A stretch of DNA of 64,000 nucleotides from a bacterium (lineage in GTDB: Bacteria; Bacteroidota; Ignavibacteria; SZUA-365), in assembly GCA_020444325.1 (NCBI GenBank), contig JAHLLD010000017.1:1-64000 (forward strand), read 5' to 3'. The notes under the pieces were generated by a model. The model made no database searches. It saw nothing but the letters and a program-made list of their open reading frames with translations, and was not told where the DNA came from. The translations under genes were made by a program, and so were the position numbers. Every line of letters starts with the position of its first letter. The first letter of the stretch is position 1. Positions 1-64,000 of this stretch are shown here, in pieces.

Positions 1-55
1 TCGTCCGTTTTGTCCGTGTTCCCACTGATCAGTGTCGTCCGTTTTGTCCGTGTTC
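1..55. repeat. Direct repeat pair around a 12-bp palindrome
   Basis: The 21-bp sequence TCGTCCGTTTTGTCCGTGTTC occurs twice (1-21 and 35-55) as a direct repeat. The spacer holds the perfect palindrome CACTGATCAGTG (23-34). The CCGTTTTGTCCGTGTT motif recurs in the arms of the long palindrome at 21895-22063, so this is probably the edge of another copy of the same intergenic repeat family, cut by the window start. Confidence 0.7.
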
Positions 56-61
56 GCCTTG

Positions 62-1138
62 CTACTGTGCGGAAAGCCTGAGCAGTTCTACGGTCATTTG
101 CAGGGCTTTTTCCATGTCTGCAACGTAGATGTGTTCTTCAGTACTGTGTTCGAGCTGTGCGCCGATGCCGACCACGGCCATTTCTATGCCCTGATTGTTG
201 TAGATCGACGCATCGGTGAAGCCCGTGATGAAGGTTGTCGTCGCGTCGACGCCAGCGGTTTTGAGAGCCTTCTTTGCCATCTCAACAGTCCAGGAATCCT
301 CTGGAATGTCGACGGCTTTGCAGAGGTTGTTCACCTCAATACTTACCTGGGCACCGACGGCCTGCACTTCCCGCTCGATAATCTCGACCATCTCTTTTGC
401 GAGCGCATCGGCTTTCTCGTGCGTGAGCGAACGGCATTCGGCGAGGAAACTGGCTTTATCAGGAACACCATTGCGAATCATTCCGCCTTCAATCACCCCG
501 ACGTTGGCTGTCGTCTCTTCGTCGAGTCGGCCGAGACGCAGCGCACTGATGGCCTTCGCTGCGGCAACGATGGCTGAGATACCCTTTTCCGGTTCCATGC
601 CTGCGTGGGCAGCGCGTCCGGTAATGGCGACATCAATGGCGAAGTAAGAGGGACCACCGATGACAATGGTATCAAGAGTGTCGTTGTCGAGCAGGAAGCC
701 TTTTTTCGCAGTGAGTTTGCTGTAGTCGAGGTTCTTCACCCCGAGCAGACCGACTTCCTCCTGCCGACTGATCGCGACTTCCACCGGGGGCCGCACCTCG
801 GCGATGCGCAGGGCTTCGAGCATTTCCGCGATGCCCGCCTTGTCGTCAGCCGCAAGAATGGTGTCGCCTTTGGAACGGATGACACCATCGGAAAGCACGG
901 GCTCGATTCCCACTCCGGGTTTCACCGTATCGGCGTGGCAGGAGAGAAGAATCGGATCCTTACCTTCGCAGCCCTTCGCCGGGAAACGGGCGATGAGATT
1001 TCCGTACGCATCCGTTTCCGCCTCGCCGCCCAGGGATTCGAATTCCTTCTTCAGGTATGTGATCATTTCGGCTTCGTTACCGGACTCGCTTGGGATGCGA
1101 ACCATATCCATGAATTGCTGAATCATGCGCTCCGACAT
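62..1138 (-). CDS. M20-family metallopeptidase (peptidase T / tripeptidase-like)
   Basis: A 358-residue cytosolic zinc aminopeptidase-like protein with no signal peptide. The M20 signatures are in order: LLSCHADTV (first metal His and Asp), LAADDKAG (bridging Asp), SRQEEVGLLG (catalytic Glu and metal ligand), a central dimerisation domain with GRAAHAGMEPEKG, and a C-terminal LEHSTEEHIYV segment carrying the last metal-binding His. Length and the HAGMEPEKG motif fit the PepT-like branch that trims short peptides. The ATG at 1138 is chosen because homology begins directly after it. It stands alone on the minus strand, followed by repeat DNA at 1-55. Exact substrate is not predictable. Confidence 0.9.
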   Translation of the reverse strand: MSERMIQQFMDMVRIPSESGNEAEMITYLKKEFESLGGEAETDAYGNLIARFPAKGCEGKDPILLSCHADTVKPGVGIEPVLSDGVIRSKGDTILAADDKAGIAEMLEALRIAEVRPPVEVAISRQEEVGLLGVKNLDYSKLTAKKGFLLDNDTLDTIVIGGPSYFAIDVAITGRAAHAGMEPEKGISAIVAAAKAISALRLGRLDEETTANVGVIEGGMIRNGVPDKASFLAECRSLTHEKADALAKEMVEIIEREVQAVGAQVSIEVNNLCKAVDIPEDSWTVEMAKKALKTAGVDATTTFITGFTDASIYNNQGIEMAVVGIGAQLEHSTEEHIYVADMEKALQMTVELLRLSAQ

Positions 1139-1230
1139 GAATGACCTCTGTTCTAGTATTCCACAATATTGTCGTGAATCGCAGCGATACAGCTCGATTC
1201 AAGTATCTCCCCTCCCTGTTTCCATAGCAA

Positions 1231-2139
1231 TTAGTCGAACGTAACGTTGACAGTGTTTTCGGTTTCGACCCTGACACCCGGGATGGTGGAAAGCAGGTCT
1301 CGCGCATCCGCGGGATTCATGCTGTTCGATTTCTGCAATTCCTCAAAGGCACCCTCCTGCGCGATGACTTTATCGAGATCAACATCCATCAACGTGATGA
1401 TATTGCCATCGACGAAATGTGCATTGGTTTCCTGGATGCTGCCTTCGAACTCGATTCCAATATAAATGCGCATCCCACGGAAGAACTGCTTCATATCAAT
1501 ATTTTCCATCATGTCCTGTCCGCCGTCCTCGCCTTCGCCACCATCCGCATCTTCGCCGTCTGCGACTTCTACATCGATTGTTTCCTTTTCCTCTTTCTCA
1601 GGAATAATGATTTCGAGCTCGGCAGGAGAGCCGGGCGCAAGATGGAACTGAAGGAAATCGTCCTTTCCCTGCTCCTCGCTCATCTCCATCTCGGCGATTT
1701 CATCTTCATCGGATGCGGGCATGGAGCTTTCGGGGTCTTCGCTCACACGGAGTTCATTGATGTCGGGGAAAGAATACGTGGCGGTATATCCGATGGACCC
1801 GCCTTCGTCGATGTCCTCATAGGCCAGCAGCTCAACACCCGGACCCATGTTTTCCATCTTCTCCCGCACCTCCTCCTCACTGAACATGGGCTCGGGAGGC
1901 TCGGGCGATTCGGCCGGTTCCATGTCCTCGCCATCGTCCGCACCCTGATCCTCGAACGCGTTTTTCATCGATTCTCCCATCCCCTGAAGCATACCGGCAA
2001 CGGCCTTGTTCATTTTGACGGTTTCCTTCATCGTGCCGCTGCCGTCCTTTTTCAGCTGGATGAGGGTGTGTGTTTCAATACATCCCGTGGTGAAAAGAAT
2101 GGTAACAATAAATGCGAGTATCGGAATAGTGCGTTTCAT
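1231..2139 (-). CDS. Acidic envelope lipoprotein of unknown function
   Basis: A 302-residue protein. The ATG at 2139 is preferred over an upstream one at 2181 because AAGGAG lies just ahead of it and a lipoprotein signal peptide starts there (MKRTIPIL, hydrophobic core, lipobox FTTGC), so the mature protein should be lipid-anchored through Cys at about residue 19. After the anchor comes a THTLIQLKKDGSG segment typical of small envelope lipoproteins, then two strongly acidic, Glu/Asp/Pro-rich low-complexity stretches (about residues 75-95 and 185-210), and a conserved-looking C-terminal region. No catalytic motif was recognised. It may bind cations or act as an envelope scaffold, but that is a guess. 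Confidence 0.75.
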   Translation of the reverse strand: MKRTIPILAFIVTILFTTGCIETHTLIQLKKDGSGTMKETVKMNKAVAGMLQGMGESMKNAFEDQGADDGEDMEPAESPEPPEPMFSEEEVREKMENMGPGVELLAYEDIDEGGSIGYTATYSFPDINELRVSEDPESSMPASDEDEIAEMEMSEEQGKDDFLQFHLAPGSPAELEIIIPEKEEKETIDVEVADGEDADGGEGEDGGQDMMENIDMKQFFRGMRIYIGIEFEGSIQETNAHFVDGNIITLMDVDLDKVIAQEGAFEELQKSNSMNPADARDLLSTIPGVRVETENTVNVTFD

Positions 2140-2230
2140 GCGTGCTCCTTGTATGACTGTGCGTTTGAATGAAGGCAACATACGGAATTCCTTCCATCTC
2201 CGGTAGGGAGTCTGGAAGCGTGAAAAACGC

Positions 2231-3043
2231 CTAGATAAACAGGAGGAGTGACAGCGCCATGACGACCATGCCTGCTATCAGGCCGTAGATGGATAGATGG
2301 TGCTCGCCGTATTCGCGTGCGCCGGGCAGCAGTTCATCGAGAGAGATGAACACCATGATGCCTGCGACGGACGCAAATACCACGCCGAACAGCACATCAC
2401 TGAAGAAGCTGCGAAGCAGAAAGTAACCCAGCAGCGCACCCACGGGCTCAGAAAGACCGGACAGAAAACTCAGGCCAAATGCCTTCTTCCTGTTATTCGT
2501 CGCGTAGAAAATGGGGATGGAAACTGCGATCCCTTCCGGGATATTGTGTATGGCGATAGCGACGGCGATCGCCACGCCAAGCGCGGGGTCCTGTATGGCC
2601 GAGAGGAATGTTGCGAGTCCCTCCGGGAAATTGTGAATGGCAATGGCCAGGGCGGAGAACATTCCCGTGCGATACAGCCGGCTGTAGTCCGTCGGCTTTT
2701 CATCCTTCGACATCTCCTCCACCATGTGCATTTCATGGGGGTTTTCAGCCGAGGGCACGAGCTTATCGATGATGCCGATGAGTGCGATCCCGCCGAAGAA
2801 GCCGCCGACGGTCGCCCAGTTGCCATCGACCACACCCATTGAGGAAACGAGTGCATCCTTGGCCTTCACAAAAATTTCCACCATGGAGACATAAATCATC
2901 ACGCCGGCGGAAAAGCCCATGGAGATGGAAAGGAATTTTGTATTGGTCCGCCTGGCGAAAAATGCCAGCGCACTACCGATGCCCGTGGAGAGTCCGGCAA
3001 ATACTGTCAGGCCAAAGGCGAAGAGCAGAGGGGAATCCTGCAT
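2231..3043 (-). CDS. zupT: ZIP-family divalent metal transporter (ZupT-like)
   Basis: A 270-residue inner-membrane protein with about eight hydrophobic segments. The two ZIP metal-site signatures are clear: HNFPEG (residues 137-142) and HNIPEG (166-171). The loop between helices 3 and 4 contains His/Glu residues (PHEMHMVEE). Length fits ZupT (E. coli about 257). Family role: uptake of zinc and other divalent cations (Fe, Mn, Co) into the cytoplasm. The ATG at 3043 is chosen because it lies only 2 nt after the stop of the upstream CDF gene and begins the first membrane segment; an upstream GTG in the same frame would overlap that gene. The pairing with an exporter implies a metal-homeostasis operon. 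Confidence 0.9.
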
Positions 3044-3045
3044 GA

Positions 3046-4005
3046 TTATTCCAGGCTGTTGTCGGTAGTGTCCCTTTCCCGCGAGGCTGTGCCGGGGGCG
3101 GAATGCCATTCGTCGCCCATCACGCACTGCTCATCTTCAAACTCTATTTCAATGGTGAGATGTTCGATATCGTTGCGCAGGATGATGCGCTTTACTTCCA
3201 TCTTGATCTGCAGCGATTCATCGAGGGATATGCCCGCATCGACCACCACGTGCGCAGAGAGGACATGTCGCTCGCCATCCAGCGACCAGACGTGCATGTG
3301 GTGTACGGACTGCACATGCGGGACGCTGAGAATCGCCTTCTCCATCGTCGTGGTATCGATTTCATCAGGCACCGCCTGCAGGAACAGCTTGATGGTCTTG
3401 TTGAAATTCACAAAGACGTTGTAGTACAGGATGTACGATGCGATCATCAGTGAGAGGATGGGATCGAGAATGGGAACGTCCCAGTACTGCATCACGATGC
3501 TGACGATGAGGACGGCAATCCAACCGAGAACGTCTTCGAGCAGATGCCATGCGACCACACGGGCGTTCATCGACTTCCCCTTGCTGCGCAAACGCAGCAT
3601 CGCGATGCCATTGAGCAGCACACCGCCGATGGCAAACCACATCATGCCCTGCGCGTTCGGGTTTTCCGGATTGGCGAGTCTGGGCAGGGCCTCAACGATG
3701 ATGAACACGGAACCCGCTATCAGAACAACCGCATTGAGCAATGCGCCGAGCAGAGAAAATCGGCGATACCCGTAGCTGTAGCGGAGAGTGCGTCCTTTCC
3801 CGGAATAGCGTTCCAGAAACCAGCTCAGACCGAGAATGAGACTGTCGCCGAGATCATGCAGCGCATCCGAAAGAATTGCAAGGGAGTTCGTCCACAATCC
3901 CCCGAAGATTTCGGCGACTGCGAAAAACAGGTTGAGGAAGAAGGCAAAACCTATTGCCCCGCTGCTCCCATGATCATGATGGCCGTGGTCGTGGCCGTGT
4001 CCCAT
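3046..4005 (-). CDS. Cation diffusion facilitator (CzcD/ZitB-type zinc exporter)
   Basis: A 319-residue inner-membrane protein. It opens with a His-rich cytosolic tail ([12 protein letters not shown]), typical of Zn-handling CDF proteins, followed by six membrane segments with the transport-site motifs SDALHDLGD (TM2) and HLLEDVLGW (TM5), and a cytosolic C-terminal domain with [11 protein letters not shown] typical of CDF regulatory domains. HD...HD site residues suggest Zn2+ specificity. It is first of two genes; its stop is 2 nt from the start of the ZIP importer gene, so efflux and uptake are probably co-transcribed. Inference: proton-coupled export of zinc or cadmium. Confidence 0.92.
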
Positions 4006-4108
4006 CGGACCGAGTTCCTGTTTGTGAACGAATACTGTCTGTCCTGTTCAACATACGAATTCAGCCGCCACACCCAAAAACGCTGGGGCGTCCGCCACTG
4101 AAACGCGG

Positions 4109-4990
4109 TCACCACCAGTGCACGATGAGCGCAGCGCCCGCCAGCAGCAGCAGGATGGCAACCGCCTTGCGCCCCAGATCGGTTTCACGGAACAGTTTGC
4201 CTCCGGTCATTGCGGCCAGAAACACCGAGAGCCGCTTGACGGCAAGGACGAGAGCGACCGGTGCCAGGCTCACTGCCGCGATCTGTGAGAAGCGGTAACC
4301 CAGCGTACAGAGTGCGACGAGAAGAATCAACAGCAAATCCTTTTGTGTATCATCACCGCGCCATGGCAGCGCGGAGCGCCGCATGATCAGCGCGATGAGG
4401 CTCAGATGCAGTGCGAGAAAGAGATTCTGGAACAGCAGCATCGGAAGTATCGGCATCTGCAGATCGGTGAGCAGATAACGGTCGAGCACCGATGTCGTCG
4501 TAAACAGCAGCAAGGCAGCCACGATGGGGAAATATTGACGCGAGGAAAAGAAAACGCGGAAAGGATGCAGCGGTGAACTCCCCGCGCGCATTTCCAGCAG
4601 GTAGGTACCACCGAGCAGAAGCAACATCCCTGCGATCTGCGCAACATCCAGCGCCTCTCCCAGTGCCAAGAATGCCGTGAGCGCAACGAGTCCCGGCGTC
4701 AGCACCATCAGCGGCAGTGCCTCGCTGAGTTCGTGCGTCTTGATCGCCTGCATGACACTCAGAAATGCGAGGGCGCCGAGCAGGGTTTTGCCAAAAAGAA
4801 GGAGTACCGCTGTCCCCTGCACGGCATCGAAACTGATAAAGGGAAGCACCGGCAGCGTGAGCAGCAGTGTCAGCTGTGAGAGGCGTACGGAAAAATCGAG
4901 CGCTCCGCGGGAGAAGAGAATTTTCTTCTGCGTGATCGCGGCACCCGCGGAGAGTGCGGCGGAAAGGAATGCGAGACTGAACCAGAGCAC
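4109..4990 (-). CDS. EamA/DMT-superfamily transporter
   Basis: A 293-residue hydrophobic protein with about ten predicted membrane helices arranged as two EamA-like halves (about residues 1-135 and 150-293). The end of each half carries the family pattern of a helix rich in LLLLGG or LLLLAG. The lysine after the last helix of typical family members is replaced by a short HWW end. EamA proteins export small metabolites such as amino acids; the substrate cannot be told here. It lies 45 nt downstream of the TonB receptor gene on the same strand and may be transcribed with it. Confidence 0.82.
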   Translation of the reverse strand: MLWFSLAFLSAALSAGAAITQKKILFSRGALDFSVRLSQLTLLLTLPVLPFISFDAVQGTAVLLLFGKTLLGALAFLSVMQAIKTHELSEALPLMVLTPGLVALTAFLALGEALDVAQIAGMLLLLGGTYLLEMRAGSSPLHPFRVFFSSRQYFPIVAALLLFTTTSVLDRYLLTDLQMPILPMLLFQNLFLALHLSLIALIMRRSALPWRGDDTQKDLLLILLVALCTLGYRFSQIAAVSLAPVALVLAVKRLSVFLAAMTGGKLFRETDLGRKAVAILLLLAGAALIVHWW

Positions 4991-5035
4991 CTGTTTTCCT
5001 CGAAGGTGATATCTCGTGGGATGAAAAAGACGCTG

Positions 5036-7342
5036 TTACCAGTGCAGGCGCAGCCGCAATATGAAATTCCGGCCGGGTTCGCTGACGATGATTCCACGCA
5101 GTGTGGAGAGATGTCTGCGCCAACTCTGATCAAGTAGATTGTCGACTCCGGCGAGGAGCTGCAATCGCAGCCCGCCGAGGCTAATCGGCAGACTGCGCAG
5201 CCGCAGATGAAGCAATACATAGCCGGGTGTTGCCAGCTCGCCTGGAGCGACGTCACGCTGATCGGCTGCGAAACTCGTGAAGACATCGGCTTCGACTGCA
5301 TCGGCAATATTGCCACGCAGTCCGAGCCGTCCGCCGAACGGCGCCATCTGCGGGAGATCCTCATCAAGGCCTGTATCACGTCCCCGCAGATATTCAATCG
5401 ATGCGTAGGCGGTAGCGCGGCCGAACAGCCGGTACTCCCCTGCCAGTTCAAAGCCGTAAATCACAGCTTCACCGACATTTTCCTTTCTGTACAGTGTATC
5501 GCTCAGCTTGGCATCCACGACAAGATCACGCATGCTGCGCAGATAGCCATTGACGCGCAGGGCTGCGTCCGGCAGTTCCAGGCGGAGTCCGAGATCAACC
5601 ATGCTGCCTTTTTCCGCCGCCAGGTCAGGGTCGCCCACATACGTGGCCGCGCCGAGCTCGATATACTGATAGCGTTCTTCGAGAGATGGTGCGCGAAATG
5701 CGTGGGAGAGATTGAGTGTCAGTGCAGTCGCATCCGTCGCCTGCCACAGCAGCCCGGCATGCGCACTCCATGACAGCTCATCCGACGTTGCAGCCGGCCA
5801 GCGCAGCGATCGTGAGGGAGGATCAGCCGTTCGTACTCCATCCCGGATAATATACTGCAGATCGTATGCTTCGTCGTTTTCGACATGGATGGCGTCGAGA
5901 CGTCCCCCGGCTGAGAGCCGCAGCCGTTCACTGACCAGCGGCACATCGTCCTGCACAAACAGTCCGACTGATCGGAAACGCGCTACCGGCAGAGGCAGAT
6001 CGGCGATCGTTGTGTTGTTTGCCGCGATCTCCCGCAGCCGAATTCCCTCATACCTTCGCTGCCAGGCATCAACGCCGCTTCGCACAGTGTGTGATCCCAT
6101 TTGCAAATGTGCCGTGGCCTGTGTACTCCACATGTCGTGTTCGGCTGAGGGACGAAGGGTGACCGCCGGATTTGGGATAATCTCCACGTTTCGGTCGATG
6201 CGCTGCCGGGCGACGGCCAGGGACAGCCGCTGCATGACACTGCCAAGGGGATCAATAACGTACTCCGCGGAGAACATTTCGCGCTCCTCATCGGGGTAAC
6301 GGGCAGATGCAAACTCCGGGAAAGACGCGCCACCGGGAATACCGACATCCTCCGCTCGCATGCGCTGCCAGCGAACCCGGAACTGCTGCGCTTCGGTGAT
6401 GCGCATTCCTCCCGCGACAGCGATGCTGTTGTCGTGAAAACGTGAATCCCGGAGTACGCCATCCGGTGTCTGCGTATCCTCCGCTGCGCGCAGCCTGCCA
6501 TGCGCATGGAGATACCACCGTTCGGCCATCGCATCGACCGACAGTGCAGCATCCGCAGCGTTATTGACCGTGGCGATTCCGCTTTCCACGGTTCCCGCGA
6601 ACTGCAGAACGGGCGAGAATCCGCCGCTCCTGGTCTGTATCTGCACCACTCCCCCCGTCGCTCCGCTGCCGTACATGCTGGAGGAGCCGCCACGCAGTAC
6701 TTCAATGCGGCGGACATCGGAGACATCGACGAGCGACATCCCCGCTGCGTGCGCGGTAGCTGTTTCGATGCGCACACCATCGATGAGCGTAACCACGTTC
6801 GCACGCTGCAGTCCGCGAATGGCGATGTCCGTTCCCCACACACCGTCCCGCACAAGCTGAAGGCCCGCTTCGGCATCCAGCGCATCCGGAACGCTTACCG
6901 GCTGCCGTTCGAACAGCGTCCGCGCCGCGATCACGGAAACAGGCTGGGGGATATTCCTCAGCAGGTCATGCATACGTGTAGCCGTTACCGTCACGGCACC
7001 GAGCTCCACGCTGCGCGGCTGCAACCGGACTTCCACCTGCGCGCGGCTGCCGGAAGAAAGGGTGACCTGCCTCTGCAAGGGAGCATATCCGACATGTGAA
7101 ATACGAAGGATGACGCGACCCGGTTGGAGTCCGGTCAGAAGAAAGCTTCCGTCCGGATTGGTGATTGTTCCGCTCGTACAGCCTTCGACACGTACATGCG
7201 TGCCTTCAAGGGGATTTCCCTGTGCGTCGAGGACATGGCCTTCGAGCCCGGCGGCAGACTGCGCCGAAAGTGGAACTGTGGCTGAGTACTGGGAAAAAAG
7301 GAGAATCAGGATGGGGAGAATTCGTGAGGAAATGCGGTGCAT
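5036..7342 (-). CDS. TonB-dependent outer-membrane receptor
   Basis: A 768-residue protein. The ATG at 7342 is preferred over 7372 because a Sec signal peptide follows (MHRISSRILPILILLF... ending SAQ) and AAAGG precedes it. After the signal comes a carboxypeptidase-regulatory-like domain (about 35-115, GLEGHVLDAQGNPLEG), a plug domain (about 125-245, with IRGL, VVTLIDGVRI and RIEVLRGGSSSMYGSGATGG), then a 22-strand-type barrel ending in FILRLRLHW with a terminal aromatic residue. It imports a large or scarce ligand (siderophore, haem, cobalamin or glycan) across the outer membrane using TonB/ExbBD, which are not in this window. There is no SusD partner, so polysaccharide import is less likely. 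The substrate is unknown. Confidence 0.92.
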   Translation of the reverse strand: MHRISSRILPILILLFSQYSATVPLSAQSAAGLEGHVLDAQGNPLEGTHVRVEGCTSGTITNPDGSFLLTGLQPGRVILRISHVGYAPLQRQVTLSSGSRAQVEVRLQPRSVELGAVTVTATRMHDLLRNIPQPVSVIAARTLFERQPVSVPDALDAEAGLQLVRDGVWGTDIAIRGLQRANVVTLIDGVRIETATAHAAGMSLVDVSDVRRIEVLRGGSSSMYGSGATGGVVQIQTRSGGFSPVLQFAGTVESGIATVNNAADAALSVDAMAERWYLHAHGRLRAAEDTQTPDGVLRDSRFHDNSIAVAGGMRITEAQQFRVRWQRMRAEDVGIPGGASFPEFASARYPDEEREMFSAEYVIDPLGSVMQRLSLAVARQRIDRNVEIIPNPAVTLRPSAEHDMWSTQATAHLQMGSHTVRSGVDAWQRRYEGIRLREIAANNTTIADLPLPVARFRSVGLFVQDDVPLVSERLRLSAGGRLDAIHVENDEAYDLQYIIRDGVRTADPPSRSLRWPAATSDELSWSAHAGLLWQATDATALTLNLSHAFRAPSLEERYQYIELGAATYVGDPDLAAEKGSMVDLGLRLELPDAALRVNGYLRSMRDLVVDAKLSDTLYRKENVGEAVIYGFELAGEYRLFGRATAYASIEYLRGRDTGLDEDLPQMAPFGGRLGLRGNIADAVEADVFTSFAADQRDVAPGELATPGYVLLHLRLRSLPISLGGLRLQLLAGVDNLLDQSWRRHLSTLRGIIVSEPGRNFILRLRLHW

Positions 7343-7519
7343 GAGAGAACCTTTGCGACAACTGTGTGACAACCTTCATGACCGCATCCATCGCAGCGTC
7401 CTCCTGGGTGCAGGATCCTGCGCAATACAATGCCACGTGGGGACGGCACTGCAGCCGCAGCCATGGTGTTGACATCCTCTGTATCTCTCACCGGCGTCCT
7501 CACACCGGCGTACATCACA
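7343..7519 (-). other. Long 5' leader of the TonB receptor gene
   Basis: If transcription starts from the predicted promoter at 7520-7548, the receptor mRNA has a leader of about 170 nt. It holds a perfect 12-bp palindrome GCAGGATCCTGC (7410-7421) and the tandem ACACCGGCGT / TCACCGGCGT pair near 7487-7510. A structured regulatory leader is possible, but no known riboswitch consensus could be matched confidently. Confidence 0.3.
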
Positions 7520-7548
7520 AAAATACAATGACTTTTACTTCCCGCCAA
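7520..7548 (-). promoter_or_regulatory. Candidate promoter of the TonB receptor gene
   Basis: On the minus strand TTGGCG (7548-7543) and TATTTT (7525-7520) are separated by 17 nt; each matches the sigma-70 consensus at 4 of 6 positions. The -10 region also reads TATTTTTG, which fits the Bacteroidetes TAnnTTTG box. Read only by eye. Confidence 0.4.
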
Positions 7549-7614
7549 CGGCTTTCTCCCGAAATGGGAATCCGGCCGCCACGGGGTGTGTATGACGAAC
7601 GTTACCCTGGTGGA

Positions 7615-9384
7615 TTACAGCTCGACGATAAGCACCACTTTCTTTCCGTCACGCATGACATCCACGCTGATGCGCTGGCCGGACTTGAATTCCGACAGGC
7701 GATCCATGTACTGGTAGATGTCTTTCACCGGTTTGCCTTCCATGGCGACGATGACGTCACCCTTTTTCATACCTGCGCGCGAGGCGGGACGACCGTCGAT
7801 TACAGCATCGGCGCGGAGTCCCTCGGTCCCGCTTCCCGAAACGTCGGGCATGATGCCGAGCGTGACTTTGAAGCGCTTGGATGCAGGGGGACGACTTTTC
7901 GGTCCCGCTTCCGCATAGACCAGTGCATCACTGCGGGTGGCAACAGCAGTGATGATATCTGTCACGAGATCGGCGACGAGTTTCTCGCCCGGGAAATTGC
8001 AGAGTTCCGTATCATCCGATGGCAGATGGTAGTCTTCATGAATACCTGTGAAAAAGAAGAGAACCGGAATATTCTCCGTGTAAAAGGATGCGTGGTCAGA
8101 GGGACCATAGCCCTCAGGCGACATCGTGGCGGTAAATCCGTCTTTCTCTACCACGCTTTTCACCATGTCTTCGAGTCCCGTTGCCGTCCCCGTTCCACCG
8201 ATACTCAGCGTTTTCTCCCCTTCCTTCATGTGTCCCACCATGTCAAGATTGCACATGAGCACGGTCTTCCCGAGATCAACCGGGGGATTGGCGACGAAGT
8301 ATTTCGACCCGAGCAGCCCCATTTCCTCGGCGGTGAAGCATACCACGAGCACGGGACGCGGAAGCGGATGCGCGGCGATGCGCTCAGAGATCTCGATCAC
8401 CGCGGCTGTACCGGATGCATTATCGTCCGCCCCATTGTGCACAGCGACAGTATCGGGAGCGCGCGAGCCGGAACCGGGGCCTCCCATTCCGAGATGATCA
8501 TAGTGCGCTCCCACAATAACGTACTCACCGGCGAGTTCCGCATCGCTCCCGTCGATCACACCGACGACGTTAACGCCGTCCACACTGTGTCGCTTCAGCT
8601 GCGCATTCCCGGCAACCATACCGGTGGTTTCGCATGAAACCGGTGCTCGTTCCGTATTCAGTTTCGCTTCCAGCTCCGCCACGCTCATCCCACTGAGCAG
8701 CTGATCCGCCAACGCACGCGAAATGCTGAGTACGGGAATATCCATCGAAGCTTCCTGCTTCTGGTAGTTCAGCTCGACGAGCGCATCCTCTTTCTGGAAA
8801 GCCGGACCGGAGGCGAACAGTACGCCGGCGGCGCCGTGATCCATGGCAACAAGAGCCTTTTTCCGCAATGAGGAAAAGGGGTCGAAGTCGCCGCTGTCTT
8901 CGTCGGGACTGCCACGCAGTATCAGCACCCAGTGCCCGTCGACTTCACGTCCGTGATAGTCATGCCATGCACTCGAGTCCAGCTCATAATCAAAGCCGTA
9001 TCCCACACACACGACACCGGCACGCAGCGACTTCTCTGCTGAAAACGACAGAGGGATGAAATCCTTCTGCAGCACCGCTTTCGTCTCACCTATCTGCAGC
9101 GACGATTGTGTCCCAGCGGAAATATCGATGATGATGGGGAAATGCTGGAAGCCATCGTCGGCCAGCAGGCGAACACCGGCATCGCGAAACTGACTGCGGA
9201 TGTATTCAGCAGCCTTGAGCGCGCCCGGGTCCGAGGGATGGCGTCCTTTGAGCGCATCGGAAGCGAGGTAGCTGACATGCGCATGCAGTTCGTCCGCAGT
9301 GATCTCCTGCGATACCTGGGCGACAAGAATGCCAGGGAAAACGATGCAGGCGGCGAAAAAGGCGAGAAAACGTGTAGGAGACAT
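7615..9384 (-). CDS. Secreted M28 aminopeptidase with PA insert and C-terminal PDZ domain
   Basis: A 589-residue protein with a Sec signal peptide (cleavage after ILVAQ). A PA-like region (about 110-240) precedes the M28 zinc peptidase core: GAHYDHLG (metal His), NGADDNASG (bridging Asp), TAEEMGLLG (catalytic Glu plus metal Glu), NLDMVG (metal Asp) and EDYHLPSDD (last metal His). A PDZ domain closes the chain (about 495-589, VIDGRPASRAGMKKGDVIV). Role: release of N-terminal amino acids from peptides in the periplasm or outside the cell. It is a tandem paralogue of the next gene upstream (9513-11309), separated by an intrinsic terminator, so the two are probably transcribed separately. Confidence 0.93.
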   Translation of the reverse strand: MSPTRFLAFFAACIVFPGILVAQVSQEITADELHAHVSYLASDALKGRHPSDPGALKAAEYIRSQFRDAGVRLLADDGFQHFPIIIDISAGTQSSLQIGETKAVLQKDFIPLSFSAEKSLRAGVVCVGYGFDYELDSSAWHDYHGREVDGHWVLILRGSPDEDSGDFDPFSSLRKKALVAMDHGAAGVLFASGPAFQKEDALVELNYQKQEASMDIPVLSISRALADQLLSGMSVAELEAKLNTERAPVSCETTGMVAGNAQLKRHSVDGVNVVGVIDGSDAELAGEYVIVGAHYDHLGMGGPGSGSRAPDTVAVHNGADDNASGTAAVIEISERIAAHPLPRPVLVVCFTAEEMGLLGSKYFVANPPVDLGKTVLMCNLDMVGHMKEGEKTLSIGGTGTATGLEDMVKSVVEKDGFTATMSPEGYGPSDHASFYTENIPVLFFFTGIHEDYHLPSDDTELCNFPGEKLVADLVTDIITAVATRSDALVYAEAGPKSRPPASKRFKVTLGIMPDVSGSGTEGLRADAVIDGRPASRAGMKKGDVIVAMEGKPVKDIYQYMDRLSEFKSGQRISVDVMRDGKKVVLIVEL

Positions 9385-9403
9385 ACCGAATCCGGAATCG
9401 AAA

Positions 9404-9443
9404 TAAAAAAACCTTTAGACTGCACAACAGTGCAGCCTAAAGG
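9404..9443 (-). terminator. Intrinsic terminator after the upstream M28 gene
   Basis: Arms CCTTTAGACTGCAC (9412-9425) and GTGCAGCCTAAAGG (9430-9443) pair at 13 of 14 positions around a 4-nt loop. On the minus strand the stem is followed by seven T (9411-9405), which is the classic form for ending the 9513-11309 transcript. Confidence 0.9.
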
Positions 9444-9512
9444 TACACAAGAAATCCGATATGGAGCACGGATAATCCCGAATTCGGGCCTTCGTCAAAT
9501 CCCGCGCGGCAG

Positions 9513-11309
9513 TTACTTGCTGACCAGATCCACGTCAAGCGTCAGTTCCTCGTCACCGCGCTTGACGATGACGGGCACGGTTTCGCCGGGACTATGACGG
9601 CTCATCGCTGTCATGTAGTCATAAATATTGCCCACTTCCGTTTCACCGAATTTGATCATGATGTCGCCACCTTTCAGGCCGGCTTTTTCAGCCGGACTCC
9701 CCGGGCTGGTCCCGGTAATTCTGAAGCCGCCCTCGGTGTGCGCGTAATCAGGGATGGTCCCGACATAGACGTTGAAACGTGCGACGCGCTTCTCCTTGGG
9801 CGTCTCTACGCGGGTGAAGGGAATGCTGTCGAGCACATCCGCCCGCTCCACCAATTCACGCACATAGTTGACCACTTCCGTTTCACCCACGTAGTTGACA
9901 CGGTCCGCGTCGTCGGTGGGACGATGGTAATCCGTATGCAGTCCCGTAAAAAAGAACAGGACGGGGATGTTCTTTGCGTAGAAGGACGAGTGATCGCTTG
10001 ACCCCTGCCCATCCTGGATAAGTGCCAGATCAAAATTCTCGTCATCGTTTTCCTCTTCTACCATTTCTTTCCACACCGGCGAGGTCCCGATGCCCTGGAC
10101 GTTCAGACGCCGGGTATCCTTTTCCAGTCGTCCCACCATGTCGAGATTGAACATGGCCTGGATATGCTCGAGAGGGATTGTCGGGGCGTCCGCGAAATGT
10201 GCGGAACCGAGCAGTCCCATCTCTTCACCGCTGAAGGTCATGAACAGCAAGCTGTGCTCGGTCGGATGCGCCTTGAAATATTCCGCCAGTTCGAGCACTC
10301 CGGCAGTTCCCGATGCGTTGTCATCCGCACCATTGTGAATCTGCGGTTCCGTGCCACGGTAAAGGCTCCCCTCCTGTCCCCATCCGAGATGATCGTAATG
10401 CGCGCCGACGACGAACACCTTGTCTTTCAGCGCATCATCGGTGCCGGGCAAAAAGGCGAGTACGTTGCGCGTCTTTTTCCGCACGAGAGAGACATTGAAG
10501 CTTCCGCGAATTTCGCAGTCCGCGTCCGCCATGGCCCTGCTACCGCCCGCGTATATGTCCTCAAGGCTTCCGCTCATGCCCGCGGCAGCAAAAAGCTGCT
10601 TTGCCGCGGAGGGACTGATGCGCGCAACGGGTATTCCGGAGGATGTCGCTGCGCCATCGTAATGCAGTTGACGGAGCTTCGCCTCGTTGTCGTGAATGAT
10701 CAGCAGCGCGGCGGCGTTGCGTTCACGCGCCAGCAGCTCCTTGCTGCGCGCGGAGGCGAACATCGGCACACTGCTGTGCGGATCCGCATCGTCCGGATAT
10801 CCCGCGCGCACGATCACGACCTTGCCCTCGACATCCAGCCCTTCATAATCGTTCGTCTTCTCATTCGGCGTGACGATACCATACCCGGCGAACACCGGTG
10901 GTCCCTCGAACGCGGTTGAACTGGAGAATGCATACGGCATGAACTGCATGGTATCGACAGGCTGCAGCGTACCCCCACCCGGCGACACACCCAGGGTGTT
11001 GTTCGATGAGGCTGCACCGGTGATGACCTCGAACGTCTGAAAATACGTCCCGTTCTCCCCGCCCGGTTCGAGTCCGTACCTGCGAAACTCCCGCGCGATG
11101 TATTCGGCGGCGAGGTCGATCGATGGCGTCCCGGTTCCACGTCCCTCGAGTTCATCCGAAGCCAGCCATTCGATGTGCCTGCGCAGCTCCGCACCTGTAA
11201 TATCCGGATCCGATGCGATGGACACCGGCGGCAGTTCCTGCGCACCGCTCTGCGCGAACGCGGGGATGGTGAAAGCGAGCAGCAGCAGGAGAGAGAGAGA
11301 AGTTTTCAT
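9513..11309 (-). CDS. Secreted M28 aminopeptidase with PA insert and C-terminal PDZ domain (paralogue)
   Basis: A 598-residue paralogue of the 7615-9384 peptidase with the same layout: signal peptide (MKTSLSLLLLLAFTIPAFA), PA-like region, zinc core with GAHYDHLG, NGADDNASG, SGEEMGLLG, NLDMVG and DYHRPTDD, then a PDZ domain (GSPAEKAGLKGGDIMIKFG). All five metal ligands and the catalytic Glu are present. The ATG at 11309 is used rather than the frame's first ATG at 11447, because the signal peptide starts there and AAGGA lies upstream. The gene is divergent from pspA across 189 nt. The pair suggests extracellular peptide use, with the PDZ domain perhaps holding substrates or partners. Confidence 0.93.
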   Translation of the reverse strand: MKTSLSLLLLLAFTIPAFAQSGAQELPPVSIASDPDITGAELRRHIEWLASDELEGRGTGTPSIDLAAEYIAREFRRYGLEPGGENGTYFQTFEVITGAASSNNTLGVSPGGGTLQPVDTMQFMPYAFSSSTAFEGPPVFAGYGIVTPNEKTNDYEGLDVEGKVVIVRAGYPDDADPHSSVPMFASARSKELLARERNAAALLIIHDNEAKLRQLHYDGAATSSGIPVARISPSAAKQLFAAAGMSGSLEDIYAGGSRAMADADCEIRGSFNVSLVRKKTRNVLAFLPGTDDALKDKVFVVGAHYDHLGWGQEGSLYRGTEPQIHNGADDNASGTAGVLELAEYFKAHPTEHSLLFMTFSGEEMGLLGSAHFADAPTIPLEHIQAMFNLDMVGRLEKDTRRLNVQGIGTSPVWKEMVEEENDDENFDLALIQDGQGSSDHSSFYAKNIPVLFFFTGLHTDYHRPTDDADRVNYVGETEVVNYVRELVERADVLDSIPFTRVETPKEKRVARFNVYVGTIPDYAHTEGGFRITGTSPGSPAEKAGLKGGDIMIKFGETEVGNIYDYMTAMSRHSPGETVPVIVKRGDEELTLDVDLVSK

Positions 11310-11498
11310 ATCAGCATTATCCTTGATGACAGAATGGATGCAATATAAACACCAATTTGCACAATCATGTTTCCGGGATCCTTTTGCCAGCGCTTCTGAG
11401 GGAATACCTGCAAGCGATGCACGGTGAAAAAGACGCGGGATTATCATATATTCATTTCATCCAGGCAATCACGTATTCCAGAGTCCAGGAGGTTACGC

Positions 11499-12167
11499 AT
11501 GGCAAGTATCTTTTCCCGCATTACGGATATTTTCAAAGCCAATATCAACGACATTCTCGATCGGGCAGAAGATCCGGAGAAAATGATCAAGCAGATGGTC
11601 ATCGAGATGGAAGAGGCTGTCAACAAGGCCACCACCGCGGTTGGTGCTGCAATAGCCAATGAGAAGCAGCTGGATCGCCAGCATGCTGAAAAGAAAAAAC
11701 TGGCAGCGAAGTGGCAGGATCGCGCCGTCAAGGCGGTGAATGCCGGACGCGACGATCTGGCCCGGCAGGCCCTCGAGAAAAAGAACATGTTCGATAAAGC
11801 CGCGACCGATCTCGAGGCCCCGCTGGCTGAGGCCAAAAACACCTCAACCACCATGCGCAGTCAACTCGACCAGCTGAAGGCCAAGCTCGACGAAGCGCGG
11901 GTGCGCGAGGGAACGCTCATCGCGCGGCATCAGGCGGCAAAGGCGAAAAAGCAGATCTCTTCAGGACTTGCGGGCATAGGTGACGGCGCCTTCGCGAACT
12001 TTGATAAGTACGAGCAGAAAGTGCTCAAAGCGGAAAGTGAAGCTGAAGCCATGGCGGAACTCGCAGGCGACACAACCTCAGTCGAGGAGGAATTCGCGAA
12101 ACTCGAAGCCGGCGATTCGGTCGAAGAAGAACTTGCGCTGCTCAAGGCGGCTGCAGAGAAAAAGTAA
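11499..12167 (+). CDS. pspA: PspA/IM30 (Vipp1) family membrane-stress protein
   Basis: A 223-residue protein, the same size as E. coli PspA (222). It begins with the IM30 signature IFSRITDIFKANINDILDRAEDPEKMIKQM and is predicted to be an almost continuous coiled coil to about residue 150, followed by a flexible acidic tail. Family role: ESCRT-III-like oligomers that bind and repair the cytoplasmic membrane during envelope stress. The start at 11499 is fixed by a perfect AGGAGG eight nt upstream. No sigma-54 promoter or pspF-like gene was seen, so regulation differs from enterobacteria. The next gene (34 nt downstream) is YbjN-like and is probably a functional partner. Confidence 0.92.
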   Translation: MASIFSRITDIFKANINDILDRAEDPEKMIKQMVIEMEEAVNKATTAVGAAIANEKQLDRQHAEKKKLAAKWQDRAVKAVNAGRDDLARQALEKKNMFDKAATDLEAPLAEAKNTSTTMRSQLDQLKAKLDEARVREGTLIARHQAAKAKKQISSGLAGIGDGAFANFDKYEQKVLKAESEAEAMAELAGDTTSVEEEFAKLEAGDSVEEELALLKAAAEKK

Positions 12168-12200
12168 TTCCGGAAACAGATAGCGCAAGGAGCAACGAGT

Positions 12201-12818
12201 ATGGCAAATATCGTCACGTCAACCCGTGTGAAGGTAAAGAGGTACCTCAAGGAGATTTACGGGCGGAATTACAAAAACATGGTCGAAGAAGTGGAGCAGT
12301 CGTTCATCATCCGCCGTGGCTCCGCAGCAGTGCATGTATCCGTTAAACCCCTGAGCAAAAACGACTGCATCGTCAATGCGCTCTCGTACGTCGTGCAGGG
12401 TGCGAAGATCGGACCGAAGGTTCTTGGTCTGCTCATGCGCCGCAATGCCACCTATCCCATCGGGGCATATGGATTGCTTTTCGACGACACTATCGTCTTC
12501 AGCCACAGCATCGCGGGCGCCAACCTCGATCCGAACGAACTCCGTACCACGATTGCGACCGTGGCCTTCGTCGCCGATGAAACGGATGATGAGATACGGG
12601 CGATGTCTGGCGGACTCCGGGCCGTCGACGCCATCGGCATCATGGACACCGACAGTCCCTCACCCGGCAAGCGCAAACGTAACGCCTCGACGAAAAAAGC
12701 AAGCGTCGGAAAGAAAGCACCGGCGAAGAAAAAAGCGACGCCCACAAAGAAGAGCAGCACAAAAGCCGTGCCGCGGAAAAAGGCTGCGCCACCTAAAAGA
12801 GCGTCAAAGAAGAAATAA
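12201..12818 (+). CDS. YbjN-like (T3S-chaperone-fold) protein with lysine-rich tail
   Basis: A 205-residue protein in two parts. Residues 1-150 resemble the YbjN / type III chaperone-like fold: an IIRRGSAAVHVSV strand pair, NALSYVVQGAKIGPKVLGLLM, and an ending DPNELRTTIATVAFVADETDDEI with a GG turn. Residues 152-205 form a basic, disordered tail made of K/A/S/T/P repeats (KKAPAKKKATPTKKSS), like histone H1 or the C-terminal tails of some bacterial DNA-binding proteins. AAGGAG precedes the ATG. Operon with pspA (34 nt gap), ended by a terminator at 12837. Inference: a PspA partner or chaperone that can also contact nucleic acid or membrane through its tail. Confidence 0.75.
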   Translation: MANIVTSTRVKVKRYLKEIYGRNYKNMVEEVEQSFIIRRGSAAVHVSVKPLSKNDCIVNALSYVVQGAKIGPKVLGLLMRRNATYPIGAYGLLFDDTIVFSHSIAGANLDPNELRTTIATVAFVADETDDEIRAMSGGLRAVDAIGIMDTDSPSPGKRKRNASTKKASVGKKAPAKKKATPTKKSSTKAVPRKKAAPPKRASKKK

Positions 12819-12836
12819 CGCGTTTTCTACTGAGTA

Positions 12837-12865
12837 CAGGGGCCAGTGCGGCCCCTGTTTCATTT
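12837..12865 (+). terminator. Terminator after the pspA / YbjN-like pair
   Basis: Perfect 8-bp arms CAGGGGCC and GGCCCCTG around AGTGC, followed by TTTCATTT. The T-run is short and interrupted, and the Shine-Dalgarno of the next gene begins 8 nt later, so termination may be partial. Confidence 0.65.
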
Positions 12866-12884
12866 CGTCACCAAGGAGCCAGTC

Positions 12885-13406
12885 ATGCTGCGATCGGTGA
12901 TGCACCGGGGGAAGCCATGCATGCACGGAAGCCTCACGCTTCTCAGTGTTGTCATGATGCTCACTCCCCTTTCACCGCTTCCGGCACAGCATCAAACGCG
13001 ACACGCTGTATCCCTGGAGTACTCCGGCCTGATGCTGTATGGCAGTCCCGAGGTGGGCTATGAAATCATTGTCTCAGAACGCACCAGTTTCCGTTTTGGA
13101 TTCGGTGCGCCTTACGTCACGACGATACTGGCAGATATCGAAGGGTATGGTGGCTCCGCCATGGTGAATTTCATGAGCCGTGGGATATACAAGTTTGAAT
13201 GGTCCGCCGGGATATCAGTAATGCGCACGAATTTCGGCCTCACGTTCAGCGACGAGCGCTACGATCTGGGATTGCATGTGTTCCCTGCGGTCAGCGTGGG
13301 CTTCCGAACCCTGCCCCGGCGAAGCGGATGGTTCTGGCGCGCAGGTGCTGCCTGGATGTATGGCTTCGGGTTGCCACTGCATGTCGGTATCGGATACGTC
13401 TTCTGA
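12885..13406 (+). CDS. Small exported beta-barrel-like protein, function unknown
   Basis: A 173-residue protein. The ATG at 12885 is chosen because AAGGAG lies 6 nt upstream; the frame is open further up but without a ribosome site. A signal peptide (hydrophobic core LTLLSVVMMLTPLSPLP, cleavage near AQ) is followed by alternating hydrophobic/polar strands with Tyr, Phe and Gly (AVSLEYSGLMLYGSPEVGYE, GGSAMVNFMSRGIYKF), ending in VGIGYVF with a terminal Phe. This resembles a small outer-membrane barrel or a PorT/OmpW-like fold, but no family was recognised. It follows pspA, which could link it to envelope stress. Confidence 0.65.
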   Translation: MLRSVMHRGKPCMHGSLTLLSVVMMLTPLSPLPAQHQTRHAVSLEYSGLMLYGSPEVGYEIIVSERTSFRFGFGAPYVTTILADIEGYGGSAMVNFMSRGIYKFEWSAGISVMRTNFGLTFSDERYDLGLHVFPAVSVGFRTLPRRSGWFWRAGAAWMYGFGLPLHVGIGYVF

Positions 13407-13452
13407 TTGAAGCGCTCTTCCTGCTGCGCGGCGATCTCACGGCCCTGGCATT

Positions 13453-13481
13453 TTGACAAATTGCGTGAAAACTCCCATATT
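13453..13481 (+). promoter_or_regulatory. Candidate promoter for the 13542-14418 mini-cluster
   Basis: TTGACA (13453-13458, perfect consensus) and CATATT (13476-13481, 4 of 6) are separated by 17 nt. A second TTGACA begins at 13480. The expected start site lies about 50 nt ahead of the first gene. Confidence 0.5.
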
Positions 13482-13541
13482 GACATGTATTAACGGATTT
13501 CGTAAACCGGCAACAGATCCATTATATAGAAGGAGCATCGC

Positions 13542-13796
13542 ATGCCCGCAGCGATTCAGCAGTGGCCCGACGACAGCCTGGAACGACAAGCCTACAACGC
13601 AGTGGAGAATGTCCCGGTCGTGGAAGCGAATGACCGCAACCGCCTCGGGTATCATGTTTTTCTGTATCTGAAAGGCGAACTTCCCAGTGTGGAGGAGGCA
13701 ATCCACGTCGCCCAGCCTCGCATGCTTATCGATAAGGCGGAAGCATTGCGACGCATCACGAATGCTCTGCAGGCCGGAGAAAGTGACGGCAACTGA
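13542..13796 (+). CDS. Conserved-looking 84-residue protein of unknown function
   Basis: A small soluble protein with no signal peptide. It starts MPAAIQQWPDDSLERQAYN and has a mixed alpha/beta character with a long C-terminal helix (PRMLIDKAEALRRITNALQ). AGAAGGAG sits at ideal spacing before the ATG, and its stop overlaps the next start (TGATG), so translation is probably coupled to the Zn-ribbon gene. No family recognised. A role in regulation is only suggested by its position ahead of a STAS gene. Confidence 0.7.
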   Translation: MPAAIQQWPDDSLERQAYNAVENVPVVEANDRNRLGYHVFLYLKGELPSVEEAIHVAQPRMLIDKAEALRRITNALQAGESDGN

Positions 13797-14014
13797 TGAG
13801 TGTGCAAAACGAACGCACGCATGAAGAAAAATTGCGGAACGAACAGCGGAGTTGTCCCCAGTGCGGTTTTGTCATCACGAATCCGATGACGGACCGCTGT
13901 CCGCGCTGTTTCAGCCATGTTGCACGGGCTGAAGCAAATTGCGGCAGCTGCACGTGGCAGGGAAACTGTGAATTCGCACATCTTGTTCATTCTACAGCAA
14001 AAGAAAAAACGTAA
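13796..14014 (+). CDS. Small zinc-ribbon protein (72 residues)
   Basis: A 72-residue protein with two Cys pairs CPQCG (residues 20-24) and CPRC (35-38), which form a zinc-ribbon knuckle, followed by a second cluster CGSCTWQGNC (49-58) that could bind another metal. Charged N-terminus, no signal peptide. Its ATG overlaps the stop of the preceding gene by one base. It may be a nucleic-acid or protein-binding adaptor. Function unknown. Confidence 0.72.
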   Translation: MSVQNERTHEEKLRNEQRSCPQCGFVITNPMTDRCPRCFSHVARAEANCGSCTWQGNCEFAHLVHSTAKEKT

Positions 14015-14043
14015 ATACAATCTATCACTATACGAGGCACGCA

Positions 14044-14418
14044 ATGCAGATTAAAGAACAGATCGAAGGGGATGTCGTGGTTCTCTCCATGCGGGGCAAC
14101 CTCATGGGCGAACCCGAAACTTCGGAGTTCCGCGACAAGATCAAAGATCTCGTGCGCGACGGCTTCCTGAAAATCGTCCTCGACGTCTCAAAGATTAAAT
14201 GGCTCAACAGCTCCGGTCTCGGTGCATTGATTTCGGCGCTTGCCAGCGTTAACAACAGCGGCGGCGACATGCGCATCGCCAATGTCACGGAGAAGATCAA
14301 AAGTCTGTTCATGATCACCCAGCTGATCAAAGTGTTCAAAACCTTTGAATCCACCGAACGGGCCGTCGCCAGCTTTATTGTGGATCCGATCAGCGGGAAA
14401 AAGAGCGAGGAGGCGTAA
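14044..14418 (+). CDS. STAS-domain anti-sigma factor antagonist (SpoIIAA/RsbV-like)
   Basis: A 124-residue single STAS domain: N-terminal strands IEGDVVVLSMRGNLMGEPET, then IVLDVSKIKWLNSSGLGALI with the conserved phospho-acceptor Ser at residue 56/57, and a C-terminal extension. The family works by partner switching: the unphosphorylated protein binds an RsbW/SpoIIAB-type kinase and frees a sigma factor or other target. No kinase or PP2C phosphatase is encoded nearby, so its partner lies elsewhere. It is 29 nt after the Zn-ribbon gene and probably closes that operon; the terminator at 14466 follows. Confidence 0.9.
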   Translation: MQIKEQIEGDVVVLSMRGNLMGEPETSEFRDKIKDLVRDGFLKIVLDVSKIKWLNSSGLGALISALASVNNSGGDMRIANVTEKIKSLFMITQLIKVFKTFESTERAVASFIVDPISGKKSEEA

Positions 14419-14456
14419 CCCGTCATCGCAATCCTCTCTCACCCCAACGTTGTTTG

Positions 14457-16397
14457 TTATTGTGGCGCCGTCGCGGAAGCGGCGGCGTTTCTTTTTTTCC
14501 AGCCCAGAATGGCGCTGCTGCCGGGGAGAACTTCCAGTGCCTGATCAAACCTCGCGTCCGCTTCCGCATACATCCCGTGCTGCGACAGGTAAATCCCGCG
14601 ATTGCTGATCATGTTGGCATAGAGTTCCTTGATCGCAGGGACCAGCCGTTCATCGCTCACGAAGTTCCGGAAGCGCAGATCAGGCCAGAACAGCTCGTTC
14701 GGCGGCGGAACATCCTCGGGCCGGTACAGGCGGAATGCGAGTCCTTCGGGAACACGCTCATACCCCTCACCAAACTGCTTTTCCATTTCGATCGTCAGAT
14801 ACACGGGGCGCTCGGGGTAGCTGCGATCAATCATGGCGTTGATCAGTCCATTATACGCAGCTTCGATCATGGTTGGATTATAGGGCCGCCCCTCTTCGAA
14901 TTTTGCGAGCTCAACTTCGAAACGTTCCAGCTCGTCCTTCACCAGCGCCGCAAGTGCGGGATGATTGTTGCGCAGCTGCTCGAGATACCAGGAACGGCGA
15001 AACAATTCCTTGTCCAGCACAATCACGTCGGGACGCAGGTTTTCCACCAGCTGGTAGTAGTAACTGGCCGACACCCAGTAATCCCATTGATAGGAGATTA
15101 TCAGCGCATTTTTCTGCAGGGAAGCGAATACCCCGTGGGTATAATCCTCAACCAGGGTATTCCCGGCCTGTGAGACCCTGGATGCGTTGAGCAGCAGTGG
15201 AAACACCAGCAGGGCCCCGACGATGGCAGTGCCTGCGGTCGCGGACATTCCTTTCGCGACCATCGACGGGAGTTCGGCAATGGTGAAGGATGCCCAGATG
15301 GCGAGAACAAAGAACGCCAGCAGAAAATAGCTGTCGATATCGTGGATGTCATAGCCTGATGCCCAGACGAGACAGGTGAGAAAGAGCAGTAGAAGATACG
15401 CGGCCAGCGGGGCACCGCGTTTCCAGCTCAGGAACGCGCCGATCACGGCAGCTGCAAAGCCGGCATAGACCATGTCACGCGTGAATGCCGTGAACGCGTA
15501 GGCAAACTGCTTCTGCCAGGCCGCTGCGCTCGAGAACATCCACACGCTGTACTGCGCCCCGGAAACATGCCGGTACAACGCATTGAGTGTCACAGGATCT
15601 CCCCAGTTCAGCCACGGATCGGACGCTGCACGCAGCGGCAGATACAGGTATGGCAGGAGTCCCGCGGCAAACACCGGCACGGCAACTGCGACATCGCGCC
15701 AGAACCCTTCCCGCTTTCCATGCTGCCATACGAGAAGGACAGCGAATGCGGGGAGGAGAAAAATCGTGCTCATATGATTGCCGAATGACAATCCCAGCAG
15801 AAGCGCGAGAACGAGCAGGCGCCTGCGAAAAGTGTCACTTTCGCTCTCAGGCACAAAGAACAATACCGCACTGCGCCAGAGCAGCAGTGACAGCATGAAC
15901 ACATGAAGTGGATACACTTCGATGCTCAGCGCCGTACGCCAGTACGTGCCCGAGAGACCAAGCAGCAGGGCGCCGGCGAACGCGGCAGCGAGCGGCAGCA
16001 TGCCGCCCGGGGTTACGGACGTTGACCGGACAGAAGAGGCCGACTTCTTCGCGTTTTTCTGTTTCTTTGCCACCCCCCTCTTTCTTTTCACCGGTACGGT
16101 CAGCAACACATACAACCATTGTACTGTCACACCCGCCGCCGCTGCACTCAGGATCGCGGCGAAGAGGTTCATGCGATAAATGCCGTCACCCAGCGGAAGG
16201 TTCGCCCAGAGACCTGCGAGCAGCGTGAAGAGAGGATAGCCGGTAGGATGCGCGATTCCCCAGGTGTGCGCAACGGCCGATAGCTCGCCTGCATCAATGA
16301 AATCCATGGAGGGTGCCAGGGTGAGCACGTAAACGATCAGACAGAGCAGAAATACGGCGAGCGATGCGAACCACCGCAGGCGGCGGGTTTCCGTCAT
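14457..16397 (-). CDS. DUF2723 membrane protein, putative protein O-mannosyltransferase-like
   Basis: A 646-residue polytopic membrane protein. The N-terminal third carries the DUF2723 signature: APSMDFIDAGELSAVAHTWG, then AHPTGYPLFTLLAG and RMNLFAAILSA. Roughly 10-12 membrane helices are followed by a soluble region (about 430-646) with TPR-like character near the end (YLSQHGMYAEADARFDQAL). The family is abundant in Bacteroidota and is related to PMT/GT-C glycosyltransferases that put sugars on exported proteins. Its start overlaps the stop of the ABC ATPase gene by 4 nt. The last codons also encode a plus-strand terminator for the convergent STAS gene. Confidence 0.88.
   Translation of the reverse strand: MTETRRLRWFASLAVFLLCLIVYVLTLAPSMDFIDAGELSAVAHTWGIAHPTGYPLFTLLAGLWANLPLGDGIYRMNLFAAILSAAAAGVTVQWLYVLLTVPVKRKRGVAKKQKNAKKSASSVRSTSVTPGGMLPLAAAFAGALLLGLSGTYWRTALSIEVYPLHVFMLSLLLWRSAVLFFVPESESDTFRRRLLVLALLLGLSFGNHMSTIFLLPAFAVLLVWQHGKREGFWRDVAVAVPVFAAGLLPYLYLPLRAASDPWLNWGDPVTLNALYRHVSGAQYSVWMFSSAAAWQKQFAYAFTAFTRDMVYAGFAAAVIGAFLSWKRGAPLAAYLLLLFLTCLVWASGYDIHDIDSYFLLAFFVLAIWASFTIAELPSMVAKGMSATAGTAIVGALLVFPLLLNASRVSQAGNTLVEDYTHGVFASLQKNALIISYQWDYWVSASYYYQLVENLRPDVIVLDKELFRRSWYLEQLRNNHPALAALVKDELERFEVELAKFEEGRPYNPTMIEAAYNGLINAMIDRSYPERPVYLTIEMEKQFGEGYERVPEGLAFRLYRPEDVPPPNELFWPDLRFRNFVSDERLVPAIKELYANMISNRGIYLSQHGMYAEADARFDQALEVLPGSSAILGWKKRNAAASATAPQ
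14466..14498 (+). terminator. Intrinsic terminator for the STAS gene, inside the 3' end of the DUF2723 gene
   Basis: Arms CGCCGTCGC (14466-14474) and GCGGCGGCG (14479-14487) pair fully if one G-U is allowed, capped by a GGAA tetraloop and followed by TTTCTTTTTTT. The whole element lies in coding sequence of the convergent DUF2723 gene, in its Ala/Ser/Thr-rich tail. Confidence 0.85.
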
Positions 16398-17323
16398 GAC
16401 TTCTTCTCTCCTTCAGGCATTTCGGTGATGTTGAGAAAATAGTCTTCCAGGGAACGCCGCGGCGCAAACGATGCGACAGCGATGCCCGCATTCACGAGCG
16501 CCGCGTTGGTGCGCGCCAGGTCGCCGTCGGCGAGCACACAGGAAATTTCATCGTCCTGCGTACGAAGTTCACGCACCCACTCCATACCTTCGAGCAGCGC
16601 ATGCGCCTGATCGAGCGGCTGCGCGGAGATGCGTACGCTGATGCTGTCCTCACCGAGCAGATCCTGCACACTCCCCTGCACGACGAGCCTGCCCTGATGC
16701 AGGATGCACATCCTCGTGGCCACCTGCTCGATTTCATGCAGAAGATGAGAAGAAAGAAAAATCGTCATCCCGTGCTCGCGGTTCAGCCTGAGTATGAGCT
16801 CCCGCACTTCCTTCATTCCCTGCGGATCGAGTCCGTTTGTCGGTTCATCGAGGATAAGCAGTTCCGGGGTCGGCAGCAGCGCCTGTGCGATGCCGAGCCG
16901 CTGCTTCATGCCATGCGAGTAGGCTTTCACCCGATCCCCGGCCCTGTCGGCGAGGCCGACGATTTTGAGCACCTCCCGGATACGCGTGTGGTCCACATCC
17001 CCGTACAGTGCTGAAACAATTTCAAGATTTTTGCGGGCACTCAGATAGAGGTAAAAGTCCGGACGCTCAACGAGTCCCCCCACCTTCGCCAGCACGCTGC
17101 GGTCTTCCCTGACATCTTTCCCGAAGAGTTCGAGTCGACCGTGGGTAGGAGCGATCAGCGACAGCACCATGCGGATCGTGGTGCTTTTCCCCGCGCCATT
17201 GGGACCGAGGAAGCCGTAAATATCTCCGCGCTGTACGGCGATATCGAGTCCCTCAACGGCGACGCGTTTGCCGTAATTTTTTCCGAGTCCCTGGGTACGA
17301 AGAACGATGTCTGTTTCCGGCAT
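16394..17323 (-). CDS. ABC transporter ATP-binding protein (BcrA/NatA-type)
   Basis: A 309-residue ATPase with Walker A GPNGAGKST, signature YSHGMKQRLGIAQAL (SHGMK replaces canonical LSGGQ, normal for this subfamily), Walker B LLILDEPTNGLD and the H-loop SSHLLHEIE. A C-terminal DUF4162-like domain (about 225-300) follows. The family drives export of lipids, peptides or antibiotics with a separate permease. No permease gene is adjacent: neighbours are a PepSY-type membrane protein upstream (4 nt gap) and the DUF2723 protein downstream (4-nt overlap). The missing permease is the odd point. Confidence 0.92.
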   Translation of the reverse strand: MPETDIVLRTQGLGKNYGKRVAVEGLDIAVQRGDIYGFLGPNGAGKSTTIRMVLSLIAPTHGRLELFGKDVREDRSVLAKVGGLVERPDFYLYLSARKNLEIVSALYGDVDHTRIREVLKIVGLADRAGDRVKAYSHGMKQRLGIAQALLPTPELLILDEPTNGLDPQGMKEVRELILRLNREHGMTIFLSSHLLHEIEQVATRMCILHQGRLVVQGSVQDLLGEDSISVRISAQPLDQAHALLEGMEWVRELRTQDDEISCVLADGDLARTNAALVNAGIAVASFAPRRSLEDYFLNITEMPEGEKKS

Positions 17324-17327
17324 AAGA

Positions 17328-17903
17328 TCAGAGATAAAGAATGAGGAAAATCATGGGGACGAGAATGCCGGCTGCGGTCAGCCATGCACCGCGGCCGGAA
17401 ATACCTTTTTTCCCCTTGAGGATGAAGAGTCCGGAGATGGCGAGCACAACGAGCGCCCCGGCGAAAATGTCGGAAAACCAGGTCCAGAGCTGCCGAGGAG
17501 TATTGTAATGCAGATAGTTCACTTCAAAGAACACCGCGCGACGGCGCGCATGTTCAAGAACGCCCACACCGCTGGACATATCCACAGTCAGCGATCCACC
17601 ATCAAGGAAAATCTTTACAGTGGCGTCATCGGGAAAATAGTGTTTTTTGTAATTGTCCGCCTCATCGAACGCGGACAGGAGTTCGAGCGCGGCGTCACGG
17701 TCAAACGACGCACGCTGGATGCCGCTTTCGACCTGCACCTCCTGCCTTGTGATTTCGTAATTCGGATCCCACTCCTTGATATGATTGAGGGCGATGCCGG
17801 ATAGTGCGTATATCACGGTCATGGCCGCGAAAAAATAGCCGAGGTCGCGATGAATCGCCTGATTCCAGAGACGTATACGATGAGAAAGCTTCATGCTGGG
17901 CAT
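17328..17903 (-). CDS. PepSY-associated membrane protein
   Basis: A 191-residue protein with an N-terminal helix pattern typical of PepSY-associated TM proteins (RLWNQAIHRDLGYFFAAMTVIYALSGIALN), a periplasmic segment of about 90 residues containing a PepSY-like stretch (NYKKHYFPDDATVKIF), and two C-terminal helices. The family is often tied to iron/haem or siderophore reduction and to envelope proteases; the substrate here is unknown. An alternative ATG lies 9 nt downstream at 17894. It is first in a three-gene run with the ABC ATPase and DUF2723 genes. Confidence 0.8.
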   Translation of the reverse strand: MPSMKLSHRIRLWNQAIHRDLGYFFAAMTVIYALSGIALNHIKEWDPNYEITRQEVQVESGIQRASFDRDAALELLSAFDEADNYKKHYFPDDATVKIFLDGGSLTVDMSSGVGVLEHARRRAVFFEVNYLHYNTPRQLWTWFSDIFAGALVVLAISGLFILKGKKGISGRGAWLTAAGILVPMIFLILYL

Positions 17904-17940
17904 ACTGTGATGTGAGTGGGAACAGGGATAACAGCTATAG

Positions 17941-17968
17941 AAAAGGCCAAGCTCTCACTTGGCCTTTT
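17941..17968 (-). terminator. Terminator after the OB-fold lipoprotein gene
   Basis: Perfect 11-bp arms AAAAGGCCAAG and CTTGGCCTTTT around CTCTCA. The stem ends in TTTT on both strands, so it can act in either direction; on the minus strand it ends the 17987-18652 gene. Confidence 0.8.
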
Positions 17969-17986
17969 CCTGCTTCTGCTGCGTAA

Positions 17987-18652
17987 TCAGTGGGCGTGTT
18001 CTTCGCCCTCCTCTGCGGGCATGTCCTTTGCCACGGGCACGTCGCTGCCATCTTTCATCGAGTAGGTGACGCAGTCGAGGTGCCAGCGGGAGATGTACGG
18101 TTTGCCGCTCTCTGCAAGCTCGGCGCGGAGATTGCGCACGGCGTCCATGCCCTGCGGTTCGACATGACCGTCATTGCCCTGGCCTTCGCCGTTCTTCATT
18201 TCTTTTTCCGCTTTGTTCATGCCCTTCTCATGCTCGGCAAGATCCTGACCGGCATGATCATGGGTCTCTTCCTCGCTCTGTGCGGCGAGCAGTTCCTGCT
18301 CGTACTCGGCGATGTAGGCGCTGTCAATGCGTGTTTCGCGAAGGATACCCTTCACAACGATATCGCTGCCTTCGAGCTCACGTGCGAACGCGGGCATATC
18401 TTCCGGCGCTTCAACGCGGATTTTCTCATTCGTTTCCGCATCCGTCACGTGCACACGGCGTCCGCCATGCTTGCAGACATGCGTAACCAGACCTTCAATC
18501 GTGACTTCGCCATCGATGTTGTCCTGCGCGCTGGCGAGCATTTTGGTCACCGTAACGGCGCTCCCTGCGGCATCCTTGTTTTCATCCGAGTTCTGCTGTC
18601 CACATGCGGTGAGCAGTACAGCGGCAAGGGTGATAACAAAAAACTGTTTCAT
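17987..18652 (-). CDS. Lipoprotein with OB-fold (tRNA_anti-like) domain
   Basis: A 221-residue protein. The signal peptide ends in lipobox LTAC (Cys 17). Residues about 38-115 resemble a small OB-fold: DNIDGEVTIEGLVTHVCKH, then GGRRVHVTDAETNEKIRV, a pattern seen in Bacteroidota exported OB proteins with CxH near a GG turn, where the Cys/His may bind metal. The rest is acidic and His-rich (ETHDHAGQDLAEHEKG; tail EEGEEHAH), again suggesting metal contact. It is a single-gene unit. Function unknown. Confidence 0.72.
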   Translation of the reverse strand: MKQFFVITLAAVLLTACGQQNSDENKDAAGSAVTVTKMLASAQDNIDGEVTIEGLVTHVCKHGGRRVHVTDAETNEKIRVEAPEDMPAFARELEGSDIVVKGILRETRIDSAYIAEYEQELLAAQSEEETHDHAGQDLAEHEKGMNKAEKEMKNGEGQGNDGHVEPQGMDAVRNLRAELAESGKPYISRWHLDCVTYSMKDGSDVPVAKDMPAEEGEEHAH

Positions 18653-18769
18653 TCGTGTCTCCTGTTGCTATATGAGGTGCGTGTGTGCATCTGGTTCGCG
18701 TGCGCCTGGACGCGAAAGGATTCAAGTAATAAAAATACGCAAAGACCCTGAATTTTCCATCGCAGATCG

Positions 18770-20026
18770 TTACGCGCTGGCGTAGCGTTTTTCGAGAACG
18801 ACACGGCCATTTTTCACGACGGTGTTCAGGTGATTGACCCCATAGTGATAAAGAATGCGCTGGTAATTGGGCGTATCGAACATGAGCAGATCGGCCTGTT
18901 TACCAACTTCAATGCTCCCGTGTGTTTCCGCACGATCCAGTGCGGCAGCGGCATTGATGGTCGAGGCGGTGATGATTTCCTCCATGGTCATACCCATCTG
19001 CAGCGCCGCCAGGCTCATCATCAGCTGCATGTTTTCACTCATGCAGGAACCGGGATTCGCATCCGTGGCGATGGCGACGGGCAAGCCGGCGTCAATCAGT
19101 CTGCGCGCATCGGGGAACTCCTCTCCAAGAAAGAGCGAAACGCCGGGCAGCAGCGTCGCGATGGTCCCGGCTTCCTTCATGCGAGTGATACCTTCGTCGC
19201 TGATATGATCGAGATGGTCGGCGGAAGACGCGTGCATCTCGGCAGCCAGTTCGGATCCGGCCCCGGCGGTAATCTGGTCGGCGTGGACCCGGACGTTCAA
19301 TCCGAGTTCTCTGCCCCGTGTGAAGATTTCGCGGGCTTCATCTATCGTGAATGCGCCCTTTTCGATAAATACGTCACAGTACTCGGCGAGCTTTCGTGAA
19401 GCGACCTCGGGGAGCATGTCGTCGAGAACGAGCCGTACATAGTCTTCGCGGCGATCTTTGTAGTCGAAAGGAATGGTGTGCGCACCGAGGAAGGTCGGCA
19501 CGATCTCCACGACGTGGAGTTCCTTGAGTTCGTTGATGACCTCGAGCATCTTGATTTCATTCTCGAAATCCAGTCCATACCCGCTCTTGATCTCCACCGT
19601 GGTCGCGCCGAATCCCAGGCAGCTGTCGAGGCGATGCAGCGCATACTCCGTCAGCTCTACCTTGGTGGCGGCGCGTGTCGCTTTGACCGTGGTATTGATT
19701 CCGCCCCCGTCGGCAGCGATTTCCGCGTATGTCGCGCCGGCAATGCGCCGTGCGAATTCCTCTTCCCGCGCACCGGCGAAGACAAGATGGGTGTGCGAAT
19801 CCACGAGTCCGGGAAGAATGGTTTTTCCCAGCGCACTGATGCTGCGCTCGGCGTCTCCGATGTCGATGGCATCTGACGGACCCACGTAGGCAATTTTCCC
19901 ATCCTTGATCCCGATGGCCGCATCGCGTATGAGTCCTATCTCGCGCATGTCTTTTCCGCACCGGGCGCTTCCGTTCGAAGCTGCGGTCACGACCTGCGTT
20001 GCGTTGTAGAAAATCAGATCCATCAT
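18770..20026 (-). CDS. hutI: Imidazolonepropionase
   Basis: A 418-residue amidohydrolase that opens the imidazolone ring in histidine breakdown (4-imidazolone-5-propionate to N-formimino-glutamate). Visible metal-site motifs: DSHTHLVFAG (HxH), then IEIKSGYGLD-like EIKSGYGLDFENEIKML, VRVHADQITAGAG, SADHLDHIS and ATDANPGSC (metal Asp). Length fits HutI (about 405-420). GAGGAAG upstream fixes the start; ATG at 20026 and the next ATG are equally possible. It lies 4 nt after aspS in one operon. No hutH, hutU or hutG is seen here, so the rest of the pathway is elsewhere. Confidence 0.95.
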   Translation of the reverse strand: MMDLIFYNATQVVTAASNGSARCGKDMREIGLIRDAAIGIKDGKIAYVGPSDAIDIGDAERSISALGKTILPGLVDSHTHLVFAGAREEEFARRIAGATYAEIAADGGGINTTVKATRAATKVELTEYALHRLDSCLGFGATTVEIKSGYGLDFENEIKMLEVINELKELHVVEIVPTFLGAHTIPFDYKDRREDYVRLVLDDMLPEVASRKLAEYCDVFIEKGAFTIDEAREIFTRGRELGLNVRVHADQITAGAGSELAAEMHASSADHLDHISDEGITRMKEAGTIATLLPGVSLFLGEEFPDARRLIDAGLPVAIATDANPGSCMSENMQLMMSLAALQMGMTMEEIITASTINAAAALDRAETHGSIEVGKQADLLMFDTPNYQRILYHYGVNHLNTVVKNGRVVLEKRYASA

Positions 20027-20030
20027 ACGC

Positions 20031-21803
20031 TTACTTCCTCAGGCTGATGTGCAATTCCTTCAGCTGCGCTTCCGAAGCGGGGGACGGCGAACCGTCCATC
20101 AGCGACAGTGCGCTGTTCGTTTTCGGGAAGGCGATGACGTCACGAATCGAGCCGATGCCGGCGAGGATGGTGACGATGCGGTCGAGTCCCATGGCCATTC
20201 CACCATGCGGTGGTGCACCGTACTTGAACGCGTTGATGAGGAAACCGAATTTTTCCGAAATCTCTTCGTCCGAGAGTCCGAGCACCGAGAAGATCTTCGC
20301 CTGCAGGGTGCTGTCGTGAATACGAATGCTGCCGCTGCCGACTTCATTCCCGTTCCATACGAGATCATAACAATCTGCCCGCGCCGCGCCGGGATCACTG
20401 TCGAGCAACGGGATGTCATCCGGCTTGGGCGAGGTGAACGGGTGATGCTCCGCGTAATAGCGCTGTGTCTCGTCATCCCACTGAAAGAGCGGGAAATCCA
20501 CGACCCAGAGCAGCTTGTGCACGCCGGACTGTATCAGTCCGAGTTCGCGCGCCAGTTCGACGCGCAGCGTGCCGAGCGCCTCCAGCGCGAGACGTTTGTT
20601 CGCATCGGCCACGATCAGCAGCAAGTCGCCGTCTTCAGCACCGAGCGCTTCCCGGATACCGCTGAGCTGCGACTCGTCGAGGAATTTTGCAATGGGACTC
20701 GTGAGCGACCCCTCGGCCGCCTTCATCCAGACGAGTCCGCCCATACCCAGCGCTTTCGCGCGATCGGTCACCTCGTCGAGTTTCTTGCGGCTGAACGCCT
20801 CCGCCTGTCCTTTGACATTGATACCCGATACGATACCGCCGGCGCCGAGCGCTCCGCTGAAGACCTTGAACTCCGCACCCTGCAGCACGTCATTGAGCGT
20901 CACGAGCTCCATATCGAAACGCAGATCGGGCTTGTCTGATCCATAGCGCTCAAGAGCCTCGTAATAATCCAACACCGGGATGGGCAGCGGAAGGTCGACA
21001 CCAACGGTGTCTTTCAGGACACGCTGCACGAAGCCCTCGATAAGACGGTAGACGTCTTCGGGACGAATGAAGGACATCTCCAGATCTATCTGCGTGAATT
21101 CAGGCTGGCGGTCGGCGCGAAGATCTTCATCCCTGAAACACTTGACGATCTGCACGTAACGATCGAAGCCCGCGACCATCAGCAGCTGCTTGTAGGTCTG
21201 CGGTGACTGCGGGAGCGCGTAGAATTTTCCTTCATGCACGCGGCTCGGCACCAGGTAGTCGCGCGCACCTTCCGGTGTGCTTTTCATCAGCACGGGGGTT
21301 TCAATCTCGATGAAATCCTGGTCGTCGAAATAGCGGTGTACAATCTGATAGAGCTTGTGCCGCAGCAACAGATGTTTCTGCAGTACGCCACGGCGCAAAT
21401 CGAGATAGCGGTATCGCAGGCGGAGATCCTCATGTGCCTCGACCTCGTCCTCGATCTCGAAAGGCGTAATCTCCGCCGCGTTCAGAATTTCAAAGGAATC
21501 GACGATCACCTCGATTTCGCCGGTGGGCATCTCGGCGTTTGCCATGCCATCGGGACGCGCCTGCACCGTGCCGGTAATCGACAGCACGTACTCGGAACGC
21601 AATTCATGCGCACGTTCATGAACTTCCTTGTTATGCTGCGGAGCGAATACCACCTGGGAAAGTCCGTAGCGGTCACGCAGATCGATGAAAATCATTCCAC
21701 CGAGATCCCGTCTGCCGTCCACCCAGCCATTGAGTGTGACCGTTTCGCCGATGTTCTCCGCGCGCAGCGCGCCGCAGGTGTGCGTTCGTTGTGTAAACTG
21801 CAT
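20031..21803 (-). CDS. aspS: Aspartyl-tRNA synthetase
   Basis: A 590-residue class IIb synthetase that charges tRNA-Asp. An N-terminal OB anticodon-binding domain (VTLNGWVDGRRDLGGMIFIDLRDR) is followed by class II motif 1 (LYQIVHRYFDDQDFIEIETP), motif 2 (VKCFRDEDLRADRQPEFTQ), a bacterial GAD insertion (about 290-420) and motif 3 (GMAMGLDRIVTIL). Length matches bacterial AspRS. The ATG is preceded by AGGG. It is the first gene of the aspS-hutI pair. Confidence 0.98.
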   Translation of the reverse strand: MQFTQRTHTCGALRAENIGETVTLNGWVDGRRDLGGMIFIDLRDRYGLSQVVFAPQHNKEVHERAHELRSEYVLSITGTVQARPDGMANAEMPTGEIEVIVDSFEILNAAEITPFEIEDEVEAHEDLRLRYRYLDLRRGVLQKHLLLRHKLYQIVHRYFDDQDFIEIETPVLMKSTPEGARDYLVPSRVHEGKFYALPQSPQTYKQLLMVAGFDRYVQIVKCFRDEDLRADRQPEFTQIDLEMSFIRPEDVYRLIEGFVQRVLKDTVGVDLPLPIPVLDYYEALERYGSDKPDLRFDMELVTLNDVLQGAEFKVFSGALGAGGIVSGINVKGQAEAFSRKKLDEVTDRAKALGMGGLVWMKAAEGSLTSPIAKFLDESQLSGIREALGAEDGDLLLIVADANKRLALEALGTLRVELARELGLIQSGVHKLLWVVDFPLFQWDDETQRYYAEHHPFTSPKPDDIPLLDSDPGAARADCYDLVWNGNEVGSGSIRIHDSTLQAKIFSVLGLSDEEISEKFGFLINAFKYGAPPHGGMAMGLDRIVTILAGIGSIRDVIAFPKTNSALSLMDGSPSPASEAQLKELHISLRK

Positions 21804-21894
21804 GATGCCCTGTCCGTTGGTGTTCGTTCGATGCTAAACTCTAAATATACCGCAATAGGAACGCGAATAAAACGGGTGAGACGGATAAGGACAG

Positions 21895-22063
21895 AACACG
21901 GACAAAACGGATAACACCAATCAATGAGAACACGGATCCCACGGATTTCAGCGGATTTTCACGGAGGTTATGGCGAGCGCTTTTTCCTGACCTCCGTGGA
22001 AATCCGTGAAAATCGGTGTGATCTGCGTTCCCATTGATTGGTGTTATCCGTTTTGTCCGTGTT
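21895..22063. repeat. 169-bp imperfect palindrome (intergenic repeat)
   Basis: The outer arms are perfect 32-bp inverted repeats (21895-21926 against 22032-22063; starts AACACGGACAAAACGGATAA). The inner arms (21927-21968 against 21990-22031) match at 34 of 42 positions and contain tandem CACGGATTT / CACGGAGGT-like motifs. The 21-nt loop is AT-poor and holds AGCGCT. No open frame fills it. The outer motif CCGTTTTGTCCGTGTT is shared with 1-55, so this is a dispersed repeat rather than a gene-specific structure. Confidence 0.85.
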
Positions 22064-22474
22064 CCTGTTTTTTTCTGTCGGTGAAATCTCGTAATTTTGT
22101 TTCTGGACAGAGCTATCTTTATATCCGATTAGAAACCGCAGCACCTACGTCCCATGGACACTTGCTTTCAAGGCAACCTGACATCAGAGATTTCTTCCGG
22201 CCCTGTCCTGCTCGCCATCCGCTTTCGCCGGCGGGAAGAGCAAACTGCTGCATTTCCCTTCACCGCTGCCGGCAATCTGCCGGCACCAGGAAGCTCCCGC
22301 CGGGAGCGGAAAGGATGTTTGCCTTCTGTACGCACCGAATCATTGTGCAACTCCCTTACGAACAATGACTTGGACCGTTCATCGCTATGCGGGGAGCACG
22401 GCATGGACACGCGACGGGAACACCGTCGTCCGCACAGCTAATGTCACAACCGATCTGATAAACAGAGGTACAGT
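22064..22474. other. Gene-free stretch ahead of nifJ
   Basis: About 410 nt with no convincing gene. A 95-codon open frame at 22154-22441 has no ribosome site, no hydrophobic or conserved pattern and atypical composition. Short hairpins are visible: GCCGGCAATCTGCCGGC (near 22267) and the self-complementary GCTCCCGCCGGGAGC (near 22300). The nifJ promoter must lie here or in the palindrome, but no strong box was found. Confidence 0.5.
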
Positions 22475-25400
22475 ATGAGTAACCGGAAAAAAGTGACGAT
22501 TGACGGCAACGAAGCCGCCGCGTTCGTCGCGCACAAGACCAACGAAGTATGTGCTATCTACCCGATTACGCCCAGTTCGAACATGGGTGAATGGGCGGAT
22601 GCCTGGTCTTCACAGAACAGGCCGAATATCTGGGGCACCGTACCGGTGGTCTCCGAATTGCAGAGCGAAGGCGGCGCATCCGGCGCCGTGCATGGTGCAC
22701 TGCAGGCGGGATCACTGACGACGACGTTCACCGCGTCGCAGGGACTGCTCCTGATGATCCCCAATATGTATAAAATCGCCGGCGAGCTGACCTCGACGGT
22801 GTTTCACGTCTCCGCCCGCTCGGTTGCCGCGCAGGCGCTGTCGATTTTCGGCGACCACAGCGACGTCATGGCCGTACGCCAGACCGGTTTCGCCCTGCTC
22901 TCCTCGAACTCCGTGCAGGAAGTGATGGATTTCGCCCTGATCGCGCAGGCCGCGACGCTGAAATCGCGTGTTCCTTTCGTGCATTTCTTCGACGGTTTCC
23001 GCATCTCGCATGAAGTGATGAAAATCGAAGAGCTGACGAATGAGGATATGTTCGCCATGCTGCCCGACGATCTGATCGTAGAGCATCGCGCACGCGCCCT
23101 CTCTCCCGAACGTCCCGTGATCCGAGGTACCGCGCAGAATCCTGACGTCTTCTTCCAGGCCCGCGAGACCGTGAATCCTTACTACAATGTCTGCGCCGAC
23201 ATCGTGCAGGAGACCATGGATCGCTTCGGTGAAGTGGTTGGCCGCAAGTACAATCTCTTCGATTACGTCGGTGCTCCCGACGCAGAACGCGTCGTGATCA
23301 TGATGGGATCCGGTGCCGGTGCGGCAGAGGAAACCGTCGAGTACCTGACCGCACAGGGTGAGAAAGTTGGTCTGCTCAAAGTCCGTCTCTTCCGTCCCTT
23401 CTCCGTCAAGCACTTCATCAATTCCCTGCCTGCGACGGTGAAGTCCATTGCCGTGCTCGACCGCACGAAGGAACCCGGCGCAGCCGGCGAGCCGCTGTAT
23501 CAGGACGTCCACACCGCACTCGCAGAGGCGATGACGGAAGGCACACTGCCGATGGACCGTTACCCGAAGGTCGCCGGTGGACGTTATGGACTTTCCTCCA
23601 AGGAATTCACTCCGGCGATGGTCAAGAGCGTCTTCGACAACCTGATGCAGGACAAGCCGAAGAACCACTTCACCGTTGGTATCAAGGAAGACGTGACCAA
23701 CTCGAGTCTCGATTTCGATCCGAAGTTCAACATCGAACCCGACGATGTGTTCCGCGGGATGTTTTACGGACTCGGTGCTGACGGCACGGTCGGTGCGAAC
23801 AAGAACTCGATCAAAATCATCGGTGAGGGCACGGACAACTTTGCACAGGGCTACTTCGTGTACGATTCGAAGAAGTCCGGTTCGATGACGACGTCGCATC
23901 TGCGCTTCGGGCCGCGTCCCATCAACAGCACCTATCTGATCAGCTCGGCAAAATTCGTCGCCTGCCATCAGTTTGTCTTCCTCGAGAAATTCGACATGCT
24001 TTCGCACATCGTCGAGGGCGGAACGTTCCTGCTCAACTCGCCGTACGGACCGAACGAGGTGTGGGACAAGATGCCGCGCAAGGTGCAGCAGCAGATCATT
24101 GACAAGAAGCTGAGCTTCCACGTCATCGACGGCTACAAGGTCGCCGAGGCGACGGGAATGGGCGCCCGCGTGAACACCATCATGCAGACCTGCTTCTTTG
24201 CGATCTCCGGCATCCTTCCGAAGGATGAGGCCATCGCAAAAATCAAGGAAGCCATCAAGAAGACTTACGGCAGCAAGGGCGACAAGATCGTCCAGATGAA
24301 CTTCAACGCGGTGGATCAGACGCTCGAGAACCTGCATGAAGTCAAGGTCCCGGCCGAGGCCAGCAGCAGCATCGAGATGCCGCCTGTGGTTTCCGACAAG
24401 GCACCGGAATTCGTACGCGACGTCACGTCGATGATGATTGCCGGACACGGCGATGACATCCCGACCAGCGCCCTGCCGGTGGATGGCACGTTCCCGACCG
24501 CGACAACGATGTGGGAGAAGCGCAACATCGCACTCGAAATCCCGGAATGGGATATCGACACCTGCATCCAGTGCAACAAATGCGCCATGGTCTGTCCCCA
24601 CGCGACCATCCGTATCAAAGTCTTCGATGAGAAGGAACTCGAGAACGCCCCCGAGAACTTCAAGTACACCGATGCCAAGGGCAAGGAGTACAAGGGACTC
24701 AAGTACAGCATCCAGGTTGCACCGGAAGATTGCACGGGCTGCGCGCTCTGCGTCGAGGTGTGTCCCGCCAAGAACAAGTCGGAAGTGCGCCTGAAAGCCA
24801 TCAACATGGTTCCGCAACCGCCGATCCGCGAGCAGGAACGCGAGAACTGGGACTTCTTCCTGAACATCCCGGAATTCGACCGCACCACCTGCCGCGTCGA
24901 TACCATCAAGGGTTCACAGCTGCTGCAGCCGCTGTTTGAATTCTCGGGTGCCTGCTCGGGCTGCGGCGAGACTCCGTATGTCAAGCTCACCAGCCAGCTT
25001 TTCGGCGACCGCATGATCGTCGCCAACGCCACGGGCTGTTCTTCGATTTATGGCGGCAACCTTCCAACCACCCCGTGGGCCGTCAATGCCGACGGTCAGG
25101 GTCCCGCCTGGTCGAACTCCCTGTTTGAAGACAACGCCGAATTCGGCTTCGGCTTCCGCCTCACCATCGACAAGCAGAATCAGTTCGCACGCGAACTGCT
25201 GATGCGCATGGCAGGCGATGTCGGTGAAGATCTTGCGCGCGGACTCCTCGACGCTGACCAGTCCACCGAGGCAGGCATTCTCGAACAGCGCAAGCGCGTC
25301 ACCGCACTGAAAGACAAGCTGGCCGGACTCAGCACGCCGGAAGCCAAGCGCCTTCTCTCCGTGGCCGACTTCCTGATCAAGCGCAGTGTGTGGATCATGG

Positions 25401-26077
25401 GCGGTGACGGCTGGGCGTATGACATTGGTTATGGCGGACTCGATCACGTGCTCGCCTCCGGTAAGAATGTCAACGTGCTGGTCATGGATACCGAAGTGTA
25501 CTCAAACACCGGTGGACAGATGTCGAAGGCCACACCGATCGGTGCCGTTGCAAAATTCGCCGCCGGCGGCAAGCCCATTGCGAAAAAGGACCTCGGACTG
25601 ATGGCCATGAGCTACGGTACGGTGTATGTCGCACAGGTCGCCATGGGCGCCAATGATGCCCAGACCCTTCGCGCCTTCCTCGAAGCCGAAGCCTACGACG
25701 GTCCTTCCCTCATCATCGCCTACAGCCACTGCATCGCGCACGGTATTGACATGTCCAAGGGCATGGAGCATCAGAAAACCCTTGTCGAATCGGGTCTCTG
25801 GCCGCTGTACCGCTACAATCCGGATCTCGTCGCCGAAGGCAAAAATCCCTTCAAGCTCGACTCCAAGCCGCCGAAAATTTCGGTCAAGGACTTCATCACG
25901 ACCGAAACGCGTTTCAATATGCTCTTCAAGAGCAAGCCTGACGAGGCAGCCCGCCTGCTCGGCATGGCGCAGGAGCATGTCAACAATCGGCAGAAATACT
26001 ACCAGCAGCTCGAGACGCTGTATGAGAATATCAGCGTCCCTGCACAGGAAGCAGCCGAAGACACGGCAGCGGAATAA
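22475..26077 (+). CDS. nifJ: Pyruvate:ferredoxin (flavodoxin) oxidoreductase, homodimeric
   Basis: A 1200-residue protein that reversibly converts pyruvate and CoA to acetyl-CoA and CO2, passing electrons to ferredoxin. All fused PFOR domains are present in order: N-terminal domain with [14 protein letters not shown]; domains II-III; a 2x[4Fe-4S] ferredoxin domain with [13 protein letters not shown] (about 697) and [12 protein letters not shown] (about 753); and the C-terminal TPP domain with [12 protein letters not shown] and [10 protein letters not shown]. Proximal cluster cysteines appear in [16 protein letters not shown] and AYSHCIAHG. Length fits the family (about 1170-1200). AGAGG precedes the ATG. 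Key enzyme of anaerobic carbon metabolism; followed by a DHOD-like gene. Confidence 0.98.
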
Positions 26078-26087
26078 CATTCGAGAC

Positions 26088-26119
26088 GGCGTGCGGAGTG
26101 AAAAATCACTTCGCACGCC
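26088..26119 (+). other. Intercistronic hairpin between nifJ and the DHOD-like gene
   Basis: Arms GGCGTGCGGAGTGA (26088-26101) and TCACTTCGCACGCC (26106-26119) pair at 13 of 14 positions around AAAA. No T-run follows, so it is more likely an mRNA stabiliser or attenuator than a full terminator. Confidence 0.65.
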
Positions 26120-26160
26120 ACTATCACGGAAGATCATTACAGAAACCTGAGGATAGAAGC

Positions 26161-27159
26161 ATGGATCTTACCACCACCTACATGGGACTGCAGCTGAAAA
26201 ACCCGCTGGTCCCTTCGGCTTCGCCGCTGTCGCGCGACCTCGACAATATCAAACGTCTGGAAGACGCCGGCGCATCGGCCATCGTGATGTACTCACTTTT
26301 CGAAGAACAGATCGAGCACGAGCAGCTCGAGCTTGACCACTTCCTCGCCCAGGGCGCGGAAAGTTACCAGGAAGCAATCAGCTACTTCCCGGAAGCAGAA
26401 GACTATAACCTCGGTCCCGACGAGTACCTCGAGCATATTCGCTCGGCAAAAGCCGCGACGAATATCCCCATCATCGGCAGCCTCAACGGCGTATCCGCCG
26501 GTGGCTGGCTTGAGTACGCGAAGAAAATTCAGGACGCAGGTGCTGATGGACTCGAACTGAACGTCTACTATATCCCAACCGATACACGTTTCAGCGCCGA
26601 AGAAATTGAAAACATCTACGTCGAAGACCTCACCCGCATCAAGGCGGCTGTGAATATTCCCGTCGCCATGAAACTCAGTCCCTACTTCACGACCATGGCG
26701 AGCATGGCGAAAAAACTGGATGGAGCCGGAGCTGACGCACTCGTCATGTTCAATCGCTTCTACCAGCCCGACTTCGATCTCGAAGAGCTGGAAGTCGTTC
26801 CGACGGTCAATCTCAGCAACTCGACCGAGAACCGCCTCCCGCTACGGTGGATCGCCATCCTCCACGGACATATCCGTGCAAGCATGGCTGCCACCACCGG
26901 CATCCACACTGCGCAGGATGCGCTGAAAATGCTCATGGCAGGCGCCGACGTCACCATGCTCTGCTCCGCCCTGCTCGAAAAGGGTCCTGAGCATCTCGGT
27001 ACCGTCCTCAACGACCTCCAGCAGTGGATGGAAGAAAAGGAATACGACTCCGTCACCCAGATGAAAGGCAGCATGAGCCAGCGCTCCGTCGCCGAACCCG
27101 CCGCTTTTGAACGCGCAAACTACATGAAAGCGCTCAATAGCTGGAAAGTCACCATCTGA
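26161..27159 (+). CDS. Dihydroorotate dehydrogenase-like flavoprotein
   Basis: A 332-residue FMN-binding TIM barrel of the PyrD/DHOD-like family (COG0167). It starts with the typical [22 protein letters not shown], has [36 protein letters not shown] and the C-terminal phosphate-binding region [18 protein letters not shown]. It differs from true PyrD in lacking a clear Cys/Ser active-site loop of the usual kind, so it may not act in pyrimidine synthesis. Start 26161 has GAGG upstream. The position 83 nt after nifJ suggests a redox partner or ferredoxin-linked role, which is inference. Confidence 0.88.
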
Positions 27160-27216
27160 GACGAAATGACTCAGCAGTCAGAATACTGACTAATGAGTTC
27201 TGGAAATGACTGATCG

Positions 27217-27249
27217 GTCACCCCGCTTCCCGGCGGGGTGACTTTTATT
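27217..27249 (+). terminator. Intrinsic terminator of the nifJ operon
   Basis: Perfect 10-bp arms GTCACCCCGC (27217-27226) and GCGGGGTGAC (27233-27242) around TTCCCG, followed by TTTTATT. Confidence 0.9.
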
Positions 27250-27272
27250 CTGGAGGGGCTGCGCGTTCCTTT

Positions 27273-27806
27273 TTATCCCTTTTTCCTGCTCTGTTTCTTC
27301 TTCCCGGCCTTTCCGCTGCTTTTCTTCTTGCCTTTTTTCCCGCGTTTCTTTTCCGGTGGTGGCTCGAGCATCGTCCCACGGCAGTTCGGTGCACCGCAAC
27401 GGCAGGCAAATTTCGCCTTCACCTCTTTGGTCTGTTTCCCGTCGTAGTCGAGGTGATAGTCGTAATTCAACTCCTCCCCTTCTTTGATGGAACGGAGCGC
27501 GATGATGAATGCGCGTCCGTCGATAATCTCCGATTCACAGTTCGGATCGCAGCTGTGGTTGATATACTGCGCATCGCTTCCACCCACGGCGGCGTCGAGC
27601 ACGACATCGTCTTCTATGGAGAACAGCAGGACATGCGGCTTATCCCCACTGTCGTTGTAGCGTCTGGTCGCTTCGTCATCCGAAATGCGTTCACCGAGAT
27701 ACTCGGCCACGCGTGTACCCTTGCGTATTTTTTTTGCGGCAAAGGCGCCGTAGCCGTGAACGGGAGATTTGCGTACGATGAAAAACGATTTGGGTTTCTT
27801 TCCCAT
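27273..27806 (-). CDS. SET-domain lysine methyltransferase with post-SET cysteines and lysine-rich tail
   Basis: A 177-residue protein. Start 27806 is chosen for AGGAG at good spacing; the frame extends upstream without support. SET motifs in order: VHGYGAFAAKKIRKGT, EYLGERISDDEA, the cofactor/substrate motif YINHSCDPNCES, EELNYDYHLD (catalytic Tyr region) and a post-SET zinc site CRCGAPNCRGTM. The last about 30 residues are almost only K/G/S/R. SET enzymes use S-adenosylmethionine to methylate protein lysines; bacterial copies are usually acquired from eukaryotes or chlamydia-like lineages. It is a single-gene unit convergent with the nifJ operon. The substrate is unknown; candidates are basic DNA-binding or ribosomal proteins. 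Confidence 0.9.
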   Translation of the reverse strand: MGKKPKSFFIVRKSPVHGYGAFAAKKIRKGTRVAEYLGERISDDEATRRYNDSGDKPHVLLFSIEDDVVLDAAVGGSDAQYINHSCDPNCESEIIDGRAFIIALRSIKEGEELNYDYHLDYDGKQTKEVKAKFACRCGAPNCRGTMLEPPPEKKRGKKGKKKSSGKAGKKKQSRKKG

Positions 27807-28010
27807 GGCTCCTGGACCTGCATGATCTGACAAGCTGGCGTCCCTTCGGGACAGCAGGCCGTCCCGTGGGACAGCACTTCCCCATATTACTTCATCGCAC
27901 AATAATTCTCACGCTCTTCTCACATTTTTTCTCCCACGAAAGCGCCTTTTTTTCTTATTTTATCGCATTAGTGTGGCAAATCGTCTGAAAAGAACACAAC
28001 GCAGAGGAAC

Positions 28011-31000
28011 ATGATGAGATCTCTACAGCACGTCATGTTGACGGTGGTATTGCTTGCGGCTCTCTCGCTGCCGCTTTCAGCGCAGGTGTCGCTCACGACA
28101 CTGAGTACTGCCTCAACGCAGGATTTCAACACGCTGATCAACAGCGGAAGCGGAACGTGGACCGACAACAGCACAATTACAGGCTGGTATCACGCCCGTA
28201 CCGGTTCCGGAAACACCATCGTCGCCAATGACGGCGGCAGCAACGCAGGCAATCTCTACAGTTATGGCACCGGAACTTCAACCGACCGCGCACTCGGATC
28301 CGTCGGATCCGGAAACAGCGCTGCCGGTGATTTCTGGTGGGGGGTGCGCCTGGTCAACAACACGGGCAGCACGATTACCTCGCTGGACATTTCCTACTAC
28401 GGTGAGCAGTGGCGATACAGCGGTACCGCCGCGGTGCAGACGGTCGAATTCAGTTATCAGACAGGCAGCAGCCTGACGAGCCTTACCAGCGGCAGTTGGA
28501 CGGCAGTTACTGCTCTGGATTTCAATTCCCCGATTTCCAGCGGCAGCACCGGATCGCTCGACGGCAATGCATCCGCGAACAGAACCCTTGTCAGCACCGT
28601 GCTTTCCGTCACCCTGAATCCGGGTGATGAAATCATGCTCCGCTGGTTCGACGACAATCACAGCGGTTCGGATCATGGACTCGCGGTCGACGATTTCAGC
28701 GTGACCCCGTACGGTTCGGCATCCGCCCCGACGACAGTGGAATTCAGTACCGCAAGCAGCGCCTTCAGCGAAGGCGCAGGCACCGTCAACGTCACGGTGA
28801 GTATCACCAACCCTGATGCGTCCAATGCGACAACGGTGGATGTAGCGATGACCGGAAACGGCACGGCGACGAATGGGAATGACTGCATACCTGCCTACGC
28901 GACGCAGACGCTGACATTCCCCGCAGGAAGCAGTGCCGATCAGTCCATCAGCCTCACGCTCAATGACGACGTCATTTTCGAAGGCGATGAAACATTCGAA
29001 TTCGAATTGAAGAACGTCAGTGGCGGCAACAATGCTGCTGCCGGTGCACAGTCGATGCATACACTGACCATCCAGGAAAACGATCCTCCGCCCTCGCCTG
29101 ACGTACTCGTCAACGAGTATTACAATGCCTATCAGAATATCGCAACGGATGAAGCCGTCGAGCTGTATGTCGCTGCCGACGGCGTCGACATGCGCGGCTG
29201 GTCCATTTCCGACGCGACCAGTGGTGGCAGCTTCCCGTACGCAACCATCACATTTTCAAACGATGCGCTCTGGAGCAACCTGCCTGCCGGTACCATTATC
29301 GTGCTCGGCGGCATCTACAGTGTTCCCATTGAGGACACGGATGTTTCTGACGGACTCATCCAGGTGCAGGTGCCTGCATCCGGAAACAGCAACCAGTATT
29401 TCACCGGTCATACCGGTGGAACGTTTGCATTCGCCGGCTCCTCCGATGCATGCGCAATCATGGATGCTTCAAGTACTTTCGTTCATGGACTCGCACACGG
29501 CAGCAACAATCAGAACACGCTGCCGCCGGGACTCCATGGCTGGCTGAACTCCTCGCTTTCCAGCGGTACGAGCTGCTACTTCGCACGCAGCGGCGCTCCG
29601 ATGGTGATGAGTGATTTCCTCGAGAACACCTACGTCGATGAAGGCGCGGCATCTCTCGCCGCGGCGAACGACGCCGATGGAAACCGCGACTTCCTCCGCT
29701 TCCTGCGCAGCCGCGACATCACATTGAATTACAATCTCGCCGGGACGTTCTACTGGAATATCACGGTGCAGAATGGCGCGACCGCCGCGCAGACGGGCGC
29801 CGTGTCCATCAGCAACATGCTGACCATTGAGAATGGGACATGGAACACGAGCGGAATGGCGCTCGCACTGCATTCCGCCGCAAATGCCGAGAACGGCAAC
29901 GGCAGCGGAAATCTCACCGTCGGCGACGATGTGGCTGGCGACGCCGTGCTGCGTCTCGGTCCCACCTTCAGCGTGACGGGCAGCTTCGACGCCAATCACG
30001 ACGATGCGACGGTGGTGTATGAATCCGATGCCGTTACGGTATATCCCGCGACGTACTTCAATCTCACCATGCGATCCGGGCAGCAGAAAACCATTGATGG
30101 CGCTGTTACGGTGGTCGGCACGCTGACCATTGACGCCGGTGCCGAACTGCTGGTCAACGACCCGCAGGTTATCACGCTCGGGGCAAGCGGACTGTACGCA
30201 AACAACGGCAGCTTCCTCGGAAAAATCCGGAGCACCCGGATCTTTACCGGTGGAACCGAAGCCTTCGGTGGCATCGGTATCACACTGTTTGCACAGATCA
30301 TAAATGCGCCGCAATCGCTCGTCCCGGGCACCGTCACGGTAACCATGACCAGCGGTGAATACATCTGGGTCGACAACACGCCTTCGATTCTGCGCTACTA
30401 CGAGATCGAAGACAGCAATCCGAATCTTTTCCCGGCAACCATGACCGTCGATTACGCACCGCAGGACTTGAATGGACAGACCGAATCGAATCTCGGGCTG
30501 TACAAGTCGACAAATAGCGGCAGCAGCTGGACGTCACGCACGGCAACGCTGAACACCTCGGCGAATACGCTTGAGCTCGACCTCGATGACATCGACGGAC
30601 TGTGGACCATGCACGCGAGTCCCCCGCAGGCTGTCATTATGACCGATCCCACATCCCTGTATTTCGAGACCGTGGAAAACGGTCCCTTGCCCGTCTCCCA
30701 ACTGGTAGACGTATGGAATGACAGCGGCAGCGGTTCGATTCTCGATTGGGATGCCATCGCCGCAACGATGGAAACGCCGTCCTGGCTCTCCCTCACCCCT
30801 TCACCGGCTGAGGGACACAATTCCGGCAACTTCCTCGCAAACATCACGCGTTCCGATCTCGCACCCGGGTTCTACTCCGGTACGATCACCGTGACTGATC
30901 CGCATGCCGCGAATGACCCCGTAGTCATTCCCGTGACGTATCGCGTGTTCGAGGAGCGGAAGCTGAGCATTGGTGTCGACACCTTGCGCATCAAGGTCTC

Positions 31001-32288
31001 GTACAAGCGTGTCAGCGTGGCCGCGAATATTCCCGTCGTCAACGGCGGTGAAAGTTTTGGTCCCGGTGAGATCGCGTGGACGGCGTCGAGCAGCACATCA
31101 TGGATGACGCTGTCGAACACCTCCGGGCTCGAGGGCGACAAGCTCGGGATTGCCATCAGCGCCCTGACGATGATGCCCGGCACCTATTACGGTGAAATCA
31201 CGATTGAAGGCGTGAACAACGTCACCAACGTGCCCATCGTCAATTCGCCGCTTACCGTGCCGGTCGTGCTCGAGAACGAACCGCGCGACCAGGTCGTGCA
31301 CACTGTCAGCAGTCTGCCGATGGGAAGCGGAATGTCCTTCTACAACGCTGAAGGACATATCATCGCACGCATCGACGTCAACAGCGGTACGGTGCAGAAT
31401 CTCAGCCTGCGTCTCGTCCCCTACGCCCTGCCGCGCAACATTCAACGCCTGCGTTACGCCTACCGTCATTACATCCTCGACGCCGAGGGCAGCTACTCGG
31501 CTGACATGACACTGTATTACACGCTGAGTGAGCTCGGGCAGACCGGTATCGACCAGCCCGAACTGCTCCGCATCTGGCGTCAGATTCCCGCGCAGTACAG
31601 CTGGGTTCCCTACGCCGGATACTCCACACCTCTGATGCAAAGTGTGACAGCGTTCGGATTGACGGATCTCGATGGTATCTGGGCGATGGCCTACCCGTAC
31701 TTCCCCGAAGAGTGGGAAGTTGAAGTCAACGCCGCCTGGAAAAACGACCACGAAGCGCGCATTTCCTTCAACACGACAATGGAAGGCAGCGGCATCGGTT
31801 TCATACTCGAGCGCAGCGAAACCGGCAGTGGAGAATGGCGCACCGCCGCCGTGCTTCCGCCCTCCACCTCGGGGCGCTATGCATTCGAGGAAGAGCTGCC
31901 GCAGGGACATTACACCTACCGTGTGATCACCTTCGACAGCGAGGGTACCGCACTTCAGTCGCCTGACACCGAACTGCTGCCCATGAGCATTCTCGGCACC
32001 GGGCAACTCGATGCCGGCAGCTTCGCACTCGGCGTCGCTTCCCCGCATCCGGCACCGCTCACACGCGGAAGTGCACAGCTGCAGTTCTCCCTTCCGCAGG
32101 CAGGCGAACTCATGCTGGCATTGTACGACGCCGCTGGCCGCGAAGTCGCGACCATCGCCTCCGGGCAGTTCTCAGCAGGTGCGCATACGGTTGACATTCC
32201 TCTCCAGGGACTCTCCGCCGGAACGTACTTCTACCGTCTCGCAACACGGAACGGTACGCTGACCCGCGCCCTGGTCGTCACCCGCTGA
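28011..32288 (+). CDS. Large T9SS-type secreted protein (Calx-beta, lamin-tail-like and C-terminal sorting domains)
   Basis: A 1425-residue exported protein. A Sec signal (MMRSLQHVMLTVVLLAAL, cleavage after LSAQ) is followed by a jelly-roll-like region (about 25-235), a Calx-beta domain (about 243-357, SEGAGTVNVTVSITNPD and NDDVIFEGDETFEFEL), a lamin-tail-domain-like region (about 362-520, VDMRGWSISDAT), beta-rich linkers (550-850), a BACON-like repeat region (about 870-1100, WLSLTPSPAEG and SWMTLSNTSG), and a C-terminal type A sorting domain (about 1340-1425, ending YFYRLATRNGTLTRALVVTR). GAGG favours the second of two adjacent ATGs (28014), a trivial difference. It should be exported by a type IX system and fixed to or released from the surface. 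Function unknown. Confidence 0.9.
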   Translation: MMRSLQHVMLTVVLLAALSLPLSAQVSLTTLSTASTQDFNTLINSGSGTWTDNSTITGWYHARTGSGNTIVANDGGSNAGNLYSYGTGTSTDRALGSVGSGNSAAGDFWWGVRLVNNTGSTITSLDISYYGEQWRYSGTAAVQTVEFSYQTGSSLTSLTSGSWTAVTALDFNSPISSGSTGSLDGNASANRTLVSTVLSVTLNPGDEIMLRWFDDNHSGSDHGLAVDDFSVTPYGSASAPTTVEFSTASSAFSEGAGTVNVTVSITNPDASNATTVDVAMTGNGTATNGNDCIPAYATQTLTFPAGSSADQSISLTLNDDVIFEGDETFEFELKNVSGGNNAAAGAQSMHTLTIQENDPPPSPDVLVNEYYNAYQNIATDEAVELYVAADGVDMRGWSISDATSGGSFPYATITFSNDALWSNLPAGTIIVLGGIYSVPIEDTDVSDGLIQVQVPASGNSNQYFTGHTGGTFAFAGSSDACAIMDASSTFVHGLAHGSNNQNTLPPGLHGWLNSSLSSGTSCYFARSGAPMVMSDFLENTYVDEGAASLAAANDADGNRDFLRFLRSRDITLNYNLAGTFYWNITVQNGATAAQTGAVSISNMLTIENGTWNTSGMALALHSAANAENGNGSGNLTVGDDVAGDAVLRLGPTFSVTGSFDANHDDATVVYESDAVTVYPATYFNLTMRSGQQKTIDGAVTVVGTLTIDAGAELLVNDPQVITLGASGLYANNGSFLGKIRSTRIFTGGTEAFGGIGITLFAQIINAPQSLVPGTVTVTMTSGEYIWVDNTPSILRYYEIEDSNPNLFPATMTVDYAPQDLNGQTESNLGLYKSTNSGSSWTSRTATLNTSANTLELDLDDIDGLWTMHASPPQAVIMTDPTSLYFETVENGPLPVSQLVDVWNDSGSGSILDWDAIAATMETPSWLSLTPSPAEGHNSGNFLANITRSDLAPGFYSGTITVTDPHAANDPVVIPVTYRVFEERKLSIGVDTLRIKVSYKRVSVAANIPVVNGGESFGPGEIAWTASSSTSWMTLSNTSGLEGDKLGIAISALTMMPGTYYGEITIEGVNNVTNVPIVNSPLTVPVVLENEPRDQVVHTVSSLPMGSGMSFYNAEGHIIARIDVNSGTVQNLSLRLVPYALPRNIQRLRYAYRHYILDAEGSYSADMTLYYTLSELGQTGIDQPELLRIWRQIPAQYSWVPYAGYSTPLMQSVTAFGLTDLDGIWAMAYPYFPEEWEVEVNAAWKNDHEARISFNTTMEGSGIGFILERSETGSGEWRTAAVLPPSTSGRYAFEEELPQGHYTYRVITFDSEGTALQSPDTELLPMSILGTGQLDAGSFALGVASPHPAPLTRGSAQLQFSLPQAGELMLALYDAAGREVATIASGQFSAGAHTVDIPLQGLSAGTYFYRLATRNGTLTRALVVTR

Positions 32289-32335
32289 TAGCGCGTCCGC
32301 TCCGCGGCCGCGATTGAACGATCGAACGATGGAAG

Positions 32336-32374
32336 AATGGAAATATGGCCCCTGCGGTCATATTTCCATTTTTT
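32336..32374 (+). terminator. Intrinsic terminator after the T9SS-type gene
   Basis: Arms AATGGAAATATGGCC (32336-32350) and GGTCATATTTCCATT (32356-32370) pair at 14 of 15 positions (one G-U), loop CCTGC, followed by TTTT. Confidence 0.85.
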
Positions 32375-32412
32375 CATTATTCCATCTTTCGGCTTTGCAT
32401 GGTTCGCCTCAT

Positions 32413-32516
32413 CAGGGATTGCTTCCACGAACACCACAAACATCCGGGAACACTTCACGGCAAGCAATCCCCGCTCCTACCGGGTTTGCAATCTGCAATC
32501 TGTCATCTGTAATCTG
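32413..32516. repeat. Hairpin-plus-heptamer repeat, copy 1
   Basis: A 65-bp core (32413-32477) begins CAGGGATTGCTTCC and ends AGCAATCCCCGCTCC, so the ends can pair (GGGATTGCTT against AAGCAATCCC). After 11 nt come four heptamers CAATCTG, CAATCTG, TCATCTG, TAATCTG (32489-32516). The same core length and ends recur at 33216 and 34042. It lies between convergent genes. Confidence 0.9.
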
Positions 32517-32526
32517 GATTCCGCCG

Positions 32527-32572
32527 TCAGGCGGAGGATGCATCAGGCGGAGGATGCGTCAGGCGGAGGATG
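32527..32572. repeat. 16-bp tandem triplication at the 3' end of mntP
   Basis: TCAGGCGGAGGATG occurs at 32527, 32543 and 32559, a period of 16 bp. The third copy holds the mntP stop codon, so the two others look like duplications of the gene end. A hairpin TCCGCC-GTCA-GGCGGA (32520-32535) overlaps the first copy and may help end transcription. Confidence 0.85.
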
Positions 32573-33128
32573 TGAGGTGTTCGACGAGGATGCGGACGCC
32601 GATGAGGATGAGGATGATGCCGCCGATGAACTCCATGTGCGTACCGAAGCGTGCGGCGACGCGTTCACCGAGACGGATACCGATGAGGGACATGATTCCC
32701 GCGACAATCCCTATCACAATGGAGGGAAAAATAATCTCGACGCTGACGAGGGAGAGACTGAGTCCTACCGCCAGCGCATCGATGCTCGTAGCAACGGAGA
32801 GTGAAACAAGCGACCATCCACGGGTCACATCGCGCAGGATTTCCTTGTCCTCTCCCACCCCGAATGAATTCCACAGCATATGTCCCCCGACCACAGCGAG
32901 CAGCGTAAACGCAATCCAGTGATCGTATGCGGCAATGGCATCCGCGAAGCCGGAACCGGCGAGCCAGCCGAGAATCGGCATCAGTGCCTGGAAGAGTCCG
33001 AAATGAAAACTGAGGCGAAACGTCTGCCGCGCATCCGGCCGAAGCAGGTATGCCCCGGCAGACACCGATACTGCGAACGCATCGATACCCAGCGCGAATG
33101 CAATGAACAACAGTGTCAGTGTATCCAA
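32559..33128 (-). CDS. mntP: MntP-type manganese efflux protein
   Basis: A 189-residue protein with six membrane helices, the size of E. coli MntP (188). The two-fold repeated motif of the family is seen: FALGIDAFAVSVSAG in helix 1 and SVATSIDALAVGLSL in helix 4, with the intramembrane Asp of each. It exports excess Mn2+ from the cytoplasm. The start codon is TTG (33128) with AAGGG about 7 nt upstream. No yybP-ykoY manganese riboswitch was recognised ahead of it; instead heptamer repeats lie 35 nt upstream. A repeat copy also sits just downstream. Confidence 0.92.
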   Translation of the reverse strand: MDTLTLLFIAFALGIDAFAVSVSAGAYLLRPDARQTFRLSFHFGLFQALMPILGWLAGSGFADAIAAYDHWIAFTLLAVVGGHMLWNSFGVGEDKEILRDVTRGWSLVSLSVATSIDALAVGLSLSLVSVEIIFPSIVIGIVAGIMSLIGIRLGERVAARFGTHMEFIGGIILILIGVRILVEHLTSSA

Positions 33129-33162
33129 ATATCACCCTTCCCAACGGGCAATAATCCGTCTG

Positions 33163-33326
33163 AAATCTGCAATCTGCCATCTGTCATCTGAAATCTACCA
33201 TCTGTCATCTGTGTTCAGGGATTGCTTTCTGCATAACGGCAGACATCCGGGTACACCTCATGGGAAGCAAACCCTGCTCCAATTCCATTTGCAATCTGTC
33301 ATCTGAAATCTGCAATCTGCAATCTA
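33163..33326. repeat. Hairpin-plus-heptamer repeat, copy 2
   Basis: Seven heptamers of the AATCTG type (33163-33211) precede a 65-bp core (33216-33280, CAGGGATTGCTTTC to AGCAAACCCTGCTCC), then five more heptamers (33292-33326). The last heptamer CAATCTA contains the stop codon of mtgA. The core stem has one A/T mismatch compared with the other copies. Confidence 0.9.
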
Positions 33327-34022
33327 TTTGGGTATTGCAACACCGCCCATGCGGGACATGATCCAGTTCGCGCGGCGATTTATGTAGGCGGTGGGATGCG
33401 CGGGTGACCAGCGGCGGGGATTGGGAAGGACGGCAGCCATCAGAGCAGCCTCCCGGCGGGTGAGTTCGGCAGCGGATTTGTGGAAATATCGTCGTGCCGC
33501 GGCTTCCATGCCGTAAACCCCGTCTCCCGTTTCCACGACATTGGCATACATTTCGAGAATACGATGTTTCGTCCACAAATGCTCAATCGCCAGCGTAAAC
33601 CATGCTTCCATGCCTTTTCGCAGATAATTTCGTCCCTGCCAGAGAAAAACATTCCGGGCGGTCTGCATTGTGATCGTACTGGCCCCCCGCACCTTTTTCC
33701 CGCGATGTGCACGATTGTAACGCATGGCGGCATCAAGCGCACGCCAGTCGATGCCGTCGTGCCGCATGAAGCGCGCGTCTTCCGCCGCCACCATGGCGCG
33801 AAAGACTTGCGGTGAGATACTCTCATACGGTACCCAGATGCGATCTACCCCCACGACGCGTCCCTCCCCGATGGCCTCATACACGCGCAAAAACATCAGC
33901 GGCGTCCATTCCGCCGGCAGCACCCGCAGCGCTGCAATAGCCATGACCAGTAGAAAAACAGTCACCGCCACCGTCCGGAACCCGGCCCGTATTGCTGTCC
34001 ATATTTTTCGGATTGTTATCAT
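33324..34022 (-). CDS. mtgA: Monofunctional biosynthetic peptidoglycan transglycosylase
   Basis: A 232-residue protein with one N-terminal membrane anchor (TVAVTVFLLVMAIAALRVL) and a GT51 glycosyltransferase domain in the periplasm. Motifs: AAEDARFMRHDGID (catalytic Glu), GASTITMQTARN, the RKGMEAWFTLAIE segment and the KHRILEMYANVVETGDGVYGMEAAA motif. It polymerises lipid II glycan chains without a transpeptidase domain; length fits MtgA (about 230-240). Both gene ends touch repeat DNA: the stop is inside a heptamer of copy 2, and the start lies 9 nt from copy 3, which must hold or displace its promoter. Confidence 0.95.
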   Translation of the reverse strand: MITIRKIWTAIRAGFRTVAVTVFLLVMAIAALRVLPAEWTPLMFLRVYEAIGEGRVVGVDRIWVPYESISPQVFRAMVAAEDARFMRHDGIDWRALDAAMRYNRAHRGKKVRGASTITMQTARNVFLWQGRNYLRKGMEAWFTLAIEHLWTKHRILEMYANVVETGDGVYGMEAAARRYFHKSAAELTRREAALMAAVLPNPRRWSPAHPTAYINRRANWIMSRMGGVAIPK

Positions 34023-34030
34023 TTTACTTG

Positions 34031-34180
34031 CAATCTGTTATCAGGGATTGCTTCCGCAATGATCACAAGCATCCCGGGACACCTCACAGGAAGCAATCCC
34101 CGCTCCAATTCGATTTGCAATCTGCAATCTGCAATCTGCCATCTGCCATCTGCAATCTGCAATTTGAAATCTGCAATCTC
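34031..34180. repeat. Hairpin-plus-heptamer repeat, copy 3
   Basis: One heptamer (34031-34037), TTAT, then the 65-bp core (34042-34106) with perfect 12-bp arms GGGATTGCTTCC (34044-34055) and GGAAGCAATCCC (34089-34100), then nine heptamers (34118-34180). The remaining 34181-34360 before the lipoprotein gene holds CCATGG-type short palindromes near 34298-34314 and no gene. Confidence 0.92.
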
Positions 34181-34360
34181 ACAACAATATAAGGGATTTC
34201 CCGAATGTGGTGGGGCGCCGGAGCAGGACAACCGTATCGGATTTGCTTTTTTTCATTCAGCTTGTAACTTTGTGTATCCTCTGATTGTCATTTTCCATGG
34301 CCCACCACCCATGGAGGCCAGTCCACTGGTACTGATCATCCACATTCAACAGGTTTTTCC

Positions 34361-35476
34361 ATGAAATCACTCGTTTTTACCGTGCTTTTTGCCACACTGC
34401 TGCTGACCGCATGCAGTGACGATGCGCAGGTCAACGCACCTGTGGGCACACCGGATGCCCCGATGTCGTTCGCCGGTAATCTTGGCAACCTCGACCTCTC
34501 CATGGAGCAATCCGCGCTGATTGACGAAATGTATTTCATGGATGAGGACCTGAGTCTTCTCCTGGATGCACCGCGTCTGTTGACATTTGACAGCATGATC
34601 GACGGTCGTCTCGACCGCAAGGCTTCTGTCGATATTGCTGCCATCATTTACTATCAGCTGATCGTCAAAGCCAATCCCGACATGAGCGAGGAACTGCTGG
34701 CGCAACTTCGCGAAATGATCGCGGCGAGCAACAAGCTGCGCGAACGCATTCTCAACAGCGACAAAAGCCGCGAAGAGAAAATGCGTCTGCTGAAGGCGGA
34801 ACACGAAAAGCTCATGGCCGCCATGATGCGTCTGATCGGTGAGGAAGCTGTCGCGAACGTGCAGCGGTTGCAGGAACAGCTCAAGCAGGAGCGTGAAGAA
34901 CGCCGTGATGAGTGGCAGTCGCTCCGCATCGACCGTCTCGTTGATCGCATGACCAGCGTCCTCGGGCTCAGCGAGGAAGAAGCTGCCAGCGTCAAGGAAA
35001 TTCTGATGCTGCAGTACAAGGAAATCGCCCGCCTGCGTGAGCAGTACAAAGACAATCCCGAAGGCTTCCGTGAAGCACTTGCTGCCCTGCATGCCCGTAT
35101 CGACGCCAGGATGAGCGAACTGCTCGGCAATCGCTGGGAGCGCTGGAAAGAACTGCAGCGGCGCCAGATCACACCCGGAGACCGTCAGCCGAATATCGAC
35201 ATGCATCTCAAGCAGCTGACGGAATTGCTCAATCTGACCGAACGTCAGCAGGCCGCAGTCAAGGAAATTCTCATCGAACAGCAGCGCCTGATCAAACAGC
35301 TGATGGAAAAGTACGAAGGTGACCGCGCAGGACTCGCCCAGGCGCTTCGCCAGCTGCAGGAGCGCATCAACGCGAAAATCGCCTCCCTTCTCAACGATCG
35401 CCAGCTTGAAATCTGGAAAAAACATCTCGCCGGGATGAATGATCGCAACGGAACAGGAACGGGACGCCGCGGCTGA
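34361..35476 (+). CDS. Helical lipoprotein with duplicated LTxxQ/Spy-like segments
   Basis: A 371-residue lipoprotein (signal ends LLLTAC, Cys 18). The body is almost all amphipathic helix rich in Glu, Arg, Leu and Gln. Two internal repeats are visible: LGLSEEEAASVKEILMLQYK (about 205) and LNLTERQQAAVKEILIEQQR (about 290), each followed by a basic helix and LGNRWERWKELQRR or LNDRQLEIWKKHL. The pattern LTxxQxxxVxxIL recalls Spy/CpxP-type periplasmic chaperones, which prevent protein aggregation and sense metals or envelope stress. Start 34361 has AGG upstream. Function is inferred from pattern only. Confidence 0.75.
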   Translation: MKSLVFTVLFATLLLTACSDDAQVNAPVGTPDAPMSFAGNLGNLDLSMEQSALIDEMYFMDEDLSLLLDAPRLLTFDSMIDGRLDRKASVDIAAIIYYQLIVKANPDMSEELLAQLREMIAASNKLRERILNSDKSREEKMRLLKAEHEKLMAAMMRLIGEEAVANVQRLQEQLKQEREERRDEWQSLRIDRLVDRMTSVLGLSEEEAASVKEILMLQYKEIARLREQYKDNPEGFREALAALHARIDARMSELLGNRWERWKELQRRQITPGDRQPNIDMHLKQLTELLNLTERQQAAVKEILIEQQRLIKQLMEKYEGDRAGLAQALRQLQERINAKIASLLNDRQLEIWKKHLAGMNDRNGTGTGRRG

Positions 35477-35493
35477 TTCAAACCAATTTCATC

Positions 35494-35559
35494 CACGGTC
35501 GTCCCCATGAGGACGGCCGTGTCTGCCCTCCTCCGATCACGGAGGAGGGTATTTTTTTT
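35494..35559 (+). terminator. Tandem hairpins and intrinsic terminator after the lipoprotein gene
   Basis: The first hairpin has arms CACGGTCGTCC (35494-35504) and GGACGGCCGTG (35511-35521), 10 of 11 paired. The second has perfect 10-bp arms CCCTCCTCCG (35526-35535) and CGGAGGAGGG (35540-35549), loop ATCA, followed by TATTTTTTTT. The second is a strong terminator. Confidence 0.92.
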
Positions 35560-35767
35560 AGTCCCTCTTTCAATCCATCCTGATTATTTCACGATACCGG
35601 CGGAGAGGGACCTGCTGGAGTTTCCCAATTCCCCTGTATTTTGTATGTTTAAGGACATTCTGAATCCCAATGCACCTTTGTGGCATCCTGTATTACATGC
35701 GCAGCATGGATTTTTCCAGGCACGCCAGATCAATTGAATCCTTCCCATTTATCAGTGGAGTACCGAC

Positions 35768-37012
35768 ATGGCCTATCAGCTGCTGACACCCCCGACTGAG
35801 GGCAGCAAGATCACCGTTGAGAACGGCAAGCTCAATGTTCCCGATCATCCCATCATTCCCTTTATCGAAGGCGATGGCATTGGACCCGATATCTGGGCCG
35901 CGGCCGTGCGCGTGTTCGACGCAGCTGTCGAAAAGGCTTATGGCGACGCAAGGAAAATCAACTGGTTTGAAATTTTCGCCGGCGAAAAGGCTGTCGCGAA
36001 GTACGGTGAAAACGTCTGGCTTCCCGAAGACACGCTCGAAGCCGTCAAAGAATACATCGTCGGCATCAAGGGTCCCCTCACCACCCCGGTTGGCGGCGGC
36101 ATCCGTTCATTGAACGTGGCCCTGCGTCAAATCCTCGACCTTTACGTCTGCCTGCGTCCCGTGCAGTATTTCAACGGTGTTCCCTCCCCGGTCAAACGAC
36201 CCGAGCAGATTGACATGGTCATCTTCCGTGAGAATTCGGAAGACATTTACGCCGGTGTGGAGTGGAAAGCCGGGACGCCGGAAGCTGAAAAAATCGTCTC
36301 CTGGCTGCAGTCGGAGATGGGTGTCGATAAGATTCGTTTCCCCGGAAGCTCCAGCATCGGCATCAAGCCGGTTTCCAGAGAAGGCACCGAACGCCTCGTT
36401 CGCGCGGCCATCAATTATGCCATCGAACAGAAGCGCGATTCGGTCACCATCGTGCACAAAGGCAATATCATGAAGTTCACCGAGGGTGGATTCCGCGACT
36501 GGGGCTATGATCTTGCAAAGAACGAGTTCGGCGCCGAGCTGCTTGACGGCGGTCCCTGGATGAAGCTTCCGAACGGAATCATCATCAAGGATGTTATTGC
36601 AGATGCCTTCCTGCAGCAGATTCTGACGCGTCCCGCAGAGTACGACGTGATCGCCACGATGAACCTCAACGGCGACTTTATCTCCGATGCGCTCGCAGCA
36701 CAGGTCGGCGGCATTGGCATCGCGCCGGGTGCGAACATCAATTATCAGAACGGTTTCGCCATTTTTGAAGCCACGCATGGAACCGCACCGAAGTATACCG
36801 GGCAGGATAAGGTCAACCCGGGTTCGGTGATCCTGAGCGGCGAAATGATGTTCCGCTATCTCGGCTGGAATGAGGCGGCAGACCTCATCATCGCAGCGAT
36901 GGAAAAGACCATTGCGAAGAAAACCGTGACGTATGACTTTGCCCGGCTGATGGACGGAGCCACGGAAGTGAAATGCTCTGCCTTCGGTACGGCCCTCATT
37001 GAGAACATGTAA
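35768..37012 (+). CDS. icd: Isocitrate dehydrogenase, NADP-dependent (E. coli Icd type)
   Basis: A 414-residue cytosolic TCA-cycle enzyme converting isocitrate to 2-oxoglutarate and CO2. Signatures: [33 protein letters not shown] (substrate-binding Ser in IRSLNV), [27 protein letters not shown], metal site [17 protein letters not shown], and HGTAPKY. Lys and Tyr in KYTGQ fit NADP rather than NAD use, as in E. coli. Length (416 in E. coli) fits. GGAG precedes the ATG. The 200-nt region upstream has no clear promoter box. Confidence 0.97.
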
Positions 37013-37021
37013 TCCGCTTGC

Positions 37022-37047
37022 GCCGTCCCGGCATTCTCCGGGACGGC
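37022..37047 (+). other. Hairpin between icd and the c-type cytochrome gene
   Basis: Perfect 10-bp arms GCCGTCCCGG and CCGGGACGGC around CATTCT. Only CTTT follows after a few nt, so it may attenuate or protect the mRNA rather than end it. Confidence 0.6.
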
Positions 37048-37077
37048 AGCCTTTCCCGGAACGCAAAGGAGACAGTG

Positions 37078-37446
37078 ATGAAGACCTCCTTCTGGACCGC
37101 TGCCGCACTGGCAATCATTCTCCTTGTCGCAGCCGTGCCTGGCAGTGACTCCGACCTCATGCAACAGAAATCTGCCCATGCGGAACGTATTTTCCGCTAC
37201 CTCGCACTTGGGGATCTCGCCAAGGTGGAGGTTGAAGCTTCCGTACTTGGCAAACTCGCACGCGAAGTGGGTTTCCACGAACAGAGCGAGACCTTCCAGG
37301 CGTATGAAGAGGATTTCCTCAAAACCGTCGACGCACTGAAGAAGGAAGCGGGCAAGGGCAACATGGCAGGCAGCTATTATGAATTTTCCCGCATGGCGGG
37401 GATGTGTTTTTCCTGTCACGAACATGTACGTGACATCAAAGACTGA
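37078..37446 (+). CDS. Small exported c-type cytochrome (cytochrome c'/c556-like)
   Basis: A 122-residue protein. Start 37078 is fixed by AAAGGAG; the frame's upstream ATG has none. A signal peptide (MKTSFWTAAALAIILLVAAV) is followed by a helical domain and one haem site CFSCH near the C-terminus (about residues 111-115). A single C-terminal CXXCH on a four-helix-like chain is the layout of cytochrome c' and c556. Likely a periplasmic electron carrier or a gas/redox binder. It follows icd by 65 nt and may be co-transcribed through the hairpin. Confidence 0.8.
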   Translation: MKTSFWTAAALAIILLVAAVPGSDSDLMQQKSAHAERIFRYLALGDLAKVEVEASVLGKLAREVGFHEQSETFQAYEEDFLKTVDALKKEAGKGNMAGSYYEFSRMAGMCFSCHEHVRDIKD

Positions 37447-37504
37447 CACCTCCCTCCCGGGACCCTTTTCCACCATACCCTAACGACAGGAGAGGCAGGA
37501 ACTC

Positions 37505-38620
37505 ATGTATCTGTATCATCAAGGTAAACATACACGGCAGGCGCACGTTGGTCTGCCCGAAGGCACCTACGAAGAAGAACACGGCAGAGACGGCTTTTTC
37601 GGCCCCGTCTCACACCTCTATCACCGTCGGCCTCCTACCGACTGGATTCGCTTTGAAGGCGCCCTTCGTCCGCATGCATACGACTTCAACCAGGCTGCAC
37701 CCGCAGATCAGACCGCGGCAGACGGCGAACGGCTGCGGTTGTTTTACAATAGCGATGTCGTGGTCAGCATTTCCCGGCGCAGCACCATAATGCCCTTCTA
37801 CTACCGCAACGGTGACGGTGACGAGATTTATTTCGTTCACGAGGGCGAAGGCAGCATCGAAACCGACTATGGTACGCTGGAATACGAGAAGGGCGATTAT
37901 ATCATCATCCCGCGTGTGACCACGTATCGTATTCATCCACGGAGTGAAAACAATTTCTTTCTCATTATCGAGGCGCTTCCGCAGGTCAGCACGCCCACGC
38001 GCGAACAGAAAGGACTGATCGGCGTGCATGCCCTTTTCGATATGTCGGCGATTACGCTTCCGGTGCTCCCGGAAGTGTACGATGCGCGTGACGGACATGA
38101 GCATGAAATCCGCATACAGCGCGATGGAGAAATGTCCAGCGTGGTCTATCCCTTCAATCCCCTCGATGCCGCAGGATGGAAAGGCGACTGTTATCCCTGG
38201 AAAATCAACGTGCGTGACATTCGTCCCGTGATGAGCCACCGTGTCCATCTCCCGCCCCCGGCACACACGACCTTTGTGATGAACAATGCCGTGGTGTGCA
38301 CCTTCCTGCCGCGTCCCCTCGAAGAAGACGACGACGCTCTGAAGGTGCCGTTCTACCACCGCAACGCGGATTATGACGAAGTGCTATTCTACCACGCAGG
38401 TGATTTCTTCAGCCGGGACAACATCAAGCCGGGTATGGTGACGCTGCATCCGACCGGCTTCCCTCACGGACCCCATCCCAAAGCCCTGGCGAATATGCAT
38501 AAGCTGAAACGCACGGACGAAATTGCTGTCATGCTTGATACGGTGAATACGCTGCATGTCAGCGCGGATGCGGAAAGTGTGGAATGGAAAGAGTACTGGC
38601 AGAGCTGGATGAAAAAATAA
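37505..38620 (+). CDS. hmgA: Homogentisate 1,2-dioxygenase
   Basis: A 371-residue Fe(II) cupin enzyme that opens the ring of homogentisate to maleylacetoacetate in tyrosine/phenylalanine breakdown. Features: an N-terminal cupin half with YYRNGDGDEIYFVHEGEGSI and YEKGDYIIIPRVTTYRI, then the C-terminal metal half FYHRNADYDEVLFYHAGDF and HPTGFPHGPHP, where His residues bind iron. It is shorter than the animal enzyme (about 445) but fits the short bacterial branch. AGGAGAGGCAGGA lies upstream. No hppD, maiA or fahA is adjacent. The terminator at 38645 follows. Confidence 0.9.
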   Translation: MYLYHQGKHTRQAHVGLPEGTYEEEHGRDGFFGPVSHLYHRRPPTDWIRFEGALRPHAYDFNQAAPADQTAADGERLRLFYNSDVVVSISRRSTIMPFYYRNGDGDEIYFVHEGEGSIETDYGTLEYEKGDYIIIPRVTTYRIHPRSENNFFLIIEALPQVSTPTREQKGLIGVHALFDMSAITLPVLPEVYDARDGHEHEIRIQRDGEMSSVVYPFNPLDAAGWKGDCYPWKINVRDIRPVMSHRVHLPPPAHTTFVMNNAVVCTFLPRPLEEDDDALKVPFYHRNADYDEVLFYHAGDFFSRDNIKPGMVTLHPTGFPHGPHPKALANMHKLKRTDEIAVMLDTVNTLHVSADAESVEWKEYWQSWMKK

Positions 38621-38644
38621 GCTCGAACCGCCGTTCCCCCTCTT

Positions 38645-38675
38645 AAAAAAATCCCCCTATCTGGGGGATTTTTTT
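38645..38675. terminator. Bidirectional terminator shared by hmgA and ricT
   Basis: AAAAAAATCCCCC and GGGGGATTTTTTT pair around TATCT, giving a stem with A-run before and T-run after in both directions. The ricT stop codon (38657-38659) lies inside the hairpin, so its last residues are encoded by the stem. Confidence 0.92.
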
Positions 38676-39727
38676 GCGCCGTCATTCGACGGCTGCTGTA
38701 TGATGGCGTTCACCTCGTCGAGTGTTAGCCTGTCCCAGGCGTTTTCCCTGGGATAGTGCACATAAATGGCGTCCTGGAAAATATCGACCTTCTCGATCTT
38801 ACCTTCGCCTTTACTGGTTTTGAGCCGGTAATCGAGGGGCGGGAAACGCTTGAGAAGCTCTTCGTACAACTGGGCCTCGTAACTGAGGCAGCACTTCAAT
38901 CGCCCGCACTGTCCGGCCAGCTTGAACGGATTGATGGTCAGGTTCTGCAGCCGGGCCATGTCTGTCGAGATCGGCTCGAACATCCCCAGCCATGAGCTGC
39001 AGCAGAGCTCTCTGCCGCAGACACCAAAGCCTCCCATACGCTTTGCCTCGTCACGCGGACCGATCTGGCGGAGCTCAATGCGGGTTCGATATTCAGCGGC
39101 GAGTTCACGCACGAGCTGACGAAAATCCACGCGTCCATCGGCAGTGAAATAAAACGTAATACGATTGCGATCGAACTGATACTCGACATCCACGAGCTTC
39201 ATCGGCAGATTCAGCTTGGCGATGCGATCGAGACAGATCTGAAATGCCGTCTGTTCCTGTTCGCGGTGATAGAACATCACCTTCATGTCGGCGTCCGTCG
39301 CCTCGCGCACGATCTTCTTCGGTGTTTCCTTGCAGGGGCGCATACGAAGCCGGCTTTTCATGTAGGCCGTATCACCGATCGCTCCGACGATGCCGACATC
39401 GACGCCCTTTTCCGCTTCCACCACGACGTACGTCCCCTCTTCAATGCCGAGCCCGGCCGCGTTCATGTAGTAACCGCGGCGTTCACCCTTGAAAACCACT
39501 TCGACATATGGCGATGTATCTATTTTCTCGCCTTCCGCGGTCGTCCCGTGACAGTCAGACCCATCATGTCCGATAGTCTGTTCGTCCTTATCCGCATCCA
39601 CGGCGCCTTCCTCACTGGAATACACCAGAACGGAATCGTCGAGCTTATGCAGTTCGAGAGGAACGTCCTTACGTTCAGTTTTCTCTTCTTTATTCTGTTC
39701 TGTATGGGGAGTTTCCTGTGAGGCCAT
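38657..39727 (-). CDS. ricT: RicT/YaaT (PSP1-domain) iron-sulfur regulatory protein
   Basis: A 356-residue protein. A variable, acidic N-terminus (about 1-75) is followed by the PSP1 domain (about 75-330): EEGTYVVVEAEKGVDVGIV, MKVMFYHREQEQTAFQICL, then the conserved GGFGVCGRELCCSSWLG and KLAGQCGRLKCCLSYE with five or six Cys that can hold an Fe-S cluster. In Bacillus RicT works with RicA and RicF and RNase Y in mRNA maturation; whether that complex exists here is unknown. It lies 26 nt after holB, a pairing known from other bacteria. Its C-terminus runs into the shared terminator. Confidence 0.93.
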   Translation of the reverse strand: MASQETPHTEQNKEEKTERKDVPLELHKLDDSVLVYSSEEGAVDADKDEQTIGHDGSDCHGTTAEGEKIDTSPYVEVVFKGERRGYYMNAAGLGIEEGTYVVVEAEKGVDVGIVGAIGDTAYMKSRLRMRPCKETPKKIVREATDADMKVMFYHREQEQTAFQICLDRIAKLNLPMKLVDVEYQFDRNRITFYFTADGRVDFRQLVRELAAEYRTRIELRQIGPRDEAKRMGGFGVCGRELCCSSWLGMFEPISTDMARLQNLTINPFKLAGQCGRLKCCLSYEAQLYEELLKRFPPLDYRLKTSKGEGKIEKVDIFQDAIYVHYPRENAWDRLTLDEVNAIIQQPSNDGAKKSPR

Positions 39728-39753
39728 CTAATCTCTACCTAGTTTCCTTTCGG

Positions 39754-40866
39754 TCAGGAGGGCGGGATGATGCAGCTGCGCAGGCGATGGGAGAGCACGA
39801 TCATCACAGTTGCAAGATGCACATTTTTCCGAAGCAGGGCAATGACATGTTCTATCTCGTCGACGGCACGGGAGCAATCCGCGTCAGGATAGTGGGCAGC
39901 GAATTTCTCGAGCGGGTCCCGCAAATCCGTATTGATGATGTTCTGCGCCCCGGCCTGCAACGCTTCTACATCACGAAACCAGCTGCCGACGGAAATGAGA
40001 AAACGTGAAAGCGTCTGTCTGTCTTCCCGTCCGAGAATACCCTGTATCCTGTCAAACAGCTTGATCGGATTGTTCAGTACGACATCACGTACATACTGCA
40101 GAACTTCCTCACGGGAAATCAGTCCCCCCTCACGCGCCATCTCGAGTGCAGCAGCATAATTCCCGCCCGAGAGATGCGCCGCGGCATCCACCTGCTCGCG
40201 CTGCACATCCTGTTCGCGCTGGAGGGCTTCGCGGATCAGTTCTTCCGGCAGCGTGTCGAAGCGGATGGACTGACAGCGCGATACGATGGTCGGCAGCAGT
40301 GCGTCTTTTCGCGACGTGCAGAGAATGAGCAGGAGGTCACCGCCCGGTTCTTCCAGCGTCTTGAGCAGTGCGTTCGCAGCACTGCTGTTCATCAGATCCG
40401 CTTCGCAGATCACAACGACGGTGCGCCCACCTTTCCCGGCGCGGAATGCCGCCTCACGGCGAATGTCGCGCACACTGCTGACCTTGATGACGCTCGCTTT
40501 GCTCATCCGTATGCGATGATACAGGTTCTCCGCTTTCTCGGCGATCTGCTGATGCATTTCCTCAAGCTCGTCCGATGAGAGCTTGTCGACGGCGCTCGAT
40601 TCGTCGTCTTTCGACGGCAGCGCAAAGATCAGCTTGAGATTGGGATGATGCAGCTCAGCCATGCCACGGCAGGACGCACAGGTCCCGCAGGGTTCCCAGC
40701 CCCCTTGCTCGCAATTCAGCGCACGGGCAAAGGTGATGGCCGCGGCTTCCTTGCCGACGCCTTCCGGTCCGTAAAACAGCAGGGCATGTGGAATGCGCTC
40801 GCTCTCCAGCATGCGCTGAAGGAGTTGCTTGACACGTTGCTGACCTATGATGCGATCCCAGGACAT
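39754..40866 (-). CDS. holB: DNA polymerase III subunit delta' (clamp loader)
   Basis: A 370-residue AAA+ clamp-loader subunit. Walker A-like GPEGVGKE (33-40), four Cys of a zinc module (CEQGG..CGTCASC, about 51-66), Walker B region VVVICEADLMNSSAANALLK and sensor SRCQSIRF are visible, and the C-terminal collar is rich in helices. A Glu/Asp-rich insertion of about 25 residues (SKDDESSAVDKLSSDELEE) sits after the zinc module. It loads the beta clamp on DNA. Transcribed with DUF2795, Omp85 and ricT genes, small gaps between all four. Confidence 0.93.
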   Translation of the reverse strand: MSWDRIIGQQRVKQLLQRMLESERIPHALLFYGPEGVGKEAAAITFARALNCEQGGWEPCGTCASCRGMAELHHPNLKLIFALPSKDDESSAVDKLSSDELEEMHQQIAEKAENLYHRIRMSKASVIKVSSVRDIRREAAFRAGKGGRTVVVICEADLMNSSAANALLKTLEEPGGDLLLILCTSRKDALLPTIVSRCQSIRFDTLPEELIREALQREQDVQREQVDAAAHLSGGNYAAALEMAREGGLISREEVLQYVRDVVLNNPIKLFDRIQGILGREDRQTLSRFLISVGSWFRDVEALQAGAQNIINTDLRDPLEKFAAHYPDADCSRAVDEIEHVIALLRKNVHLATVMIVLSHRLRSCIIPPS

Positions 40867-40884
40867 GAACTCTCCGCTGTGAAA

Positions 40885-43026
40885 TCAGAATGCGTGGCCG
40901 ATACCGAATTGAAACACCCCTTTCCGTACCACGTCACCCCAGAGACGTTTTTCGTAGAACCATTGATACCCCGGCAGCGAAGGATCGTAGACTTTCATAC
41001 CGAAATCCACGCGAATGGGACCGATAAACATGTTGTAGCGTATTCCGAAACCCACTGCAAGGGCAATTTCGCGCACAGCGATCTGGTTGAACTCCTCCCA
41101 CAGATTGCCTGCGTCTCCGAAGGTCACCAGCCAGAATCCATCCAGCCAGTTCCCGGCGTCCGGCCAGAGATGCCAGCGGAACTCACTGCTCAGCTCGAGC
41201 AGGGCATTACTCCCGATATTGATCAGTTCGGGATTCGAAGCGAGCTGCCGCGAGGTCCATCCGCGCACACTCGATGCGCCTCCGGCATAATAGCGGCGGT
41301 TCGGTGGTACCGGGAGATCTTCCTCCTTGCTTCTTCCGTATCGGAAAATGCCGCCGAGACGGAATTTGAAACCGTAAATCGTCGTCTCATTCGCCGACAT
41401 GTCCGCGAAGTAGCGGAACAGTCCCTCGAGCTTTACGTACTCGGTGGAGCGTATTCCCTTCGCGGCATCGTTCTGCGGGAGGGGACTGATACCGAGGTCT
41501 TCGAGATACCCGGCTTCCTCGAATAGGCCTTTCAGCGAATAGCCGCCTGTGGGATTGAACAGATCGTCGGTAACGTCGTATTGGAGTGAGAGTCCACGAA
41601 TACTGTTACGGAAATTGATGGTTTCCGTCGTATCGATATTGATCAGGCCCCTGCCCAGCAGCGCCTTCGCGTCGCCGGTGAATTCCGAGATTTCATACGT
41701 CCATGTCACATCACCGATCAGCGATGGACTGAAGTAGCGCTTGGCACCGACAGCGAACTGAATGATGCTGCCGCGCGCGAGATTTTGTTCTGCGACCAGG
41801 CTGTATGAAGATGTAAAAATTGCAGAATTCTTGTTTGAAAACAGGTACGGCTGTTCAAATGTCAGCTGCGAGGTGCTCAGGTAGGTTTTCGTAAAGTCCC
41901 GTCCAAAGTCTCCAATCCTGCCGAGGTAGTTGACACGTGTGGTCAGCGACTGTGCCCCGCCAAACACATTGCGCATGAGAAAGGACACTTCAGCACCCGT
42001 CGTCAGACCACGCAGCTGATTGTTCAGGATCACGGCGGGGGCCAGTTCGAATCGCTTGCGTGGAGCCAACTCCAGCTGGATGCGAACAAGTGAATCCTGT
42101 CGGTTCTCGATCGGGGGCAAATCAGGCGTGAGCGAGACGTAGGAAAAAACTCCCAGGCGATTGAGGCTCACCTGTCCTTCATACAGCGCGGCCTTGGAAT
42201 ACACATCGCCCGTCCTGAAATCCAGGCGGTCATAAATGATCTGCCGCGCGAGGTTGAGTTCATTCACTCCGATAATTTTTTCCGAGATGCCATCGAAGTA
42301 GAGGCGGCGACCGTGATGGAAGCCCAGCTTAATCACGACGTTGTTGTTTGAAAGTTTCCGCTCGACGAGAATGCTGTCTGAAAACGCACGTGGATACCCC
42401 GTATTCCCGAGAATGGAGAGAACGCGGCCGCGTTCCGATGCGACATCAGCCGCGTTGTATCGGCGTCCCGGAACAAGCAGGCGGTCCGAAAGGACCTCAT
42501 CCTGCACCCCGGCAGGAAGGCTGTCGAGGTTGCGATAGGCAATCGAATCGATCATCGAAGGCGCGCCCTCATCAATGATGAATTTCACGAATATGCCGTC
42601 ATCATCCTCGAGTCGTGTATAGCTGCCTTCAACCTTCGCGTTGAAAAACCCGTGGTTCCGGTAAAACGTGAGGAGGGTTTTCTGATCGTCCTGAAATGCC
42701 GGGTAGTCAAAAAACTGCGGTTCCTTCGCCAGCGGGAAGCGTGCGCCGATATTGTTGTACAGGCAGCTGAAAAATCCCCACGGTGTTTCCTGTGTCTGCA
42801 GGTTGATCAGCAGTTCACTGTCATCGAAGCTCTCATTTCCTTCGATGAGTACTTCATCGACGAGGATGGAATCGTAGCGTGTGGGATCTGGCTGTGCGAA
42901 GGAGGATGCGGGGAGCAGCAGGAAGGCAGGAAGGAACAGACACAATGAGCGCAACAGCCCAGCGAAATGCCGGGCTGCAATACTATTCGGGTTACTCCAG
43001 AGTGTGCTCGCTGTGGGTGGCTGCAA
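40885..43026 (-). CDS. Omp85-family outer-membrane protein (BamA/TamA-like)
   Basis: A 713-residue protein with a signal peptide (SLCLFLPAFLLLPASSFAQ), two to three POTRA-like domains (about 55-330: VDEVLIEGNESFDDSELL and RLYFDGISEKIIGVNELN) and a 16-strand-type barrel (about 350-713) with the Omp85 motifs GGASSVRGW and a terminal GIGHAF. Such proteins insert barrels or move substrates across the outer membrane. A short POTRA set points to a TamA-like or accessory role rather than the essential BamA. The start is uncertain: TTG at 43026, 5 nt after the DUF2795 stop, is the only one that keeps the signal peptide well placed, but no good ribosome site is seen. Confidence 0.88.
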   Translation of the reverse strand: MQPPTASTLWSNPNSIAARHFAGLLRSLCLFLPAFLLLPASSFAQPDPTRYDSILVDEVLIEGNESFDDSELLINLQTQETPWGFFSCLYNNIGARFPLAKEPQFFDYPAFQDDQKTLLTFYRNHGFFNAKVEGSYTRLEDDDGIFVKFIIDEGAPSMIDSIAYRNLDSLPAGVQDEVLSDRLLVPGRRYNAADVASERGRVLSILGNTGYPRAFSDSILVERKLSNNNVVIKLGFHHGRRLYFDGISEKIIGVNELNLARQIIYDRLDFRTGDVYSKAALYEGQVSLNRLGVFSYVSLTPDLPPIENRQDSLVRIQLELAPRKRFELAPAVILNNQLRGLTTGAEVSFLMRNVFGGAQSLTTRVNYLGRIGDFGRDFTKTYLSTSQLTFEQPYLFSNKNSAIFTSSYSLVAEQNLARGSIIQFAVGAKRYFSPSLIGDVTWTYEISEFTGDAKALLGRGLINIDTTETINFRNSIRGLSLQYDVTDDLFNPTGGYSLKGLFEEAGYLEDLGISPLPQNDAAKGIRSTEYVKLEGLFRYFADMSANETTIYGFKFRLGGIFRYGRSKEEDLPVPPNRRYYAGGASSVRGWTSRQLASNPELINIGSNALLELSSEFRWHLWPDAGNWLDGFWLVTFGDAGNLWEEFNQIAVREIALAVGFGIRYNMFIGPIRVDFGMKVYDPSLPGYQWFYEKRLWGDVVRKGVFQFGIGHAF

Positions 43027-43031
43027 AACAA

Positions 43032-43259
43032 TTAATAGTCGTTTTCCTCGTCACCGTAAAAATAGTCTTCATCCACCGGATAGTCAGGCCAGATGTCTTC
43101 GATGGACTCATAAGTTTCATCAGGATCTTCGAGTTCCTGAAGGTTCTCGATCACCTGCAATGGGGCACCAATGCGCGTTGCGTAATCAATCAATTCATCT
43201 CGTGTTGCGGGGAAAGGTGCATCGTCGAGCCAGGAAGCGAGTTCCATGGTCCATATCAT
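43032..43259 (-). CDS. DUF2795 small acidic protein
   Basis: A 75-residue acidic protein matching DUF2795: ATRDELIDYATRIGAPLQVIENLQEL, then an Asp/Glu/Tyr-rich end with YESIEDIWPDYP. Soluble, no signal peptide. AGGAG lies 9 nt before the ATG. It is first in the operon run by the strong promoter at 43344-43372. The family is widespread in bacteria and of unknown function. Confidence 0.85.
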   Translation of the reverse strand: MIWTMELASWLDDAPFPATRDELIDYATRIGAPLQVIENLQELEDPDETYESIEDIWPDYPVDEDYFYGDEENDY

Positions 43260-43343
43260 TGTGTAATTCTCCTGGTGCTAGAGTAAAAAAAATATTGACT
43301 CATGAGATTCGTCGGTGCAACGATTACATGAGACACCGCGCCA

Positions 43344-43372
43344 ATTATAGCGAATGGGCCAAGCTTTGTCAA
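43344..43372 (-). promoter_or_regulatory. Perfect sigma-70 consensus promoter for the DUF2795-Omp85-holB-ricT operon
   Basis: On the minus strand TTGACA (43372-43367) and TATAAT (43349-43344), both perfect, are separated by exactly 17 nt. The expected start site lies about 75-80 nt ahead of the DUF2795 gene. It also sits just past the stop of the Cys-rich gene, so it marks the boundary between two operons. Confidence 0.9.
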
Positions 43373-43383
43373 GGGCGATTTTC

Positions 43384-43608
43384 TCACGGAGTGCCTGCGC
43401 TTTCGCGATCGCCACGGTGAAAGAGGCATCGGGTGTTTTTGTTATGCAGGCGGCCCGCCTTGCGGCACCAGACGCCGATATCGCGTCGGCACGCACCGAC
43501 CGCACTCGGGTCACTGAAATCCGCATGGGGACAGCTGAAGTCACAGAACTGCGGATACGTCTCACCACCGCAATTTTGCTCAGAGCCGATGTGTTTTCGA
43601 GTTGCCAT
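43384..43608 (-). CDS. Small Cys-rich protein (74 residues)
   Basis: A short protein with a dense Cys/His pattern: QNCGGETYPQFCDFSCPHADF, ACRRDIGVWC, and a C-terminal NKNTRCLFH. The core DFSCPHADFSDPSAVGACRR is a motif I recall from short uncharacterised proteins of Bacteroidota/Chlorobi, but cannot check. GAGAGGTG before the ATG at 43608 marks the start, 1 nt after the stop of the ligase-like gene. The six Cys may bind zinc or form disulphides. It is last in the glycan operon. Function unknown. Confidence 0.7.
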   Translation of the reverse strand: MATRKHIGSEQNCGGETYPQFCDFSCPHADFSDPSAVGACRRDIGVWCRKAGRLHNKNTRCLFHRGDRESAGTP

Positions 43609-43609
43609 G

Positions 43610-44815
43610 TCACCTCTCAGTTGCACTCAGCAACGGTTTCGCCGCATAGAGGACGGCAATCAGGGCCAACAAGGTACGAAACAGAATCGAAAGCAGCGAA
43701 TCAAGCGTGCCTCCGCCGATCGCGAAGCCGAGCAGCCCGATTATCGCAGCGGTATTGAGATCGTGCTGCAAACTGCCCTGTGGCCAGGCTTTCCAGTTTC
43801 GCCAACCCATCCAGGTCGCTGTTCCGAATACAGCGAGGAAGGGCACGAGGGCCATCAATCCGCTGTCCATATACACCTGGAGGTAGTCGTTGTGCCAGCT
43901 GCCCACTCCTTTATCTATCAACTGATCAAAGAGCGGAAAGATTTCATGAAAAGTGCGAAGACCGAATCCCGTCACGGGATGCTCACCGATCAGCATGAAG
44001 GCACCGCGCCAGATGACGTCCCTTCCCGACAGATTCGAACCGGCGTTGAGCAGCTGGAGGAAACGGTGCTGCAGCGGTTCAACGGTAATGAGAAGCAGCA
44101 GCGCCAGCGCGGTAAGAACCAGCACGATACGCCGCTCCCTGCGCAGTCCGATCACGAGCGTGGCCACCGCCGCTACCACCCAGTGCAGACGGTTGAACGT
44201 GAACAGCAGTCCCACAAGAAGGATGGCACAGATGACAAGCCATATCACGCGTGACGGGAAAATATCTTTCCGCCTCCCCAGCGAGAAACTCATGGCATAG
44301 ATGATTGCCAGAAAACCACCCAGCGTATAATAGCCCGCAGTCGTCGAGGTAAGCCGCGCGTCCATACCGAGTCCCATGCGGATAAATCCCGCCACGGTAG
44401 CCAGCAGTCCGGCAAGGACGAGCAGATAAAGAATCACACGCAGTTGGTCCTCTCGCCGGGCATCCAGCGCACAGAGGAGGACGAAGAAGAAAACGTAGAA
44501 GAAAATTTCCGTCCTCAACGCATCGACGCTGATCGAGGGGTCGATGCTGAAAGGGATGGCTGCAATCCGGGCAAGGACGAACAGCGCGTAAGGATACAGC
44601 AGCGGCGAACGTCGCGCGGTACAGCTCCCCCCGCGCAGCTGATGATATCCCCAGAAAAGCCCGGCGAGCAGCACGGCCGCCTGTGCGATGGCGATGGAAA
44701 ACATCAGCGTGCCGATGGCTGCGAGCGATGTGATCCATATCGCCCGTTCACGCCAACTGCCACGAAACGCATGACGCAGATCCTGTGCGGCGCTGCGCCG
44801 CCATGCTTCGATCAT
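43610..44815 (-). CDS. O-antigen ligase / polymerase-like membrane protein (Wzy_C)
   Basis: A 401-residue protein with about 11-12 membrane helices. The Wzy_C hallmark lies in a periplasmic loop near residues 280-320: GAFMLIGEHPVTGFGLRTFHE and GSWHNDYLQVYMDSGLMAL, where the HNxYLQ His is the likely catalytic residue. It joins glycan chains to lipid A core or to proteins. A small basic N-terminus and no signal peptide. Start overlaps the exporter stop by 4 nt. Part of the surface-glycan operon. Confidence 0.85.
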   Translation of the reverse strand: MIEAWRRSAAQDLRHAFRGSWRERAIWITSLAAIGTLMFSIAIAQAAVLLAGLFWGYHQLRGGSCTARRSPLLYPYALFVLARIAAIPFSIDPSISVDALRTEIFFYVFFFVLLCALDARREDQLRVILYLLVLAGLLATVAGFIRMGLGMDARLTSTTAGYYTLGGFLAIIYAMSFSLGRRKDIFPSRVIWLVICAILLVGLLFTFNRLHWVVAAVATLVIGLRRERRIVLVLTALALLLLITVEPLQHRFLQLLNAGSNLSGRDVIWRGAFMLIGEHPVTGFGLRTFHEIFPLFDQLIDKGVGSWHNDYLQVYMDSGLMALVPFLAVFGTATWMGWRNWKAWPQGSLQHDLNTAAIIGLLGFAIGGGTLDSLLSILFRTLLALIAVLYAAKPLLSATER

Positions 44816-46635
44816 AATTGGAACTGCATCTGATAGAGACGCGCGTACAAACCGTCCTCATTGCGCAGCAATTCCTCATGCTTCCCTGTTTCCACCACGC
44901 GGCCGGCGTCGAGCACATAGATGCGATCCGCCTTCTGTATGGTGGACAGGCGATGCGCGATAACGATGGATGTGCGTCCGCGCATCAGGTTTTCGATAGC
45001 CTTCTGCACAAGCACTTCCGACTCGGTGTCGAGAGAGGATGTCGCTTCGTCAAGAATGAGAATGGGGGGATTTTTGTATATGGCCCGTGCGATGGACAAC
45101 CGCTGCCGCTGACCACCCGAGAGCTTGACCCCGCGGTCACCGATCGTGGTATCGTATCCGTCCGGGGTCTCAAGGATGAAGTCATGTGCATTGGCCGCGC
45201 GCGCAGATTCGATCACGCGATCCATATCGATTTCATCCTCCCCGTAGGCGATGTTCTCACGAATGGTGGTATTGAACAGGAAGGTTTCCTGCGTAACGAT
45301 ACCCATCAGCTTCCGCAGTGAATGCACACGGATATCCCGCACATCCTTCCCGTCAAGTTCTATCGAGCCACCGGTGACATCGTAGAAACGCGGGACGAGA
45401 TCGACCATCGTACTTTTCCCGGTCCCACTCGGTCCAACAATGGCGACGACTTCCCCGGCGCGAATTTCCGCATCAATACCATTCAGAATCTGGTCACCTG
45501 TATCATACCGGAAACGCACGTCGCGGAAGTTGATACTGTCATGAAAACCGTTGACATCCTGCGCGTTCTCGCTGTCGACAATGCGCGGGTCGATATCGAG
45601 CACACCGAACACCCGCTTCGCTCCCGCCACGCCCTGTGCGACATGGTTGATGGTCTGTCCGAAATACTTGAGAGGCTGCATCATCTGCAGCATGGCGAAA
45701 ATGTAGGCAACGAAAATGCCGCTGCTCATGTCGCTGCGTCCCGTCAAAATGGCATCACCCATGAACCAGAGAATCACCACGACGACAAGCACGGAGAGAA
45801 TTTCCGTAATGGGTGTGGCCAGCTCCCTGCGCCGCTTGATGTTCACGAAGGTCTGGAAATACTGATCGTTCTCTTTGCGGAAACGGGCGACCTCAAAACG
45901 CTCGGTACGAAACGCCTTGATGATGCGCATGCTCGAGAGTGCTTCGTCGAGTACGGTGGTGATGCGCGCGATGGACTCCTGCAGGCGGTCGCTCTCGCGA
46001 TGTACCCAGTTGCCGATTTTCGCAAGGACGAAGCCCGTGACTGGGAGCAGCACGAAAACAATGAGCGTGAGCTGCCAGTCGATGATGAACAGGGTAAGGG
46101 TGTACACAAAGATCTGTGGTGGATCGCGGAACATGCTGTTGACCACCGCAATGGCGCTGTCGTTCACAAGCTGCACGTCACTGATGATGCGCGACATGAG
46201 CATTCCCTTCTTTTCCTCGGAGAAATAGCTGAGGGAAAGACGGTTCATGTGCTCGAACAGGAACTGCCGCAAATCACGGATAATGCCCTGCTCTGCCGGC
46301 GCCATGAACCAGGTCTGCGCATAGGAAAAGAGATTTTTGAAAACAAAGGCACCAACAATCATGAGGCACAGCGCCTTGAGCGCGGTGAGCGCATCGGTGG
46401 ACGCCATGAGATTATTCATCTGCGTCAGCGCCCACGGCTTTATGGTCTCGAGCGAGAACGCAGGGACAGGCTCCGTGACAGGGTAGGTGTCTTCGAACAG
46501 AATGTTGATGAACGGAATGATCAGCACCACGGTCGCCATGTTGAAGACGACGGAGAAGAACATGGAAACGGAAGCAATCCCGAGGTTCTTCTTGTAGGGA
46601 AGGATGTGGCGAAGTATGCGAAGAATGATTTTCAA
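44812..46635 (-). CDS. ABC exporter, MsbA-like (lipid/glycan flippase)
   Basis: A 607-residue half-transporter. Six N-terminal membrane helices (about 15-330) are fused to an ATPase domain (about 345-600) with Walker A GPSGTGKST, signature LSGGQRQRLSIARA, Walker B ILILDEATSSLD and H-loop VIAHRLST. Length and layout fit MsbA, which flips lipid A or lipid-linked glycan across the inner membrane. It overlaps both neighbours by 4 nt, so it is part of the surface-glycan operon, and probably flips the product of the adjacent transferases. Drug export cannot be ruled out. Confidence 0.92.
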   Translation of the reverse strand: MKIILRILRHILPYKKNLGIASVSMFFSVVFNMATVVLIIPFINILFEDTYPVTEPVPAFSLETIKPWALTQMNNLMASTDALTALKALCLMIVGAFVFKNLFSYAQTWFMAPAEQGIIRDLRQFLFEHMNRLSLSYFSEEKKGMLMSRIISDVQLVNDSAIAVVNSMFRDPPQIFVYTLTLFIIDWQLTLIVFVLLPVTGFVLAKIGNWVHRESDRLQESIARITTVLDEALSSMRIIKAFRTERFEVARFRKENDQYFQTFVNIKRRRELATPITEILSVLVVVVILWFMGDAILTGRSDMSSGIFVAYIFAMLQMMQPLKYFGQTINHVAQGVAGAKRVFGVLDIDPRIVDSENAQDVNGFHDSINFRDVRFRYDTGDQILNGIDAEIRAGEVVAIVGPSGTGKSTMVDLVPRFYDVTGGSIELDGKDVRDIRVHSLRKLMGIVTQETFLFNTTIRENIAYGEDEIDMDRVIESARAANAHDFILETPDGYDTTIGDRGVKLSGGQRQRLSIARAIYKNPPILILDEATSSLDTESEVLVQKAIENLMRGRTSIVIAHRLSTIQKADRIYVLDAGRVVETGKHEELLRNEDGLYARLYQMQFQL

Positions 46636-47468
46636 GGATGTTGTCCGTCGGATGAAGGATCTTCATGCCGCAGTCCACGGCTGCAGCGTATGGAATTCCC
46701 CGCCTGAACCTGAGCGAAACGATCGAGGCAGCGCTGCGGGACGCGCGTCGCGGGATGATACATGTGATACTGTATTGCCAGGTGCCGCAGTGATTTGCAG
46801 GTGTACCCTGCGCGGTCAAGCCGCAGCTGAACATCACTGTCCTCCCCGCAACCTGGTCCGTCATATACCTCGTCAAACCCGTTGACGCGTTCAAGCGCCT
46901 GGCGGTGTACGGAGAAATTGCTGCCGAGCATGCCGCGCGGTGCAGCATGCAATATGTTCCTGAGGCGGGGACTTTCAAAACGCAGTCCGTCTTCCACACG
47001 CTGCGCCCGTCCGGTGATGCCATCCCACCACTCCGACAGTCCGATACGCTGATACATCCCTTCTCGCACCCGCTCCAGCGTCAGCCGGGCGGTCCATCGT
47101 GCGCTCATTTCCGCGCGTCTGCCGCAGCAGTAACGTCCCTCTTCACTGTATCGGACGTGGTCTTCGACAAAGCGGCGATGCGGCAGGCAGTCGCCATCGG
47201 TAAATATCATATACGGGGTGCGCGCCGCACGCACGGCGTTGTTGAGCATGACATTTTTCCTCCACCCGTCATCCTCATGCCAGAGATGCTGAAGCTCCAG
47301 CGCGTGCTGTGCCCTTGCCTCTGCTACAACGCGTTCGATTTCGGGACCAGAGCCGTCGTCGGCGACGATGATCTCGAACTCCCGCATGCTCTGCTGCGCA
47401 TAAGCCTCCAGCAGGAACTGCAGCGATTCCGGCTTGTTGTACACGGCGATAACGACGGATGCCTGCAT
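46632..47468 (-). CDS. Family 2 glycosyltransferase
   Basis: A 278-residue GT-A enzyme without membrane helices. Motifs: ASVVIAVYNKPESLQFLLEAY, IIVADDGSG (nucleotide binding), MIFTDGDCLPH (DxD-like metal site), GSNFSVHRQALERVNGFDE and GCGEDSDVQLRL, the last typical of the chondroitin/galactosyltransferase-like GT2 branch. It adds one sugar to a lipid- or core-linked acceptor at the cytosolic face. It overlaps the exporter start by 4 nt; the GT9 gene ends 2 nt upstream. Donor sugar unknown. Confidence 0.92.
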   Translation of the reverse strand: MQASVVIAVYNKPESLQFLLEAYAQQSMREFEIIVADDGSGPEIERVVAEARAQHALELQHLWHEDDGWRKNVMLNNAVRAARTPYMIFTDGDCLPHRRFVEDHVRYSEEGRYCCGRRAEMSARWTARLTLERVREGMYQRIGLSEWWDGITGRAQRVEDGLRFESPRLRNILHAAPRGMLGSNFSVHRQALERVNGFDEVYDGPGCGEDSDVQLRLDRAGYTCKSLRHLAIQYHMYHPATRVPQRCLDRFAQVQAGNSIRCSRGLRHEDPSSDGQHP

Positions 47469-47470
47469 GA

Positions 47471-48499
47471 TTACGCTCCCACCGCACTGTGCTCAGCTTC
47501 CAGGGCACGCAGCGTTGCCGCGGTGCGCTGCACCGTGATGCCGTACATGCAGACAGGATCCGCGCATTCAAGCTTTCGGCAGCATCGCGTTTCAACGTCG
47601 TCGATTTGCAGCACGCGCGCTTTCTTGCTCCATGGACCCTGGCTTCGGGGGTCGGAAGGACCATAGAAGGCAACGACGGGTTTCTGCAATGCGGTTGCGA
47701 TATGCGTGGGACCGCTGTCGTTGCCGACGATGGATGCGCATCGCTGCATGAGGGCCGCGGCGTTGCGCAGCGTGCCTTTCGGTGCGGCAACAGCGCGTCC
47801 CTTGCTCTCACGCGCGATAGCCTCTGCATCCCGGCGCTCCGCATCGCTCCCCCAGAACACGAGGAAACGGCGGTCCTTCAATTCCATGTGCTGCGTGAGT
47901 TCGATCCAGTGGTCCAGCGGCCATTTTTTCGATGGGTAGCCGCCTGTCGGAATCAATCCGATCACGCGCGAATCACCTCGCAGAGCGCTCTCTTCCCACC
48001 ACTCTCCTGCCCGCGCAGCTTCGTCATCGGACACCCTCCAGACAAGATCTGTGGTCACTTCGGGTATCCCCATGTAGCGAAGCACGAAGAGATTGAACTC
48101 CACTTCATGTCCCGCATTGGCTTCACGCGCAGAAAGCCGGTGGTTATAAAGTTTTTCCCGCACGCGAAAATCAAAACCGATGCGTGTGCGTGCTCCGCTG
48201 ACAACAGATTGAATAGCCGTGGCGGGAGAACAGATAAGATCAATGGAGAGATCGTAGTGTCTGCGGCGCAGACGGCGCAAAAATCCCAGCTGCCAGCGAA
48301 TGCGCTCGTCTTCAAACAGCAGGAGCTCATCCACATCGGGATTGTTCTCGAGTACGAGAGCGCTGGCAGTGCGTACTACGTAGGCGATATGCGCATCCGG
48401 GTATGCGCGACGCAGGTTTGCGAGCAGCGGCGTCGTCCACAACACGTCGCCGATGCCGCTCATGCGAATCACCAGTATGGATTTCGCGGGAAATTTCAT
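47471..48499 (-). CDS. Family 9 glycosyltransferase (heptosyltransferase-like)
   Basis: A 342-residue GT-B enzyme. It opens with ILVIRMSGIGDVLWTTPLL, the GT9 N-terminal signature, and contains LIPTGGYPSKKWPLDHW and IVGNDSGPTHIATAL (C-terminal donor site), as in WaaF/WaaC heptosyltransferases. The C-terminal region has several Cys (CCRKLECADPVC), unusual but known in this branch. Start 48499 is used: the frame extends upstream through tandem repeat DNA, giving only repeated RRAQNH units. AGGA lies upstream. First gene of the glycan operon. Confidence 0.92.
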   Translation of the reverse strand: MKFPAKSILVIRMSGIGDVLWTTPLLANLRRAYPDAHIAYVVRTASALVLENNPDVDELLLFEDERIRWQLGFLRRLRRRHYDLSIDLICSPATAIQSVVSGARTRIGFDFRVREKLYNHRLSAREANAGHEVEFNLFVLRYMGIPEVTTDLVWRVSDDEAARAGEWWEESALRGDSRVIGLIPTGGYPSKKWPLDHWIELTQHMELKDRRFLVFWGSDAERRDAEAIARESKGRAVAAPKGTLRNAAALMQRCASIVGNDSGPTHIATALQKPVVAFYGPSDPRSQGPWSKKARVLQIDDVETRCCRKLECADPVCMYGITVQRTAATLRALEAEHSAVGA

Positions 48500-48511
48500 G
48501 TGGTCATGGTC

Positions 48512-48583
48512 CTGTGCGCGTCTGTGGTTCTGTGCGCGTCTGTGGTCCTGTGCGCGTCTGTGGTTCTGTGCGCGTCTGTGGTT
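48512..48583. repeat. 18-bp tandem repeat (4 full copies) ahead of the GT9 gene
   Basis: CTGTGCGCGTCTGTGGTT (third unit with one different base at its end, C for T) repeats four times, at 48512, 48530, 48548 and 48566, followed by a partial CTGTGCG. The unit is 18 bp, so copy number changes never shift frame. It lies between the stop of the T9SS-type gene (48603) and the GT9 start. Confidence 0.92.
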
Positions 48584-48602
48584 CTGTGCGTCTCCAATGG
48601 GA

Positions 48603-50564
48603 TCACCGCAGCACACGCAACTGCCGTGTCAGCTGACCTTTCGGCGTCTGCAGATAGAGTGTATATGCGCCCGGGGAAAGATCGTCCAGTGGCAGGGATT
48701 GCGTCTGTCCCGACCGAAGCGTGATGCTGTGCTGCACACGTCCCAGCAAATCGACGACGGTAAGCGTTGCCCGATCGGCACCCCCGAGTTCCAGCTGCAG
48801 CGGGGCGCCGGTGACAAGCGGATTGGGCCATGCATCGAGTTGCAGAATGCGTGGCGATGCCGGGAAATCAATTCCGACAGTGGATTCGGTGAGCATTATG
48901 GTCGCGGGCAGACTGATGGTATCGCCGGTGCTGATCCTCATGTGCAGTGTTACGTAATGACTGCCCGGAACATGTTCACGCGTATCCCACACACCCAGCG
49001 TATCGCGGAAGCGCTCACGTATGGAGGGCTGGGAGACGTAGGTCAGTTCGTCCGGTGTATCGACGCGTGCCGCATCGAACCAGAAGGACACAAAATGGAT
49101 AGGCAGAGCGTCGCCAGGCAGAAAACGTACGCTGCCACGAAGCGGTACGTCTGCATCAACCTCGGCCTGCGAGGGATCGTCAATGCCCATCACCAAGGCA
49201 GCGGCTTCGGGATCGACAATGGGAAGATCCGAGAAATTTGAATGGAAGAGCGCGATCACACCGTTGTCCGCGGCGCGGGGAATACTGCCCTGCACAGAGG
49301 AAAAGAGCAGTGTCAGCTGACTCTGATCTCTTGCGATGACCGGCGCCGTAACCGAAGACTGTATCAGTGTCATCCTCGCCTGGTCCTGCGTCCCGAGATA
49401 GCCGCCGGTCCCGTCGCAGATCGTGGTCTGCAATGCGACATCGGAATTCCCCATGGCGAGCACCTCGCCAATGATGCTGTTGCGGATGGAAAGCTGGTAG
49501 GAATCGAGCGCATAGAGATTCCAGATCTGCACCGAGCAACCTTCAAACTGCACATTGCGGTCCTGCACGGGATAATGATAGCTGCTGGAGATGCCATGGT
49601 TGACGAGTCCGTTCACCACCCCTGAACCGCTGCCGCGAAACAATGCGCCCACGGCAAGCAGATCGGAGTCGCGCAGCGTAGCCTCGCAGCCGGGTTCGAG
49701 CATCAATCCCCAGAGCAGGTTTGTGCAGCCATTGTAGGAAAGGCTGAAGTCGAATCCGGAATGACTCCCGGCATCTCCGGGGAAACTCCAGCTGTCGAGC
49801 ACCTGGGTTCCGGGGAACTGCGCATCGAGTGTGCAGCCTTCAGGCAGCGTGACCCAGGTCAGGAGTCCGTCGCATCCGTTGAACACACCGGTGGTCGAAT
49901 CGAAGAACAAAAGTTCCCCAACGCGTTCACTGCCTGTTGCATCCACGCGTGCGTGACCGCTCACGGTCGTCGTCATGATGCCGCCCCCGAAACTGCTGCC
50001 GTCAATACGCAGGGCAGCAGTATCGATGAGAGCGCAGCTGATGTTATACCCGCCGGTCTGCACCGTGGCGTCATTGAACCAGACGCTCGCAGTGTTCGTG
50101 ACCACGAAACCGAACTGGTATACGTACTCCTGCTGGAATTCAAGGAGTCCGCTCTGCACTTCAAAGCCTCCATTCCCCACGACCTGCACGTTGCCGCGCA
50201 CGCGGAGCCGTGCCTCTTTGACACGTAATTTCCCGTTGTTGACGATGATGACATTGCCATCGACATCGAGGTCGGAGGTAATTTCCCGCACCTCGTTCGG
50301 ATTGGGGAAACCCACGACCAGGTCTTCTGCCTGAATATCCACCGGGAGGCCCTGAATATCCACCGGGAGGCCCTGCGGGAGGCCCTGTGGGAGGCCCTGT
50401 ATGCGAGCAAAGGCCGGAGCATCAAAAACGAATCTGCCCGTCGACGGATACTGCCGATGTGGAGTGTCCGGTGTATTCTGTATCATCTCTCGCAGTTGCG
50501 GCACCTGGGCTGCAAGCGGCGAGCCAAGCAGCAACAGCACTGCGAAAAGGAATGCAACTCTCAT
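48603..50564 (-). CDS. T9SS-type secreted protein with beta-helix-like body
   Basis: A 653-residue exported protein. Signal peptide MRVAFLFAVLLLLGSPLAAQ; then a short in-frame repeat region (about 58-80, PQGL and PVDIQGL units), a right-handed beta-helix-like body with short Asn/Ser/Val-rich strands (VDGNVIIVNNGKLRVKE), and a C-terminal type A sorting domain (about 575-653, LDAWPNPLVTGAPLQLEL, ending LTRQLRVLR). The start 50564 has no clear ribosome site; a candidate promoter sits only 9 nt upstream, so the mRNA may be nearly leaderless. Probably displayed on or released from the cell surface. Function unknown. Confidence 0.85.
   Translation of the reverse strand: MRVAFLFAVLLLLGSPLAAQVPQLREMIQNTPDTPHRQYPSTGRFVFDAPAFARIQGLPQGLPQGLPVDIQGLPVDIQAEDLVVGFPNPNEVREITSDLDVDGNVIIVNNGKLRVKEARLRVRGNVQVVGNGGFEVQSGLLEFQQEYVYQFGFVVTNTASVWFNDATVQTGGYNISCALIDTAALRIDGSSFGGGIMTTTVSGHARVDATGSERVGELLFFDSTTGVFNGCDGLLTWVTLPEGCTLDAQFPGTQVLDSWSFPGDAGSHSGFDFSLSYNGCTNLLWGLMLEPGCEATLRDSDLLAVGALFRGSGSGVVNGLVNHGISSSYHYPVQDRNVQFEGCSVQIWNLYALDSYQLSIRNSIIGEVLAMGNSDVALQTTICDGTGGYLGTQDQARMTLIQSSVTAPVIARDQSQLTLLFSSVQGSIPRAADNGVIALFHSNFSDLPIVDPEAAALVMGIDDPSQAEVDADVPLRGSVRFLPGDALPIHFVSFWFDAARVDTPDELTYVSQPSIRERFRDTLGVWDTREHVPGSHYVTLHMRISTGDTISLPATIMLTESTVGIDFPASPRILQLDAWPNPLVTGAPLQLELGGADRATLTVVDLLGRVQHSITLRSGQTQSLPLDDLSPGAYTLYLQTPKGQLTRQLRVLR
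50331..50396. repeat. In-frame 21-bp and 12-bp repeats inside the T9SS-type gene
   Basis: CTGAATATCCACCGGGAGGCC occurs twice in tandem (50331-50351 and 50352-50372). It is followed by two 12-bp units CTGCGGGAGGCC and CTGTGGGAGGCC (50373-50396). All units are multiples of three, giving PVDIQGL and PQGL peptide repeats near the mature N-terminus. Confidence 0.9.
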
Positions 50565-50573
50565 GGAAAATTC

Positions 50574-50602
50574 CGTATATTTAAAAATAATCTGCATTGC
50601 AA
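50574..50602 (-). promoter_or_regulatory. Candidate promoter of the T9SS-type gene
   Basis: On the minus strand TTGCAA (50602-50597) and TATACG (50579-50574) are 17 nt apart, each 4 of 6 to consensus. The predicted start site would fall within a few nt of the ATG at 50564. Confidence 0.35.
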
Positions 50603-50759
50603 CGGGACAGAGGAAAGTACGGTTTTCAACCGTGTGCTTCAATCTGATTCACCGCCGGACACGGGAACAATCGTCCGTGGCGATCTGTTGAAGCAGATAC
50701 GAGCCTGATAACGAAATACGATCACACAAATCCACATCAATTATCACAGAGGATAATCA

Positions 50760-51677
50760 ATGAAGCATTTCAATGTTCTCAAGATGTTCGCGCTCGCGAT
50801 CCTGGTTGCCGTGGCATTCACCGCCTGCGACGAGAACAGCGATAACCCGGTCGACACCGACCCTGCAGTCGCCGCACCGACCAATCTGATGGCCGCCTCC
50901 GATGATGGTGCCGTGTTCCTGAGCTGGACACCGTCCATCGACGAATCCGCTACCAATTTCGGAAGCTACAGCATCACCATCCTGAACACCTCGACCAACC
51001 AGACCGGTACGCCGATCACGGCTGGTGCGGGAATCAGCAGCGTTCGTATCGACGGACTCACCAATGGCGTGATCTATACCTTCACCATCCGTTCCCTCAC
51101 CGATCAGGGTAAGGAGAGCACCGGTTTCGCACAGATTGACTGGTCCCCTGCTGTCCGCAATGCCGTCGACAACGGTGGGAACCTCATCCGCGTGTATGCC
51201 ACCACCTCCGCCACCGAGCCCAGCGCCATCGATCTTTACAATGACAACGGTATGACTGAAGTCATTTCGCAGGCGGGACAGGAATTCCAGGATCGTGGTG
51301 ACCTGTACGTCTATGCCGCAAGCGACACCGACGTCCTGAAGCTCATGAGTCCTGCCGAAGCCAACAACCAGGGCATGGAGACGCAGTTCTCCTCGCAGGC
51401 ATCAGTAGCGACCGATGATCTCGACGACCAGCTCGCAACTGAAGCCCCTGCAGCCAGCAGCTACACGCTCAGTGAGATTATGCCGGACAACGGCCAGGTG
51501 AGCGCGGGACAGGTCTACTGGGGCCGCCTCGTTCGTGGCAGCGACTATTTCTACTTCCGTCTGCTGGTCAAAAAGGGCAGCAACGGACGCCTCGTGCAGG
51601 GCACCGGCAACGACCGCTACTTCGAGATGGTCGTTTCCTTCCAGAATGCACCGAACAACAAGTTCGCCAAGCACTGA
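50760..51677 (+). CDS. Lipoprotein with fibronectin-III-like domain (paralogue A)
   Basis: A 305-residue lipoprotein (lipobox FTAC, Cys 22). After a short linker (NSDNPVDTDP) comes an FN3-like domain (about 40-125: PTNLMAASDDGAVFLSWTPS, LTNGVIYTFTIRSLTDQG), then a conserved C-terminal region shared with the next gene: RVYATTSA, EVISQAGQEFQDRGDLYV, METQFSS, VSAGQVYWGRLVRGSDYFYFRLLVK. This second region is probably a distinct domain. Ribosome site AGAGG. Anchored to the outer or inner membrane, surface side unknown. No known function. Confidence 0.82.
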   Translation: MKHFNVLKMFALAILVAVAFTACDENSDNPVDTDPAVAAPTNLMAASDDGAVFLSWTPSIDESATNFGSYSITILNTSTNQTGTPITAGAGISSVRIDGLTNGVIYTFTIRSLTDQGKESTGFAQIDWSPAVRNAVDNGGNLIRVYATTSATEPSAIDLYNDNGMTEVISQAGQEFQDRGDLYVYAASDTDVLKLMSPAEANNQGMETQFSSQASVATDDLDDQLATEAPAASSYTLSEIMPDNGQVSAGQVYWGRLVRGSDYFYFRLLVKKGSNGRLVQGTGNDRYFEMVVSFQNAPNNKFAKH

Positions 51678-51694
51678 TCTTCCCGTCAGGGATG

Positions 51695-51729
51695 AAAAAA
51701 GGCCGTTCCGCTTCGGAACGGCCTTTTTT
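51695..51729 (+). terminator. Intrinsic terminator between the two lipoprotein paralogues
   Basis: Sixteen-bp arms AAAAAAGGCCGTTCCG and CGGAACGGCCTTTTTT around CTT. It can act in both directions and separates the paralogues into two transcription units. Confidence 0.92.
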
Positions 51730-51839
51730 CTTACTGTCCATTTGCCATGAAATTCTCTATCTTTCCGCATTAATCACTGTAGCCGCCCCTCTTCCCACGC
51801 GGAATGAGTGGGCATTCACCAGCAACGGAGAATATGACG

Positions 51840-52739
51840 ATGGAAAAGCGTTTCCGCATTCTGATGATTGTCGCACTGCTTGTCGTTTTCAGTGCATGTG
51901 ATGAAGAATCGACGAATGAACCGGTCGACCCTGATGTTGCGGCCCCGACAAATGTCCGCGCCTCCTCATCCGATGAAGCCGTGATCCTGCACTGGGATCC
52001 TTCCTCGAGCGAGGGACAGGAGAATTTCGGCGGGTACAAGATTAACGTCAAGAATGAAGACGACAACACATCAACAGTCGTCAATGCACCCCGTGGTGAT
52101 GGTCATACGGTCACCGGACTGCTCAACGGCACGCGCTATGTGTTTACCATCTGGGCCGTCACAACGCAGGACAAGGAGAGTCCGACCTCCGTCGCCATCG
52201 AATGGGCACCGGCCATCCGCCGCTATGTGAATCAGACCGGCGATCCAATTCGCGTATATGCCACGACGTCGAGCACGTTCAACAGTGCTGTTGACCTTTT
52301 CAACGCCAGCGGTATCGCGGAAGTCATTCCCCAGGCGGGACAGGAGTTCCGTGATCGCGGAGATCTCTATGTCGATGCGCCGAATACGACATCCAACTTC
52401 CTCCGCATCGTCAGTCCCGACGCCGCGAACAATGAGGGACTCGAGACGCAGTTTTCCACCGTTTCCTATGACGCGGACGATCTCGACGAACAGTTCGCTA
52501 CCACCGCACCGAGTACGGCAACGTACAGCAAGCACGATATCAGCATCACCAGCGCCCAGGTCAGCGCGGGCAAGGTCATTTACGGCCGTCTGAGCCGCAA
52601 CAACAAGTACCTGTACTTCCGTCTGCTGGTCAAACGCGGTGCCGCGGGAAGTATGGTGCAGGGTTCGGGTGCGGATCGTTACCTCGAGTTCGACGTGTCG
52701 TATCAGCATGTCGCGGATGTGCCCTTTGCAAAGAAATAG
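51840..52739 (+). CDS. Lipoprotein with fibronectin-III-like domain (paralogue B)
   Basis: A 299-residue paralogue of the previous gene, with lipobox FSAC (Cys 20). FN3-like domain (PTNVRASSSDEAVILHWDPS, LLNGTRYVFTIWAVTTQD) and the same C-terminal block (RVYATTSS, EVIPQAGQEFRDRGDLYV, LETQFST, VSAGKVIYGRLSRNNKYLYF). Start 51840 is chosen because CGGAG lies 9 nt upstream; ATGs at 51804 and 51834 fit less well. The two copies are clearly diverged yet keep the same blocks, so the C-terminal domain is under constraint. Function unknown. Confidence 0.82.
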   Translation: MEKRFRILMIVALLVVFSACDEESTNEPVDPDVAAPTNVRASSSDEAVILHWDPSSSEGQENFGGYKINVKNEDDNTSTVVNAPRGDGHTVTGLLNGTRYVFTIWAVTTQDKESPTSVAIEWAPAIRRYVNQTGDPIRVYATTSSTFNSAVDLFNASGIAEVIPQAGQEFRDRGDLYVDAPNTTSNFLRIVSPDAANNEGLETQFSTVSYDADDLDEQFATTAPSTATYSKHDISITSAQVSAGKVIYGRLSRNNKYLYFRLLVKRGAAGSMVQGSGADRYLEFDVSYQHVADVPFAKK

Positions 52740-52764
52740 CATTCAGTAACAGGTCATTGTTTCC

Positions 52765-53544
52765 ATGTTACCAGCATTTTACACGGATGACGGCAGCGGG
52801 CTCCCGCTGCTGTTCATCCATGCTTTCCCGCTCAATTCAAGCATGTGGCGCGCACAGCGCCGGGATCTGAGTACCTTTTACCGCGTCCTCACCTACGATC
52901 TTCCGGGTTTCGGCAGAGGTGGGGAATTTCCCGATGCATTCTCACTCGATGACGCGGCGGATATGGCTGTCGAACTTCTCGACGACCGTGGCATAGACCG
53001 CGCCGTCGCCTGCGGATGTTCCATGGGTGGGTACATTGCGCTTTCCCTCCTCCGGCGGCATCCGGACCGGCTTGCAGGATTGATACTTGCCAACACTCGC
53101 GCCACTGCTGATACGCCAGCAGCGAAACTGAATCGATCCACGCAGGCTGCGGCCATTCGTGAAGGCGGTATGCAGGATCTGCGCGATGAGATGCTCGGGA
53201 AACTGCTCGGAGAAACCACCGTTTCCTCCGCACCGGACGTTGTGCGCTGCGTTGAGGAAATCCTTCAGCACGCCACCCCCGAAGGCAGTGCTGGCATGCT
53301 GGAAGCCATGGCGGCTCGGCCCGACTCATTCAATGCGCTTTCCGAGACTGTCCTGCCCGTCTGTGTCATCTCAGGCGGAGAGGACACACTCATCCCTCCG
53401 GTCGAATCCGAAGGGATGAAGGAAGTGCTGAGGAACGGGGAATTACAGCTGCTCCCGCATGCGGGACATCTCAGCTGCCTCGAAAGGCCGGTGCGCTTCA
53501 ATGCCGCGGTGCGGGATTTCATTCAGCGATATGTCCTGATGTAA
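52765..53544 (+). CDS. Alpha/beta-hydrolase
   Basis: A 259-residue soluble hydrolase. Motifs: LLFIHAFPLNSSMW (oxyanion hole region), the nucleophile elbow ACGCSMGGYIAL (Ser), an acid in VISGGEDTLIP (Asp) and the catalytic His in LLPHAGHLSCLERP. A cap domain of about 60 residues sits between strands. Family members include esterases, haloperoxidase-like and carboxylesterase enzymes; the substrate is not predictable. 20 nt before the SLC13 transporter gene, so they may share an operon. Confidence 0.9.
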   Translation: MLPAFYTDDGSGLPLLFIHAFPLNSSMWRAQRRDLSTFYRVLTYDLPGFGRGGEFPDAFSLDDAADMAVELLDDRGIDRAVACGCSMGGYIALSLLRRHPDRLAGLILANTRATADTPAAKLNRSTQAAAIREGGMQDLRDEMLGKLLGETTVSSAPDVVRCVEEILQHATPEGSAGMLEAMAARPDSFNALSETVLPVCVISGGEDTLIPPVESEGMKEVLRNGELQLLPHAGHLSCLERPVRFNAAVRDFIQRYVLM

Positions 53545-53564
53545 CGAACGTTACGTGATTTGCC

Positions 53565-55094
53565 ATGCCCCAGGCGCAGAGTCTTCAGTCCCCTGCAGTG
53601 CTGCGCGGAACCGGACTCCTCCTCGGCGCTGCACTGTTCGCCGTCATCCTGCTGCTTCCCATGCCGGAGGCGCTCGGAATCCACGGACAGCAGGTGCTCG
53701 CCACTGCCACACTCATGGCAGTCTGGTGGATGACTGAAGCCCTGCCCATTCCCGTCACCGCGCTGCTCCCACTCCTTCTTTTTCCCGCCTTCGGCATGAT
53801 GTCCGTCACTGATGCCGCGGCTCCGTACGCACATCCTCTTGTCTTTCTTTTTCTTGGCGGATTCGTGCTCGCCCTCGCCGTCGAACGCAGCGGGTTGCAC
53901 CGCCGCATCGCGCTCCGCGTCATCCTGATCGTGGGATCTGGTCCCGCACGTCTCGTCCTCGGCTTCATGCTCGCCACGGCTTTTCTCTCGATGTGGATTT
54001 CCAATACCGCGACCGTCATGCTCATGCTCCCCATCGCCCTCGCTGTGATCGAGCAGGTCCGCCCCGACGATGCAGACACCTCTTTCCCCCGCTTCGCCGT
54101 CGCCATCCTTCTCGGCGTCGCTTACGCGGCGAGCATCGGCGGCGTGGGTACGCTTATCGGAACGCCACCGAACATCGTTTTGGCGGGCGTGCTTTCTCAG
54201 CTGTATCCCCAGGCTCCTCCCATCGGCTTCGTGCAGTGGATGCTCTTCGGCATCCCCATCGTCCTGATTTTCCTGCCACTCACCTGGCTGCTTCTGATAC
54301 GTGTACTCCCGACCACGAGACTGCAGCACGTACGCATCGCAGGCGAGAAACGAACAGGCATCAGAGCTGCTCTGCTCGAGATGGGAACAATGAAACGCAG
54401 TGAGCGCCTGGTTCTCGCAGTATTCCTGCTGACAGCTGCGGGCTGGATATTCCGCGTTCCTCTGCAGATCGGCAGCTTGCGCATTCCCGGACTCACCGAC
54501 GTGCTGCCCGACATCACCGACACTTCCATTGCGATGGCAGCAGCCGTGCTGCTCTTCCTCCTTCCCGGGGAGAAACGTCGTCCGCTGTTCACCTGGCATG
54601 AAATCCAGCGCGGCATTCCCTGGGGCATCCTCCTGCTTTTCGGTGGCGGCTTCGCCCTCGCGCAGGGCATGCAGCAGGGCGGTGTCACCGGGTACTTCGG
54701 CAGCGCGCTGACACAACTGCAGGACATACCGATATGGGGAATGATACTGCTCACCTGCCTGCTGTTGACGTTTCTGACAGAGCTGACCTCGAATACCGCG
54801 ACAGCCAGTATTCTGATCCCGGTCATGGCCGCCGCCGCCGTGAGCCTGGGCGAGCACCCCATGCTGCTCATGCTGCCCGCCGCGCTCAATGCTTCCTTCG
54901 CCTTCATGCTCCCTGTGGCCACCCCTCCCAATGCCATCGTGTTTTCCTCGCCATGGATCGGTATCAGGACGATGGCGAAGACTGGTATCGTTCTCAACCT
55001 GATCGGTGTCGCACTCGTCACCGTCATGATGTATCTGCTCGGGACAGCCGTGTTCTCCATCAGCTTCGACAGTCTGCCGGCCTGGGTGCGTTGA
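53565..55094 (+). CDS. SLC13/DASS sodium-coupled anion (dicarboxylate) transporter
   Basis: A 509-residue protein with about 11-12 membrane helices. The two SNTAT motifs that bind Na+ and substrate are seen at about 144 (WISNTATVMLML) and 408 (LTSNTATASILIPV), with the paired PP turns in GTPPNIV and ATPPNAIVF. This is the VcINDY fold; substrates are succinate, malate, fumarate or sulphate. It imports C4-dicarboxylates for TCA use, which would fit icd and PFOR metabolism, but that is inference. The start at 53565 has no strong ribosome site. Confidence 0.93.
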   Translation: MPQAQSLQSPAVLRGTGLLLGAALFAVILLLPMPEALGIHGQQVLATATLMAVWWMTEALPIPVTALLPLLLFPAFGMMSVTDAAAPYAHPLVFLFLGGFVLALAVERSGLHRRIALRVILIVGSGPARLVLGFMLATAFLSMWISNTATVMLMLPIALAVIEQVRPDDADTSFPRFAVAILLGVAYAASIGGVGTLIGTPPNIVLAGVLSQLYPQAPPIGFVQWMLFGIPIVLIFLPLTWLLLIRVLPTTRLQHVRIAGEKRTGIRAALLEMGTMKRSERLVLAVFLLTAAGWIFRVPLQIGSLRIPGLTDVLPDITDTSIAMAAAVLLFLLPGEKRRPLFTWHEIQRGIPWGILLLFGGGFALAQGMQQGGVTGYFGSALTQLQDIPIWGMILLTCLLLTFLTELTSNTATASILIPVMAAAAVSLGEHPMLLMLPAALNASFAFMLPVATPPNAIVFSSPWIGIRTMAKTGIVLNLIGVALVTVMMYLLGTAVFSISFDSLPAWVR

Positions 55095-55242
55095 TTGCAG
55101 TCAGGTTCCCCTCAGCGGGAATTGCAGTGGAATGTTCCATGGCGAGGAGGGACCTGTTTTTGAACTCCCGTGGTCTTGGATATTGTTGCAGCAAGGCTCA
55201 AATTGAGTCCAGAACCGCATTGTCTCATCAAAGCGATCAGCA

Positions 55243-55923
55243 ATGAACGCGCGACAGAACGTCACCAGCCTTTTACTCCTGACCCTTCTCTTCCTTTTCG
55301 GCAGCATCACGAACGTGTTTGCGCAGGAGGACGGCTTCCGTCTGAAGCGCACCAAGAAAGAAAACGTCCCCATCAACGTGCAGGTGCTTGCCGGGTACAA
55401 CTCCATGAATAATCCCGCGGATGTGCTGCAGGACATGTACGACGGCACCAACCTGACATCGGCAGGCGGCTTCGCCACAGGTTTACAGGGGATGGTAGAA
55501 CTCGACACGCTCGGCTTGCGGGTCTGGCTCGGAGCGGAAGTCACGTATTACCGTGTCTACAAGCGCTGGCTGGCGGAGGACCCGGAGGTGTACTATCCAG
55601 GTGAGGATACGGATGTCGATGCGGTTGAGACGTTATGGGGTCTCGGAGCGAACGCCATTCTCGCTGTTGGTCCCTTCAGTCGTTTCACCCTGATTTTCGG
55701 TCCCGGTGTACAGTACCTGTATGGACGCATAGACAAGGAATTGACTATCGAGGGAAATATTTTCGAAGCGCAGATCGTCCCCACCATGCTGGGTTCGGTG
55801 AACTTCCAGCTGCTTCGCTACGAGCATGGCAGTATCGATGCAAATTTCCGGGGACTGTGGGGATTCGGGGAGTACGGAAGCTTCCAGTTCCAATCATTGA
55901 TCGGTTTCACCTTCAACTTCTGA
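55243..55923 (+). CDS. Exported outer-membrane beta-barrel-like protein
   Basis: A 226-residue protein with a signal peptide (VTSLLLLTLLFLFGSITNVFAQ). The mature part is rich in alternating Tyr/Gly/Val strands: INVQVLAGYNSMNNPA, RVWLGAEVTYYRVYKRW, FTLIFGPGVQYLYGRID, and it ends FQSLIGFTFNF with a terminal Phe, as in OM barrels. No family recognised. Its stop faces the DUF3365 gene 23 nt away, convergent. Confidence 0.72.
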   Translation: MNARQNVTSLLLLTLLFLFGSITNVFAQEDGFRLKRTKKENVPINVQVLAGYNSMNNPADVLQDMYDGTNLTSAGGFATGLQGMVELDTLGLRVWLGAEVTYYRVYKRWLAEDPEVYYPGEDTDVDAVETLWGLGANAILAVGPFSRFTLIFGPGVQYLYGRIDKELTIEGNIFEAQIVPTMLGSVNFQLLRYEHGSIDANFRGLWGFGEYGSFQFQSLIGFTFNF

Positions 55924-55946
55924 CCGGATACTTGTCTTTGAGCGAC

Positions 55947-56531
55947 TTACTGCAGCGGCACGGTGACACTGATGGCGCCGCGCAGGTCGCCTGCGGAGTA
56001 GCCTGTTGCCTGATCATCAGGATAACGGTCGGCCAGGGCCTGGCGTACGTTCGCATCCAGCTCTTCGGCTGCAGCGTGACAGGCAAGGCAGGGTTTCTTG
56101 ATCGTGAGGGGTTTCATGAAACGCAGTACCTGGATACCATTTTCCGTGACAGTTTCACTATGTGTGGTCTTGAAGTCCAACGTCCCCTTTTCCTGCATCG
56201 ATGCGAAGTGCGCCAGGATGTTCTGTTCGTAGTCATCCGGAGCATCGAGAGGGTTGCGGGGTTTGGTTGTGACGCGCCGGAGCGTGACACCGTACCTGTC
56301 AGCAATTTCATTTGTAAGCGGTTGCGCTTTTTCTGCGCACACGAGAACTGCTCCCGAAGGACCGTTCTCCTTCATCGCCTTCTGCACTTCCCCCATTAAC
56401 GTTCCAGCAAGTTCCTGAGCAGCATCACGAGCTTTCGCCTCCGCCTGCTGCTGCTTTCCTTCATCCAATGCAGTATTGCCACTGCAGCCGGCGAGCAGCA
56501 TCGTGGCTGCCAGGATTGTCAGAATACGCAT
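55947..56531 (-). CDS. DUF3365 (Tll0287-like) mono-haem lipoprotein
   Basis: A 194-residue lipoprotein (lipobox LLAGC). The DUF3365 domain is clear: GAVLVCAEKAQPLTNEIADRYGV and VTTKPRNPLDAPDDYEQ. A single c-type haem site CLACH lies at about residue 150. The domain is PAS-like and in cyanobacterial members the haem is an outer-membrane or periplasmic redox/gas sensor. It is followed 4 nt upstream (on the minus strand) by the YpsA/MoCo-carrier-like gene. Its position beside the multihaem cluster suggests an associated redox role. Confidence 0.88.
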   Translation of the reverse strand: MRILTILAATMLLAGCSGNTALDEGKQQQAEAKARDAAQELAGTLMGEVQKAMKENGPSGAVLVCAEKAQPLTNEIADRYGVTLRRVTTKPRNPLDAPDDYEQNILAHFASMQEKGTLDFKTTHSETVTENGIQVLRFMKPLTIKKPCLACHAAAEELDANVRQALADRYPDDQATGYSAGDLRGAISVTVPLQ

Positions 56532-56535
56532 GATC

Positions 56536-57057
56536 TCAATCCTTTTGTTGTAAATCCATATCGGGATTCTCTTCCCGGCTTATCCAGAGATGGAAGAGTT
56601 CGGTAAGAAACTGACTGGCCCTCTGCTGTATCCCCGGATGCGAGCTTTCGCGGGGACCCGCGACGTTGAGCACACGTGTCCTGTTTCTTCGCAGCCATTC
56701 TGCCGTCATCGAAAGTGAGGTCGCATCATCGAGAATGACTGTCATATGCGGCTTCTGCATACCCTCGGCGACGGATTGTGTAAAGAGTGTGCCTCCGGTA
56801 AGTGGAGCACTGACCGCGAGCAGCAGCGTGGCATCGGCATCACGCACATTCCACATTGTCCTCTGCTCGTAGGCATCGGAAGGCGTTTCCTCCAGAGGAT
56901 ATGCGGCGGGCACCTGTCCATCTTCCGCAAGCCGTCCTCTGGGACACCAGCCACCGGTCGGGAGACCCAGCTGTGCGCCAACATCGAGCGCGGCACGATC
57001 AACCCCCGTCTGTCCCCCGGAAATAATGCGGTAACTATCAGGCTGCATGATATGCAA
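56536..57057 (-). CDS. Putative molybdenum-cofactor carrier / SLOG-type nucleotide-binding protein
   Basis: A 173-residue protein of the MoCo-carrier-like (SLOG/Rossmann) family: IISGGQTGVDRAALDVGAQLG, GGWCPRGRLAEDG, YPLEETP and the late LNVAGPRESSHPG. The GGQTG and GPRES motifs bind the phosphate or pterin part. Family members carry Mo cofactor or hydrolyse nucleotides. Start at 57057 (alternative 57048). It is divergent from the cytochrome cluster across 78 nt and shares a transcript with the DUF3365 gene. Confidence 0.85.
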   Translation of the reverse strand: MHIMQPDSYRIISGGQTGVDRAALDVGAQLGLPTGGWCPRGRLAEDGQVPAAYPLEETPSDAYEQRTMWNVRDADATLLLAVSAPLTGGTLFTQSVAEGMQKPHMTVILDDATSLSMTAEWLRRNRTRVLNVAGPRESSHPGIQQRASQFLTELFHLWISREENPDMDLQQKD

Positions 57058-57108
57058 TACTACAAAAGAGCATGAACGATTGCAACGGAAACAGGATACA
57101 GGGAATTC

Positions 57109-57137
57109 TTGACGCGAATATCATAAAATCATATTAT
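57109..57137 (+). promoter_or_regulatory. Candidate promoter overlapping the NapC-type gene start
   Basis: TTGACG (57109-57114) and TATTAT (57132-57137) are 17 nt apart, 5 of 6 matches each. The -10 box overlaps the first ATG at 57136, so if used, transcription starts downstream of it and translation would begin at the ATG 57169. Confidence 0.5.
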
Positions 57138-58659
57138 GAGCAAGTCCACCAAAAATAAGAGCCTATCAATGCCCAAACTTCCCTCCTCCGTTTATAATCC
57201 CATAAGTCTCACCGGCGTCGGTATCGCACTCGTCTCTTTCGGTACCATACTCGTGTTCTTCGTCATGGATGTCATGGGTTACACGAGTTCGCCGTACCTG
57301 GGGATTTTCACCTACATGATAATCCCGGGCATCCTGATCCTTGGACTGCTGCTGGTGCCGTTCGGTGTATGGATGGAAAAACGGAGACTGCGCAAGCATG
57401 GGGGGAAGACGCGCAAATACATGCTTATCGACCTCAACGAGCCCACGCATCGCGCCGCGGTGATGGTCTTTGTTGTTGGCACCATGCTGCTTATCGTCGT
57501 GTCTGCCGCCGGGACATATCAGGCGTACAATTACTCGGAATCGGTGGAATTCTGCGGCGAGGTCTGTCACGAGGTGATGCATCCGGAATACATGGCCTAT
57601 CAGCATTCCCCTCACGCGCGTGTGCTCTGCGCCGAATGCCATATCGGTGAGGGCGCGGACTGGTTCGTCAAGGCCAAGATATCCGGCGCCTACCAGGTAT
57701 ACTCCGTGATCTTCAACAAGTTCAGCCGTCCGATCGAGACCCCCATTGCGAATCTGCGTCCCGCACGCGAGACCTGTGAGCATTGCCACTGGCCGAGCAA
57801 GTTCAGCAGTGACAAGAAGCTGGAGAAAATTTATTTCCCGATCGACACAGTCGATGCGCAGCCCTGGCGCATCACCATGATGCTCAAAATCGGTGGTGGA
57901 CAGAGTGAACTGGGTCCCACCGAAGGTATTCACTGGCATATGAACACCGAGAACAAGGTCCGCTACATCGCCGTCGACGAAAAGAGGCAGGAAATCCCCT
58001 GGGTGGAATCCACAGACCTCGATGGTGTCACCCGGGTATTCCGCGCCGAGGACAGCGAGTATGGAGACACGGACCTCGAAAAATTTGAAACCCGCAAAAT
58101 GGATTGCATCGACTGCCACAATCGTCCATCGCACATCTATTATCCTCCCTTCCGTACCATCAACGATGCCATGGCCGGCGAGCGCATTGCGAGCACCCTC
58201 CCCAACATCCGCGCCATCGCCTCTCATGCACTGACGCGCGAATACGCATCGCTGGAAGAAGCGCTTACCACCATACCAGACATTGTAAAGGATGAGTATC
58301 GCACGCATGCACCTGAGGTGCTTCGCGAGCGCGGCGCCGAGGTCGACAGCGGTATCGTGGAAATCCAGCGCATCTTTGAACGAAACTTCTTTCCTTCCAT
58401 GCGCGTCAGCTGGAAGGGATATCCCAACAATATCGGTCACATGTATGACGTCGGCTGTTTCCGCTGTCACGACAACAAACATGTCACCGAAGACGGCGAA
58501 GTCATTTCCAATGACTGCAACCTGTGTCATACCATCGTCACTCAGGGTCCTCCGGGCGCAACCGTGAGCGATCAAAACGGCATGCCATTTACGCATCCGG
58601 CAAATATTGACGAGGCATGGAAAGAAGTACCCTGCTCGGATTGCCATCTCGGGATCTGA
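57136..58659 (+). CDS. NapC/NirT-type multihaem quinol dehydrogenase (seven haem motifs)
   Basis: A 507-residue membrane cytochrome. Two or three N-terminal membrane helices (about 25-125) are followed by a periplasmic part with CGEVCH (a CXXXCH site, about 140), CAECH, CEHCH, CIDCH, CFRCH, CNLCH and CSDCH: six CXXCH and one CXXXCH. The block FCGEVCHEVMHPEYMAYQHSPHARVLC is the NapC/NirT/NrfH pattern with Met/His ligands after the first haem. It oxidises menaquinol and passes electrons to periplasmic partners. The first ATG (57136) overlaps a promoter-like -10, so the true start may be 57169. Confidence 0.9.
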   Translation: MSKSTKNKSLSMPKLPSSVYNPISLTGVGIALVSFGTILVFFVMDVMGYTSSPYLGIFTYMIIPGILILGLLLVPFGVWMEKRRLRKHGGKTRKYMLIDLNEPTHRAAVMVFVVGTMLLIVVSAAGTYQAYNYSESVEFCGEVCHEVMHPEYMAYQHSPHARVLCAECHIGEGADWFVKAKISGAYQVYSVIFNKFSRPIETPIANLRPARETCEHCHWPSKFSSDKKLEKIYFPIDTVDAQPWRITMMLKIGGGQSELGPTEGIHWHMNTENKVRYIAVDEKRQEIPWVESTDLDGVTRVFRAEDSEYGDTDLEKFETRKMDCIDCHNRPSHIYYPPFRTINDAMAGERIASTLPNIRAIASHALTREYASLEEALTTIPDIVKDEYRTHAPEVLRERGAEVDSGIVEIQRIFERNFFPSMRVSWKGYPNNIGHMYDVGCFRCHDNKHVTEDGEVISNDCNLCHTIVTQGPPGATVSDQNGMPFTHPANIDEAWKEVPCSDCHLGI

Positions 58660-58766
58660 GAAATCCGGCGATGGCAGGCCCTGGCCTATTCCGTATTCCG
58701 GTCTTGATCTCCTGAAATCCGTGGATAAAAAAAACCCTGTTTTTCTATGGATTTATATGTGGATTT

Positions 58767-58811
58767 TTGCCAATTTGGGATGGCAATAGTTTCCCTTACC
58801 AACTATTGCCA
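58767..58811 (+). promoter_or_regulatory. Operator-like inverted repeats upstream of the multihaem fusion gene
   Basis: A perfect 11-bp inverted repeat TGGCAATAGTT (58781-58791) / AACTATTGCCA (58801-58811) with a 9-nt spacer is preceded by another TTGCCA (58767-58772), which pairs with the TGGCAA of the first arm. The three half-sites suggest a dimeric repressor or activator. No T-run follows, so it is not a normal terminator. Confidence 0.6.
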
Positions 58812-58885
58812 CTCGTGAAAAAACAATAGTATATCGCACATCTGACCAGGCAACACACATGCACCTCCCACCCAAGGCCCATTCG

Positions 58886-61066
58886 ATGCCTGCAAAAAAG
58901 ACTTTGATCCCCGCATCTCTCCTTCTCCTCATGATTTTCCTCTTTCCGGCCACCGTGTTCGCACAGTCGGCGGAGGAATGCCTCATGTGTCACAACGACC
59001 CCGAGTTCGAGATGGAGAAGAACGGACGGACCGTCTCCATCTACGCGAATCCTGCCGTGCTGAAAAAATCACCGCACGCGGATCTCGATTGCGTTTCCTG
59101 TCACACCGGTTTTGATCCGGAGGAACTGCCGCATAAGGAAAATATCACCCCGGTGCGCTGCACCAGCTGTCACCAGGACGCCGTCATGGACCATCAGTTC
59201 CATGCCGTGCAGCTGAGTCTTGCGAGTTCGCAGGGCAAGCTCGATGCCTCCTGCAAGCAATGCCACGGCAAGCACAACGTGCTGCCGCTCGACAGCGAAG
59301 AAAACCCCTTCCACGCCACGAACATGGCGGAAGCCTGTGGCAAGTGTCACCCCGACGTCGTCGCGACATTCAGCAAGTCCGAACACGGCAAGGCCCTGGC
59401 AGCTGACGTGAAGGGTGCGCCGACCTGCATCAACTGTCACTCCCGCGACGTGACCGGTCACAAGGGCAAGCTCAGCAAGCTCGAGACGAAGCGTATCCAG
59501 GAAGAACTCTGCCTCGAATGTCATCATGACAACGAGGACGTGCGCAGCCGCATGGCGCCCACCGCCAGTTTCATCATGGCGTATGAAAAGAGTGTGCACG
59601 GCATGGCGCTGGCACGCGGCAACGGCGACGCGGCGAACTGCGTCGATTGCCACGGCAGCCATGAAATGAAGCGTTCGTACGATCCGGATTCCCGCACGCA
59701 CAAGATGCATGTGGCCGAGGACTGCGGGCAGTGCCACACGGAAATCGCCGCCGAGTACAAGAAGAGTATTCACGGGCAGGCGGTCGCGAAGGGAAATCTT
59801 GATTCCCCGACCTGCATCAACTGTCATGGTGAGCACAACATCCTTCCGACCAACGATCCGAATTCCCCGGTTGCCGCGCAGAACGTTTCAAAGCAGGTGT
59901 GCAGTCCCTGTCACAGTTCGCTGCAGTTCTCCGAGAAATACGGCTTCAACACCAAGCAGACGCGGAGTTACGAAGACAGCTATCACGGACTCGCCCTCAA
60001 GGGCGGAAGCACCCAGGTGGCAAACTGTGCATCATGCCACGGAGTGCATAACATCCTGCCCTCGAGTGATCCGAACAGCCGCATCAACAAGGCCAATCTC
60101 GTCGCGACATGCGGCAGCTGTCATCCCAATGCCAACGTCCGTTTTGCCACGGGCAAGATTCACGTGACGGAGGATGATGAGGAAGACAGTCCGATCGTGT
60201 TCTGGATCACCAATATCTACATCATCCTCATCGTGGTGGTCATCGGCGGCATGCTTGCGCACAACCTGCTCGATTTCCGGCGCAAGGCCACGCACAAGCT
60301 GAAAACCCGTCGCGGACATTATCCGCATCACAGTGCCGGTGGCGCGCGCATGCACGTTCGCATGACGCTCAATGAACGATTGCAGCACGGTTCATTGCTG
60401 GTCAGTTTCATCCTGCTCGTCATCACCGGGTTCATGCTGCGCTTCCCCGATGCGTGGTGGGTTTCATGGATTCGTGAAGTGAGCTCCGGCGCCTTCGACG
60501 CGCGCTCGGTGATTCACCGCATCGCCGGTGTTGTCATTATCGCAGCCAGCCTCTATCATATTTTCTACCTGGCCGGGACGAAGCGCGGACGACAACTCTT
60601 CAAAGACCTGCTTCCGAAATGGAAAGACGCCACCGATGCCGTCGGTATTCTCAAATACAACCTCGGTTTCTCGGATGAAAAGCCGAAGTTTGACCGCTTC
60701 AGCTATATCGAGAAGTCTGAGTACTGGGCTCTTGTCTGGGGAAACATCGTCATGGGCGCCACTGGCATCATCATGTGGTTCGACGAGTTCTTCCTCGGTA
60801 TTTTCACGAAGCTCGGTTATGACATCTCCCGTACGATTCACTATTACGAAGCCTGGCTTGCGATGCTTGCCATCCTGGTCTGGCATATCTACTTCGTCAT
60901 CTTCAATCCTGACGTCTACCCGATGAACCTCGCATGGATCAAGGGCACACTGACGGAAGAGGAAATGGAAGATGAACATCCTCTCGAACTTGAACGCATC
61001 CGTGCAAAACGAAAGGAGGAAGGTGCGCAGGACGACATGATCGACATCCCGGTAGATCCGGAATAA
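58886..61066 (+). CDS. Fusion of a 13-haem cytochrome c domain with a b-type cytochrome membrane domain (CbcL-like)
   Basis: A 726-residue protein. Start 58886 is chosen for AAGG at 8 nt and a clean signal peptide (MPAKKTLIPASLLLLMIFLF, ending VFAQS); 58859 is an alternative. Thirteen CXXCH motifs follow in the periplasmic part (about 35-420: CLMCH, CVSCH, CTSCH, CKQCH, CGKCH, CINCH, CLECH, CVDCH, CGQCH, CINCH, CSPCH, CASCH, CGSCH). A membrane anchor (ITNIYIILIVVVIGGML) leads into a b-type, FdnI/HydC-like domain with membrane His candidates in ERLQHGSLLVSF, VIHRIAG, IHYYEA and VWHIYF. The layout matches Geobacter CbcL, a menaquinol oxidase of metal respiration. Likely an inner-membrane electron exit. 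Confidence 0.9.
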   Translation: MPAKKTLIPASLLLLMIFLFPATVFAQSAEECLMCHNDPEFEMEKNGRTVSIYANPAVLKKSPHADLDCVSCHTGFDPEELPHKENITPVRCTSCHQDAVMDHQFHAVQLSLASSQGKLDASCKQCHGKHNVLPLDSEENPFHATNMAEACGKCHPDVVATFSKSEHGKALAADVKGAPTCINCHSRDVTGHKGKLSKLETKRIQEELCLECHHDNEDVRSRMAPTASFIMAYEKSVHGMALARGNGDAANCVDCHGSHEMKRSYDPDSRTHKMHVAEDCGQCHTEIAAEYKKSIHGQAVAKGNLDSPTCINCHGEHNILPTNDPNSPVAAQNVSKQVCSPCHSSLQFSEKYGFNTKQTRSYEDSYHGLALKGGSTQVANCASCHGVHNILPSSDPNSRINKANLVATCGSCHPNANVRFATGKIHVTEDDEEDSPIVFWITNIYIILIVVVIGGMLAHNLLDFRRKATHKLKTRRGHYPHHSAGGARMHVRMTLNERLQHGSLLVSFILLVITGFMLRFPDAWWVSWIREVSSGAFDARSVIHRIAGVVIIAASLYHIFYLAGTKRGRQLFKDLLPKWKDATDAVGILKYNLGFSDEKPKFDRFSYIEKSEYWALVWGNIVMGATGIIMWFDEFFLGIFTKLGYDISRTIHYYEAWLAMLAILVWHIYFVIFNPDVYPMNLAWIKGTLTEEEMEDEHPLELERIRAKRKEEGAQDDMIDIPVDPE

Positions 61067-61105
61067 ATCCGTCGTTCCCCTGTCCCGCAGCACCGGATTA
61101 TCCGC

Positions 61106-63247
61106 ATGCTGAAAAATTTCATCATCCCTTCTCTGCGCGAGGTCTCGCGGGCCGCATTTGCGGCCTGCGCGATCCTCGCGTTTTTTGCTGTTCCAACACA
61201 GCTCCAGGCACAGGACAACGACAACTGTTACATGTGCCATGAAGACCGTGATCTCAAGGGCGAGGTCAACGGCAGAACCCGTTCGGTTTTCGTCGACGAA
61301 AAAATAATCACCAATTCCGTACACGGAGAATTCGAGTGCACGATCTGTCATCTCGACGTCGACCCTGACGATCTACCGCATGACGAAGACCTCGAACCCG
61401 TGGATTGCGGCACCTGTCACGGTGAAGTGCAGGAGAAGCACGCGATTTCCCTTCACGGGAAGGCCATCAAGCGTGGCGACCCGCTCGCTCCCCGCTGCAC
61501 CACCTGCCACGGTACACATAACATCATGCATGTCAAGGATCCTGCTTCCCCCGTCCGCGCAGCGAACATCCCCTTCCTCTGCGGCAGCTGTCACAGTGAA
61601 GGTTCGCCGGTGCAGCGACAGCGGAAAATTCACCAGGATCACATCCTCGAGAACTACTCTGAGAGTATTCACGGAGAAGGGTTGCTGAAGAAAGGACTCA
61701 CTGTTGCGGCCACCTGTATCTCCTGCCATACCGCGCATGAGATTCTCCCGCATACGGATCCCAACTCCAGTATCGCCCGCCGCAACATCGCGAAGACCTG
61801 CTCGAATTGTCACGCACAGATCGAGGAGGTACATGTCAAGGTGATCAAGGGCGAATTGTGGGAAAAGCAGCCACATCTGCTCCCGGCCTGCGTAGACTGC
61901 CACCAGCCGCATAAGATCCGCAACGTGTTCTATGATCAGGGGACCGCGGACGCGCAGTGTCTCGAATGTCACCAGCAGCCGAATCTCCGCGCTGCTGACG
62001 GACGCTCGATGTTCGTCAACTACCAGGATCTTGGACACTCACGCCACGTCAGCGTCGCCTGCAGCCAGTGTCACTCAGGTGTGAACAACTCGCATACGCG
62101 TCCCTGTGACAACATTACGAGCAAGGTCGACTGTGCTGCATGTCATGCGGAGACGGTAGACCACTACAACCAGAGCATCCATGGTGTGATGGCGGCGAAA
62201 AACGACCCGGACGCCCCCTCCTGCCTCGACTGCCACGGAACGCACAGCATACTCGGGAAAAATAATCCGAACTCCCGTACCTTCCCCACGCGTGTCCCCA
62301 TGCTCTGTGGCGAATGTCACCGAGCGGGACAAAAGGGCGCGATCCGGACGAAGGATGGCGAGGATGTCGTCAGCCACTATATTGAAAGTATACACGGCAA
62401 GGGTCTGTTGCAGAGCGGTCTCGTCGTCACCGCGCAGTGTACGGACTGCCACACTGCACACGACACACAGCCGAGTTCCGACCCGAGGTCAAGCGTAAAT
62501 CACGCAAACGTCAGCACCACCTGCGGCAAATGCCATCACGGCATTGAGGAGCAGTTCGCACAGAGCATCCACAGCCGTCTCGTCAACGATACAGACAAGG
62601 AGCTGCCGACCTGCAACGACTGCCACAGTGCGCATACCATACGCCGATCCGACGAAAGCGGCTTCAAACTGGAAATCATGGATCAGTGCGGCCGCTGCCA
62701 CGAACACATTGCCGAAACCTACTTCGACACATATCACGGCAAGGTTTCGCAGCTGGGATATACCAAGACGGCAAAATGCTACGACTGCCACGGTGCGCAT
62801 GATATCCTGCCGCCATCCAATCCAAAGTCGCATTTGAGCCATCAAAACGTGGTCGAAACCTGCAAGAAATGCCATCCATCGGCCAACAGACAGTTCGCCG
62901 GCTATCTCTCGCATGCCACGCATCATGATCCGGACAAGTATCCCTATCTGTACTGGGCATTCTGGGGCATGACCATTCTGCTTATCGTTACCTTTATCCT
63001 CGGCGGAACACATACTATTCTCTGGTTGCCACGCGCGTTTCGCTGGCGTAAGGAGTTACAGAAAATGGAGCGCGAAGCGGAAGAGTCCGTCGAAGACATC
63101 GCATGGAGCGAAACCATCGCGCCCACACCACCGAGCGAGAGAAGAAAAGCTGAGGAAGAAGCTGCCAGGAAGAAGGATGCAACCGCGGACAACGAAACAG
63201 ACAACGAAGACGAACATACAGATGAAAGAAAGGAGGACGACCAGTAA
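61106..63247 (+). CDS. 19-haem c-type cytochrome with C-terminal membrane anchor
   Basis: A 713-residue protein with a signal peptide (about 1-35) and 19 CXXCH motifs, from CYMCH (about 41) through CGRCH, CYDCH and CKKCH (about 610). Many are in repeated blocks of the form SIHG..L..G....C..CH..H.I, typical of NrfA-unrelated cytochrome c3/c7-like strings with bis-His haems. A single membrane helix near 630-655 (AFWGMTILLIVTFILGG) anchors it, followed by an acidic/basic cytosolic tail of about 60 residues. It follows the fusion gene by 39 nt and overlaps the next gene by one base. Likely a long periplasmic wire. Confidence 0.9.
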   Translation: MLKNFIIPSLREVSRAAFAACAILAFFAVPTQLQAQDNDNCYMCHEDRDLKGEVNGRTRSVFVDEKIITNSVHGEFECTICHLDVDPDDLPHDEDLEPVDCGTCHGEVQEKHAISLHGKAIKRGDPLAPRCTTCHGTHNIMHVKDPASPVRAANIPFLCGSCHSEGSPVQRQRKIHQDHILENYSESIHGEGLLKKGLTVAATCISCHTAHEILPHTDPNSSIARRNIAKTCSNCHAQIEEVHVKVIKGELWEKQPHLLPACVDCHQPHKIRNVFYDQGTADAQCLECHQQPNLRAADGRSMFVNYQDLGHSRHVSVACSQCHSGVNNSHTRPCDNITSKVDCAACHAETVDHYNQSIHGVMAAKNDPDAPSCLDCHGTHSILGKNNPNSRTFPTRVPMLCGECHRAGQKGAIRTKDGEDVVSHYIESIHGKGLLQSGLVVTAQCTDCHTAHDTQPSSDPRSSVNHANVSTTCGKCHHGIEEQFAQSIHSRLVNDTDKELPTCNDCHSAHTIRRSDESGFKLEIMDQCGRCHEHIAETYFDTYHGKVSQLGYTKTAKCYDCHGAHDILPPSNPKSHLSHQNVVETCKKCHPSANRQFAGYLSHATHHDPDKYPYLYWAFWGMTILLIVTFILGGTHTILWLPRAFRWRKELQKMEREAEESVEDIAWSETIAPTPPSERRKAEEEAARKKDATADNETDNEDEHTDERKEDDQ

Positions 63248-64000
63248 TGGCCCAGACTCCCACCTTTAGAACCGAGAAACATTTCCGCCGATTCACACGT
63301 CTCGAGCGCCTGCTGCATATCCTGATGATCATCAGCTTCATCAGCCTGGCGCTCACGGGTATGACGCTGAAGTTTTCCTACACTGGATGGGCGGTGCTCC
63401 TCTCTCATCTTTTCGGCGGCTTCCAGTTCGCCGGTTATATCCACCGTGCCGCTGCCGTGATCATGTTCATCATATTCACAACGCATGTCTACGATCTCAC
63501 GGTCAACAAGCGCCGCGAATACGGAAGTTGGAAGGGGTTACTTTTCGGTCCCAACAGCATGCTGCCCAAGCGCAAGGATCTTGACGACTTCATCGGATCG
63601 ATGAAGTGGTTTCTCGGACGCGGCGAGCGTCCCCAGTACGGCCGCTGGACCTACTGGGAGAAGTTCGATTACTTCGCTGTGTTCTGGGGAATATTCGTGA
63701 TCGGATCTACCGGACTCACCCTCTGGTTCCCCGAGTTCTTCACGAACTTCATGCCGGGCTGGATGCTGAACGTCGCGACGATTATCCACAGCGACGAAGC
63801 CCTGCTCGCCACCGGTTTCATTTTCACGGTGCATTTTTTCAACACGCATCTGCGTCCCGAGAAATTCCCGATGGATCTCGTGGTCTTCACTGGCCGCATG
63901 CCCGTGCACGAACTCAAGCTCGACAAGCCCGAAGAATTCGAAAAACTGAAAGCCGAGGGCAAGCTCGCCGACCATCTCGTCGAACCCTATCCCCCCGTCG
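63247..64000 (+). CDS. b-type cytochrome (formate dehydrogenase gamma / cytochrome b561-like), 3' end cut by window
   Basis: At least 251 residues with no stop before the window end. The ATG overlaps the stop of the 19-haem gene (TAATG). It has about four membrane helices and His candidates in ERLLHILMIISF (helix 1), AGYIHRAAAVIMF (helix 2) and IIHSDEALLAT and VHFFNTHLRPEKFP in the last part. It resembles the membrane half of the upstream fusion, so the 19-haem protein and this one look like a split version of the same type of complex: membrane quinol site plus haem string. Confidence 0.85.
   Translation, partial: MAQTPTFRTEKHFRRFTRLERLLHILMIISFISLALTGMTLKFSYTGWAVLLSHLFGGFQFAGYIHRAAAVIMFIIFTTHVYDLTVNKRREYGSWKGLLFGPNSMLPKRKDLDDFIGSMKWFLGRGERPQYGRWTYWEKFDYFAVFWGIFVIGSTGLTLWFPEFFTNFMPGWMLNVATIIHSDEALLATGFIFTVHFFNTHLRPEKFPMDLVVFTGRMPVHELKLDKPEEFEKLKAEGKLADHLVEPYPPV

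Follow-up and report, generated by a model that had tools for sequence, protein, structure and literature searches.

How a single polypeptide comes to join a multihaem c-type cytochrome to a b-type membrane domain in a member of the Ignavibacteria, and what such a protein might do there, are the questions raised by one gene in the 64,000-nucleotide stretch of DNA analysed here (the window). The gene lies on the forward strand (58859..61066) as an intact frame of 735 aa with no interruption. Its open reading frame, motifs, Pfam matches and structural model indicate a signal peptide, a 13-haem c domain, an anchor helix and a four-helix b domain in a CbcL-like arrangement. Translation more likely begins at the ATG at 58886 than at 58859, since the former gives a better signal peptide (MPAKKTLIPASLLLLMIFLFPATVFA) and an equivalent start, MPKKK, is found in one relative. 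Thirteen CxxCH motifs lie within residues 41-418, against a mean of 0.06 and a maximum of 2 in residue-shuffled versions of the protein, so that a chance origin of the motifs was rejected. Pfam recognises c7/c3 cytochrome domains N-terminally, and PF01292 covers residues 502-684 of the C-terminal half (E 1.2e-15). Motifs, PF01292 and model therefore agree with the earlier note, which had read thirteen motifs, a membrane anchor and a four-helix b domain in one chain. The frameshift that it had considered, under which the c and b halves would be separate genes, was rejected because there is a single open frame and the orthologues are likewise fused.

The periplasmic 13-haem domain occupies residues 41-435 (58979..60163, forward strand). 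It has 13 conserved histidines outside the motifs, 11 of them in at least 98% of 62 proteins and two in 82%; these are candidate second ligands of the c haems. A conserved candidate for all 13 haems supports a role in electron transfer. The four-helix b domain follows at residues 504-681 (60368..60901, forward strand). The AlphaFold2 model of the whole protein (mean pLDDT 74, pTM 0.50) contains five long membrane helices, the anchor and four others, at 445-484, 504-528, 543-573, 616-640 and 651-681. Hydropathy likewise gives a signal segment and five membrane segments, in line with the approximately six of the CbcL/MtrH/MtoC family. The b half matches FdnI and HyaC, the b subunits of Escherichia coli formate dehydrogenase N and hydrogenase 1, with Z scores of 15.3 (over 206 residues) and 10.9, respectively. 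As both subunits belong to quinone-reactive enzymes, these matches support a quinol oxidoreductase. H510, H553, H661 and H676 align with FdnI H18, H57, H155 and H169 and are present in every sequence covering those positions, as expected of the membrane histidines of the CbcL/MtrH/MtoC family. Assignment as a formate dehydrogenase subunit gamma (TIGR01583) was rejected, the score being 53.8 bits against a curated cut-off of 115.85.

The earlier note had found such a fusion surprising in an FCB-type genome. This surprise does not hold: a near full-length fused protein occurs in 11 of the 12 genomes of the organism's own family, making it the standard form in close relatives, the very outcome that the note had named as refuting its reading, and presence across the class renders the fusion unremarkable in its own lineage. 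Matches at 1e-20 were found in 41 of 61 related genomes, and a sample of 198 genomes from the phylum gave 30 with a match at 1e-60, 29 of which come from the organism's own class. A scan of named genomes returned at least 433 relatives; the best 80 of these are Ignavibacteria and Bacteroidota records, with Verrucomicrobiota, Acidobacteriota, Gemmatimonadota, Calditrichota and a few others, and include no Geobacter sequences. Plasmid-borne relatives were looked for and none were found. Thirteen is the commonest haem motif count among relatives, most others having 11-19 and one distant relative 8. A published survey had already placed CbcL/MtrH/MtoC homologues with 3-23 motifs in 15 phyla, including Ignavibacteriae and Bacteroidetes (Zhong and Shi 2018, PMC6295460). 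The fused protein is thus of a known kind and no oddity.

Separate trees of the c and b halves gave concordant histories. Across 106 fused proteins the distances in the two trees correlate at 0.84, compared with 0.33 for the best of 500 shuffles, a rough guide only because shuffling ignores relatedness; the two halves probably travelled together. In a joint tree, built by a quick method, the organism's own family forms one branch (support 99) inside a 13-haem branch (99) that also contains 13 Verrucomicrobiota, two Gemmatimonadota, two Acidobacteriota and one Armatimonadota rows. The single family branch does not indicate a recent acquisition, and a recent lateral gain by this genome is unsupported. 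Of the two origins offered by the earlier note, lateral spread or an older lineage, the second is favoured; sharing across phyla is visible in the tree, with no resolved direction.

The fused gene belongs to a module of four. Ahead of it lies the gene for a 7-haem ImcH-like cytochrome, and behind it follow those for an anchored cytochrome with 19 haems and for a b cytochrome encoded on its own. The upstream gene (57136..58659, forward strand; 507 aa), identified by motifs, Pfam and hydropathy, has three N-terminal membrane helices, one CX3CH and six CX2CH motifs, and a NapC/NirT N-terminal region. The published hallmarks of ImcH, three N-terminal membrane helices, one CX3CH, 5-9 CX2CH and a NapC/NirT region (PMC6295460), are therefore all present. 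Downstream, motifs, Pfam and the protein tail identify a 19-haem cytochrome (61106..63247, forward strand) with a C-terminal anchor helix and a matching histidine, H636. It is the c partner of the next gene, with which it shares a single base. That gene (63247..64000 in the window, ending at 64098 on the contig; forward strand) encodes a b561-type cytochrome b of 283 aa, which corresponds, in split form, to the b domain of the fusion. Together the 19-haem protein and the separate b cytochrome are a split version of the fused design, and a single branch sets this type apart in the c tree as well as in the b tree (support 100 and 99). The module would set three candidate quinol oxidases side by side. 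Of 42 loci in which a 13-haem fusion is flanked by 5 kb at either end, 31 contain an ImcH-like gene and 20 a 19-haem gene. Conservation of these neighbours in related loci supports a role in extracellular respiration.

Two loci elsewhere (L058 and L059) encode an 18-haem protein with an anchor helix together with a separate b gene, possibly the product of fission at the linker. Beyond the b561-type gene, on the opposite strand, lie genes for a DUF1634 protein and a TauE-type protein. The ImcH-like gene is adjoined on its other side by a gene on the opposite strand (55947-56531) for a Tll0287-like (PF11845) protein with one CxxCH, and a one-haem gene occupies this position in most of the same-family loci looked at. 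A Na:sulfate/citrate-type symporter is encoded at 53565-55094; most of those loci have a multi-helix protein of equal size there.

These data allow us to propose, with a probability of about 0.75, that the fused protein acts in the inner membrane as a menaquinol:cytochrome c oxidoreductase, is of the CbcL/MtrH/MtoC kind and feeds extracellular electron transfer. We infer that the b domain would oxidise quinol and that the electrons would cross two b haems, whose ligands, by analogy with FdnI, would be H510/H676 and H553/H661. The 13 bis-histidine c haems of the periplasmic domain would receive them next. From there they would pass to a small periplasmic cytochrome and on to an outer-membrane porin-cytochrome conduit. 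The organism's own genome has a conduit gene set on contig C11, which codes for a barrel, for proteins with 4 and 11 haems and for a 5-haem protein that starts like a lipoprotein; it corresponds to the porin and 14-haem genes near the fusion in related loci. The barrel, with 24 predicted strands, matches outer-membrane barrels in Foldseek, MtrB not being among the 50 matches listed. Given this conduit elsewhere in the genome and a search of the same genome that gave no match to NrfA, the protein is best read as a quinol oxidase serving extracellular electron transfer. Several points weigh against it. The conduit set lies apart from the fused gene. Electrons could take other routes, as two layouts (L168 and L167, on contigs C4 and C13) resemble, in sequence and gene order, alternative complex III clusters, one of them beside cytochrome oxidase genes. 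Finally, MtoC relatives are thought to run in the opposite direction (PMC6295460). Contig C6 of the same genome also encodes a bc-type cytochrome b with an 11-haem protein.

The last of these points leads to the stronger of two rivals, that the protein works in reverse, as a quinone reductase taking electrons from Fe(II) or a partner cell outside, like MtoC. The family includes both directions and no sequence feature separates them, but the fusion adjoins an ImcH-like gene, and ImcH homologues have so far been tied to Fe(III)-reducing bacteria only (PMC6295460); we consider reverse working unlikely. Less probable still is a quinol oxidase whose electrons go to a reductase in the periplasm and not to an acceptor outside the cell. 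NapC/NirT-type and multihaem proteins often supply periplasmic nitrite, hydroxylamine or sulfur-compound reductases, and the c half resembles hydroxylamine oxidoreductases and MtrA in fold (Z near 8, which may be mere common multihaem packing); against this, both a porin (barrel) and a 14-haem conduit gene lie near the fusion in 18 related loci, and nitrite reduction through NrfA, the reductase searched for, was rejected for want of a match in this genome.

The anchor helix (residues 445-484; 60191..60310, forward strand), placed by the model and alignments, carries an invariant histidine, H468 (codon 60260-60262), found in 107 of 107 distinct proteins of the fused type. H567 on helix II is kept in 161 of 162 sequences. 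With these two, the conserved membrane histidines number six, two above the need of a two-haem FdnI-type domain. Of 41 standalone b genes examined, three had no upstream c gene found, and for another five the closest c gene upstream codes for a fusion that already includes a b domain. The remaining 33 are c/b pairs, and in each of them the membrane helix of the c partner has a histidine at its end (tails read by eye). FdnH and HyaA likewise show a histidine where their tails span the membrane-helix region, so that the anchor-helix histidine may be ancient in such modules. In hydrogenase, a histidine of the anchor helix matters for quinone reduction; our literature search on it found no paper. 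Tentatively, and with the odds against it, the anchor helix could be a working part of the b domain, with H468 and H567, both near the cytoplasmic face as judged from topology, binding a third b haem or forming a quinol site; in split versions the c subunit would give the ligand across the subunit border. What appears to be new is the occurrence of H468 in all fused proteins and of a matching histidine in the c partners of the 33 split pairs. H468 and H567 offer a concrete, testable residue pair through which contact of such proteins with the quinone pool might be understood.

Comparison with known systems most likely places the protein in the CbcL/MtrH/MtoC family, with which it shares candidate bis-histidine ligands and the order of its parts, a multihaem c domain at the N terminus followed in one chain by a b domain in the membrane. 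Its 13 CX2CH motifs ahead of PF01292 in one chain fall within the 3-23 of that family, and its 735 aa within the published range of 416-1034. The likeness to the Geobacter CbcL fusion drawn by the earlier note is borne out in architecture, a multihaem c domain and a b domain in one chain; when compared by architecture and published description, the candidate bis-histidine ligands agree and the haem count differs, CbcL having 9 c haems and this protein 13. A further difference is that the fused gene sits in a four-gene module with ImcH-like and 19-haem/b genes. The upstream protein resembles the ImcH family in its length, three membrane helices and one CX3CH plus six CX2CH motifs, and differs in adjoining a CbcL-like gene. 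FdnI and HyaC have the four-helix fold and four haem-ligating histidines in common with the b domain, whereas the fused protein carries its partner domain, a multihaem c domain, within one chain, and its additional H567 corresponds to M in FdnI and to R in HyaC. With such proteins, a class-wide set of probable inner-membrane electron exits would join the few that experiments have established in Geobacter.
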